DNA of 40,701 nt from contig CADBPC010000043.1 of the NCBI GenBank assembly GCA_902796425.1, positions 1 to 40,701 of the forward strand, given 5' to 3'. Origin of the DNA: an uncultured Lachnospiraceae bacterium (GTDB lineage Bacteria > Bacillota > Clostridia > Lachnospirales > Lachnospiraceae). Positions 1 to 40,701 of this stretch are shown here, one piece after another (within the stretch, counting starts at the first letter, position 1; each line of letters begins with the position of its first letter). The translations under genes and the position numbers were made by a program. The notes beneath the pieces were generated by a model. The model saw nothing but the letters and a program-made list of their open reading frames with translations. It was not told the origin of the DNA and did no database searches.

Positions 1-780
1 CGCGTCTCTCCCCGGCGCCTTGATATCTCTCGGATTGGAGGCTCCGCAGGCAAGAATCACGCTGTCATATTCCTCCAGGAGGCTCTCGGCAGGCACGCTC
101 CTTCCGACATCCGCATTCAGGACAAACCGGACACCTGCCTTTTCCATGAGGCGGATTCTCCTGTCGACCAGCGACTTATCAAGCTTCATATTGGGAATGC
201 CGTATCTTAACAGTCCTCCTGCCCTGTCTCTTCTCTCATAGACCGTGACCTCGTGTCCCCTGCGGTTTAAGAGCTGCGCTGCTGCCAGTCCGGACGGCCC
301 GCTCCCCACAACGGCAACCCTTTTCCCGGTTCGGACAGGGGGCGCTGTCTCTTCGACAAGGCCGTTCTCAAAGGCGTACTCGATCACCGCCTTCTCGTTC
401 TCCTTCGTCGCAACCGGGGCGCCGTGATACCCGCACGTGCAGGCCGCCTCACACAGGGCGGGACATACGCGGCTTGTGAACTCCGGAAAGCTGTGCGTAA
501 CCGAAAGCCTCTGATAGGCCTGCGCCATCCTTCCCCTGCAGACAAGGTCATTCACCTCCGGCACCAGGTTGTTTAAAGGACACCCGGAAGCCATGCCGCT
601 TATCATGACGCCCGCCTGGCAGAACGGGATGCCGCAGTCCATGCACCTCGCCGCCTGCTCCTGCTGCCCGGGCAGGGGAAGTCTTAAGTGAAATTCCTTA
701 AAGTCCTTTATCCTTTCCTCTTCGCTCCGGACAGGACCATCCTTTCTTTCATAATCAAGAAATCCGGTTACTTTTCCCAT
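1..780 (-). CDS. gltD: Glutamate synthase small subunit GltD, 3' end outside the window
   Basis: Small (NADPH/FAD, iron-sulfur) subunit of glutamate synthase, which passes electrons to GltB to turn glutamine plus 2-oxoglutarate into two glutamates. The visible 260 residues start at ATG 780, with an AAAGGA ribosome site 8-9 bases upstream. The N-terminal cluster-binding domain shows CMDCGIPFC (Cys46, Cys49, Cys54) and GCPLNN (Cys67), followed by a second Cys-rich patch (VCPALCEAACTC). A dinucleotide-binding motif VVGSGPSGLAAA follows, as in the GltD/dihydropyrimidine dehydrogenase family. It lies 35 bases after the gltB stop on the same strand, so the two are almost certainly cotranscribed from the gltB promoter. 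The gene runs off the left edge. Identification is firm. Confidence 0.95.
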   Translation of the reverse strand, partial: MGKVTGFLDYERKDGPVRSEEERIKDFKEFHLRLPLPGQQEQAARCMDCGIPFCQAGVMISGMASGCPLNNLVPEVNDLVCRGRMAQAYQRLSVTHSFPEFTSRVCPALCEAACTCGYHGAPVATKENEKAVIEYAFENGLVEETAPPVRTGKRVAVVGSGPSGLAAAQLLNRRGHEVTVYERRDRAGGLLRYGIPNMKLDKSLVDRRIRLMEKAGVRFVLNADVGRSVPAESLLEEYDSVILACGASNPRDIKAPGRDA

Positions 781-815
781 GATTCAATCCTTTCTGCGCC
801 GCTCCCCGCACAGTC

Positions 816-3800
816 TCATCCCACAAATGTTCTGAACGCCTCGATTCTCGCCGTCTCCGGATCCGCTCCCTGTTCCTGTGCCTCCGCGATCAGACGCAGG
901 ATTTCCTTGTAATCCTCGGGAATGATCTTTTTGAACTGCGGTACATACTCCGCAAAATGCGCCAGGATTTCTTTGCCCTTCTTTGAACCCGTCTGGCGCA
1001 CGTGCTCCGCAATCAGTCTTCTCAGCTCCTCCAGGTCGCTTTTGTGCTTTACATCCTCGAGGCAGACCATCTGCTTGTTCAGATTCCTGTACAGACGGTT
1101 ATCCTCATCCAGGACGTACGCCACGCCTCCGCTCATTCCTGCGGCAAAGTTCTTCCCCGTGGGGCCGAGGATAACGACGCACCCGCCCGTCATATATTCA
1201 CAGCCGTGCTCGCCGACGCCCTCGACGACCGCAGTCGCTCCGGAGTTGCGGATACAGAACCGCTCGCCCGCCATCCCCGCGATGTAGGCTTCTCCCGAAG
1301 TCGCGCCGTACAGCGCGACATTTCCTACGATGATGTTCGTGTGCGGATCATAGCCGGCTTCGGGCGGCGCCGTCAGGATCAGCTTTCCTCCCGAAAGTCC
1401 CTTTCCGAAATAGTCATTGCTCTCACCGGACAGCCGGATCGTAAGGCCGGAGGGGATGAATGCGCCGAAGCTCTGTCCGCCGGAGCCGCTGCAGCCTATC
1501 GTGATCGTATCATCCGCAAGTCCCTCCGGATGCTGCCTTGTAATCTCTGCTCCAAGGAGCGTCCCGAAGGTTCTGTCCGTATTCCTGACCGTAAGGGATG
1601 CCTCGGAGGGGGTGCCTGCATTGATGGAGCCGAGGATCTCCGGGTTCTTCAGAAGGACTTTTTCATCCAGCGTATTTTCCAGATGGAAATCGTATCTGCA
1701 CTCCGGCCGGAAGGTCGCCTCCTTCCTTGTGACATCGGAAAGGTCGGGAAGGATGCGGGAAAGATCGAGCCTGCGTTCCTTTTCGGAGAGGTTCTCTTTG
1801 ACCTTCAGAAGATCGGTTCTTCCCACCAGCTCCTCCACGGAGCGGACGCCGAGGGACGCCATGATTTCTCGCATCTGTCTTGCGATAAAGAGCATGAAAT
1901 TCTCGACATATTCCGGCTTGCCCGAAAAGCGTTTTCTCAGCTCCGGATTCTGCGTCGCAATGCCCATGGGACAGGTATCCGACTGGCAGACTCTCATCAT
2001 GACGCACCCCATGGTAATGAGAGGCGCCGTGGCAAAACCGAATTCCTCCGCTCCGAGTATCGCAGCGATCACGACGTCTCTTCCGCTCATCAGCTTTCCG
2101 TCCGTCTCGATGACAACGCGGTTCCTCAGTCCGTTGGCAAGGAGCGTCTGGTGCGTCTCGGCAAGTCCCAGCTCCCATGGAAGACCCGCATTATGGATGG
2201 AGCTGAGCGGCGCCGCACCTGTGCCGCCGTCGTATCCAGAGATCAGGACAACACCTGCGCCGGCCTTTGCAACGCCTGCAGCGACGGTTCCCACGCCCGC
2301 TTCGGAAACCAGCTTGACCGAGATCCTCGCGTTTTTGTTCGCGTTCTTCAGGTCGTAAATAAGCTGCTCCAGGTCCTCGATGGAATAGATGTCATGGTGC
2401 GGAGGCGGCGAAATAAGGGAGACGCCGGGCGTCGAATGTCTTGTTTTTGCGATCCAGGGATAGACCTTCCTGCCCGGCAGGTGTCCGCCCTCCCCGGGCT
2501 TTGCCCCCTGTGCCATCTTGATCTGGATCTCCCTTGCACTGACAAGGTAGCGGCTGGTCACGCCGAACCGTCCGCTCGCGACCTGCTTGATGGCAGAGCT
2601 CCTGTCGTTTTCCGTCCCTGCGGAGAGGATTCTCTCCTCACTCTCTCCGCCCTCGCCGCTGTTCGATTTGCCGTGGAGATGGTTCATCGCAACGGCGAGC
2701 GTCTGGTGCGCCTCCTCGGAGATGGAGCCGTAGGACATCGCGCCGGTTTTAAAGCGGGTGACAATTGACCGCTCGTCCTCGACCTCCTCCAGCGGGACTC
2801 CCTGCACGGGATAATTGAACTCCAGGAGCGTACGGAGGTACCCCGTCTGTTCGGAATTCACCATTTCCGTATATTCCCTGAATTTCTCGTAGCTGCCTTC
2901 TCTTGCCGCCTGCCGGAGCTTGTGAATTGTCTGCGGATTGTAGCGGTGGTGCTCTCCGCGGCTTCTCTCCTTGTGCCTTCCGAGTGCCGTCAGCTCGAGA
3001 TTTACGGGGAGTCCCAGCGGGTCAAAGGCCCTGCTGTGCTGCGAATCGACAGCCCTGCCGATGTCGTCCAGCGTAATTCCGCCGACGCGGCTCACTGTCC
3101 CCGTAAAGTAATCGCGTATTACATCCTCCGAGATGCCGACGGCTTCGAAGATCTTGCTGCCCTGATAGGACTGGATCGTCGAGATTCCCATCTTGGATGC
3201 GATTTTTACAATGCCTGAGAGCACCGCCCTGTCATAGTCGTCTGCGGCGGCATAATAGTCCTTGTCCAGAAGCTCCTCTTCCACGAGCTCTGCGATCGTT
3301 GCGTGGGCAAGGTAAGGATTGACCGCAAGCGCGCCATAGCCCAGAAGCGCCGCGAAATGATGGACCTCCCTGGGCTCCCCGGACTCGAGGATCAGCGACA
3401 TCGCCGTGCATTTTTTTGTGTCGACGAGGTGCTTATGCACCGCCGCGACCGCAAGGAGCGAGGGGATCGCGACATGGTTCTCGTCGACGCCCCTGTCCGA
3501 AAGGATGAGAATATTCGTTCCCTCCTTGTACGCCTTGTCGACCTCCACGAAAAGATGGTTTAAGACACGTCTCATGGGCGTACTCTTATAGAAGAGCGTG
3601 GAAACCTTCTCGACCTTGAAGCCTTCTTTTTTCATGTTCTCGATTTTCAAGAGGTCCAGGTCGCTTAAGATGGGATTATTGATTTTCAGCACATGGCAGT
3701 TCTCCGGCTGCAGCGCAAGGAGATTCCCGTTGGTTCCCGCATAGACTGTCCTGGAGGTCACGATCTCCTCCCTCTGCGCGTCGATCGGGGGATTGGTCAC

Positions 3801-5366
3801 CTGCGCGAACAGCTGCTTGAAGTAATAAAAAAGCGGCTGGTACTGATCAGAGAGCGCGGCAATCGGCGTATCGACGCCCATGGAGCCGATGGCCTCAGAG
3901 CCCGAGAGCGCCATATTCAGGATGCTGTCATGATAGTTTTCCCATGTGTAGCCGAACGCTTTCTGCAGCGTTTTTCTCTGCACGGCGCTGATCGCGGGAA
4001 CGCGGTGATTGGGGATTTTGAGGTCGGAAAGCTGCAGAAGATTCCGGTCGAGCCACTCGCCGAAGGGCTTTGCGTGTGCGTATCTGTCCTTGAGCTCATC
4101 GTCGTAGATGACCCTCTTCTGTTTCGTGTCCACAAGAAGGAGCTTTCCGGGGTGGATGCGCTCCTTTTTGACAATGTGCTCCTCCTCCAGCTCCAGCACG
4201 CCGACCTCGGATGAGAGAATCACCCTGCCGTCATCCGTGATGACATACCTTGAGGGGCGAAGACCGTTCCGGTCCAGGATCGCCCCCATGACGTCGCCGT
4301 CGGAAAACAGGATCGATGCGGGGCCGTCCCAGGGCTCCATCATTGTCGCGTAATATTGATAGAAGTCTCTCTCCTCCTGCGACAGCGTCTCGTTGTGCGC
4401 CCAGGGCTCCGGAATCATGATCATGGCAGCAAGAGGAAGATCCATCCCGCTCATGACAAGGAATTCCAGTGTATTGTCCAGCATCGCGGAGTCGGAGCCG
4501 CTCTGCGAAATCACAGGCAGGACTCTTGTCATGTCCTCCTCGGAAAAAAGGTCGGAGTGCATGGTCTCTTCTCTTGCGAGCATCTTGTCCGCGTTGCCCC
4601 GGATCGTGTTGATCTCTCCGTTATGGACGATAAAACGGTTGGGATGGGCACGGTTCCAGCTCGGCGTCGTATTCGTGGAAAACCTGGAGTGAACCATCGC
4701 GATCGCGGATTCATAGTCCGGGGCTGTCAGGTCCGTAAAGAAGGTCCGGAGCTGTCCGACAAGGAACATTCCCTTGTAGACGATCGTCCTGCAGGAGAGC
4801 GAGACCACGTAGGTGTTGACACTGCTCTGCTCGAACTCACGGCGCACGACATACAGCTTCCGGTCAAAATCAATGTCCTGTGCCGCATCCCCGGGCCTTG
4901 CGATAAACACCTGGTAAATATTCGGCATGCACTCCCTTGCCCGTGTCCCGAGAACGTCCGGATCAGAAGATACCTTTCTCCACGTGATGATCGAAAGTCC
5001 CGCTTTTCTTACGATGATTTCGAACATGGACCTCGCCTGGCGCATGTCCAGGTCGCTTTGAGGGAAAAAGAACATGCCGACGCCGTACCCTCTCTCCGGG
5101 GGAAGCTGGATACCCTCCTCCTTCAGGATCCGTGAAAAGAACAGATGAGGGATCTGGGTCAGGATTCCGACACCGTCCCCGGTCTTGCCCTCGGCGTCCT
5201 TCCCTGCCCGGTGCTCGAGATTCTCCACGATCGAAAGCGCGTCGCAGACGAGCCGGTGACTCTTCCTGCCTTCAATATCGATCACCGCGCCGATACCGCA
5301 GTTGTCGTGTTCGAATTCCGGAGAATACAACCCTTCCCGTCTCATTCTTTCCAACTGGACTGTCAT
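816..5366 (-). CDS. gltB: Glutamate synthase large subunit GltB
   Basis: Large subunit of glutamate synthase, 1516 residues, the usual length. It makes ammonia from glutamine in the N-terminal amidotransferase domain and channels it to the FMN domain. The start at 5366 is chosen because AGGAGG sits 6 bases upstream and because it leaves a short propeptide (22 residues) before the nucleophile Cys23 (DNCGIGA), as in the family. A longer in-frame ATG at 5438 lies inside the leader hairpin and is unlikely. The 3Fe-4S cysteine motif (CVMMRVCQSDTCPMG) is near residue 1120. The C-terminal glycine-rich beta-helix domain (GCSGSGGQSFGAF, GKGLSGGKLIL) is complete. It has its own promoter and a terminator-type leader (5390-5474) and is followed by gltD. 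Confidence 0.97.
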   Translation of the reverse strand: MTVQLERMRREGLYSPEFEHDNCGIGAVIDIEGRKSHRLVCDALSIVENLEHRAGKDAEGKTGDGVGILTQIPHLFFSRILKEEGIQLPPERGYGVGMFFFPQSDLDMRQARSMFEIIVRKAGLSIITWRKVSSDPDVLGTRARECMPNIYQVFIARPGDAAQDIDFDRKLYVVRREFEQSSVNTYVVSLSCRTIVYKGMFLVGQLRTFFTDLTAPDYESAIAMVHSRFSTNTTPSWNRAHPNRFIVHNGEINTIRGNADKMLAREETMHSDLFSEEDMTRVLPVISQSGSDSAMLDNTLEFLVMSGMDLPLAAMIMIPEPWAHNETLSQEERDFYQYYATMMEPWDGPASILFSDGDVMGAILDRNGLRPSRYVITDDGRVILSSEVGVLELEEEHIVKKERIHPGKLLLVDTKQKRVIYDDELKDRYAHAKPFGEWLDRNLLQLSDLKIPNHRVPAISAVQRKTLQKAFGYTWENYHDSILNMALSGSEAIGSMGVDTPIAALSDQYQPLFYYFKQLFAQVTNPPIDAQREEIVTSRTVYAGTNGNLLALQPENCHVLKINNPILSDLDLLKIENMKKEGFKVEKVSTLFYKSTPMRRVLNHLFVEVDKAYKEGTNILILSDRGVDENHVAIPSLLAVAAVHKHLVDTKKCTAMSLILESGEPREVHHFAALLGYGALAVNPYLAHATIAELVEEELLDKDYYAAADDYDRAVLSGIVKIASKMGISTIQSYQGSKIFEAVGISEDVIRDYFTGTVSRVGGITLDDIGRAVDSQHSRAFDPLGLPVNLELTALGRHKERSRGEHHRYNPQTIHKLRQAAREGSYEKFREYTEMVNSEQTGYLRTLLEFNYPVQGVPLEEVEDERSIVTRFKTGAMSYGSISEEAHQTLAVAMNHLHGKSNSGEGGESEERILSAGTENDRSSAIKQVASGRFGVTSRYLVSAREIQIKMAQGAKPGEGGHLPGRKVYPWIAKTRHSTPGVSLISPPPHHDIYSIEDLEQLIYDLKNANKNARISVKLVSEAGVGTVAAGVAKAGAGVVLISGYDGGTGAAPLSSIHNAGLPWELGLAETHQTLLANGLRNRVVIETDGKLMSGRDVVIAAILGAEEFGFATAPLITMGCVMMRVCQSDTCPMGIATQNPELRKRFSGKPEYVENFMLFIARQMREIMASLGVRSVEELVGRTDLLKVKENLSEKERRLDLSRILPDLSDVTRKEATFRPECRYDFHLENTLDEKVLLKNPEILGSINAGTPSEASLTVRNTDRTFGTLLGAEITRQHPEGLADDTITIGCSGSGGQSFGAFIPSGLTIRLSGESNDYFGKGLSGGKLILTAPPEAGYDPHTNIIVGNVALYGATSGEAYIAGMAGERFCIRNSGATAVVEGVGEHGCEYMTGGCVVILGPTGKNFAAGMSGGVAYVLDEDNRLYRNLNKQMVCLEDVKHKSDLEELRRLIAEHVRQTGSKKGKEILAHFAEYVPQFKKIIPEDYKEILRLIAEAQEQGADPETARIEAFRTFVG

Positions 5367-5389
5367 TTCCCGCCTCCTGTAAACGCAGA

Positions 5390-5423
5390 AAGGGCGCTTC
5401 AGGTATAAACCTGAAGCGCCCTT
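5390..5423 (-). terminator. Leader attenuator hairpin before gltB
   Basis: Two perfect 15-base arms (5390-5404 and 5409-5423) enclose a 4-base loop, followed by a short U-rich run (UUUCUG). The hairpin ends 23 bases before the gltB start codon, so it can only act as an attenuator of gltB. Its 5' arm (in RNA, 5423-5409) shares 11 bases with the small hexaloop hairpin at 5413-5428, so the two structures exclude each other. Confidence 0.75.
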
Positions 5424-5428
5424 GCCTC
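5413..5428 (-). promoter_or_regulatory. ANTAR-type hexaloop hairpin P2 of the gltB leader
   Basis: In the RNA, GAGGC and GCUUC pair (one G-U) around the six-base loop AAGGGC. The loop has A at position 1 and G at position 4, the pair known to be needed for ANTAR-protein binding. It overlaps the 5' arm of the gltB attenuator. The role in antitermination is inferred from layout and from the matching loops before glnA, amt and asnB. Confidence 0.65.
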
Positions 5429-5457
5429 TGATTATCATTCAATACAAATGTATAATT

Positions 5458-5473
5458 ATGCCGCCTTTGACAT
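5458..5473 (-). promoter_or_regulatory. ANTAR-type hexaloop hairpin P1 of the gltB leader
   Basis: AUGUC and GGCAU form a five-pair stem (one U-G) around the loop AAAGGC, again A1 and G4. It lies at the very 5' end of the predicted gltB transcript and 29 bases before P2. Known ANTAR targets are two hairpins in tandem, and gltB is the only leader here that shows both clearly. Confidence 0.6.
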
Positions 5474-5480
5474 CAGAGAC

Positions 5481-5509
5481 ATTATAGTTCCGTATCAGAA
5501 GATTGTAAA
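5481..5509 (-). promoter_or_regulatory. gltB promoter
   Basis: On the minus strand TTTACA (5509-5504) and a perfect TATAAT (5486-5481) are 17 bases apart. The predicted transcript start is near 5474, one base before the P1 hairpin. This promoter lies in the gap after the PEP-synthase-like gene, so gltBD can be transcribed independently of it. Confidence 0.75.
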
Positions 5510-5523
5510 GTCAGTATTCGGCT

Positions 5524-8103
5524 TTACGCCTTCAGGATGAGAGCGACTTTTTCTTCCCTGAGGTCGTGCAGTACTCTGCACCCGAGGGCTGACACGTCGC
5601 AGATTCTTACAATTTCCTCCATCTTTTTTTCTTCAGGGAACAGATCAGCCAGGATATTGGGCAAATGTATCAGCTTCTCCGGGTGCCAGGCAAGCGTGTG
5701 CTCATTTTCGAAGACAGCGGTGTACAGGATATCCGCCTCCACAAGATCCTGGAAAATATGGCTTCCGTAGGACAGCTCCGGATTATATCCGACCCGGGAC
5801 TCTGCCACTTCGCACAGGACCTCAAACTCGCTGATGTCGGAAAAAGCTGTCGGAACGCCCAGCTCCGGGGAGGAGGTACCGACCCTGCCGGGAACAATCA
5901 GCATCATATGCTTCCCGAGCCCGCGGTATTTCCAGTTGATCCGTCCGATCAGTCCTGCCACGCGGTGCTTTTCACTGTACGGCATTTTGTAGTACTCCTG
6001 AGGATCCACATAGATAATCATATCCAGACCGATATCCCTGGAGAGCCCCATCGACGCCCCCTTAAGGTTCATCAGAAGGCTCTCCTCCGGCAGCTGATCC
6101 GGGACCGTAATCTCTCCGGTATCCATGAATACCTTCAGCGGCCGGCACTGAAGCAGGTTGATCATATAATCTCCCTCGGCGGACTGGTTGACTGTAAACT
6201 CAATGTCAACCGGCTGTCCGTACTCCTCCTGGAGGGTCTTAAGAATCTCACGGAACTGCCCCGTCATTTCACGATTTCTCACAAGTCCTCTGCAGGAAAT
6301 AAACAGTATTTGGCGACAGCTTCCCATTTCCCGGAAGCGCTCCTCCGCCTCATAATCGTTCTCCAGCAGGAGCCTTTTAAGATATTCGGGGAGTTCCGGG
6401 AGCACCTCCTCCAGGGGAAGACGTGAGAGCGCCCGCTTCCTGAAATCAATCAGTTCAAGTTTCCTTTGGGAAAACTGGTGCCTCTCGGCAATGGTCGTCA
6501 GCGCCGTGGCCTCCGGGTTATCCAGATTGACGAGCCTGGGATAGGAGCCCTCCGTGCGGTCCACCGCAGAAGTTCCAAGACCCATGACAAGACGCAGCAT
6601 TCCGGCGGACGGATCCATCGTCTCAAGGAACCGGTAAGGGCTGTAGGAATAGCCCACGCCCGCGGCGCAGGGCATATAAAGCTGTCCGTAGCGTGAGCCC
6701 GACACTCTCTGAACCAGCACCGCCATCTGCTCATCCCGCCCCGAGAGGCCCCTCCTTTTCCTGTAGTCGAGTGCGGACAGGCTCATCGTGCTTGCGTAGA
6801 CCTGCCTTACCGCGTTTTCAAACTCATTCAGGCGCTCCTCCATTGTCCCCGTATTCGCGCAGAAGACAGAATCGTATTTTCCGGCGAACGCGTTTCCGAA
6901 CCCGTCCTCCAGGATACTGCTGGAGCGCACGATAATCGGATCCTGTCCGTAGTAGTCCAGAAGGAAGGAGAATCTGTCTTCCATCTGCTTCGAAAAGCTC
7001 CCCGAAAGCAGCCGGTCCGCAAAGGTATCTGCCAGCGAAAAGTACTCCTCCTCGGTTCTCTGGCGGATCCTCAGATCCCAGAATCCATTTTCAACAATAT
7101 AGCTGTAATAGACATCGGAGCCGATATAGAAGGAATCGTGCGGCTCCATGATGTCGGCAAGCTCCGGCATGCTGCTTTGTACTATTTTTCTTGCGAGAAG
7201 CATTCCGCACGCCTTCCCGCCGATCATGCCGGTCCCGATCATTCGGTCGCGGACAAGGAAATAATCCTCCGGAGTAAAATGCCTGCGTATCAGGATGCGC
7301 ATCCTCTCGTCCCGGCTCATCATAATATCGCACATGCGGCTGCAGGCATCCGAAATATCCGCCCCGCTTTCATACATCTGCTGGGATATGTTAAAAAACC
7401 GGTCCCAGGCATCCGTATTCTGTTCTGCTCCGGAGCGCTGATAACGGTTCATCGCCTGATAGAACCTGCTCAGCCGGACACCGTCGAGAAGAGGACTGCA
7501 TTTTCCGGTATCCGGCTCATACAGATGCGGCAGGAACATGGTCTGCGAATTCCTGTTCCATACCTTGTCCGGCCGCACATAGACCGCCCTGCCGCCTGAA
7601 TAGACGTCAAGGAATAGCTGCGTTGTGTCCTGAATCTTTGCGATCGCCTGCAGAGAATGTTTTCCCCGGATCAGCGGAAAGAAAGCGACCGTATCGAGGC
7701 TGAACAGGAACGGACAGGTCACTCTGAAAAAATTCCCCATCATCAGGTCCGTAGCCCACGCCGTTTGCAGCTCGGAGAGACAGTCAAAGACGTAAAACGC
7801 ATCCCTTCCCTCCTTCTCGATCAGGTTATGGATATTCACCGTGAAGGTCTCAAACCTGTGGGACAGCTCGATCTGCACGGTCCGGACCGCCGGCTGGCCG
7901 GTTACAAGGGGAGGATGGCTGGCAAACCGCACATATATAATATTCCTCCCGTCGCGGACCGCCTGCTCCACAAAGGGATCAAGAAACAGATGAAATTCAT
8001 CAAGGTCCGAGACCCGGAAGACGACATTGTCCCCCATTCGGATGTTGTCAACCATCCTGTCGACTTCCGGAATTCCCGACAGAACACGTTCAAAAGCTGC
8101 CAT
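5524..8103 (-). CDS. PEP/pyruvate-binding (PEP-synthase-like) protein of unknown role
   Basis: An 859-residue protein starting at ATG 8103 with a GGGGG ribosome site 7 bases upstream. The middle (about residues 290-640) is the ATP-grasp domain of the PEP synthase/PPDK N-terminal family: IGGKACGMLLA, VRSSSILEDGFGNAFAGKYDS, VQRVSGSRYG and a closing LLQCRPL. The C-terminal part has a GRVGTSSPELGVPT motif and YGSHIFQDLVE, seen in uncharacterised PEP/pyruvate-binding proteins. The N-terminal 170 residues look like a RecA/KaiC-type fold (LSGIPEVDRMVDNI) without a recognisable Walker A. I see no swivelling domain with the phospho-histidine and no C-terminal PEP-binding barrel, so it is unlikely to be a true PEP synthase. 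It lies 42 bases downstream of amt and before gltB, which suggests a nitrogen-linked or regulatory role. Its biochemical function is unknown. Confidence 0.75.
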   Translation of the reverse strand: MAAFERVLSGIPEVDRMVDNIRMGDNVVFRVSDLDEFHLFLDPFVEQAVRDGRNIIYVRFASHPPLVTGQPAVRTVQIELSHRFETFTVNIHNLIEKEGRDAFYVFDCLSELQTAWATDLMMGNFFRVTCPFLFSLDTVAFFPLIRGKHSLQAIAKIQDTTQLFLDVYSGGRAVYVRPDKVWNRNSQTMFLPHLYEPDTGKCSPLLDGVRLSRFYQAMNRYQRSGAEQNTDAWDRFFNISQQMYESGADISDACSRMCDIMMSRDERMRILIRRHFTPEDYFLVRDRMIGTGMIGGKACGMLLARKIVQSSMPELADIMEPHDSFYIGSDVYYSYIVENGFWDLRIRQRTEEEYFSLADTFADRLLSGSFSKQMEDRFSFLLDYYGQDPIIVRSSSILEDGFGNAFAGKYDSVFCANTGTMEERLNEFENAVRQVYASTMSLSALDYRKRRGLSGRDEQMAVLVQRVSGSRYGQLYMPCAAGVGYSYSPYRFLETMDPSAGMLRLVMGLGTSAVDRTEGSYPRLVNLDNPEATALTTIAERHQFSQRKLELIDFRKRALSRLPLEEVLPELPEYLKRLLLENDYEAEERFREMGSCRQILFISCRGLVRNREMTGQFREILKTLQEEYGQPVDIEFTVNQSAEGDYMINLLQCRPLKVFMDTGEITVPDQLPEESLLMNLKGASMGLSRDIGLDMIIYVDPQEYYKMPYSEKHRVAGLIGRINWKYRGLGKHMMLIVPGRVGTSSPELGVPTAFSDISEFEVLCEVAESRVGYNPELSYGSHIFQDLVEADILYTAVFENEHTLAWHPEKLIHLPNILADLFPEEKKMEEIVRICDVSALGCRVLHDLREEKVALILKA

Positions 8104-8145
8104 ATGTATCCCCCTTGTTCCGTACCCCGCCTGCTGCGAAACAGA

Positions 8146-9918
8146 TTATTCCACATCCTGGAGCGCCGCGAACCCCTCTTCGCCTGTCCGGATCTTGACG
8201 ACACGGCTGACCGGGTAGACAAAGATCTTGCCGTCCCCGATATGACCGGTGTACAGCGATTTCTTGGCCGCTGCAATGACATCGTCCACAGGAATCGCGC
8301 TGACTACAACCTCGAGCTTGACCTTCGGAAGGAGGGTTGCGTCGATTTCGACGCCGCGGTATCTCTCGCCGGCTCCCTTCTGGATGCCGCATCCCATGAC
8401 CTGTGTGACCGTCATGCCCGTGACGCCGAGCTCGTTCATGGCTCTCTTTAAGGCGTCATATCTTGTGAGCTTTGCGATAATGACAACCTTTGAGATCCCT
8501 GTGCTGATTCCTGCAAGATCTGCGCCGTCGGCACGGATGACCGGAACCGCCGCGTTCTTCTTTGCCTCGGAAGCCTCCTCATAGGTGTCTGTCCCGAGGT
8601 TCGTGTTCTCGTTGACCTGCATTGTCATGGTGTTGGAAATATCCATGATAGAGAAGCCTGCATAAGCTGAGGGGAGGCCGTGCTCCGTGGAATCCAGGCC
8701 CATGATTTCCTCCTCCTCACTGACTCGAAGGCCGATCGTAAGCCGGATCACCGTAAAGGCAATGTAGATTGTGACTACCGTCCAGGCGATGGTGACAAAC
8801 ATCCCGCCGAGCTGTTTGAAAAGCTGCGTAAAGCCGCCGCCGTAGAAAAGGCCCTCCCGGATTCCCGCGACCGCAAAGCCGGGTGCCGTTTCGGTAGCAA
8901 AAAGACCTACGGCAATCGTTCCCCAGATTCCGTTGAACATATGCACCGCAACGGCACCGACGGGATCATCAACGTGGGAGACGTTATCATTGAACCAGAC
9001 ACCGAACACGACCAGGAGACCCGAGACAGCGCCGATGATCGCCGCACCCGCGCAGTCCGTGACATCGCAGGGCGCCGTGATGGCGACCAGTCCCGCCAGT
9101 GATGCGTTCAGGCACATGGAGACATCCGGCTTTCCGTATTTGATCCAGGTAAACAGCATGCAGACCACGGTAGCTACTGCAGGAGCGACCGTCGTTGTCA
9201 GAAATACCGATCCCAGCGTCGGTACGTCGGTCGCGGCAGCTCCGTTGAAGCCGTACCAGCCAAGCCACAGGATGAAGACTCCGAGTGCAGCGACAACCAG
9301 GTTGTGACCCGGGAACGCGTTGACCTTTGTGACCCTGCCGTCTTTGTCCTTCTCGAATTTGCCGATCCTCGGTCCCAGCATCCAGGCGCCGATAAAGGCA
9401 CAGATTCCGCCGACCATGTGGATGCAGTTGGAGCCCGCATAATCATGGAAGCCCCACTGTGCGAGGAACCCTCCGCCCCAGGTCCAGTGCGCCTCGATCG
9501 GATAGATAAGAGCGGAAATCACAGCCGAATACACACAATAGCTGGAAAACTTCGTGCGCTCCGCCATGGAACCGGAAACGATCGTTGCGGTTGTCGCGCA
9601 GAAGACAAGGTTGAACACAAAGGCCGAATAATCAAAGTTCGCATAGTTTGTAAATACATCAAAACTGAAGCCTCCGGCAAAGCCCTTCAGAATATTGGGC
9701 CCCAGCATCAGCGACGCTCCGCAGATAAACCACATCACGGTGCCGATACAGAAATCCATCAGGTTCTTCATGATGATGTTGCCGGCGTTCTTTGCCCTGG
9801 TAAAGCCTGCCTCACACATGGCAAACCCCGCCTGCATCCAGAACACAAGCGCAGTTCCGATCAGGAACCATACGGCGAATATCTCTCCGTCCAGCAGTTT
9901 CATAATTTCTTCTGTCAT
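8146..9918 (-). CDS. amt: Ammonium transporter fused to a C-terminal PII domain
   Basis: A 590-residue fusion. Residues 1 to about 400 are an 11-helix Amt/Mep/Rh ammonium channel, with the two pore histidines visible as His167 (YAGSNCIHMVGG) and His326 (DDPVGAVAVHMFNG). After a linker of about 70 residues, residues 472-590 form a GlnB/GlnK-type PII domain (KVVIIAKLTRYDALKRAM, then the T-loop around 509-530, then LPKVKLEVVV). In E. coli PII the uridylylated residue is Tyr51; here the aligned position is Ile525 (YRGVEI), so this PII cannot be controlled by uridylylation at that site. PII normally blocks the pore according to 2-oxoglutarate and ATP/ADP. Start at ATG 9918 with GGGAGG 8 bases upstream. 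The leader carries an attenuator-type hairpin. Confidence 0.93.
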   Translation of the reverse strand: MTEEIMKLLDGEIFAVWFLIGTALVFWMQAGFAMCEAGFTRAKNAGNIIMKNLMDFCIGTVMWFICGASLMLGPNILKGFAGGFSFDVFTNYANFDYSAFVFNLVFCATTATIVSGSMAERTKFSSYCVYSAVISALIYPIEAHWTWGGGFLAQWGFHDYAGSNCIHMVGGICAFIGAWMLGPRIGKFEKDKDGRVTKVNAFPGHNLVVAALGVFILWLGWYGFNGAAATDVPTLGSVFLTTTVAPAVATVVCMLFTWIKYGKPDVSMCLNASLAGLVAITAPCDVTDCAGAAIIGAVSGLLVVFGVWFNDNVSHVDDPVGAVAVHMFNGIWGTIAVGLFATETAPGFAVAGIREGLFYGGGFTQLFKQLGGMFVTIAWTVVTIYIAFTVIRLTIGLRVSEEEEIMGLDSTEHGLPSAYAGFSIMDISNTMTMQVNENTNLGTDTYEEASEAKKNAAVPVIRADGADLAGISTGISKVVIIAKLTRYDALKRAMNELGVTGMTVTQVMGCGIQKGAGERYRGVEIDATLLPKVKLEVVVSAIPVDDVIAAAKKSLYTGHIGDGKIFVYPVSRVVKIRTGEEGFAALQDVE

Positions 9919-9938
9919 CTGTTTTTCCTCCCATTTAA

Positions 9939-9985
9939 AGAGGCCATCCCCTCCGGCTTTCCACGCCTTTGTGGGGATGACCTCT
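9939..9985 (-). terminator. Leader attenuator-type hairpin before amt
   Basis: Arms 9939-9951 and 9973-9985 pair over 13 positions with one G-U. The loop between them contains the AAAGGC hexaloop hairpin. Only a short U stretch (UUU, then AAA) follows, so termination strength is uncertain. It ends 20 bases before the amt start codon. Confidence 0.5.
9961..9974 (-). promoter_or_regulatory. ANTAR-type hexaloop hairpin in the amt leader
   Basis: CCAC and GUGG pair around the loop AAAGGC, identical to the loops before glnA and in gltB P1. Unlike the other leaders, this hairpin sits on top of the larger stem and overlaps it by only two pairs, so the two are not fully exclusive. Confidence 0.5.
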
Positions 9986-10071
9986 CAGTCACACATATTA
10001 TTCTTTCGGGACGGTCCGCGGATCATCTGCCCGCGCGGCCTTCCTTCTCCTTTTCTGTTCCTCTCTGCTTC

Positions 10072-12171
<2,100 letters not shown>

Positions 12172-12193
12172 AATCTCCTCCTTACTGAACGCG

Positions 12194-12232
12194 AAAAAGG
12201 CGCCTCGGAGAGCTCTTCTCCAAGACGCCTTT
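12194..12232 (-). terminator. Leader attenuator hairpin before glnA
   Basis: Sixteen-base arms (12217-12232 and 12196-12211) with two G-U pairs and a 5-base loop, followed by a run of U (12198-12194). This is the best intrinsic terminator of the four leaders. It ends 22 bases before the glnA start codon, so it must be bypassed for expression. Its 5' arm overlaps the hexaloop hairpin at 12222-12237. Confidence 0.8.
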
Positions 12233-12237
12233 GTCTT
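12222..12237 (-). promoter_or_regulatory. ANTAR-type hexaloop hairpin in the glnA leader
   Basis: AAGAC and GUCUU form five Watson-Crick pairs around the loop AAAGGC (A1, G4). It begins about 6 bases after the predicted transcript start and shares 11 bases with the terminator arm, so forming it would prevent termination. Confidence 0.65.
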
Positions 12238-12248
12238 TACAGTTCGTA

Positions 12249-12277
12249 ATGTTAAACCTGCTTTTCAGAATTGTCAA
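12249..12277 (-). promoter_or_regulatory. glnA promoter
   Basis: A perfect TTGACA (12277-12272) and TAACAT (12254-12249) are 17 bases apart on the minus strand. Transcription is predicted to start near 12243, so almost nothing precedes the hexaloop hairpin. Confidence 0.7.
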
Positions 12278-12314
12278 CAGCAATTTACAGCTTATTGTAT
12301 TGTTTTACAGTTCC

Positions 12315-13967
12315 TTATTCTCCGCTCGCGCCGTAGTTGGACAGGACTCTGGCGGACGGATCTTTGACTTCGCACCCCTCCCATTCGCGGTTCGGCATCC
12401 AGAAGTCGGCGATCATTTCGGCCTGGCCCGGATAATATTTCTCGAAGATGTCCCTGTAGAGAAGGGACTCCTTCGTGAAGGGCTGCGCATAGGTATATTT
12501 CCGGATCCTCTCCTCATATGCGGCGTCAGTGCAGCAGCTTTCCGCATATTCCGCGAGGTCGTCCTTGAGGGAATGGCCGACCGCATCGGAGAAAGCGGCC
12601 TTCTCTCTCCAGAGGATGCTCTCCGGAATCAGGTGATCCTTCTCAAAAGCTTTGCGGAGCAGGTATTTTCCCTTGCCATAGTGATTCATCTTCTTCTCGG
12701 GGTCGATCGACATGCAGTATTCCACAAAGGCAAGGTCGCCGAAGGGGACACGCGCCTCGAGCGAGTTGACGCTGATGCAGCGGTCTGCCCTCAATACGTC
12801 ATACATATGGATTTCCCGGATGCGCTTTTCGGCTTCCTTCTGGAAAGCTTGCGCGTCCGGAGCAAAGTCGGTATATTTATAGCCGAAGATTTCATCGGAG
12901 ATCTCGCCCGTCATAATGACGCGCACATCCGAGGTCTCATGGATCTTCTTGCAGACGAGGTACATGCCGATGGAAGCCCTGACCGTCGTGATATCCCAGG
13001 TGCCCAGAAGCCTGACTACCTCGTCCACGGCGCCGATGACATCCTCCTTCGAGATGATGACCTCGTGGTGGTCGGAGTGGATATAATCCGCCACCTCCCG
13101 GGCGTATTTGAGGTCAATGGCATCCACATCCATCCCGATCGCCCAGGTCTTAAGGGGCTTATCCGTAAGGCTTGCCGCAATCCCGCAGACCAGCGAGGAG
13201 TCGAGGCCGCCGGACAGAAGGAACCCCACCGGCGTATCCGAATCCAGGCGCTTCTTAACGCCCTCAATCAGAAGGTCATGGATCTTCTGCAGGGTCGTCT
13301 CCATGTCATCGTCCGAGGGGTGCTCCACGACGGACATGTCGCGGTATTTGACAAACTCCCCGTCCTTGAAATAGTGTCCCGGAGGAAACGGGTGAATCCT
13401 GCCCACAAGTGTCAGAAGGTTCTTCGGCTCGGAGGCAAAGACATAAGTCCCGTCCTTTGTCACTCCAAAGTAGAGCGGACGGATGCCGACCGGGTCTCTT
13501 GCGGCGACAAAGGAATTCTCCTTCGCATCATAGAGTACCAGCGCGAATTCCGCGTCCAGCATGCGGAACATATCGGTCCCGTATTCCTCATAAAGTGCCG
13601 GCAGTATTTCGCAGTCGGAGTCGCTGATAAAGCGAAAGCCGTCCGATACCAGCCTGTCCCTGAGCGGGCGGAAGCCGTAGATCTCACCGTTGCAGACAAG
13701 CGCGATCTGTGTGTTCTCCGGGGCGGTGAGACAGCCTTCCTCTTCCGAAGCCTCAGCGCAGGGAACGGTCGCCTTATCGGAATAGAGGAAGGGCTGCATT
13801 CCCTCCGGGGTAAGGCCCATGATGGAGAGCCGGTTAAAGCCGAGCCACCCGTTGTCCAGCTTCAAAAGCCTTGTCTGGTCCGGACCGCGCGAGGCCGTCT
13901 GTGAAAGGGCCTCCCGTATCGACTCGTAATCTCCTCCTGCTCCGCAAAAACCGAGTATTGAACACAT
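12315..13967 (-). CDS. asnB: Asparagine synthetase B, glutamine-hydrolysing
   Basis: Makes asparagine from aspartate, ATP and glutamine; 550 residues. The start at 13967 is chosen over a longer frame because it places the nucleophile at Cys2 (MCSILGF) and has AGGAGG about 8 bases upstream. The N-terminal class II amidotransferase domain shows SRGPDQ and NGEIYGF. The synthetase domain has the pyrophosphate loop SGGLDSS at 252-258. It is the first gene of the nitrogen island in transcription order, with its own near-consensus promoter and attenuator leader. glnA follows after 143 bases. Confidence 0.96.
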   Translation of the reverse strand: MCSILGFCGAGGDYESIREALSQTASRGPDQTRLLKLDNGWLGFNRLSIMGLTPEGMQPFLYSDKATVPCAEASEEEGCLTAPENTQIALVCNGEIYGFRPLRDRLVSDGFRFISDSDCEILPALYEEYGTDMFRMLDAEFALVLYDAKENSFVAARDPVGIRPLYFGVTKDGTYVFASEPKNLLTLVGRIHPFPPGHYFKDGEFVKYRDMSVVEHPSDDDMETTLQKIHDLLIEGVKKRLDSDTPVGFLLSGGLDSSLVCGIAASLTDKPLKTWAIGMDVDAIDLKYAREVADYIHSDHHEVIISKEDVIGAVDEVVRLLGTWDITTVRASIGMYLVCKKIHETSDVRVIMTGEISDEIFGYKYTDFAPDAQAFQKEAEKRIREIHMYDVLRADRCISVNSLEARVPFGDLAFVEYCMSIDPEKKMNHYGKGKYLLRKAFEKDHLIPESILWREKAAFSDAVGHSLKDDLAEYAESCCTDAAYEERIRKYTYAQPFTKESLLYRDIFEKYYPGQAEMIADFWMPNREWEGCEVKDPSARVLSNYGASGE

Positions 13968-13989
13968 GATTTTCTCCTCCTGACATGCG

Positions 13990-14028
13990 AAAGGCGCCAT
14001 GGAGAGTATTCCTCTCCATGGCGCCCTT
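13990..14028 (-). terminator. Leader attenuator hairpin before asnB
   Basis: Seventeen-base arms (13990-14006 and 14012-14028, one G-U pair) enclose a 5-base loop, followed by a short U run (UUUCGC). It ends 22 bases before the asnB start. Stem bases differ from those before glnA and gltB while pairing is kept, which supports a selected RNA structure. Confidence 0.75.
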
Positions 14029-14034
14029 GCCCTG
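14017..14034 (-). promoter_or_regulatory. ANTAR-type hexaloop hairpin in the asnB leader
   Basis: Three G-C pairs, one G-A mismatch and two more pairs enclose the loop AAGGGC, identical to the gltB P2 loop. It overlaps the 5' arm of the attenuator. The stem is weaker than in the other leaders, so confidence is lower. Confidence 0.5.
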
Positions 14035-14042
14035 ATGCCTGT

Positions 14043-14071
14043 ATTTTATGTTCATTTTTTCAGTCTGTCAA
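14043..14071 (-). promoter_or_regulatory. asnB promoter
   Basis: Perfect TTGACA (14071-14066) and TAAAAT (14048-14043) spaced 17 bases on the minus strand. The predicted start near 14036 is only a few bases from the hexaloop hairpin. Confidence 0.75.
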
Positions 14072-14099
14072 ATATTTTAACAATCTGCCGGTCAAATCC

Positions 14100-15281
14100 T
14101 TACAGTGCACTCATTCCGCGGATAAAGCGCGCGAGGCCGTCCTCCAGGACACTTCGCGGGCATGCCGTATTCATGCGAAGGAAGCGCTCTCCGCCGGGGC
14201 CGTACTGGCAGCCGTCGGAAAGGATGAGCCCCGTCTTTTTCCGGAGGGCCGCGGCGAGCTCCCTGCTGTCCTTAAGACCGGCCGCATCGATCGCGGCGCC
14301 GCAGTCGATCCACAGAAGGTAGGTCGCCTCCGAGTCTGTAATGCAAAGCTGCGGAAGGTCCCTTTTCACGGCGCTGCGGACGATGTCTTTGTTCTTCTTA
14401 GTGTAGGCGCGCATGGCATCCAGCCACGGACCTCCCTCGTTAAAGGCGGCGGTCGCAGCGTCGATTGCAAAGGCATTCGGCTCTGCAACCTCGTCCGTAT
14501 TCAGACCCCGCCACATTTTGTGTCGCAGGAACGGATCGGGAACCATCACGGCAGCCGTCTGCAGGCCCGCCAGGTTAAAGCATTTTGTCGGCGCGATGCA
14601 GGTCACACTGATCCGCGCGCAGGTTTCGGACGCAGAAGCGAACGGGACATATTCCTTCCCGGGGTCTGTGATGTCGCAGTGGATTTCGTCGGAAATTACG
14701 GTGACACCGTACTTCTCACACAGTGCGCCGATCTTCTGCAGGGTTTCCTTATCCCAGATCTTCCCCACGGGGTTGTGCGGGTTGCAGAAGATCATGAGCG
14801 ACGTCTGCGGGTCGGCAAGCTTCTCTTCAAAGTCCGCCCAGTCGATCCGGTATGCTCCGTCCTCGCAGATCAGCTGACTTTCCAGGACCCTCCTGCCGTT
14901 GTTTAAAATGGAGTTATAAAAGATGTTGTAGACGGGCGTCAGGATCAGCACATTCTCCGCGGGGGTCGTGAGCTTTCGCACCGCCGTTGAGATGGCGGGG
15001 ATCACGCCCGTGCAGAAGACAAGCGACTCCTTCTGAATGGCGAGATGGTGTCTTGTTTTCCACCAGCCCATGTACGCCTCATACCAGACGTCCGGTATTT
15101 CCGTATAACCGAAAATTCCGTTGTCGAGGCGCCTTTGGAGCGCCGCACGGATTGCGGGCGCCGCCTTAAAGTCCATATCGGCGATCCACATCGGAAGCTC
15201 GCCCTCTCCGATCTCCCACTTGGAGGCGTAGGTACTCCTGCGGTCTGTCAGTGTATCAAAATCAAAAATCTCTGCTGCCAT
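14100..15281 (-). CDS. MalY/PatB-family PLP C-S lyase (cystathionine beta-lyase type)
   Basis: A 393-residue fold-type I PLP enzyme of the MalY/PatB family, which cleave the C-S bond of cystathionine or cysteine to give pyruvate, ammonia and a thiol or sulfide. Visible family features: MWIADMDF near the start, CNPHNPVG (166-173), SDEIHCD (197-203) and the PLP lysine Lys233 in APTKCFNLAG. The start at 15281 is chosen because AGGA lies 8 bases upstream; an ATG nine codons earlier (15308) is a weaker option. It is last in a run with an ABC importer (68-base gap), which suggests the imported substrate is cystine or a related sulfur compound that this enzyme degrades. The exact substrate cannot be read from the sequence. 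Confidence 0.88.
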   Translation of the reverse strand: MAAEIFDFDTLTDRRSTYASKWEIGEGELPMWIADMDFKAAPAIRAALQRRLDNGIFGYTEIPDVWYEAYMGWWKTRHHLAIQKESLVFCTGVIPAISTAVRKLTTPAENVLILTPVYNIFYNSILNNGRRVLESQLICEDGAYRIDWADFEEKLADPQTSLMIFCNPHNPVGKIWDKETLQKIGALCEKYGVTVISDEIHCDITDPGKEYVPFASASETCARISVTCIAPTKCFNLAGLQTAAVMVPDPFLRHKMWRGLNTDEVAEPNAFAIDAATAAFNEGGPWLDAMRAYTKKNKDIVRSAVKRDLPQLCITDSEATYLLWIDCGAAIDAAGLKDSRELAAALRKKTGLILSDGCQYGPGGERFLRMNTACPRSVLEDGLARFIRGMSAL

Positions 15282-15349
15282 ATGCCTGTCCTGTCTGCGT
15301 CTGCCCATGTGCTTATTGCTTTCCGGTATGGAAATCCCCTGCCGAAGCG

Positions 15350-16090
15350 TCAGAATCCCGCCTCAATTCCCCGGAGGAACTCCGCCGCTCTCTGGGTCTT
15401 CGGCGCCGTAAAGAACTGCTCTGCGCCGTCCTCCTCCACGATGAGTCCGCCCTCCATGAAGATGACTCTGTCGGCGACCCGTCTTGCGAATTCCATCTCA
15501 TGTGTGACAACGACCATGGTCGTCCTGTTTTCCGCGAGCTTTTTCATGACATCCAGCACCTCGCCCGTCAGCTCGGGGTCGAGCGCGGAGGTCGGCTCGT
15601 CAAAAAAGATGACGCCGGGGTCGGAGACCATCGCTCTTGCAATTGCGACACGCTGCTGCTGGCCGCCGGAGAGCTTCGAGGGATAATAATCGGCCCTGTC
15701 CAGCATTCCGACCTTGTCGAGCGCCTCGCGCCCCAGCTTTTCCGCCTCGTCCCGCTTCATTTTACGTGCGACGATAAGGCCCTCCGTCACATTTCCAAGG
15801 GCCGTCTTGTTGCCAAAAAGCTGATAGTCCTGGAATACAAAGCCGATTTTCCTGCGGTACTGCAGGATTTCCTTTTTCGAGGCGCTCCCGAGATCATAGG
15901 TTTTGTCGTCAAAATCGACCTTTCCGGCATCCGCCTTTTCCAGAAAGCTCAGGCACCGCAGGAGTGTGGTTTTGCCGGAGCCGCTCGGCCCCAGTATGGC
16001 AATGACGTCGCCGTCGTCCACCCGGAAGGAAACGTCCTTTAATACTTCATTGTCTCCGAATCTTTTACGGACATTGTGAACCTGAATCAC
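15350..16090 (-). CDS. Polar amino-acid ABC importer, ATPase
   Basis: A 246-residue nucleotide-binding subunit of the GlnQ/TcyC type that powers amino-acid uptake from the cytoplasmic face. It shows Walker A GPSGSGKT (34-41), Q-loop FVFQDYQ, signature LSGGQQQR (140-147), Walker [13 protein letters not shown] (160-171) and the H-loop VTHEM. The start is GTG at 16090, with AAAGGAG 8 bases upstream inside the end of the permease gene. One base separates it from the permease stop, so the genes are translationally close. It works with the permease at 16092 and the lipoprotein at 16774. Confidence 0.93.
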
Positions 16091-16091
16091 C

Positions 16092-16754
16092 CTACCGGCT
16101 CCTTTCCATTCTGCGTTCCACTGCGCGCTGCGCCCAGGTGAGGACCGTACTGAAGATCAGATAAATCAGTCCCGCTTCGCAGTAAAGCCAGAAATAATCA
16201 TAGGTACGCGCCGCAATGCGCTGCGCCGTGGCAAGAATCTCAACGACCGCGACGCTGTATGCCAGCGAGGTGTCCTTTACAAGACCGATCAGGGAGTTGG
16301 ACAGCGGCGGGAATGCCGCCCGCATCGCCTGCGGTATTACAATGCGCATCATCGCCTGCGGGAAGGTCATCCCCACGCAGTAGCAGGCCTCGAGCTGTCC
16401 CTTCGGGACGGATTCGATCGCCGCCCGGATTGTCTCCGAGCAGTACGCACCGACGCTCAGGGAAAACACGATCACCGCGCTCGGGAACGCTGCCAGCCGG
16501 ATCCCGATGCTGGGCAGTCCGAAATACACGACAAAGAGCTGTACGATCATCGGCGTTCCGCGGATGATCCATACATAAAACCTTGCCAGGTGCCGCACGA
16601 CAGGGATTTTGGCTACCTGCACCAGCGCGACAATCAGCGCAATAATAATCCCGCAGGTGAAGGATATCACCGTAAGCGGGATTGTAACGCGGATTCCCGG
16701 AATCAAAAGCTTCACGAAGGAATCCGCAAGTTCTTTAAGAATACGTTCTGACAT
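16092..16754 (-). CDS. Polar amino-acid ABC importer, permease
   Basis: A 220-residue HisM/GlnP/TcyB-type membrane subunit with about five transmembrane helices. The family EAA loop that docks to the ATPase is visible as [20 protein letters not shown]. Also typical are [18 protein letters not shown] and [18 protein letters not shown]. The start at 16754 has GAGG 4 bases upstream. It lies 19 bases after the binding-protein gene and one base before the ATPase gene, in an apparent operon ending with a C-S lyase gene. Cystine is the best guess for the substrate, by context. Confidence 0.92.
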
Positions 16755-16773
16755 AATGCCTCAGATCTTCTGC

Positions 16774-17733
16774 TTATTCGGCGGCGTTCATTCCTGCAGT
16801 CACATCCATGCCGAAGTACTTTTCCGAAACCTCGGCGAGTTCCCCTGCCGCGGCTGCTTCCTCAAGGGCCTTGTTGATCGCCTCTACAAGGCGCTCGTTC
16901 CCCTTGCGCACGGGAATATAGGAGCTGGGCTCGGGATCGGTTGTCGCCGCGATCTTAACCTCTGCCTCCGGATGCTCTTTCATATAATCCGCAAAGGCTG
17001 TCACATAGTTCAGCGTGCAGTCAGCGCGGCCGTTCATAAGCTCGGAGATGGACTGTGCCATCGCGTTGACGGGGTCAAGCTCCGCGCCGTATTCGAGAGC
17101 TGTGGCACCCCATGTGCTCGTGGACTCATTTGCCGCGACCTTCCCTGCAAGGTCCTCAAAGGACTTGATGTCCTCATTGTCCGCGCGGACAAGAATTCCG
17201 CCCTGGACAAACGCGTAGGGCTCGGAGAAATCATATTTCTCGGCGCGCTCTTCGGTATATCCGACCTCATTGATTACCGTATCGATCTGTCCTGCATCAA
17301 GAGCTGCGAAAATGGATGCCCATTCTGTCTCGAGGTACTGGACCTCAACGCCCATGTGCTTTGCGACCAGTGCCGCAACCTCGACGTCAAAGCCGACCAG
17401 GTCGCCGTTCTCGTCGTGGTAGCTGTTGGGAGAATAGGTTCCTTCCGTTCCGACCACAATATAGCCGCGCTCCAAAATCTCATCGAGAAGATCGGCCTGT
17501 GCCTCTTCGCCTGCCGCCTCCTGTGTGGTCTCTTCTGCAGCTTCTTCTGCCGCGTCTTCTTCAGCGGCCGCCTCAGCGGCGGTCTCCTCCGCAGGAGCCT
17601 GCTCTGCAGGTGCCTGCGCCGCGGGCGCTGCAGCCGGCACGGCGCAACCTGCCATGCTCAGCGCCATGACTGCCGCGATCACTGCGGAAATAACCTTTGC
17701 GTTCCTTTTTCCATCCTTACTGATTCTGCTCAT
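16774..17733 (-). CDS. Polar amino-acid ABC importer, substrate-binding lipoprotein
   Basis: A 319-residue lipoprotein of solute-binding family 3, which captures the amino acid outside the membrane. The start at 17733 (MSRISKDG) is preferred because GGAGG lies 9 bases upstream; the ATG three codons earlier directly abuts GGAGG. The signal peptide ends in a lipobox at Cys30 (LSMAGC). It is followed by about 45 residues made almost only of Ala, Glu, Pro, Thr and Gln. The binding domain then begins (GYIVVGTEGTYSPNSY, FDVEVAALVAKHMG, WASIFAALDAGQIDTVIN) and is complete. It is the first transporter gene after the XRE regulator gene. Resemblance to TcyA/FliY-type cystine binders is my reading, not proven. 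Confidence 0.9.
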   Translation of the reverse strand: MSRISKDGKRNAKVISAVIAAVMALSMAGCAVPAAAPAAQAPAEQAPAEETAAEAAAEEDAAEEAAEETTQEAAGEEAQADLLDEILERGYIVVGTEGTYSPNSYHDENGDLVGFDVEVAALVAKHMGVEVQYLETEWASIFAALDAGQIDTVINEVGYTEERAEKYDFSEPYAFVQGGILVRADNEDIKSFEDLAGKVAANESTSTWGATALEYGAELDPVNAMAQSISELMNGRADCTLNYVTAFADYMKEHPEAEVKIAATTDPEPSSYIPVRKGNERLVEAINKALEEAAAAGELAEVSEKYFGMDVTAGMNAAE

Positions 17734-17825
17734 CGGTATCATCCTCCGTCCGATTGAAAGCTCCCTGTTACTACTGTAATCAAAAGTGTATCTGCTGTAT
17801 GGCCGGTCTTTCCTGCGGCTTAGCC

Positions 17826-18143
17826 TCAGCGGCTCTGCGCCGCAAGAATGCCGATCAGCTCAAGCTTCTGGGCATCACTCATGCGGTCCACATTGTCACA
17901 GACAAGGTTCATGATCTCCCTGACGGGAATCTTCTCGTCATTTCCCGTGAGATACTCCACGGAGACTCCGAGCGTCCTTGCCATTCGGACCAGAACATCC
18001 ATACACGGCTTTCTGGTGCCGTTCACATATCTTGACATGGAGCACTCATCGACACCGGCAAGGTTCGCCAGCTCGCGCTGCGTCATGCCGCGCTGTGACA
18101 GCACGCAGGACAGCTTTTCGGCAAAATTGCACTCCTGTTCCAT
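17826..18143 (-). CDS. XRE-family helix-turn-helix regulator
   Basis: A 105-residue protein with a lambda-repressor-like helix-turn-helix at residues 8-65 (MTQRELANLAGVDECSMSRY, then PCMDVLVRMARTLGVSVEYL). A short C-terminal tail without a clear domain follows. ATG 18143 has AGGAGG 8 bases upstream; GTG one codon earlier (18146) is also possible. It is transcribed from its own near-consensus promoter, which begins inside the end of the neighbouring HAD gene. It lies 92 bases upstream of the amino-acid importer genes on the same strand, so it may regulate that operon. Target and ligand are unknown. Confidence 0.88.
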   Translation of the reverse strand: MEQECNFAEKLSCVLSQRGMTQRELANLAGVDECSMSRYVNGTRKPCMDVLVRMARTLGVSVEYLTGNDEKIPVREIMNLVCDNVDRMSDAQKLELIGILAAQSR

Positions 18144-18165
18144 CACTTAGCCCTCCTTGCCGTTT

Positions 18166-18193
18166 ATTATATCCCTGTTTATACAACTGTCAA
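18166..18193 (-). promoter_or_regulatory. Promoter of the XRE regulator gene
   Basis: Perfect TTGACA (18193-18188) and perfect TATAAT (18171-18166), 16 bases apart, on the minus strand. The -35 box lies within the last codons of the HAD-fRMsr gene. Both hexamers are consensus, the strongest promoter seen in the window. It may drive the whole importer and C-S lyase operon. Confidence 0.8.
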
Positions 18194-19312
18194 GCATCCC
18201 GAAAGGTCCGCGCTCTCCTCCAGGACACGGACGATGCGCTCAAGGCCTTCCCTGTCCCTTTGTGTAAAGCGCGCGGACACGGGGCTGTCGATATCAAGGA
18301 CAGCGACGGGCCGGCCGTTAAAGTGAACCGGGAGGACGATCTCCGAGCGCGACGCGCTGTCACATGCAATATGGCCGGGGAAGCGGTGGACGTCCGGCAC
18401 CACAAGGACCTCATCCTTTAAGAGCGCTGTGCCGCAGACTCCCTTCCCGCGGGCGATGCGGATACACGCCGTCTTTCCCTGGAAGGGGCCCAGCATAAGG
18501 CTCCCGTCCTTTTCATCCGCGATATAAAAGCCCGCCCAGTTGATGTTATCCATGGCTTCGAACAGCGCTGCCGCCGTGTTGGCCATCACCGGGAGCCAGT
18601 GCGGCTCCGACTCAGCCAGCGAGCGAACCTGCTGCGCCAGCATCTCATAGTCCGCAGGCGCTTTGTCCGTATCCATCAGGTCCGGAACTGCGGCAAGCGT
18701 CGTCAGCACAACGTCCGCGAGCCCCCGGATTTCTTCATCCGGCTCGATCAGGTCCGGGATCATCACCGTAAACATCCCTGCAGCGTGTCCTGCCCGGACG
18801 CCGTTGAAGCTGTCCTCGATGACCATACACTTCTCCGGCTGCGAACCAAGCTCCTTAGCCGCCATAAGGAAAATATCCGGGTGGGGCTTTCCTCTTTCCA
18901 GGCGGTTTCCGCTGACGATCCTGTCGAAATACTCCGCCATGCCGGATTCCGCAAGATAGCGCTCCGCGGTCGCGATGGATGATGAAGTCGCGATCGCGGT
19001 CTTAAATCCCCGTTCCTTCAGCCACACAAGGATCGTCTGTGCGCCGTCCTTTAAAGGAATCCCCTTTGCCAGCTCGTTTGCCGTGTACGCAGTCTTGTCC
19101 GCCACAACCTGCTCCGGGTTAAACCCGTGCTCTGTCAGGGTCTCATGAATATACGTGGAGCTGGTACCGATAAAGGTCAGGTAAAGCTCCAGAGGAACGC
19201 CTGCCGAAAGCCAGCCGTCCCGGTAGATACTCTCCGTATCGTAGAGCGTCCCGTCCATGTCAAAGATCACGGTGTCGATATTCTTTAAGCGTTCTGAAAT
19301 GTTTTCCGCCAT
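18179..19312 (-). CDS. HAD phosphatase fused to free methionine-R-sulfoxide reductase (GAF)
   Basis: A 377-residue two-domain protein. Residues 1 to about 215 are a HAD hydrolase of the phosphoglucomutase type: nucleophile Asp18 and Asp20 (FDMDGTLYDTES), Thr109 (IATSSS), Lys142 (GKPHPDIF) and Glu166-Asp167 (IEDSFNGVRAG). Residues about 225-377 are a GAF domain matching free methionine-(R)-sulfoxide reductase: NWAGFY, GPFQGKTACIRI, GKGVCGTA, GHIACDSASRSEI. Its Cys283, Cys293 and Cys317 have the 10 and 24 spacing of the three catalytic cysteines in E. coli fRMsr. The start at 19312 has AAAGGAG 6 bases upstream. It probably repairs oxidised free methionine; the phosphatase substrate is unknown. 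I know of no standard role that needs both activities in one chain. Confidence 0.88.
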   Translation of the reverse strand: MAENISERLKNIDTVIFDMDGTLYDTESIYRDGWLSAGVPLELYLTFIGTSSTYIHETLTEHGFNPEQVVADKTAYTANELAKGIPLKDGAQTILVWLKERGFKTAIATSSSIATAERYLAESGMAEYFDRIVSGNRLERGKPHPDIFLMAAKELGSQPEKCMVIEDSFNGVRAGHAAGMFTVMIPDLIEPDEEIRGLADVVLTTLAAVPDLMDTDKAPADYEMLAQQVRSLAESEPHWLPVMANTAAALFEAMDNINWAGFYIADEKDGSLMLGPFQGKTACIRIARGKGVCGTALLKDEVLVVPDVHRFPGHIACDSASRSEIVLPVHFNGRPVAVLDIDSPVSARFTQRDREGLERIVRVLEESADLSGCLTVV

Positions 19313-19354
19313 TTGCTTCTCCTTTGGCTCCCGGGGCTTTCTTTTCCCGGGGCG

Positions 19355-20716
19355 TTACCCGTTCTCGAAAAGGTCATCTCTTGTTATGTTGCGAAGCCAC
19401 TTCTTGCTTCTGTAATGGCCGATAACCCACGGCCACTTGACGAACTCATCCGTGCAGAGCAGGAAATACACCCACATCGGGGGCAGCTTTAAGACCGCCG
19501 CGGTAAAGAAGCCGAGCGGCACGGCGTAGCACCACATGTCGATCGTATCGCAGATAAAGCCGAACCTGCTGTCGCCGCCCGCGCGGAAAACACCGGCGAT
19601 GAGCGTCGTGTTGACCGCAGCTCCCATTACATAATAGGAATTGATAAACAGCATGGTCCTCAGGAACCCTTTTCCTGCCGGCGTAAGATCCGCAAAATTC
19701 AGGATAATCGGCATCGCCGCCAGGATGATCACGCCTCCGATCGCGCCGAAGAGTATCGTCAGTGTCATGATATTCTTTGCAGCCGTATCCGCGTCCTCGA
19801 GCCGGTTCTCGCCGATGATATGCCCGAGCAGAATGCTGCCGCCGCTCGCCACGCTGAAGGCAAGGATCGTCCCGAGGTTCCTTGCAAGAGACGCGAAAGA
19901 ATTGGCCGCCACCATGTCGCTTCCGAGGAACTGCCCGATGATCACGGAATACATGGAAAATGCCAGTCCCCAGGAGATATCGTTGAGGAGCGCCGGCATC
20001 GCCATTTTCATGAAATCCTTCTGAAGGACCGGGTTATGGATAAGCATATAGCGCAGGTTCAGCTTTACGTCCTTACTCCTTGCGGAGACGATAATGCAAA
20101 GGACCAGCTCCAGGAGCCTGGAAATCGAGGTCGCGAGCGCAACGCCCGCGGCGCCGAGCTTCGGCGCGCCGAAAAGTCCGAAGATGAAGACTGCGTTGAG
20201 GAAAATATTCAGCGTGAACGCGAAGGTGTTCAGCACGGTCGTGATCATGACCCTGCCGATACTGCGCAGCGTTGCCAGATAGATCTCTATGACGCCCCAG
20301 CACAGATAGGCGATGCTGATGTTGCGAAGGTACTGCGCGCCGATCGAGATCAGCTCCGGATCCGGCGTAAAGACGCGCATCATGACCTGCGGGGCAAACA
20401 TTGCCGCCGCCGCAAAGAGCGCGGCAACTACCAGCGAAAAGCGCATGGCGATTCCCTCGACCGCGTGGATTGCCCGCATTTCCCCTTTGCCGTAATACTG
20501 GGAGCTCAGCATCGTAACGCCCGTCCCCAGTCCGTAAAAGACCATGAACAGTATGCTCGCGTACTGCGCCGCCAGCGAAACGGCGGAAATATGCGCCTGT
20601 CCTACATAATTGAGCATGATTACGTCCGCCGAGTTGACGGCCGCGCTCAGAAGGTTCTGCAGGATGATCGGTATTGTAAGTTTTGTAATGTCGCGGTAGA
20701 AATTTTTACTGTTCAT
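19355..20716 (-). CDS. MATE-family multidrug/metabolite exporter
   Basis: A 453-residue membrane protein with about 12 hydrophobic segments in two similar halves, as in Na+- or H+-coupled MATE exporters. The first half begins LTIPIILQNLLSAAVNSADV; the second begins MAMPALLNDISWGLAF. It starts at ATG 20716 with AGGTGAG 3-4 bases upstream. It lies 42 bases before the HAD-fRMsr gene on the same strand and may be cotranscribed with it. Upstream is the repeat region, and no confident promoter was found. The substrate cannot be told from sequence. Confidence 0.92.
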   Translation of the reverse strand: MNSKNFYRDITKLTIPIILQNLLSAAVNSADVIMLNYVGQAHISAVSLAAQYASILFMVFYGLGTGVTMLSSQYYGKGEMRAIHAVEGIAMRFSLVVAALFAAAAMFAPQVMMRVFTPDPELISIGAQYLRNISIAYLCWGVIEIYLATLRSIGRVMITTVLNTFAFTLNIFLNAVFIFGLFGAPKLGAAGVALATSISRLLELVLCIIVSARSKDVKLNLRYMLIHNPVLQKDFMKMAMPALLNDISWGLAFSMYSVIIGQFLGSDMVAANSFASLARNLGTILAFSVASGGSILLGHIIGENRLEDADTAAKNIMTLTILFGAIGGVIILAAMPIILNFADLTPAGKGFLRTMLFINSYYVMGAAVNTTLIAGVFRAGGDSRFGFICDTIDMWCYAVPLGFFTAAVLKLPPMWVYFLLCTDEFVKWPWVIGHYRSKKWLRNITRDDLFENG

Positions 20717-21060
20717 GTCTCACCTGTGTATGACGAATATACCGTGCAAGGTGGTATAAAACTGCATGTTCAGAAGATAATATCGTAAAGAAGAGCGTAT
20801 GACAATAATGAATCGGGGGAAAGGTGTGGCAGCAGGCTGCAGGGTATGCGCGCTCACGGGGTCTCCTCGGAGGCGCTGCGCCGCTTATTCGTCGCCGGCT
20901 TCGGAAACTTGCTCACTTTGCTTTTGCGGATGTCTGATCCGGATGGCTGTCTGCAAAGTGAGCTTCGGACAGGTCCTCAGCCGGCTCCGCTATGCTCGCG
21001 CCTCCTTCGTCGACAGCCCCGATGTTCGCGCCGCATACGGCTGCATGCTGCTACCTGTCT
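20717..21060. repeat. Non-coding stretch with a 228-bp imperfect palindrome (20828-21055)
   Basis: No gene is supported here. The outer arms (20828-20850 and 21032-21055) match as imperfect inverted repeats (AGCAG, TGCAG and TATGCG blocks shared). Further matching blocks follow inward (GGAGGCGC, then AGCGGAGCCGG-like). The centre is a perfect 11-bp inverted repeat, GCTCACTTTGC at 20911-20921 and its complement at 20953-20963. The whole could fold into one long hairpin, like a MITE or other non-autonomous element, or a structured RNA. No transposase and no clear target-site duplication were found. Confidence 0.7.
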
Positions 21061-21345
21061 GTTTTCGTCCACTCGCCGGCGGGATTCGACTCCGTATGAG
21101 TAGTATTTTTCTCTGCTGTTATGGGACGAAATGGCCTCCAGACGGCGTTTTCGTCCACTCGCCGGCGGGATTCGACTCCGTATGAGTAGTACTTTTCTCT
21201 GCTGTTATGGGACGAAATGGCCTCCAGACGGCGTTTTCATCCACTCGCCGGCGGGATTCGACTCCGTATGAGTAGTACTTTTCTCTGCTGTTATGGGACA
21301 AATTGGCCTCCAGACGGCGTTTTCATCCACTCGCCGGCGGGATTC
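21061..21345. repeat. 86-bp tandem repeat, 3.3 copies
   Basis: Units start at 21061, 21147 and 21233, and a 27-base partial unit starts at 21319. Each unit begins GTTTTCRTCCACTCGCCGGC and ends CTCCAGACGGC. Units differ at only a few positions (for example TCGTCC versus TCATCC, and ACGAAATGG versus ACAAATTGG). The period is not a multiple of three, so frames running through it are not conserved and no protein is supported. There are no unique spacers, so it is not a CRISPR array. It follows the 228-bp palindrome directly. Confidence 0.92.
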
Positions 21346-21499
21346 TGCTCAAAGATCCTGAGCAGGCGGCAAAAGGCAGGCACCGCCGGAAGGAAATATG
21401 CAGCCTGCTGTCTTCTTTTCTTAATTTCGTTCTGCTATACTAGGCGCTGTTGCAGGCAGGCATTATATAATAAGAAGTATGGATGAGGCAGGAATTGCC

Positions 21500-22180
21500 A
21501 TGGACAGTAATAATCGTATAAACAGCAGCAGTAATAAGAGTGGTGACAGCGGGCTTATGAAGCGCCGCGTATTGATGACGCTGGCCGGAATCATTATATG
21601 CGGCCTGTCGGTGGGCTTTTTTACACATTCTTCTCTGGGTCTCGACCCGTTCCAGGTCTTTGCGCACGGCACCTGGACGCTGACGCCGCTGGGCTACGGC
21701 ACCTACTATATGCTTCTTTGCGCAGCTTTCCTGGTCGTCATCTTTTTCTGGAACCGGAAGAAGATCGGTCTCGGCACGGTCCTGAATCTGTTCGGAGTCG
21801 GCTATATGGCGGAGCTCATGGGGTGGATCCTGACAAAGCTCGATCCCAGCCCGTCACTCCCCGTCCGGTTTCTCTCACTTGTCGTCGGCATTGTCGTGAT
21901 GTGCTTTGCCGCGTCACTTTACTTTACCGCCGATCTCGGCGTATCGATCTACGACGCCATCGCGCTCACGATCTCCGAGCGTCATCCGCGCCTGCAGTTC
22001 CGTTTTATCCGGATCGCGACCGACAGCATCTGTGTCCTGATCGGATGGCTCCTGGGGGCCAACGTCGGTATCGGCACCCTCATCACTGCGTTCTTTATGG
22101 GGCCGCTGATTGCCTGGTTTAATAAGACCGTGGCAATTCCCCTTTTGAATTCGGGCGGGGAAAACAAGTCCGCCCGCTGA
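21500..22180 (+). CDS. YczE/YitT-like integral membrane protein
   Basis: A 226-residue protein with a short polar N-terminus and about five hydrophobic segments (LMTLAGIIICGLSVGFF, YYMLLCAAFLVVIFFW, LSLVVGIVVMCFAASLYF, CVLIGWLLGANVGIGT). This resembles the YczE/YyaS family of uncharacterised bacterial membrane proteins (KSSLGLDPF-like motif here as HSSLGLDPFQVF; LGVSIYDAI). ATG 21500 is preferred because AGGA lies 8 bases upstream. The earlier ATG at 21479 has no good ribosome site and sits only 7 bases after a TATAAT-like box. It is the first plus-strand gene and lies 16 bases before the ABC fusion gene, so they may form an operon. Transport or sensing function is unknown. Confidence 0.8.
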   Translation: MDSNNRINSSSNKSGDSGLMKRRVLMTLAGIIICGLSVGFFTHSSLGLDPFQVFAHGTWTLTPLGYGTYYMLLCAAFLVVIFFWNRKKIGLGTVLNLFGVGYMAELMGWILTKLDPSPSLPVRFLSLVVGIVVMCFAASLYFTADLGVSIYDAIALTISERHPRLQFRFIRIATDSICVLIGWLLGANVGIGTLITAFFMGPLIAWFNKTVAIPLLNSGGENKSAR

Positions 22181-22196
22181 TATATGTGAGGCGTTT

Positions 22197-22802
22197 ATGA
22201 AGAGGAAACCCGGGGCAATCTATGAGTTTGTTCTGGCAGCCGTCATCGCGCTGCTTCTGATCCTGCCGCAGCTGGTTGGAACGACTGCCGTGCCGGATGA
22301 TGCGGCGGGCAGGGATGAGAACGGGTGTCCTGTGACGGATGTGACCCTCGCCGATCTGGAAGCACCGGGTATGAAGTTCGCAAGTCCGAACATCCATGAG
22401 TGGGAAATGGAACTTCAGAAGCGCTTTCCGGACGGTGAAGTTCTCCTGTACAACAAAATGTCGGACATGTACTCCGCGCTCGAAGCCGGGGAGATCGACG
22501 CCGCTCTGGGCTTTGTGGATGAACAGCCCACGATGGCGGATTCCCATCCGTACCTTGCGATGATCATGGAGCCGTTCGCATCGATTGATTACGGTTTCGG
22601 AACGGCAAAGACCGAAAAAGGGAAGGCCCTCTGCGCCGAGATGAACCGCTATCTGGCAGAGATGAGAGAAAGCGGCGCTTATGATAAGCTTCGCGAAAAG
22701 TGGGAGGATCCGAACCGCAAGGGTGACGTCATGGGCAATACTCCTTCTCCGGCGAAAGGGGCGAGCTTCGGATCGCCACGGGCGGTCTGTGGACGCCGAT
22801 GA
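22197..22802 (+). CDS. Amino-acid ABC importer, N-terminal piece (binding-protein half, frameshifted)
   Basis: A 201-codon frame starting at ATG 22197 with GAGG 5 bases upstream. An N-terminal hydrophobic anchor (FVLAAVIALLLILPQLV) is followed by about 130 residues like the second lobe of a family 3 solute-binding protein (LADLEAPGMKFAS, YSALEAGEIDAALGF, GAYDKLREKWEDP). After about residue 180 the frame becomes nonsense (NTPSPAKGASFGSP). The sensible continuation (YSFSGERGELRIATGG) is in the next frame from base 22739. A loss of one base near 22738 is the simplest explanation. The frame ends at a TGA overlapping the ATG of the next frame (ATGA, 22799-22802). Read together, both frames give one protein of about 928 residues. 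Confidence 0.75.
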   Translation: MKRKPGAIYEFVLAAVIALLLILPQLVGTTAVPDDAAGRDENGCPVTDVTLADLEAPGMKFASPNIHEWEMELQKRFPDGEVLLYNKMSDMYSALEAGEIDAALGFVDEQPTMADSHPYLAMIMEPFASIDYGFGTAKTEKGKALCAEMNRYLAEMRESGAYDKLREKWEDPNRKGDVMGNTPSPAKGASFGSPRAVCGRR

Positions 22803-24982
22803 CCTTTTACCAGGGGGAGACTCTGACCGGCGAATTCGTGGAAATCATGAACGGCTTCTGCGAGTGGGCAGGCTATGTCCCGAAATATGAGGTCGTTTCC
22901 TTCTCGGCGGAGCTCGCGGGACTTGCCGCGGGGACCTATGATGTGTGTGCGGATTCCGTCGCACCCTCGGAAGAAAGACTTCAGAACATCTGTGTCACGG
23001 ATACTCTCCTTACAGACAATCACTATCTTTATGTCCGGCAGGAACCTCCGACGAAGGAGGTCCCGAAGGCATCTGTATTCTTCTCAAATATCCGCGAGAG
23101 CATCCGGCGGAATTTTATTACGGAGGACCGCTATAAAATCCTACTCTCGGGCCTTGGCATGACCATCCGTCTGTCCCTGTTTTCCGGCATTTTCGGCACG
23201 CTCCTGGGGGCTGCGGTCTGCTGGCTGCGTCTTCGGCGCAGTCCTTTTGCCTGTGCCTTCGCAAGCCTTTATATCCGGATTTTCCGATCGCTCCCGGTGG
23301 TCGTCCTGCTCCTTGTTCTCGACTATGTCGTTCTTCGAAAAAGCGGGCTCGGGGCCTTCTGGATCTGCGTGATCACATTCTCTATCGAGTTTTCCTCCTA
23401 CTGCGCGGAGATTTTCCGGGGCGGGATCAATGCCGTTCCCGCAGGGCAGCTCCGGGCGGCGACCGCACTCGGCTTCGGAAAGGGCCTTACCTTCCGGTAC
23501 GTGACCTGGCCTCAGGCGCTGATTCATTTCCTGCCGGCCTACAGCGGGCAGTTCATCGCGACAGTGAAGATGACTGCCGTCGCCGGGTATATCTCCGTCA
23601 CCGATCTTACAAAGGCATCCGACATTATCCGCTCCAGAACCTACGAAGCGTTCTTTCCGCTTCTTCTGACCTCTGCCGTCTATCTGCTGCTCTGCTCCCT
23701 TCTGGTCACGCTTCTGCGGAGCCTGGAAAGGCGCATTGATCCGCAGCAGCGGACGGTGAAAAAGGACATCGTAAAAGCGGTGGAGGAATTCCGGCCGGAG
23801 TCCGACGCTTCGCTGGTCAGGCAGGATGCCGAGGGGAAAACAAAGGGAGCAGGGGAGCCTCTCCTTAAGCTGGAGCATCTTCACAAGAGTTTCGGAAACG
23901 TGACTCCCATCCGGGATGTGAACAGCACGGTTTACGGCGGCGACGTGATTGCGATCATAGGGCCCTCCGGCACCGGGAAAAGTACGCTGCTGAACCTGAT
24001 CAATCACCTGGAAAAGCCGGATGGCGGAACGATTCTGTTCGAGGGGAAGGACACCTGCGCAAAGGGATATGATGTAAACCGCATGCGCGAGCAGGTCGGA
24101 ATGGTCTTCCAGTCGTTCAACCTGTTTTCCCACCTTACGATTGTTGAAAATCTGATGCTCGCCCAGACTCTGCTGTTAAAGCGAAGCCGGGAAGAAGCCT
24201 GCAGAAAGAGCATGGAGCTGCTGCATATGGTAGGCCTTGCGGACAAGGCCCTCAGCCTTCCTTCCCAGCTCTCCGGCGGGCAGCAGCAGCGCGCCGCGAT
24301 CGTGCGGACCGTCGCCATGGATCCGAAGATCATCCTTTTCGACGAGCCGACCTCCGCACTTGATCCCACAATGATCGACGAGGTTCTCAGCGTAATCCGA
24401 AGGCTGGTCAGGGAAGGCCTGACCATGCTGATCGTCACTCACGAGATGCGGTTTGCCAGAGAGGTCTCCAGCCGCGTATTTTACATGGACGAGGGGATTA
24501 TTTACGAGGAGGGAACTCCGGAAGAGATCTTTGATGCGCCGAAAAAGGACAAAACCCGCCAGTTCATCCGGCATATGAAGGTGCTGGAGACGGACGTTAA
24601 AAAGGCGGAGCCGGGAGCCCTGTTCTCCTCGATTGAGCAGTTCGGCGTAAGGCACATGATCAGCCGAAGGCTCACAGGCCGGGTGATGACCGTGGCGGAC
24701 GAGCTCTGCGTAAGGACCATACTGCCGGGCCTTGAGGACGGCGGCGTGCTCCGGTTCGTTATGGAGTACAGTGACACGGACGGCGTGGACCTGACCGTGT
24801 GCTATAAGGGAGAGGACAGGAATCCGCTTGAAGGCGAAGACGAGCTGTCCGCTGTGCTCCTTCAGTATGTCTGCCCGGACCTGCACTATCAGTATGACTG
24901 CGGTGAGTGTGTGATCAAAGGAACGGTCAAAGACACTGTTAAAGGAACCGGAAAGAGCACCGTCACCGGTGCTCCCCGATGA
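22799..24982 (+). CDS. Amino-acid ABC importer: binding lobe, permease and ATPase in one chain
   Basis: A 727-residue frame that would start at ATG 22799; the real coding frame is open from 22727 and probably continues the preceding gene. Residues 1 to about 80 are the first lobe of a family 3 solute-binding protein. Residues about 110-315 are a HisM/GlnP-type permease, with the EAA loop near 204-229 (EIFRGGINAVPAGQLRAATA). Residues 355-590 are the ATPase: Walker A GPSGTGKST (388-396), signature LSGGQQQR (491-498), Walker B ILFDEP (512-517) and H-loop His548. About 120 further residues form an unassigned C-terminal domain. All parts of an importer are thus in one polypeptide, which is rare. 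The end overlaps the convergent GNAT gene by 20 bases. Function is doubtful if the frameshift is real. Confidence 0.82.
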   Translation: MTFYQGETLTGEFVEIMNGFCEWAGYVPKYEVVSFSAELAGLAAGTYDVCADSVAPSEERLQNICVTDTLLTDNHYLYVRQEPPTKEVPKASVFFSNIRESIRRNFITEDRYKILLSGLGMTIRLSLFSGIFGTLLGAAVCWLRLRRSPFACAFASLYIRIFRSLPVVVLLLVLDYVVLRKSGLGAFWICVITFSIEFSSYCAEIFRGGINAVPAGQLRAATALGFGKGLTFRYVTWPQALIHFLPAYSGQFIATVKMTAVAGYISVTDLTKASDIIRSRTYEAFFPLLLTSAVYLLLCSLLVTLLRSLERRIDPQQRTVKKDIVKAVEEFRPESDASLVRQDAEGKTKGAGEPLLKLEHLHKSFGNVTPIRDVNSTVYGGDVIAIIGPSGTGKSTLLNLINHLEKPDGGTILFEGKDTCAKGYDVNRMREQVGMVFQSFNLFSHLTIVENLMLAQTLLLKRSREEACRKSMELLHMVGLADKALSLPSQLSGGQQQRAAIVRTVAMDPKIILFDEPTSALDPTMIDEVLSVIRRLVREGLTMLIVTHEMRFAREVSSRVFYMDEGIIYEEGTPEEIFDAPKKDKTRQFIRHMKVLETDVKKAEPGALFSSIEQFGVRHMISRRLTGRVMTVADELCVRTILPGLEDGGVLRFVMEYSDTDGVDLTVCYKGEDRNPLEGEDELSAVLLQYVCPDLHYQYDCGECVIKGTVKDTVKGTGKSTVTGAPR
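24955..24974 (-). terminator. Hairpin between the convergent ABC and GNAT genes
   Basis: Eight perfect pairs (GAGCACCG with CGGTGCTC) around a 4-base loop, lying within the overlapping ends of the two converging genes. In the minus direction it is followed by TTTCC, so it may end the GNAT transcript. The T run is short. Confidence 0.4.
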
Positions 24983-25505
24983 GCTTTTCCATCCAGATCA
25001 TGTTGTACCAGCGCCCGAACTTGTAGCCGCAGAGCCTGAATGTGCCCACCAGGCGGTATCCCATGTGCTCATGGAACTGCTCACTGTTGTGCGTAAGGTA
25101 TTCATCGTCCTCATCCGGAACGCCGATGCACGCGTACAGGTTCAGGAAGCCGAGGCCCTTAAGGCGCTCCTCCAGCGCCTCATAGAGGAGCCTTCCGGCG
25201 CCGGATCCCCTCGCGTCCCGGTCGATATAGACGGTCATCTCCGCGCACCGCTCGTAGGCCTTCCTCGGATGGAACCTCCCCGCGTATGCGTAGCCGATCA
25301 CCTTTTCCCTGCCGTTTTCCACAGTCACCGCGGCCAGATACGGAAAATGCGCGGTGGTATGAAGAAAGCGGTCCGTAAACTCTTCCTGCGAGGGCACCTC
25401 ATATTCGAAGGTGATTGCCGTATCGCGCACGTAGTATGCGTAGATCTCCAGCATTTTAGCGATGTCCTGCGGCGCGGCGTCCCTGATTCTGATTTGCGTT
25501 TCCAT
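24963..25505 (-). CDS. GNAT acetyltransferase, phosphinothricin-acetyltransferase-like
   Basis: A 180-residue GNAT-fold acetyltransferase. The acetyl-CoA-binding motif is RDARGSGAGRLLYEAL. The sequence around GYAYAGRFHPRKAYERCAEMTVYID and the C-terminal GYKFGRWYNMIWMEKL resemble the PAT/YwnH group, which acetylate small amines such as phosphinothricin or methionine sulfoximine and related compounds. The ribosome site is weak (GGAC 9 bases upstream of ATG 25505). It lies 85 bases downstream of the SNF2 helicase gene on the same strand. The true substrate is unknown. Confidence 0.85.
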   Translation of the reverse strand: METQIRIRDAAPQDIAKMLEIYAYYVRDTAITFEYEVPSQEEFTDRFLHTTAHFPYLAAVTVENGREKVIGYAYAGRFHPRKAYERCAEMTVYIDRDARGSGAGRLLYEALEERLKGLGFLNLYACIGVPDEDDEYLTHNSEQFHEHMGYRLVGTFRLCGYKFGRWYNMIWMEKLIGEHR

Positions 25506-25590
25506 TTGTTTTGTCCGTTCTGTATTTCGCTTTGCTGCCTGCCATGCTGTCCGTTCTGCTGCCCGTTCTTTGCGGCATACGGCTGCAGGG

Positions 25591-28500
25591 TTACTGCAGC
25601 AGTGCCATCAGCTCTTCGTTCGACATGCTCATGAGCGAGGACGCCTCACCCTCAAGGATCGCCTCCGCGAGGTCGTGTTTTGCGTTCTGGAGGTCCATGA
25701 TGCGCTCCTCGATCGTATCCTTCAGTATCAGCTTATAAACCGTGACCTGCCGGGTCTGCCCGATGCGGTGCGCCCTGTCCGTCGCCTGGTTCTGCGCGGC
25801 AAGATTCCACCACGGGTCGTAGTGGATCACGACATCCGCCCCGGTCAGGTTGAGTCCCGTGCCGCCCGCCTTTAAGGAAATCAGGAACACGGGGACACTC
25901 CCCTCATTGAAGGCATTCACCATAGCAAGCCTTTTATCCTTCGGCGTTGCCCCGATGATTTTATAGTATTCCACCCCTTCTGCCTCCAGATCCTTCTCAA
26001 GCAGAGAGAGCATGGAGGTAAACTGTGAAAAAATCAGCACACGGTGGCCGCCGTCGATGGCAGAGCGCACCGTCTCGATCAGGACCTGGCGCTTTGCGCT
26101 CTCCTCACTGTAATCCTCGAACAGGAGGGACGGGTCGCAGCAGATCTGGCGGATTCTGGTGAGCTCCGCAAGGATCCGCATCTTGCCCTCTCCTGTCTCG
26201 TCCTTCTCCTCCAGGAGATTCTTGATTCTGACCACCTGCGCGTCATAGAGCTTCTGCTGGGTGCCTTCGAGTTTCGCGTAGCGGACCTCCTCCAGCTTGG
26301 CCGGAAGATCCTTTAAGACATCTTCCTTCTTTCTTCTCAGGATAAAAGGGGCCGTCAGCTTTTTAAGCCGTTCTGTGATATCCCTGTTCTTATCCTTTGC
26401 GATCGGTGTCTCAAAGTTCCTCGCAAAATCGGTATAGCTGTAAAGAAACCCCGGCATCAGGAAATCAAAGATGCTCCAAAGCTCGGAGAGCCGGTTTTCG
26501 ATCGGCGTTCCGGTAAGGGCAAAGCGGTGACGGCATTTCAGCGCCTTTACGGTTTTGGCAGCCGCAGCCTTGCTGTTCTTGATGTACTGCGCCTCATCGA
26601 GGACGCAGATATGGAACGTCTTATCCGAAAGGACTGCGATATCCCGCTTTAAGAGGTCGTAGGAGGTTATGAAAACATCCGCTCCGCTCTCTTCCAGCGC
26701 CTTTTTCCTGGATGCGGGCGTGCCCGCAAGAGCGCAGCAGTTAAGGGAAGGCGCAAAGCGCCGGATCTCCTCCTGCCAGTTGTAGACGAGCGATGCGGGG
26801 CAAACAATCAGTGAGGGCTTTTTCTTTCCTCCGGTGTTTTCCGCATCCACTCCGTTTTCACGGTCATACAGGATAACCGCGATCATCTGGAGCGTTTTTC
26901 CGAGCCCCATCTCATCTGCGAGAATCCCGCCAAAGCCCGCGCTCTCTAAGGTCTTAAGCCACTTAAAGCCGTAGGCCTGGTACGGGCGGAGGACATCGGC
27001 CAGGGATGCCGGCACTTCGTACTCCGCGTCGCGGATGCTGCGGAAGTTTCTCGCAAGGGTGCGGAAAGCCCGGTCTCTCTGGGAGACCAGGCCGTCGTGT
27101 TCTTCCAGGAGCTTGTCCAGATACAGCGCCCGGTAGACGGGGAGCTTTACGCCTTTCCGGATTGCTTCCTCCGGGCTTAAAGAGAGCTCTTCAAAGAGCT
27201 GCTCTGCCTCCTTTAAGGACTCATTGTTTCCGAGATCAATGAAGTCACCGCTCCTGAGCCGGTGATACTGCTTTTTTGCTCTGTAGCTTGTAAGGATATC
27301 CAGCAGTTCCTCTTCGGAAATCCCTTTGGAGGTGACGGCAATATCCATGAGGCCGGTGCTGACCGAAACGCCGATGCTCAGGACCGGAACCGAACGGAGC
27401 TTCAGTCTGCCGAAGGCCTCGCTTCCCTGCACCTCCCCGTACTGCTCCAGAACGGAAATGCCGCTCTTGAGGAATCTAAACAGCGCGTCCTCCTCCATCG
27501 GCTCGCAGTATCTGCCGCTCGCCCTGTCCACCTTTGTAAAGTACCAGGTAAGGACCTTGTGGATACGCATTTCCTGCTCGATGTCCCGGCGGACAGATCC
27601 TAAATCTTTGTCCGTGTCCTTTGCGGCGCTGCCGGCGCTGTCGTGCATCTTTCTCTCTGCAGGTCTTACGCCGCCCCGCAAGGGGGTGTCGGTGTTCCTT
27701 TCGGGTGTCTTCGAAGGCCCGGGCGACATAACGAACTTCCGATCCTCATAGGTCACGACGCATCGGCAGAAAAGCCTGCCGTCTTCCACATCCAGATAGA
27801 AGGCGAATTCCGGCTCCGGAGGCAGGATATTCCGGACCTCCTCACTGCACTGGTCGTCGATCTCGACGCTCGGGTTGGCAAGGAGTGATGGCAGGACGCG
27901 GTAATAAAACTCCTGCAGCCTGTCGAGCCCGACCTGAAAGCGGAAATACCCCGACTCGTCCGCAACCGCGCTGAACGGGGAGAGCATGCGGGACTCCCCG
28001 GGCGAAATCCTGCTGAGCGTCCTGCTGCTCAGGGTGTACCGGTGCGCGCTCCCCTCTATCATCACCGGAATAAAGCCGCTCACGGTGACGCCCGCAAAGG
28101 TTCCTCTCGCGTCGGAGAGTCTCTCCATCGCGAGTTTGAAATTCATGTTTTCATGGCGGATGCCGATGACCGCATCCTTGATCTTATTTGTTTTGTCCTG
28201 GAACTCGCAGCTCCTGCCCTCCGCCATGTCATAAAAGGCATCCAGCAGGCTCCCCTTAAGCTCAAGCTGCGAGTTGACGCTGATGGAGGCGGCCCTGTAA
28301 TAGCCTGCCTTCTGCTGGAGCTTTTCATTGACGTCCTGCCTCTCCCCGATTCTGCGGATCAGGAACTCCATCACGGGGAGCGATGCGTCGTCAAAGTCCT
28401 CGAGCGCGAAATTGACAATCTCCTTTTTGGACAGGGCATATTCCTCCCGGTTCCTGTAGGCCTGCACGAGTGTGCCCGCGTTTTTCAGGACAAGAAGCTT

Positions 28501-29661
28501 TCCACCGCATCTTCCGGCCTTGAAGGTGAGCGTCGCTGACCCTGCCTCCGCAACGATTCTCGGCTCGATCGCAAGGACCTTTTTTCTTTGAACCTCCTCC
28601 GGGCCGGAGGAGGCCTTTGTCTGCAGGTCGGCCTCCTCAAGGCTGCGGAAAAACCTCTCTGCCCGCTCGTCGGTCATTCCAAGATCCTTGAGCTCATCGA
28701 CGTAATCCCAGACAAGGGACATCGCGGCAAGCGCGTATTCGTCTAACACGCGGGAAGACCTGTCATCCGGCTGCACAGGAGGCCTGTTCCTTACACCGCT
28801 GGTCCGGAGCAGGGCTCCGGTTCTTAGCTCCGCCAGACGATCCTGTTCCATCCTGCCAATGGCATATCCGATAAATAAACCGTCATCAAAGTGCAGTCTG
28901 AAATCTACAGACTGCTCTCCGGTGCGCGCCTTTTCCAGCGAAATAGAATCCGGATAGCCTGTATAATGTGCGCTTTGTGTTCGATTATGAAGGAGCTCTT
29001 TGCAGCGCGCCATCTCATAGGGTGTGGTGACATAGTCCTTCAGGGCATTCTGCATGTCAAAAAAGACAAGACGCTTATTCCCCCGTCCCTGCTGCAGGAA
29101 GGAAAGGACCGGCACTTCATCTTTTACATACCGTTCCTTTTGCTTTTCTCTTCTCTGAAGCTCGCTGACCGCTTTGATTTTCTCCTGCCGCAGGGAATAG
29201 TCGTACTTGTTTTCCTCAACATACCAGGGGCCATGCTCCTTCTCCCACCGGAAAAGGAGCGCCGCCATATGGACGCAGCGCACGCCTTTTTCCGCCTGCT
29301 CACAGGTGCAGGTCATTCTGATTTTCTCCCATCTGTCAAGGTATCTTAAGGGCTCGCTGAAAATCTGTGTCTGAACTGCGCCTGCGGTGGGGGCGTATCT
29401 GTCATACCGGTAGCTTTGGCGCCTTTTTAAGACGGCCGGCTGTTCCTTTGCCCCGGCGGATTCCGGCGCAAACCAGGCCCTGCAGCCGCCGTAGTAAAAC
29501 CGTATCGTCTCTTTGGACTGAAAATCCCGGATCCTTCCCTGGAGCTCCTTTGAAGCAGCCTTTGCAAGAATTTCAGCAGGAAAAAGCGGGCGCCATTCCA
29601 CCCGCTTTTTCAGTCTTTCCGGAGAAAAATCAAGGTCTTCCGAATAAAAATCTGTCTGCAT
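25591..29661 (-). CDS. SNF2/Rad54-family helicase with SWIM zinc finger
   Basis: A 1356-residue DNA-dependent ATPase of the bacterial SNF2 family (HepA-like). The SWIM zinc-finger pattern is CTCEQAEKGVRCVH near residue 120. A long middle region without clear motifs follows. The helicase core occupies roughly the last 500 residues: motif I ILADEMGLGKT, motif II LDEAQYIK, motif III LTGTPIENRLSELW, motif V GTGLNLTGADVVIHYDPWWN and motif VI QATDRAHRIGQTR. Such proteins translocate on double-stranded DNA and displace proteins, for example stalled RNA polymerase. Some are part of phage-defence systems, but no partner genes are seen here. GGAAAG lies about 7 bases before ATG 29661. Confidence 0.93.
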   Translation of the reverse strand: MQTDFYSEDLDFSPERLKKRVEWRPLFPAEILAKAASKELQGRIRDFQSKETIRFYYGGCRAWFAPESAGAKEQPAVLKRRQSYRYDRYAPTAGAVQTQIFSEPLRYLDRWEKIRMTCTCEQAEKGVRCVHMAALLFRWEKEHGPWYVEENKYDYSLRQEKIKAVSELQRREKQKERYVKDEVPVLSFLQQGRGNKRLVFFDMQNALKDYVTTPYEMARCKELLHNRTQSAHYTGYPDSISLEKARTGEQSVDFRLHFDDGLFIGYAIGRMEQDRLAELRTGALLRTSGVRNRPPVQPDDRSSRVLDEYALAAMSLVWDYVDELKDLGMTDERAERFFRSLEEADLQTKASSGPEEVQRKKVLAIEPRIVAEAGSATLTFKAGRCGGKLLVLKNAGTLVQAYRNREEYALSKKEIVNFALEDFDDASLPVMEFLIRRIGERQDVNEKLQQKAGYYRAASISVNSQLELKGSLLDAFYDMAEGRSCEFQDKTNKIKDAVIGIRHENMNFKLAMERLSDARGTFAGVTVSGFIPVMIEGSAHRYTLSSRTLSRISPGESRMLSPFSAVADESGYFRFQVGLDRLQEFYYRVLPSLLANPSVEIDDQCSEEVRNILPPEPEFAFYLDVEDGRLFCRCVVTYEDRKFVMSPGPSKTPERNTDTPLRGGVRPAERKMHDSAGSAAKDTDKDLGSVRRDIEQEMRIHKVLTWYFTKVDRASGRYCEPMEEDALFRFLKSGISVLEQYGEVQGSEAFGRLKLRSVPVLSIGVSVSTGLMDIAVTSKGISEEELLDILTSYRAKKQYHRLRSGDFIDLGNNESLKEAEQLFEELSLSPEEAIRKGVKLPVYRALYLDKLLEEHDGLVSQRDRAFRTLARNFRSIRDAEYEVPASLADVLRPYQAYGFKWLKTLESAGFGGILADEMGLGKTLQMIAVILYDRENGVDAENTGGKKKPSLIVCPASLVYNWQEEIRRFAPSLNCCALAGTPASRKKALEESGADVFITSYDLLKRDIAVLSDKTFHICVLDEAQYIKNSKAAAAKTVKALKCRHRFALTGTPIENRLSELWSIFDFLMPGFLYSYTDFARNFETPIAKDKNRDITERLKKLTAPFILRRKKEDVLKDLPAKLEEVRYAKLEGTQQKLYDAQVVRIKNLLEEKDETGEGKMRILAELTRIRQICCDPSLLFEDYSEESAKRQVLIETVRSAIDGGHRVLIFSQFTSMLSLLEKDLEAEGVEYYKIIGATPKDKRLAMVNAFNEGSVPVFLISLKAGGTGLNLTGADVVIHYDPWWNLAAQNQATDRAHRIGQTRQVTVYKLILKDTIEERIMDLQNAKHDLAEAILEGEASSLMSMSNEELMALLQ

Positions 29662-29708
29662 ACGTATCTTTCCGTTTATCAGCTTATGGTTTCATAAGCG
29701 CCTGCGGC

Positions 29709-31283
29709 TCAGTGCTGGACGCTTCCCATCGTCTCGGCCATTCTCTTTAAGAATACCGGCTGCATGTATTTGATAAATACCGGCATCAGCTCATGGTCGT
29801 GATCCGGATGGAGCGACCAGGTGCTGTCGATCATCATGGTGTTCTCTGTCTGCGGCGTGCATGCCGGCCAGTTCGGAATCAGGCTGTTGTTCGGATCGCC
29901 GTTCTTCGCAAAGGCGATAACCGTCCTGAAAATCGTCTCCTCGAGGACCTCGGTGACGCCGGGCTCCTGCGTCGCCGGGGCGAACTGGGAATTATGGAAG
30001 ACATACGGGATGTCCGAGCAGTGCCAGGGGGTCGATCCGCCGTTCATCGGCATGTCATGGTTAAACAGGTAGGAGTAAACCTTTCCGCCTTCCCTGGCGC
30101 GTCTTTCGTTGTACGCGATGACATTGTCGCGGAAGGTATAATCGAGTCTTAAAAGATCCACAACCTGCCTCATGGGGAAGGCCTTCTTAAAGAGCGGGAT
30201 CACCTCTGCTGCGCCCTCTTTTCCGAGAATCTCAGCAACATAAGTCTCCTGGTCTTCTTCGGACATGGTGTTCCTGTCGTATTCCGCGGGCACGAAGGAG
30301 GTAAATTCTCCGTATACTGTTCCTACAAGGAGCGGAATATCGATTGTCTCCTTCCGGAAGCCGACGTCACACGGGTCTCCCGCATAAAACTCATTCCTGA
30401 AAGGACTGCCGCCGATGTTCTTTCCTTCCTTTGCAAGGGCCGGCGATACCTTCCGGTAAGCCGCCGCAAGCTGCGCATAGGGAACGCTCTCAAGCTCTGC
30501 TGCGGTACTGACCCCGAGCTCTTTCATCAGCGCAAGAACGCACTCCTTACCGCTCCCTTTGCAGTCGGAGATCGAAATGCCGATGCCTCTGCCGCCGGAG
30601 AGAACGCCGCTCATGTTAATGCCCTTATGGTACAGGCCGTCGGCCTCCGGGGACTGCAGGAGCGTCGTCACCTTTCCGCCGCCGCCGGACTGTCCGAACA
30701 CGGTGACGTTGTCCGGATCACCGCCGAATTTCTCAATATTCTCTTTTACAAACCGCAGGGCCTCGATGATATCGTCTCCGCCGGCGTTTCCGGAGTTTAC
30801 ATATTCCTCCCCGAAATCGGACAGATCCAGGTACCCGATCACGTTCAGGCGGTGGTTGATGCTGACCACGACCACGTCGCCCAGGCGCGCCATGTTTTCC
30901 CCTTCATAGGCCCACTGCTCGATGGAAGAACCCGCAAAGTATCCGCCGCCGTGGAGCCAGACCATGACCGGGCGCTTTTTGTCGTCAAGACCGGGCGTCC
31001 AGATGTTCAGGTTCTGGCAGTCCTCGTTCATGATCCAGTAACGGTGCGGCACCATGATCTCACCGTTCGGTACGCCCATATCCATCAGAGGACAGGTAAA
31101 GCCGTAGCTGGTCGCGTCCAGGACGCCCTCCCAGCGGTAAGGCTCCGGCCTGTGGAACCTCTTTGCCTTCGCATAGGGGATTCCCTTGAAAACAGAAAGG
31201 CCTCCAAGTTCATAGCCTCTGACCGTCCCCCTTGTTGTCCCCACAACGGCCGTACTGCTGTCATATCTGAATGTAACTGCCAT
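29709..31283 (-). CDS. Type B carboxylesterase
   Basis: A 524-residue alpha/beta hydrolase of the carboxylesterase/lipase type B family. The oxyanion-hole motif is HGGG (111-114). The nucleophile is Ser199 in FGQSGGGGK, a variant of the usual GESAG. The catalytic His is probably the one in HCSDIPYVF near residue 430. EDCQNLNIWTP (87-97) is also typical. No signal peptide is seen, so it is probably cytoplasmic. The start at 31283 has AAAGGA about 6 bases upstream. It follows a MATE exporter gene on the same strand after 77 bases. It hydrolyses some ester or carbamate, substrate unknown. Confidence 0.92.
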   Translation of the reverse strand: MAVTFRYDSSTAVVGTTRGTVRGYELGGLSVFKGIPYAKAKRFHRPEPYRWEGVLDATSYGFTCPLMDMGVPNGEIMVPHRYWIMNEDCQNLNIWTPGLDDKKRPVMVWLHGGGYFAGSSIEQWAYEGENMARLGDVVVVSINHRLNVIGYLDLSDFGEEYVNSGNAGGDDIIEALRFVKENIEKFGGDPDNVTVFGQSGGGGKVTTLLQSPEADGLYHKGINMSGVLSGGRGIGISISDCKGSGKECVLALMKELGVSTAAELESVPYAQLAAAYRKVSPALAKEGKNIGGSPFRNEFYAGDPCDVGFRKETIDIPLLVGTVYGEFTSFVPAEYDRNTMSEEDQETYVAEILGKEGAAEVIPLFKKAFPMRQVVDLLRLDYTFRDNVIAYNERRAREGGKVYSYLFNHDMPMNGGSTPWHCSDIPYVFHNSQFAPATQEPGVTEVLEETIFRTVIAFAKNGDPNNSLIPNWPACTPQTENTMMIDSTWSLHPDHDHELMPVFIKYMQPVFLKRMAETMGSVQH

Positions 31284-31360
31284 GATTTTCCTTTCCGCTG
31301 CGCCCTTGCAGCTGTAAGTTATTTTTATGCCGCCAAAGAGCGGCTTTGTGACAAAACCCG

Positions 31361-32701
31361 CTAGATTTTAAGATTCACCCAGTTGCCCTGGCGGAACCGG
31401 TGTCCCATGATAAGGAACCGGGAGAGCTGGTCGGAGAGAACGCCGAGCCAGATTCCCGCAAGCCCCATGTGAAAGACCGATACCAGAAGAACGGTCGTCA
31501 GTGTCCGGATACCGGTGACGCTGATCAGCGCCGCGATCAGGACATAGCGCACATCTCCCGCCGCGCGGAGGCACCCGGAATAAATAACCTGGGAGATCTG
31601 CAGCAGCACGATGACCATCGTAAACCTTGAGATCAGGACGCCCATGTCGACGATGTGCGGCTCCGTAAAGTACAGTCCGTAGAACCACCTGCCGAACAGC
31701 AGCAGAAGGACGGAAAGTATGACCGATATGACAAAGCCGATGCGCTGGCAGATCGTGCCGTACTGCCTTGCCCTCTCCTTCATGTTCGCGCCGAGTGCTT
31801 CGCCGGAGAGCGCGATCGCCGCAACCTGCATGCCGTCCGCGAAGGAAAACCCGAGGCCCAGGATATTCATGCCGACATTGTGGGCGGCGAACTCATCCGT
31901 CCCGAGCCTGGCAGCCAGCATGGCTGTCGCAACAAAGCCGACCCTCATGGCCAGGTTTTCCGCCGCCGTATTGACAGCGAGCCTGTAGATCTGTGAGCGG
32001 ACCTGCCTTGTTGAGCGGAGCTTTTCGCCCAGCATCAGGGGAATCCGGACATAGCTCTCCTGCTTATAAAGTGAGCCCACGGCCATCGCTGCGGCAACCA
32101 CGGTTCCGAGGACCGTCGCGATTGCGGCCCCCCTGATTCCCAGCGCGGGAAAGCCGAAATGTCCGCCGATCAGAAGATAGTTAAAACAGATATTGACGAT
32201 GCTGGAGGTGATGTTCGTCGTCATGGAAATCCGCGTATTGCCGCTTCCCCTCTGGGCCGCGTTGATTACCATCGTAAGGACGTTAAAGAACATGAAGCCC
32301 ATGATAATGCGGAAATAGGTCACAGCGGCTTCGTGCGTGTCGGCATTGCTTCCCGCAAACCGCATGAGCGCCGGCGTAAAGACAACGAACAAAACCGTGA
32401 CTGCGGCGCACAGAACAAGCGTAATCAGGATCGCGGAGAGCATGATTTCGTTTGCGCTCTTCTGGCGCTTTTCTCCCTTTCTTCTTGCAACGAGGGCGGA
32501 AACAGCGACATTGATACCGATGAACGGCGTAAGGCCGATGAACTTCGGCTGTCCCGTGAGTCCTACCGCCGCAACGGCATAGCTTCCGAGCGTCGCCACC
32601 ATCATCGTGTCGATCGCGCCCGCAAGGACCACAAAAAAGCTCTCCATCATGGCAGGCCAGGCGACCGAAAGCGCCGTCCTTACCATCTCCTGCCGCGTCA
32701 T
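31361..32701 (-). CDS. Second MATE-family exporter
   Basis: A 446-residue, roughly 12-helix MATE exporter (SVAWPAMMESFFVVLAGAIDT in the first helix; AENLAMRVGFVATAMLAARLG in the second half). The frame is open upstream to a GTG at 32785. ATG 32701 is preferred because AAGGGA lies 4 bases upstream and it leaves the usual short tail before helix 1. It is divergent from the SDR gene; the 187-270-base gap between them holds AT-rich promoter-like sequence. The substrate is unknown, and it is only distantly similar to the MATE protein at 19355. Confidence 0.9.
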   Translation of the reverse strand: MTRQEMVRTALSVAWPAMMESFFVVLAGAIDTMMVATLGSYAVAAVGLTGQPKFIGLTPFIGINVAVSALVARRKGEKRQKSANEIMLSAILITLVLCAAVTVLFVVFTPALMRFAGSNADTHEAAVTYFRIIMGFMFFNVLTMVINAAQRGSGNTRISMTTNITSSIVNICFNYLLIGGHFGFPALGIRGAAIATVLGTVVAAAMAVGSLYKQESYVRIPLMLGEKLRSTRQVRSQIYRLAVNTAAENLAMRVGFVATAMLAARLGTDEFAAHNVGMNILGLGFSFADGMQVAAIALSGEALGANMKERARQYGTICQRIGFVISVILSVLLLLFGRWFYGLYFTEPHIVDMGVLISRFTMVIVLLQISQVIYSGCLRAAGDVRYVLIAALISVTGIRTLTTVLLVSVFHMGLAGIWLGVLSDQLSRFLIMGHRFRQGNWVNLKI

Positions 32702-32972
32702 GTTTTCCCTTATTCCCGAAGCTGCCTGCTTTGCCATTTTTCTATCCATCCCGGTAATCTGATTCTGATATTCCGATTTCTGCACATTTTTATAATTTTA
32801 CCATAGATATGTGTCCGGCAGGCACTTTCCGGTCTTTTTTCGCGATTTTCCGCCTCTGCGTCAGCCCATGCAGTAAAGTTTTATTTATTCGCGGAAATAT
32901 GTTATTCTTTTAACATACGTATGCACGGCCTGCGGATGCAGGCTCAATTTTAAAATACAGGAGGAAACTGAG

Positions 32973-33746
32973 TTGAAAAATTATTTTGATCTGAAGGATC
33001 AGGTTGCTATCGTGACAGGCTGCTCTACCGGCCTTGGAGTACAGATGGCAAAGGCACTGGCAAACCAGGGTGCGAACATCGTCGTTGTCGCACGCCGCCA
33101 GAACATGATCGACGCCGTTGCTGCGGAAATCGCAGAGCAGTACGGAGTCAAGACCCTCGCTGTTCGCTGTGACATCACAGACACAGACGCTGTCAACGCA
33201 ATGGTCGACAAGGCGCTGGAAGTCTTCGGACGCGTTGATATCCTTGTAAACAACGCCGGCACAGGCGCTGTCGCTCCCGCAGAAGACATTACCGACGACC
33301 AGTTCGCAAACGAGATGAACATCGACCTGTTCGGTTCCTTCAAGGTTGCGCGCGCGGCTGCAAAGAAGGCTATGATTCCCGCAAAGTACGGCAGAATCAT
33401 TAACATCGCTTCCATGTACGGCCTTGTCGGCAACAAGATCGCCGGTTCCGCTCCCTATCATGCGGCAAAGGGCGGCGTTGTCAATATGACACGCGCACTC
33501 GCAGCGGAATGGGGCAAATACGGCATCACTGTCAACGCAATCTGCCCCGGCTACTTCTACACAGATCTTACACGTGACACTCTGAACAGTGATTTCTTCC
33601 AGCAGAACGCGAAGACCATGATCCCCGAAGAGCGCTACGGCAACGAGGGCGAGCTTGATACAGCAGTTATCTTCCTCTCCTCTCCCGCCAGCAGCTATGT
33701 CACCGGTGTCCCGGTACCCGTGGACGGCGGCTATACCTGCATGTAA
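32973..33746 (+). CDS. Short-chain dehydrogenase, gluconate 5-dehydrogenase-like
   Basis: A 257-residue classical SDR. It has the cofactor motif TGCSTGLG (15-22), NNAG (93-96), catalytic Ser147, Tyr162 and Lys166 (YHAAK), and a C-terminal DGGYTCM. The closest look is to gluconate 5-dehydrogenase/KduD-type sugar-acid oxidoreductases, but the substrate is uncertain. The start codon is TTG at 32973, supported by a strong AGGAGG 8 bases upstream and no better ATG. It is flanked by a strong downstream terminator and stands alone on its strand. Its codon choice (many GCA, GCT, ACA, GTC) differs from its neighbours and suggests high expression. Confidence 0.92.
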   Translation: MKNYFDLKDQVAIVTGCSTGLGVQMAKALANQGANIVVVARRQNMIDAVAAEIAEQYGVKTLAVRCDITDTDAVNAMVDKALEVFGRVDILVNNAGTGAVAPAEDITDDQFANEMNIDLFGSFKVARAAAKKAMIPAKYGRIINIASMYGLVGNKIAGSAPYHAAKGGVVNMTRALAAEWGKYGITVNAICPGYFYTDLTRDTLNSDFFQQNAKTMIPEERYGNEGELDTAVIFLSSPASSYVTGVPVPVDGGYTCM

Positions 33747-33794
33747 TCCGGATCCTTACAGCCCCGGAAAGGGGCTGTGAAAAAGCGGCATGAA

Positions 33795-33840
33795 TAAAAA
33801 AGGACCACAGGTTCATAAAGAGCCTGAGGTCCTTCTTTTT
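33795..33840. terminator. Bidirectional terminator between SDR and acyltransferase genes
   Basis: AAGGACC plus CAGGTTC pair with GAGCCTG plus GGTCCTT, with a single A-A mismatch and a 5-base loop. CTTTTT follows on the plus strand and a TTTTTT run follows on the minus strand. It lies between converging gene ends (33746 and 33842), so it serves both. Confidence 0.85.
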
Positions 33841-33841
33841 G

Positions 33842-34897
33842 TTATAGCTGAGAGCTCTTTCGCACTGACAGGGTGATGAACAGGAAGGCACCGATAACGG
33901 AACATGATAAGGTGAGGATAAACAGAATGAACGGCTGCGGAGCCGGTCTGCCGGCTGCTCTGAAAAGATAAAGGATAAACCGCATGACCCACATGTGCAG
34001 AAAGAATACAATTATACTGGTTTTCCGCAAAACCGGATAAATCCTGCTGTCAGGCAGATCGGTAAGAATTACTGTGCAGAACAGAAAAATGGAAGCAGGG
34101 ATCAATGATATACACATGTCATGTTCTCTAAAGAATCCCATATGCTGAAATAATGATACTTCGATCCCCATCATTATCAGTGATGCCGCAAAGAGAACCG
34201 CCGCCTTTCTTCTTGTGATCGAAATTCCATAGTATGATATGCACATTCCGGCTGCAACAAAGAAGAAACCATAGAACAGGCCGTTTCTTGTGGTGACTGT
34301 TATCTTGCCTGCCAGCCTTAGAGCGTTCCACGCAGCCGGCGCGCTATCTCTTATAAAACGGAGAAATCCGAACCAGGATTGTCCGAACAGACCGATACAA
34401 TAAAAGACGGCCGCAGCTCCGAGGATGTGTAAAGGCTGCATTCCTTTGGACAGCAGAAACGAGACAATCAGTACCGCGGTTATTAAGGTGGGAATAAACC
34501 ATAACTGCAGGTCAGCGCCAACAAAGAAAATGTTTCGGATATAACTCAGGACAGCATGCGGGATACCTTTGGGATGATGAAGGATATCCATCAGAGAAAA
34601 CGGAAAGTAGATCAAAGTCCAGATGATATGTATCCGCAGATAGTGCTTAATATACTTGAAGGAGTATTTGAGCCGGAAGTGATCGACTGACGATAACTTC
34701 TGATAATGAAAAAATCCGGCAGATATAATAAAAAAAGGGACTGTAACTCTGAACAGATATTCAAAGAAGAAGAAACTGAAGGGGCTTTTGAAACTGCCGT
34801 TTCCGATATACCAGGCATGCGCTGCAACTACTACAACAGAGCCGACTGCCCGGCACAGATCGACGGAGTTATAGTTTTTCTTTGTCTGATAACACAT
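33842..34897 (-). CDS. Membrane acyltransferase, family 3 (OafA/WecH-like)
   Basis: A 351-residue membrane protein with about ten hydrophobic segments. The N-terminal DLCRAVGSVVVVAAHAWY carries the Arg...His pattern of acyltransferase family 3. These enzymes add acetyl or other acyl groups to surface sugars, peptidoglycan or small molecules. The start at 34897 has AAGGA about 8 bases upstream. It begins 19 bases after the DNA polymerase stop and may be read through from it. Its base composition is clearly more AT-rich than all neighbours (long A and T runs, ATA and AAA codons), which points to recent acquisition. The acceptor is unknown. Confidence 0.85.
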   Translation of the reverse strand: MCYQTKKNYNSVDLCRAVGSVVVVAAHAWYIGNGSFKSPFSFFFFEYLFRVTVPFFIISAGFFHYQKLSSVDHFRLKYSFKYIKHYLRIHIIWTLIYFPFSLMDILHHPKGIPHAVLSYIRNIFFVGADLQLWFIPTLITAVLIVSFLLSKGMQPLHILGAAAVFYCIGLFGQSWFGFLRFIRDSAPAAWNALRLAGKITVTTRNGLFYGFFFVAAGMCISYYGISITRRKAAVLFAASLIMMGIEVSLFQHMGFFREHDMCISLIPASIFLFCTVILTDLPDSRIYPVLRKTSIIVFFLHMWVMRFILYLFRAAGRPAPQPFILFILTLSCSVIGAFLFITLSVRKSSQL

Positions 34898-34916
34898 TGT
34901 ATTTCCTTATATTCCT

Positions 34917-36320
34917 TTACTTATTTTCTCTTTTCCCGGCGCCCCTGCGGACAGTATTTTCCCCGTACCTCTCGTTGATCTTCCTGGACATTTCCGTGAG
35001 CCTTCGCAGCTTCTCGTCGGGTCTCTTCTTATCAGGCATGTTCCCGTCGGAATCCTCAGTATACTCCCGTGAAGGCTCCGCTGAGGGACTCTTCGCAGGT
35101 TCCCCGGACAATGCCTGCGTAAGGTAATCCATGAGGTTCATCTGCCGGAAATTCCCGTCGTCGAGATCCGCAGCGCTGACGCCGACCAGGCGGATCCCGC
35201 TTCCATCCGAAGAGAGCAGACCTTTGTCACCGAGAAGCAGCTTTTCCATAAGCGAGGCGGCGATCCGCAGCAGAACTTCTTCGCTGTTGGTGGAATCCTC
35301 CGCCTTCTGCTGCATGGACCTCCTTCTGAAATCGTTCGTTTTTACCATCACACCGATCGTGCGGGCATATACATGATCTCTCCGGAGCCTTGAGGCAACC
35401 TTCTGCGAGAGTGCCTTAAGAAGCGGCGGCATCTCCTCGCTGTAATTCTCCGCGGTTATGTCGCTGGCTGTTGTAACCTCATTGGAGTAGCTCTTCGCGT
35501 CCTCCCTCTCGTCCGAGACCCTGTCGGATCCTTTGCCTCTCACACTGCGGAAAATGTACTCCCCGCTCTTTTCCCCGAGGCTCGTCTGCAGCACTTCCAG
35601 GGGGAGCGACGCGGCATCGCCGATGGTAGATACGCCGAGAGACGCAAGGCGCTCCGCGGTCTTTCTGCCGCACCCGAAAAGGTCTCCGACAGGAAGCGGC
35701 CACATTTTGTCCGGGATTTCCGAAGGATAGAGGGTGTGGGTTCTGTCCGGCTTTGCGAAGTCACTTGCCATCTTGGCAAGGAGCTTGTTGACGGAGATTC
35801 CGACATTGACCGTAAAGCCGAGGCTCTCCCGGACCTCGTCCCGGATTCTGCGCGCCATTTCAAGCGCAAACTCCCTCCTGTCCAGTCCGGGCCCGGGCAT
35901 CCGCTCTGAAAGCGCCGCCCCGCCCTTTTCATAGGCTTCGAACACCTCCGTCATATCGGCGAAGGCTTCATCGATGGATGCCTGCTCGACAACCGGGGCA
36001 TACTGCCTTAGGATGGCGATAAACGCGCGGGAATATTTTCGATAGGTTTCAAAGTCCGAGCGGACTATGACAAGGTTCGGGCATTTCTGCAGGGCCCGCG
36101 CGACCGGCTCCGCGGTTTCGATGCCGAGCTTTTTGGCGGGAATGGATTTCGCCGTGACGATCCCGTGCCTTGTGGCGATATCCCCTCCGACGATGGAAGG
36201 GATTGTCCGAAGATCGACAGACCCCGGGTCCTCCTCGAGCCTTTTCACCGCGGACCAGGACAGAAAGGCAGAGTTGACATCGATATGGAATATGATTCGT
36301 TCGCTGCTTTCCTTTGCCAT
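34917..36320 (-). CDS. dinB: Y-family DNA polymerase (DinB/Pol IV-like)
   Basis: A 467-residue translesion DNA polymerase. The catalytic residues are Asp14 (FHIDVNSAFLSW) and Asp117-Glu118 (SIDEAF). The thumb motif is seen as GCGRKTAERLASLGVSTIGD, and the little-finger domain follows (KSYSNEVTTASDI, RRDHVYARTIGVMVK). The DVNSAFLSW form differs from the common DMDAFFASVE and is typical of a Clostridial branch. The C-terminal 60 residues are charged and probably disordered; no clear clamp-binding motif was recognised. ATG 36320 has GAGG about 11 bases upstream. I saw no LexA-type operator (GAAC-N4-GTTC) in the leader. Confidence 0.9.
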   Translation of the reverse strand: MAKESSERIIFHIDVNSAFLSWSAVKRLEEDPGSVDLRTIPSIVGGDIATRHGIVTAKSIPAKKLGIETAEPVARALQKCPNLVIVRSDFETYRKYSRAFIAILRQYAPVVEQASIDEAFADMTEVFEAYEKGGAALSERMPGPGLDRREFALEMARRIRDEVRESLGFTVNVGISVNKLLAKMASDFAKPDRTHTLYPSEIPDKMWPLPVGDLFGCGRKTAERLASLGVSTIGDAASLPLEVLQTSLGEKSGEYIFRSVRGKGSDRVSDEREDAKSYSNEVTTASDITAENYSEEMPPLLKALSQKVASRLRRDHVYARTIGVMVKTNDFRRRSMQQKAEDSTNSEEVLLRIAASLMEKLLLGDKGLLSSDGSGIRLVGVSAADLDDGNFRQMNLMDYLTQALSGEPAKSPSAEPSREYTEDSDGNMPDKKRPDEKLRRLTEMSRKINERYGENTVRRGAGKRENK

Positions 36321-36332
36321 CTTTTATCTGCC

Positions 36333-36390
36333 TCTTCCCGCCGGATCCCCTGCCGGATCTCCCGACAGATCTCCCGCGGATTTCCCGCGG
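36333..36390. repeat. Degenerate 11-12-bp direct repeats in the dinB leader
   Basis: About five imperfect copies of a CTCCCGCCGGAT-like unit. On the minus strand they read as repeated GGGAGATC/GGGAAATC, so the dinB leader contains several ribosome-site-like GGGA motifs. CCGCGG occurs twice and could pair as a small hairpin. Function unknown. Confidence 0.5.
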
Positions 36391-36464
36391 TGCCCTTGTG
36401 TTTTCCTGTTTCCCTTTCTCTCTAAACATTATATCCTTAGATTCAGATAAGGAGGGAGAAAAAC

Positions 36465-38471
36465 ATGTCAGCCTTCAGCAGAAACCATGAACCGAAGCTT
36501 TCACAGATACAGATCGACGACCCGTTCTGGACGCCGCGCCAGACGCTTGCGAGGGAGGTCGTGATCCCTTATCAGGAAAAGGTATTGAACGATGAAATTG
36601 ACTCTCTTCCGGAGAGTGAGATGAGCCACGCGATCCGGAATTTCCGCATCGCTGCCGGCCTTGAGGAAGGCGAATTCCACGGAATGGTATTCCAGGACAG
36701 CGACGTCGCCAAGTGGCTTGAGGGTGTCGCGGGTTCGCTCGCGATCAGCAGGGACCCCGCGCTGGAAGAGCGCGCCGACAGGGTGATTGAACTTCTTGCG
36801 CTCGCCCAGCAGCCGGATGGATATCTCAACACCTATTTTACAATCAAGTGTCCCGAAAGGCGCTTTACGGATCTGCAGGAGTGCCACGAGCTGTACTGCG
36901 CGGGCCACATGATGGAGGCGGCCTGCGCTTACTATGAAGCCACCGGAAAGGACCGCTTCCTTAAGATCATGATGCGTATGGCGGACTGCATTATCGACAA
37001 CATCGGTCCCGAAGAGGGGAAGATCCACGGCGTCCCGGGACACGAGGAGGTGGAGATCGGCCTCCTTAGGCTCTACCGCGCGACCGGCGAAAAGCGCTAT
37101 CTGGACCAGGCCGCCTGGTTTATCAACGAGCGCGGCAAAGATCCGGACATCTTTGAAAAGGAGGCAAAAAGGCGCGGCTGGTATCTCTGGGGAAACGGCG
37201 GAGGAGACCGCACCTACACGCAGGTGCATGCTCCCGTCCGGATGCAGAAAAAGGCCCGCGGACACAGCGTCCGGGCCATGTACCTGTACACGGCGATGGC
37301 TGACCTCGCTCTCGAGACAGGCGACGACACCCTTCTTAAAGCCTGCCGCACGCTTTGGGACAATGTCACAAAAGCACAGATGTATATCACCGGCGGTATC
37401 GGCCAGATCGCGAGGTGGGAGGGGTTCGGCACGGAATATGAGCTTCCTTCCGATACTGTCTACGCGGAAACCTGTGCCTCCATCGGGCTTGTCTTTTTCG
37501 CAAGAAAGCTCCTGGAGCACAGCGCGGACGGGTCTGTCGCCGATGTAATGGAACAGGCCCTCTTCAACGGCGTTCTCTCCGGCATGCAGCTGGACGGGAA
37601 GAGCTTTTTCTACGTCAACCCGCTGGAGGTGATCCCCGGCGTGTCCGGCGTATTTCCCGGCTATGAACATGTTCTCTCAAAGCGTCCCCGATGGTATGCC
37701 TGCGCCTGCTGCCCGCCGAACGTCGTAAGGCTCCTGACCTCTCTCGGGCGCTATGCCTACGGGGAAAATCCCGAAGAGCGCGTTATTTTCGCCCATCTTT
37801 TCGCGGGCGGGCGCGCGGACCTGGAAAACGCGATTGTCACTGTGGAAAGCAGCTGGCCGTGGAAGGGCGATGTAAAGGTCCATGTGCGTAAAAAAGATCC
37901 GGATAAGAACCTTACCTTCGCGCTGCGGATTCCCGCCTACGTCACTGAAGGCACGCTGTCCGCGGCGGGAGAAACCTGCTCCATCGAAGCCCTGCGCGGC
38001 AGGAAGGACCTTTTCCGTGACGGCTACGCATATATTTCATGCAATGAGGAGGAGACCGACATCCTCTTCCGGGCAGAACTCCCCGTCCGGCGTATTTACG
38101 CTTCCCCCAAAGTCCGCGCCGCAGCGGGAAAATGCGCGCTTAAAAGAGGCCCTCTCGTGTACTGCTTTGAACAGGCGGACAACGGTGAAAGACTCTGGGA
38201 AACAGTACTGGAAAAAAACGCCTCCTTCACGGTAAAAACCTGTGAAAAGGGCGCCCTCAAAGGAATGCTGCTTATTGAAACAAATGGCCTGCGGCAGGCA
38301 AAGCCGGATTCCTCCTTCATACCTGAATGCGGGGATGATCCCGGTTATGCGGGGGCTCTGTACGGTACTCCCGCCCCCGTATATGTACCGCAGAAGCTCA
38401 CTGCCGTGCCGTATTTTGCATGGGGCAACCGAAAAGAGGGCGGTATGCAGGTCTGGATCCGGAACGCATGA
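36465..38471 (+). CDS. GH127 beta-L-arabinofuranosidase
   Basis: A 668-residue enzyme of the GH127 family (formerly DUF1680), which releases L-arabinose from beta-linked arabino-oligosaccharides such as those on plant hydroxyproline-rich proteins. The zinc/nucleophile site of HypBA1 is conserved: Glu335 and Cys337 (AETCAS), and Cys415-Cys416 in the CACCPPN motif, where the first Cys of the pair is the expected nucleophile. The N-terminal alpha/alpha barrel (QQPDGYLNTYF, CHELYCAGHMMEA) and C-terminal beta domains are complete. There is no signal peptide, so it acts on imported oligosaccharides. The start at 36465 has AAGGAGGGAG about 6 bases upstream. No transporter gene is adjacent. It converges with the DUF2974 gene, with a 13-base gap. 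Confidence 0.93.
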   Translation: MSAFSRNHEPKLSQIQIDDPFWTPRQTLAREVVIPYQEKVLNDEIDSLPESEMSHAIRNFRIAAGLEEGEFHGMVFQDSDVAKWLEGVAGSLAISRDPALEERADRVIELLALAQQPDGYLNTYFTIKCPERRFTDLQECHELYCAGHMMEAACAYYEATGKDRFLKIMMRMADCIIDNIGPEEGKIHGVPGHEEVEIGLLRLYRATGEKRYLDQAAWFINERGKDPDIFEKEAKRRGWYLWGNGGGDRTYTQVHAPVRMQKKARGHSVRAMYLYTAMADLALETGDDTLLKACRTLWDNVTKAQMYITGGIGQIARWEGFGTEYELPSDTVYAETCASIGLVFFARKLLEHSADGSVADVMEQALFNGVLSGMQLDGKSFFYVNPLEVIPGVSGVFPGYEHVLSKRPRWYACACCPPNVVRLLTSLGRYAYGENPEERVIFAHLFAGGRADLENAIVTVESSWPWKGDVKVHVRKKDPDKNLTFALRIPAYVTEGTLSAAGETCSIEALRGRKDLFRDGYAYISCNEEETDILFRAELPVRRIYASPKVRAAAGKCALKRGPLVYCFEQADNGERLWETVLEKNASFTVKTCEKGALKGMLLIETNGLRQAKPDSSFIPECGDDPGYAGALYGTPAPVYVPQKLTAVPYFAWGNRKEGGMQVWIRNA

Positions 38472-38484
38472 CCCGGGTTCTGCA

Positions 38485-40464
38485 TCACAGCGGGCGGTCC
38501 GGATGTCTGCGGCGCCAGAGAATGTAGCATACCCTCGCAACGCCGTCGGCGATCAGCGCGATCCCCAGCGCCAGGGCATTGCCTGCAATGCCCTCCCTGT
38601 GGATGAACAGCATGCTGAAGCCGAAAATTACAGCGAAGATACACTCGGCGAGGTTCAGGAGCCTCAGGATCCTGCCCTCGCTTTTTTTTGCCGCCCGCTC
38701 ACCGGCGTGATATGCGGTAACGAGCAGCAGGATCCCGGCAATTATGCTGCCGAAGATGAACATGGCCTGGTCTTTGATAAACATTGCGGTTGTCAGCGCG
38801 ATAAGAACGATGGAAAAATAAATACTCTCCCTGTGGTTCGCGACCTGCCAGCGGTCCTTTTTCAGTCTCCGGACAGTCAGTGCCAGTTGGAAGAGCGTTA
38901 TGGAAATCACCGCCAGAAGACAGACGATGTCGATAATATTCTCGGACGCAAGACTGACGATAAGCCCCGCCGGGATCATGACAAGGCCCTCAAGAAAGCC
39001 CGGCAGGCGCAGGACCTCGGGAAACCTGTACAGGAGCCTGCTTTTTGCCTTCTTCTCCTTAACGTCCGGCACGTACGGGACGCCGGACATCTGTACTGAT
39101 GTCTCCTCCCGCAGCTCGTCCTGAAGATACTCCTGCTGCCCCTCCTGCGTTTCTTTCCCGGATTTTTCCGCAGATCTTTCTACTGCCTGTTCCCAGGGTT
39201 TTTCCGCGGTTCTTTCTCCTGTCTGTTCCCAGGATTCTTCCGCGGTTCTTTCTCCTGCCTGTTCCCAGGATTCTTCCGCGGTTCTTTCTCCTGTCCGTTC
39301 CCCGGGTTTTTCCCCTGTAATTCCCTCCGCTATCTCCGCTGCCTTTCCCCGCACCGTCTCCGGCAGGAGATTTTCAAAAATTCCGCCTGGGCGCGCGCTT
39401 TCTCCGAGAAGTGCCCTTCTTCTTAAATCCGCAAGTGTCTCCTTTGTCGAATCGCTGACATCCCTGAGATGCATAAGCACATCGGCAAATTTCTGGGCCG
39501 TCAGGTCGGAAAGATCGGTTACGCCGTCCCTTGCAAGAACGTCAAAGAGCTCGTCAATGAAGGACTTCCTGTCCTCCATGGATCTGCTCTCGATCCACGC
39601 GTCCATAACTTCGTTGAGGCGAAGGCTGAGCGGCGAGTTCCGCTCGCAGACCGTAAGCTCTCCGTGATCGAGAAGCCAGGACGGAAGGGAGTGCTGCACA
39701 ATCCCGTCCCGGAAGCTCATCACAATCCGGGTGTCGGTTATCTTCGGCTCAAAGAGCATTCCGACGAAGTCAAATTCAGGGATAATGCGCGTCGTCACGC
39801 TGTCAATCCGGCTGATCAGTGAGGGATCCGTCACCTCCGGGCAGAATCCCGGCCCGTCAAGGCTGTACACCCGCCGGACCTTTCCAAGCGCCTCGTCGCT
39901 GAGCTGACATGCGGCGTAGAGGGCGAGATTTCCGCCCTTGGAGTGTCCCGCGATATACCAGGAGGGCCCGCCGGGATCCTCCGGCAGCGCCTCCAGGAGC
40001 CTTGCCGCGTACTGGGCGGCGAGTTCCTGCGCCCTCGTCCTCGTGAAGGAAATCATGAAGTTTTCCTTCCAGCCGGCGAGCGAGCTGTCGGTGCCGCGGT
40101 ATGCGATAAAATGAAAGTTCCTGCTGTCATGGAAGGTCATCGCGGAAAACTGCACGGCCTGCTCCTTTTCCAGGATGTCCGTATAATCCGAGACAATCAG
40201 ATCCCCGAAGCGGTGCGAGCGCACAGCGGCAAGGAAGAGCTCCCTGTTCCCCAGATCGCCGCCGGTGATCTGGAGCTTTATCTCTCCTTTTTCCGCTGCC
40301 TCCAGGCACTCGCGCAGGTGCGCTGCGCTCCTGCCGTCCGAGAACACCGGCGCCAGGTCAAAATACGAGACGACGCACAGAACGAGTACGTCTGCGTCCC
40401 GCAGAGGGCAGGCGGCAAAGTCGTATTTTCCCATCCATTTGACATAATCCAGCAAAGTATCCAT
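38485..40464 (-). CDS. DUF2974/Mbeg1-like hydrolase with repeat linker and membrane tail
   Basis: A 659-residue protein in three parts. Residues 1 to about 300 are an alpha/beta-hydrolase-like domain of the DUF2974 (Mbeg1-like) family, with IAYRGTDSSLAGWKEN and the lipase-type elbow GHSKGG (Ser175). Residues 387-434 are a charged linker made of about four copies of a 12-residue unit, GERTAEESWEQA. From about 485 to 650 there are five to six hydrophobic segments (MIPAGLIVSLA, DIVCLLAVISITLFQLAL, SIVLIALTTAMFI, FGSIIAGILLLV, IFAVIFGFSMLF) like DUF308/HdeD proteins. The ribosome site is poor: GGAGG lies 16 bases upstream of ATG 40464. Its function is unknown; a membrane-tethered lipase-like role is an inference. 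Confidence 0.82.
   Translation of the reverse strand: MDTLLDYVKWMGKYDFAACPLRDADVLVLCVVSYFDLAPVFSDGRSAAHLRECLEAAEKGEIKLQITGGDLGNRELFLAAVRSHRFGDLIVSDYTDILEKEQAVQFSAMTFHDSRNFHFIAYRGTDSSLAGWKENFMISFTRTRAQELAAQYAARLLEALPEDPGGPSWYIAGHSKGGNLALYAACQLSDEALGKVRRVYSLDGPGFCPEVTDPSLISRIDSVTTRIIPEFDFVGMLFEPKITDTRIVMSFRDGIVQHSLPSWLLDHGELTVCERNSPLSLRLNEVMDAWIESRSMEDRKSFIDELFDVLARDGVTDLSDLTAQKFADVLMHLRDVSDSTKETLADLRRRALLGESARPGGIFENLLPETVRGKAAEIAEGITGEKPGERTGERTAEESWEQAGERTAEESWEQTGERTAEKPWEQAVERSAEKSGKETQEGQQEYLQDELREETSVQMSGVPYVPDVKEKKAKSRLLYRFPEVLRLPGFLEGLVMIPAGLIVSLASENIIDIVCLLAVISITLFQLALTVRRLKKDRWQVANHRESIYFSIVLIALTTAMFIKDQAMFIFGSIIAGILLLVTAYHAGERAAKKSEGRILRLLNLAECIFAVIFGFSMLFIHREGIAGNALALGIALIADGVARVCYILWRRRHPDRPL
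39163..39306. repeat. 36-bp in-frame tandem repeat inside the DUF2974 gene
   Basis: Four imperfect copies encode GERTAEESWEQA-type units. Copies differ mainly at single positions (for example EES to EKP), with base identity highest between the two central copies. It is an expandable linker between the hydrolase and membrane domains. Confidence 0.85.
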
Positions 40465-40513
40465 AAGGCTCTCTTAAAGTCCTCCGGCCCTTCCGGCCGG
40501 GGTTCCGACTGAG

Positions 40514-40555
40514 TTAAAACAGCTGCAGCCACCGCAAAGAGTGACTGCAGCTGCG
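40514..40555 (-). terminator. Terminator after the phosphoketolase gene
   Basis: Perfect 9-base arms, CAGCTGCAG (40520-40528) and CTGCAGCTG (40545-40553), with a 16-base loop. In the minus direction TTTTAA follows. It lies between the phosphoketolase stop and the DUF2974 start, so it probably ends the former transcript. Confidence 0.65.
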
Positions 40556-40592
40556 GCAAATCATAACTTCATCAGCTGTTGTTTACTGTTAC

Positions 40593-40701
40593 TTACTGCC
40601 ATTTCCAGCCCGCGACCTCGGGAAGGTCAAGGCCGTACTGGTGGATGTACTGCTTGTGCTCGACAAGCTTGTCGCTCATCTTCTGATACAGATAAGCGCC
40701 G
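40593..40701 (-). CDS. xfp: Phosphoketolase, C-terminal 35 residues only
   Basis: The frame is open to the right edge and ends at TAA 40593-40595. The visible end, KLVEHKQYIHQYGLDLPEV followed by AGWKWQ, has the conserved C-terminus of xylulose-5-phosphate/fructose-6-phosphate phosphoketolases (HKxYIxxxGxDxPE...WxW). This TPP enzyme splits xylulose 5-phosphate into acetyl phosphate and glyceraldehyde 3-phosphate. Most of the gene lies outside the window, so the call rests on this short match. Confidence 0.75.
   Translation of the reverse strand, partial: GAYLYQKMSDKLVEHKQYIHQYGLDLPEVAGWKWQ

What the first reader, a model, noticed from the sequence alone, without database searches (positions are those of the whole stretch)
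5390..14071. Four nitrogen genes share hexaloop-plus-terminator RNA leaders: a putative ANTAR antitermination regulon
gltB, amt, glnA and asnB each have a terminator-type stem ending 20-23 bases before the start codon, and each leader carries a small hairpin with loop AAAGGC (gltB P1, amt, glnA) or AAGGGC (gltB P2, asnB). All five loops are six bases with A1 and G4, the hallmark of RNA bound by ANTAR-domain regulators (established for EutV and relatives). In gltB, glnA and asnB the hairpin overlaps the terminator's 5' arm, so the two are exclusive. Stem sequences differ while pairing is kept. The sequence after the terminators is also similar (UUUC, GCGUU-like, then AGGAGG), suggesting duplicated leaders. 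A coordinated RNA switch over the whole ammonia-assimilation pathway is inferred.
Basis: partly seen in the sequence, partly recalled or inferred. Interest (0 to 1): 0.85.

Follow-up and report, generated by a model that had tools for sequence, protein, structure and literature searches.

The report
Single-hairpin ANTAR switches controlling nitrogen genes
In this uncultured bacterium, a relative of rumen bacteria, the genes for taking up and fixing ammonia begin with short RNA switches that one RNA-binding protein probably holds open, and that protein is made alongside what looks like a dead glutamine-making enzyme that may have become its glutamine sensor.

Summary
The gltB, amt, type III glnA and asnB leaders carry A1/G4 hexaloop hairpins that exclude a terminator (3 sites starting a terminator; 0.09 per shuffled window at 12 or more pairs). 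The ANTAR reading is strongly supported by sequence, not experiment. One ANTAR protein is found in the genome. A covariance model finds only three of these leaders in 3.08 Mb. In 116 genomes of the order it hits 38 of 68 with ANTAR and 0 of 48 without.

(2) The window overlaps by 87 bases the contig holding the ANTAR gene, so gltB-gltD-dapL-pyrG-carA-carB-GS-like-ANTAR is one gene run behind the gltB leader. (3) The ANTAR protein has a pseudo-receiver; its neighbour is a glutamine synthetase relative that changed five catalytic residues but kept substrate and metal residues, probably its sensor. ANTAR nitrogen regulons and NitR are known; this is a new variant.

The parts
14066..14071 (-). asnB promoter -35 TTGACA
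14043..14048 (-). asnB promoter -10 TAAAAT (17-nt spacer); its end lies 11 nt before the hairpin stem
14020..14031 (-). asnB hexaloop hairpin GGC[AAGGGC]GCC
13990..14028 (-). asnB leader terminator, mutually exclusive with the hairpin; R1 E=1e-7 in the genome
12315..13967 (-). asnB, asparagine synthase B
12272..12277 (-). glnA(III) promoter -35 TTGACA
12249..12254 (-). glnA(III) promoter -10 TAACAT (17-nt spacer); its end lies 11 nt before the hairpin stem
12222..12237 (-). glnA(III) hexaloop hairpin AAGAC[AAAGGC]GUCUU
12196..12232 (-). glnA(III) leader terminator, mutually exclusive with the hairpin; R1 E=2e-9 in the genome
10072..12171 (-). type III glutamine synthetase
9938..9986 (-). amt leader terminator stem (amt lies downstream of glnA(III) on the same strand; I saw no clear promoter of its own by eye)
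9961..9974 (-). amt hexaloop hairpin CCAC[AAAGGC]GUGG; its 5' arm is part of the terminator's 5' arm
8146..9918 (-). Amt-PII fusion protein
5524..8103 (-). PPDK_N-domain protein between amt and gltB
5504..5509 (-). gltB promoter -35 TTTACA (found by eye)
   Evidence: letters
5481..5486 (-). gltB promoter -10 TATAAT (17-nt spacer); the predicted start abuts P1 (found by eye)
   Evidence: letters
5458..5473 (-). gltB P1 hexaloop hairpin AUGUC[AAAGGC]GGCAU
5413..5428 (-). gltB P2 hexaloop hairpin GAGGC[AAGGGC]GCUUC, 29 nt after P1
5390..5423 (-). gltB leader terminator, mutually exclusive with P2; R1 E=4e-9 in the genome
816..5366 (-). gltB, glutamate synthase large subunit; first gene of a run that ends, on the overlapping contig C22, in the ANTAR gene
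1..780 (-). 5' part of gltD, continued on contig C22
   Evidence: gene name from recall of the sequence and its place after gltB

Best explanation
These are ANTAR-controlled transcription-antitermination leaders. RNA polymerase starts a few bases before a small stem-loop with loop AAnGGC. Unassisted, that loop and its 3' arm join a far more stable terminator and transcription stops before the gene. When the genome's ANTAR protein binds the hexaloop as it emerges, the terminator cannot form and the gene is read. glnA(III) and asnB, like most promoter-bearing sites in relatives, have one hexaloop before the terminator, at the transcript's 5' end; gltB has two (P1 at the 5' end, P2 29 nt later on the terminator). 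The ANTAR protein is encoded at the end of the gene run headed by gltB (gltB-gltD-dapL-pyrG-carA-carB-GS-like-ANTAR), so it probably boosts its own synthesis. It has a pseudo-receiver that cannot be phosphorylated in the usual way; it is probably gated, as AmiR is by AmiC and NasT by NasS, by the neighbouring glutamine synthetase-like protein, which changed catalytic residues but kept substrate and metal residues and so could serve as a glutamine (or glutamate) receptor. Low glutamine would free or activate the regulator and switch on ammonia uptake, GS, GOGAT and glutamine-using enzymes. SHOWN by sequence: both exclusive folds, their conservation, promoter-like sequences and their positions, ANTAR co-occurrence and linkage, residue changes. 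INFERRED: binding, antitermination, sufficiency of one hairpin, autoregulation, the sensor role, the ligand and the direction of the response. Step estimates: leaders are ANTAR antitermination targets 0.9; one hexaloop suffices 0.8; autoregulation through the gltB leader 0.75; GS-like protein gates the ANTAR protein 0.55; glutamine is the ligand 0.45. The confidence below is for the leaders being such switches with mostly one hexaloop, not for the sensor.
For: Regulator: one PF03861 protein found in the genome, E 3e-12 (genome 92.55% complete); predicted fold pLDDT 92, whose top PDB matches are Rv1626, EutV with and without RNA, and AmiR. RNA: both exclusive folds covary over 30 rows, hairpin 26 double-change cells against 8.6 in column shuffles, terminator 107 against 27.6 (the rows had been chosen for pairing). 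Specificity: R1 finds the three leaders at E<=1e-7; the next place has E 0.4. Co-occurrence: R1 (E<=1e-4) in 38 of 68 ANTAR-bearing and 0 of 48 other genomes of the order (Fisher 5e-12, not corrected for kinship), 6 of the 38 having given training rows; the R1 site lies within 10 kb of the ANTAR gene in 13 of those 38 (positions). Leaders: loose motif in 68 of 91 gene-by-genome leaders from ANTAR-bearing genomes, 3 of 16 from others, 89 of 2220 shuffled. Single hairpin: 38 of 56 sites have a strong promoter (57 of 2800 shuffled), stem at most 13 nt after the -10 in 35 of 38, no second hexaloop between start and stem in 38 of 38. Operon: C22 ends in the window's first 87 bases, gaps from dapL to ANTAR -26 to +57 nt; the same order stands on one contig in kin G016, and without dapL in G015. 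Partner: GS-like gene beside the ANTAR gene in 40 of 42 loci; 20 of 39 partners longer than 350 aa changed all five catalytic positions and kept 8-9 of 9 others, as one group on the tree with support 100/100. Pseudo-receiver: no acidic pair in 37 of 37 rows with letters there.
Against: No expression, binding or readthrough data exist here. For EutV, removing P1 reduced induction and a 20-nt longer P1-P2 linker abolished antitermination (PMC3369931 and PMC8934654, passages), so a single-hairpin switch departs from the best tested case. By the alignment, with the paper's numbering matched by me, P0001 lacks the EutV RNA-contact residues R168, N173, R175 and R177; M172 is kept and K143/K147 are arginines. 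30 of 68 ANTAR-bearing genomes of the order have no R1 hit at E<=1e-4 (strict filters). At the looser E<=0.05 three of the 12 ANTAR-lacking relatives do have R1 matches (G002 best 3e-4, G020, G040; G002 and G020 are 77% and 87% complete). 18 of 56 sites have no strong promoter by my scan: 3 are gltB P2 sites behind a P1, 7 are second cassettes, 8 are unexplained. 23 of 91 leaders in ANTAR-bearing genomes lack even the loose motif; gltB is weakest, 11 of 20, partly perhaps because gltB starts were uncertain in the parse. R1 finds no site in the ANTAR loci L029-L044 (at most 5 kb flanks). R1 does not find amt of the window. No sensor-regulator complex was modelled.
Confidence: 0.82

Rival explanations
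1. The sites are classical dual-hairpin ANTAR targets whose P1 hairpin was missed because it is degenerate or because transcription starts further upstream.
For: gltB of the window and of kin G011, G015 and G016 has a P1; P1 is required for eut induction (PMC3369931, passages); several amt leaders of relatives have two hairpin-terminator cassettes; 8 of 56 sites have no promoter found and no other explanation.
Against: Near-consensus promoters place the start 0-6 nt before the stem in 35 of 38 sites and no second hexaloop lies between start and stem in 38 of 38; gltB linkers are 29-43 nt, beyond eut's 5-12 (PMC3369931, passage).
Confidence: 0.1
2. The ANTAR leaders are real, but the GS-like protein is not the sensor: the regulator answers to PII, to a small molecule bound by its own pseudo-receiver, or simply to its own level.
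For: An Amt-PII fusion is encoded in the same cluster; adjacency alone does not show contact; in 15 of 39 partners all five catalytic positions are intact, so there the partner may simply be an enzyme.
Against: The GS-like gene is adjacent in 40 of 42 loci, and in 20 of 39 partners all five catalytic positions changed while the fold and the substrate and metal residues stayed, which a pure enzyme role does not explain.
Confidence: 0.35
3. The leaders are metabolite-sensing riboswitches or targets of another antiterminator, and the hexaloop is incidental.
For: Any short hairpin overlapping a terminator could serve other regulators; weak R1 matches occur in three genomes where no ANTAR protein was found.
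Against: No Rfam family reaches threshold and the three weaker matches are unrelated in kind; the leaders are very short for an aptamer; C[AAnGGC]G resembles the published eut pattern AGCAANGRRGCUY (PMC3369931, passage); 0 of 48 genomes of the order without ANTAR carry the RNA at E<=1e-4.
Confidence: 0.04
4. They are ordinary end-of-gene terminators between neighbouring genes.
For: Strong stems with U-tracts lie between genes.
Against: In glnA(III), asnB and gltB they lie between a promoter-like sequence and the gene, the outer hairpin columns covary apart from the terminator, and the pattern recurs before orthologous genes.
Confidence: 0.03

Closest known systems
ANTAR-target leaders of eut, nas and ami operons and predicted nitrogen regulons (Ramesh et al. 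2012, PMC3369931; section 10 part 1 and passages seen)
   Same: A1/G4 hexaloop, P2 overlapping the terminator's 5' arm, several operons of nitrogen genes including ammonium transporters, PII, glutamate and glutamine synthases.
   Different: Their motif is two hairpins with a short linker; here most promoter-bearing sites have one, at the transcript's 5' end, and gltB linkers are 29-43 nt.
Single-hexaloop redefinition of the ANTAR site (Walshe et al. 2022, PMC8934654; passages seen)
   Same: Makes one hexaloop the minimal binding site and calls for bioinformatics of single-hexaloop sites.
   Different: The authors hold that both hairpins are needed for antitermination in front of a moving polymerase; these leaders look like natural one-hairpin antiterminators.
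NitR of Clostridium saccharobutylicum (passage of the review PMC6316151; primary paper not seen) and the ANTAR gene Clo1313_2030 of C. thermocellum (passages of PMC4676874)
   Same: ANTAR regulator said to induce GS/GOGAT genes by antitermination on nitrogen limitation; in C. thermocellum the ANTAR gene lies in a cluster with GOGAT genes, its neighbour Clo1313_2031 is annotated as glutamine synthetase, and the authors suggest an ammonia-linked antiterminator.
   Different: I did not see leader architecture or residue state of the GS there; here the partner has changed catalytic residues and relatives carry sites before PyrG, CarB, GlmS, PurA and DapL.
AmiC-AmiR and NasS-NasT (PMC3369931 and PMC3369936 passages; PMC3795266 search listing only)
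   Same: ANTAR regulator gated by a partner protein that binds the signal; AmiR too has a pseudo-receiver.
   Different: AmiC binds amides and NasS nitrate/nitrite; I found no described ANTAR system with a glutamine synthetase-like partner as sensor.
Bacillus GS-TnrA and GS-GlnR control (passage of PMC6316151; PDB titles)
   Same: A glutamine synthetase passes on nitrogen status by binding a regulator.
   Different: There the partner is an active enzyme and a DNA-binding regulator; here a probable pseudoenzyme and an RNA-binding antiterminator.

Membership tests
Classical dual-hairpin ANTAR-target RNA (Ramesh 2012) | Hexaloop with A1 and G4 on a stem of at least 3 bp | tested here: met
   Five hairpins in four leaders
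Classical dual-hairpin ANTAR-target RNA (Ramesh 2012) | A hexaloop hairpin overlaps the 5' arm of an intrinsic terminator | tested here: met
   4 of 4 leaders, energies; covariation
Classical dual-hairpin ANTAR-target RNA (Ramesh 2012) | Second hexaloop P1 upstream of P2 with a short linker | tested here: not met
   glnA(III) and asnB have no transcribed room for it if their promoters are right; gltB has P1 but a 29-nt linker; amt not settled (no promoter seen); 0 of 38 promoter-bearing sites have a second hexaloop between start and stem
Single-hexaloop ANTAR site (Walshe 2022) | One hexaloop with G4 (and A1) on a paired stem, in a genome with an ANTAR protein | tested here: met
Single-hexaloop ANTAR site (Walshe 2022) | ANTAR protein binds it | not testable with these tools
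   needs a binding assay
ANTAR regulator with pseudo-receiver (AmiR/NasT-like) | C-terminal ANTAR domain after a long helix | tested here: met
   PF03861 45.7 bits against cut-off 27.3; predicted helix 113-161 then ANTAR helices, EutV and AmiR among the best fold matches
ANTAR regulator with pseudo-receiver (AmiR/NasT-like) | Receiver lacks acidic pair and phospho-Asp | tested here: met
   acidic pair absent in 37 of 37 rows with letters; Asp at the phospho column in 6 of 41 rows, serine in P0001
ANTAR regulator with pseudo-receiver (AmiR/NasT-like) | Signal-binding partner encoded next to it | tested here: inconclusive
   GS-like gene adjacent in 40 of 42 loci; ligand and contact not shown
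Type I glutamine synthetase (enzyme), for P0004 | GS fold | tested here: met
   pLDDT 90 model, TM 0.94 to a solved GS
Type I glutamine synthetase (enzyme), for P0004 | Catalytic Asp of FDGSS, flap Glu, NRS Asn and Arg, IRIP Arg (roles from recall) | tested here: not met
   all five changed in P0004 and in 20 of 39 partners longer than 350 aa
NitR system of C. saccharobutylicum | Sequence relation of regulator and leaders | not tested
   its sequence and primary paper were not fetched

The most novel reading that the evidence does not exclude
A glutamine synthetase that lost catalysis has become a dedicated glutamine receptor that directly gates an unphosphorylatable ANTAR antiterminator, and this regulator works on a single hexaloop at the very 5' end of most of its transcripts, controlling ammonia assimilation, glutamine-using enzymes and its own gene.
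Probability: 0.42. Interest if true: 0.85.

Novelty: new variant of a known kind. Interest (0 to 1): 0.66.

Why it matters
The 2022 structural work reduced the ANTAR binding site to one hexaloop but left open whether one-hairpin sites work in nature; here are many candidates, with promoters that leave no room for a second hairpin before the terminator, so the question becomes directly testable. The pseudo-GS/pseudo-receiver pair is a concrete hypothesis for how these bacteria read their glutamine level, parallel to GS-TnrA control but at the RNA level (I did not look for GlnR or NtrC in this genome). Searches built on the dual motif would be expected to miss the single form, so ANTAR regulons may be larger than catalogued.

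Tried and rejected
Rfam at gathering threshold and at E<=1 gave nothing relevant. A hidden P1 was looked for by eye in the window's glnA(III), amt and asnB leaders and by script between start and stem of the 38 promoter-bearing sites; none with A1/G4 and three pairs. I looked for a hexaloop on the ANTAR contig, before carA included: none; this made sense once the contig overlap showed that the ANTAR gene belongs to the gltB run. R1 does not model the amt geometry, so amt-type sites elsewhere in the genome may be missed. Covariation was measured on 30 rows: 29 chosen by hand from the 56 sequences plus the window's gltB P2; those 56 had been filtered for pairing, so these counts lean towards the structures. 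Co-occurrence in the 41 relatives (R1 E<=1e-5 in 22 of 29 with ANTAR at E<=0.001, 0 of 12 without) is weaker evidence than the order sample because the training rows came from these genomes; at E<=0.05, 3 of those 12 have matches. One of those 29 (G013) is under Pfam's curated cut-off. The parse placed the window's own gltB start wrongly, so its P2 is not among the 56 sites; other gltB starts are uncertain by up to 42 nt. Of 111 parsed leaders 4 were dropped as repeats of a gene in a genome, leaving 107. One of 40 GS partners (L017, 293 aa, cut by the end of the fetched stretch) was dropped before the residue count; L026 (contig edge) and L028 had no GS-like match. The 42 loci come from two collections and may hold the same species twice. 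Literature: searches; among the papers listed I saw none on a GS-like pseudoenzyme paired with an ANTAR protein, and only PMC8934654 holds 'single hexaloop' with ANTAR. Most subscription papers are not in that library, and the supplementary tables of PMC3369931, which list its predicted sites, could not be opened.
Full report
1. WHAT IS THERE. The window is the whole contig C43 of an unnamed, incomplete genome of 3.08 Mb. Relatives of its ANTAR protein in named genomes are uncultured Lachnospiraceae, Clostridiales and Eubacterium assemblies, several labelled rumen. On the minus strand lie asnB, type III glutamine synthetase, an Amt-PII fusion, a PPDK_N protein and gltB. The mini-hairpins are weak (-2.8 to -4.6 kcal/mol), the terminators strong (-26.4 to -33.4), so the hairpin needs help to win. 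In gltB, glnA(III) and asnB the loop itself is the first part of the terminator's 5' arm; in amt the hairpin's 5' arm is.

2. MORE THAN CHANCE. Scanning both strands for an A1/G4 hexaloop with at least three pairs, G-C closed, that starts a terminator of 10 or more pairs gives exactly three sites in the window, against 0.7 per shuffled window (0.09 at 12 or more pairs, which all three exceed). I collected leaders of the four genes from 41 genomes, own included; 111 leaders were parsed, 107 after dropping repeats. A loose motif, C[AAnGRn]G with three or more pairs, occurs in 68 of 91 leaders from ANTAR-bearing genomes and 3 of 16 from the others, against 89 of 2220 shuffled leaders. By gene in ANTAR-bearing genomes: amt 19 of 23, asnB 17 of 23, glnA(III) 21 of 25, gltB 11 of 20. 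Some asnB rows are distant paralogues and some gltB starts are uncertain.

3. TWO EXCLUSIVE FOLDS. On 30 aligned sites the hairpin forms standard pairs in 87.3% of cells with 26 double changes (shuffled 8.6), the terminator in 95.6% with 107 (shuffled 27.6); sliding the partner by one to three columns drops the covariation score from 0.473 to at most 0.124 and from 0.621 to at most 0.144. The 5' stem columns pair only in the hairpin, so their covariation speaks for the antiterminator itself. The rows had been filtered for pairing, which inflates these figures. A covariance model, R1, scored over the whole genome, finds glnA(III) (E 2e-9), gltB (4e-9) and asnB (1e-7); apart from the same stems read on the other strand the next hit has E 0.4. 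It does not model amt.

4. THE REGULATOR. One ANTAR protein is found in the genome: P0001, 196 aa, contig C22. Its predicted structure (pLDDT 92) matches best Rv1626, EutV and AmiR. In a sample of 116 genomes from 82 genera of the order, R1 (E<=1e-4) hits 38 and PF03861 hits 68; all 38 are among the 68, none among the 48 without ANTAR (Fisher 5e-12, not corrected for kinship). Against this, 30 of 68 have no R1 hit, and in the smaller set of 41 relatives three of 12 ANTAR-lacking genomes have matches between E 3e-4 and 0.05. In 13 of the 38 the RNA lies within 10 kb of the ANTAR gene on the same contig (positions).

5. ONE HAIRPIN, AT THE 5' END. Of 56 non-redundant sites 38 have a strong TTGACA/TATAAT-type promoter within 60 nt (57 of 2800 shuffled upstream stretches reach that score). 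In 35 of 38 the stem begins at most 13 nt after the -10, that is about 0-6 nt after the expected start; in 38 of 38 no second A1/G4 hexaloop lies between start and stem. Of the 18 others, 3 are gltB P2 sites behind a P1, 7 are second cassettes and 8 have no promoter found. Of nine further loci read, five of them already in the set above, eight have a promoter score of 10.5 or more and seven of those the stem within 13 nt. The dual P1-P2 motif that defined ANTAR targets (PMC3369931, section 10 part 1 and passages) is therefore not met by most. gltB is the exception: the window and kin G011, G015 and G016 have P1 and P2, with linkers of 29, 30, 43 and 33 nt, while in eut a 20-nt extension abolishes antitermination (PMC8934654, passage). 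That paper redefines the minimal binding site as one hexaloop and asks for bioinformatics of single ones. Some amt leaders of relatives carry two hairpin-terminator cassettes in tandem (L122, L124, L127; also L119, L121 and L126); whether the two act together is open.

6. THE REGULATOR IS ENCODED BEHIND gltB. The right end of C22 is identical to the first 87 bases of the window, so the contigs are very probably neighbours. Read on, gltB is followed by gltD, dapL, pyrG, carA, carB, a GS-like gene and the ANTAR gene, all on one strand; measured gaps from dapL to ANTAR are -26 to +57 nt (pyrG, carA, carB and dapL named; gltD by recall of its sequence). Kin G016 holds the same order on one contig, and G015 the same without dapL, each with an R1 site before gltB. 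The gltB leader therefore probably controls the regulator's own gene.

7. THE PARTNER. In 40 of 42 ANTAR loci a GS-like gene lies next to it on the same strand, gaps -23 to 416 nt. The receiver has lost the acidic pair in 37 of 37 rows with letters and has Asp at the phospho column in only 6 of 41 (the alignment is loose for distant rows): a pseudo-receiver. The window genome's GS-like protein folds as a glutamine synthetase (TM 0.94 to a solved one), but against the enzyme 7tdp it has changed the FDGSS Asp, the flap Glu, the NRS Asn and Arg and the IRIP Arg; 20 of 39 partners longer than 350 aa share changes at all five while keeping 8 or 9 of nine other substrate and metal positions (roles of these positions from recall). 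Fifteen of the other 19 keep all five; four changed one to three. The 20 form one group with support 100/100 on a tree that still held those columns. So the pairing with ANTAR looks older than the loss of catalysis, and 12 aligned members of the group remain 63-80% identical to P0004, which points to a kept role other than catalysis. By analogy with AmiC-AmiR (PMC3369931, passage) and NasS-NasT (PMC3795266, listing only), I infer a ligand-sensing partner; glutamine is the natural candidate. A GS-annotated gene beside an ANTAR gene in a GOGAT cluster was already noted for C. thermocellum by locus numbers (PMC4676874, passages).

8. REGULON IN RELATIVES. I read 21 further R1 sites, picked. Fourteen precede a gene I could name: DapL (four), CarB (two), GlmS, an acetolactate synthase, a GlnQ-like transporter ATPase, two aminotransferase types, adenylosuccinate synthase, CTP synthase, and a gene resembling the window's PPDK_N protein (by eye). 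Nine of these were checked against NCBIfam as fragments, below whole-protein cut-offs; the rest are by eye. Seven sites (L198, L205, L209, L212, L213, L215, L217) gave no named gene, among them the weak own-genome hit L215. The theme is glutamine and nitrogen use.

9. LIKELY WORKING. Low glutamine, partner releases or activates P0001, P0001 grips the hexaloop as it emerges, terminator blocked, gene read; high glutamine, the reverse. The direction rests on NitR, said to induce GS/GOGAT genes on nitrogen limitation (review PMC6316151, passage). None of the protein steps is shown here.

10. STANDING. As a kind it is known: ANTAR antitermination of nitrogen genes was predicted widely in 2012, and NitR is reported. 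Membership in the classical dual-hairpin motif fails on its P1 feature; membership in the single-hexaloop ANTAR site is met so far as sequence can show. New, as far as my searches go, are the systematic one-hairpin 5'-terminal form, the gene run that ends in the regulator, and the catalytically changed GS as probable sensor.

Noticed in passing
window 8146-9918: Ammonium transporter and PII signal protein are fused in one 590-aa protein (Pfam Ammonium_transp 16-415, P-II 476-580).
   Followed up: partly
window 5524-8103: An 859-aa PPDK_N protein of unknown role sits between amt and gltB; a similar start (by eye) follows an R1 site in relative G008 (L211), so it may belong to the nitrogen regulon.
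   Followed up: partly
L122, L124, L127 (amt leaders of relatives): Two hairpin-terminator cassettes in tandem about 60 nt apart before amt, as if two attenuators in series.
   Followed up: no
gltB leaders of G000, G011, G015, G016: In three of the four genomes the third loop base is the same in P1 and P2 (T/T, A/A, C/C; window A/G), hinting at co-evolution or gene conversion.
   Followed up: no
window 1-87 and the right end of contig C22: Exact 87-base overlap of two contigs, as at a break in an assembly graph; the window's gene run goes on in C22.
   Followed up: yes
G000:C36:6477-6932: A second type III glutamine synthetase in the same genome, 61% identical over the matched N-terminal part; R1 found no site there.
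   Followed up: no
L222 9668-11313 (G016): The pyrG gene of this relative is split over two reading frames, a frameshift or an assembly error.
   Followed up: no
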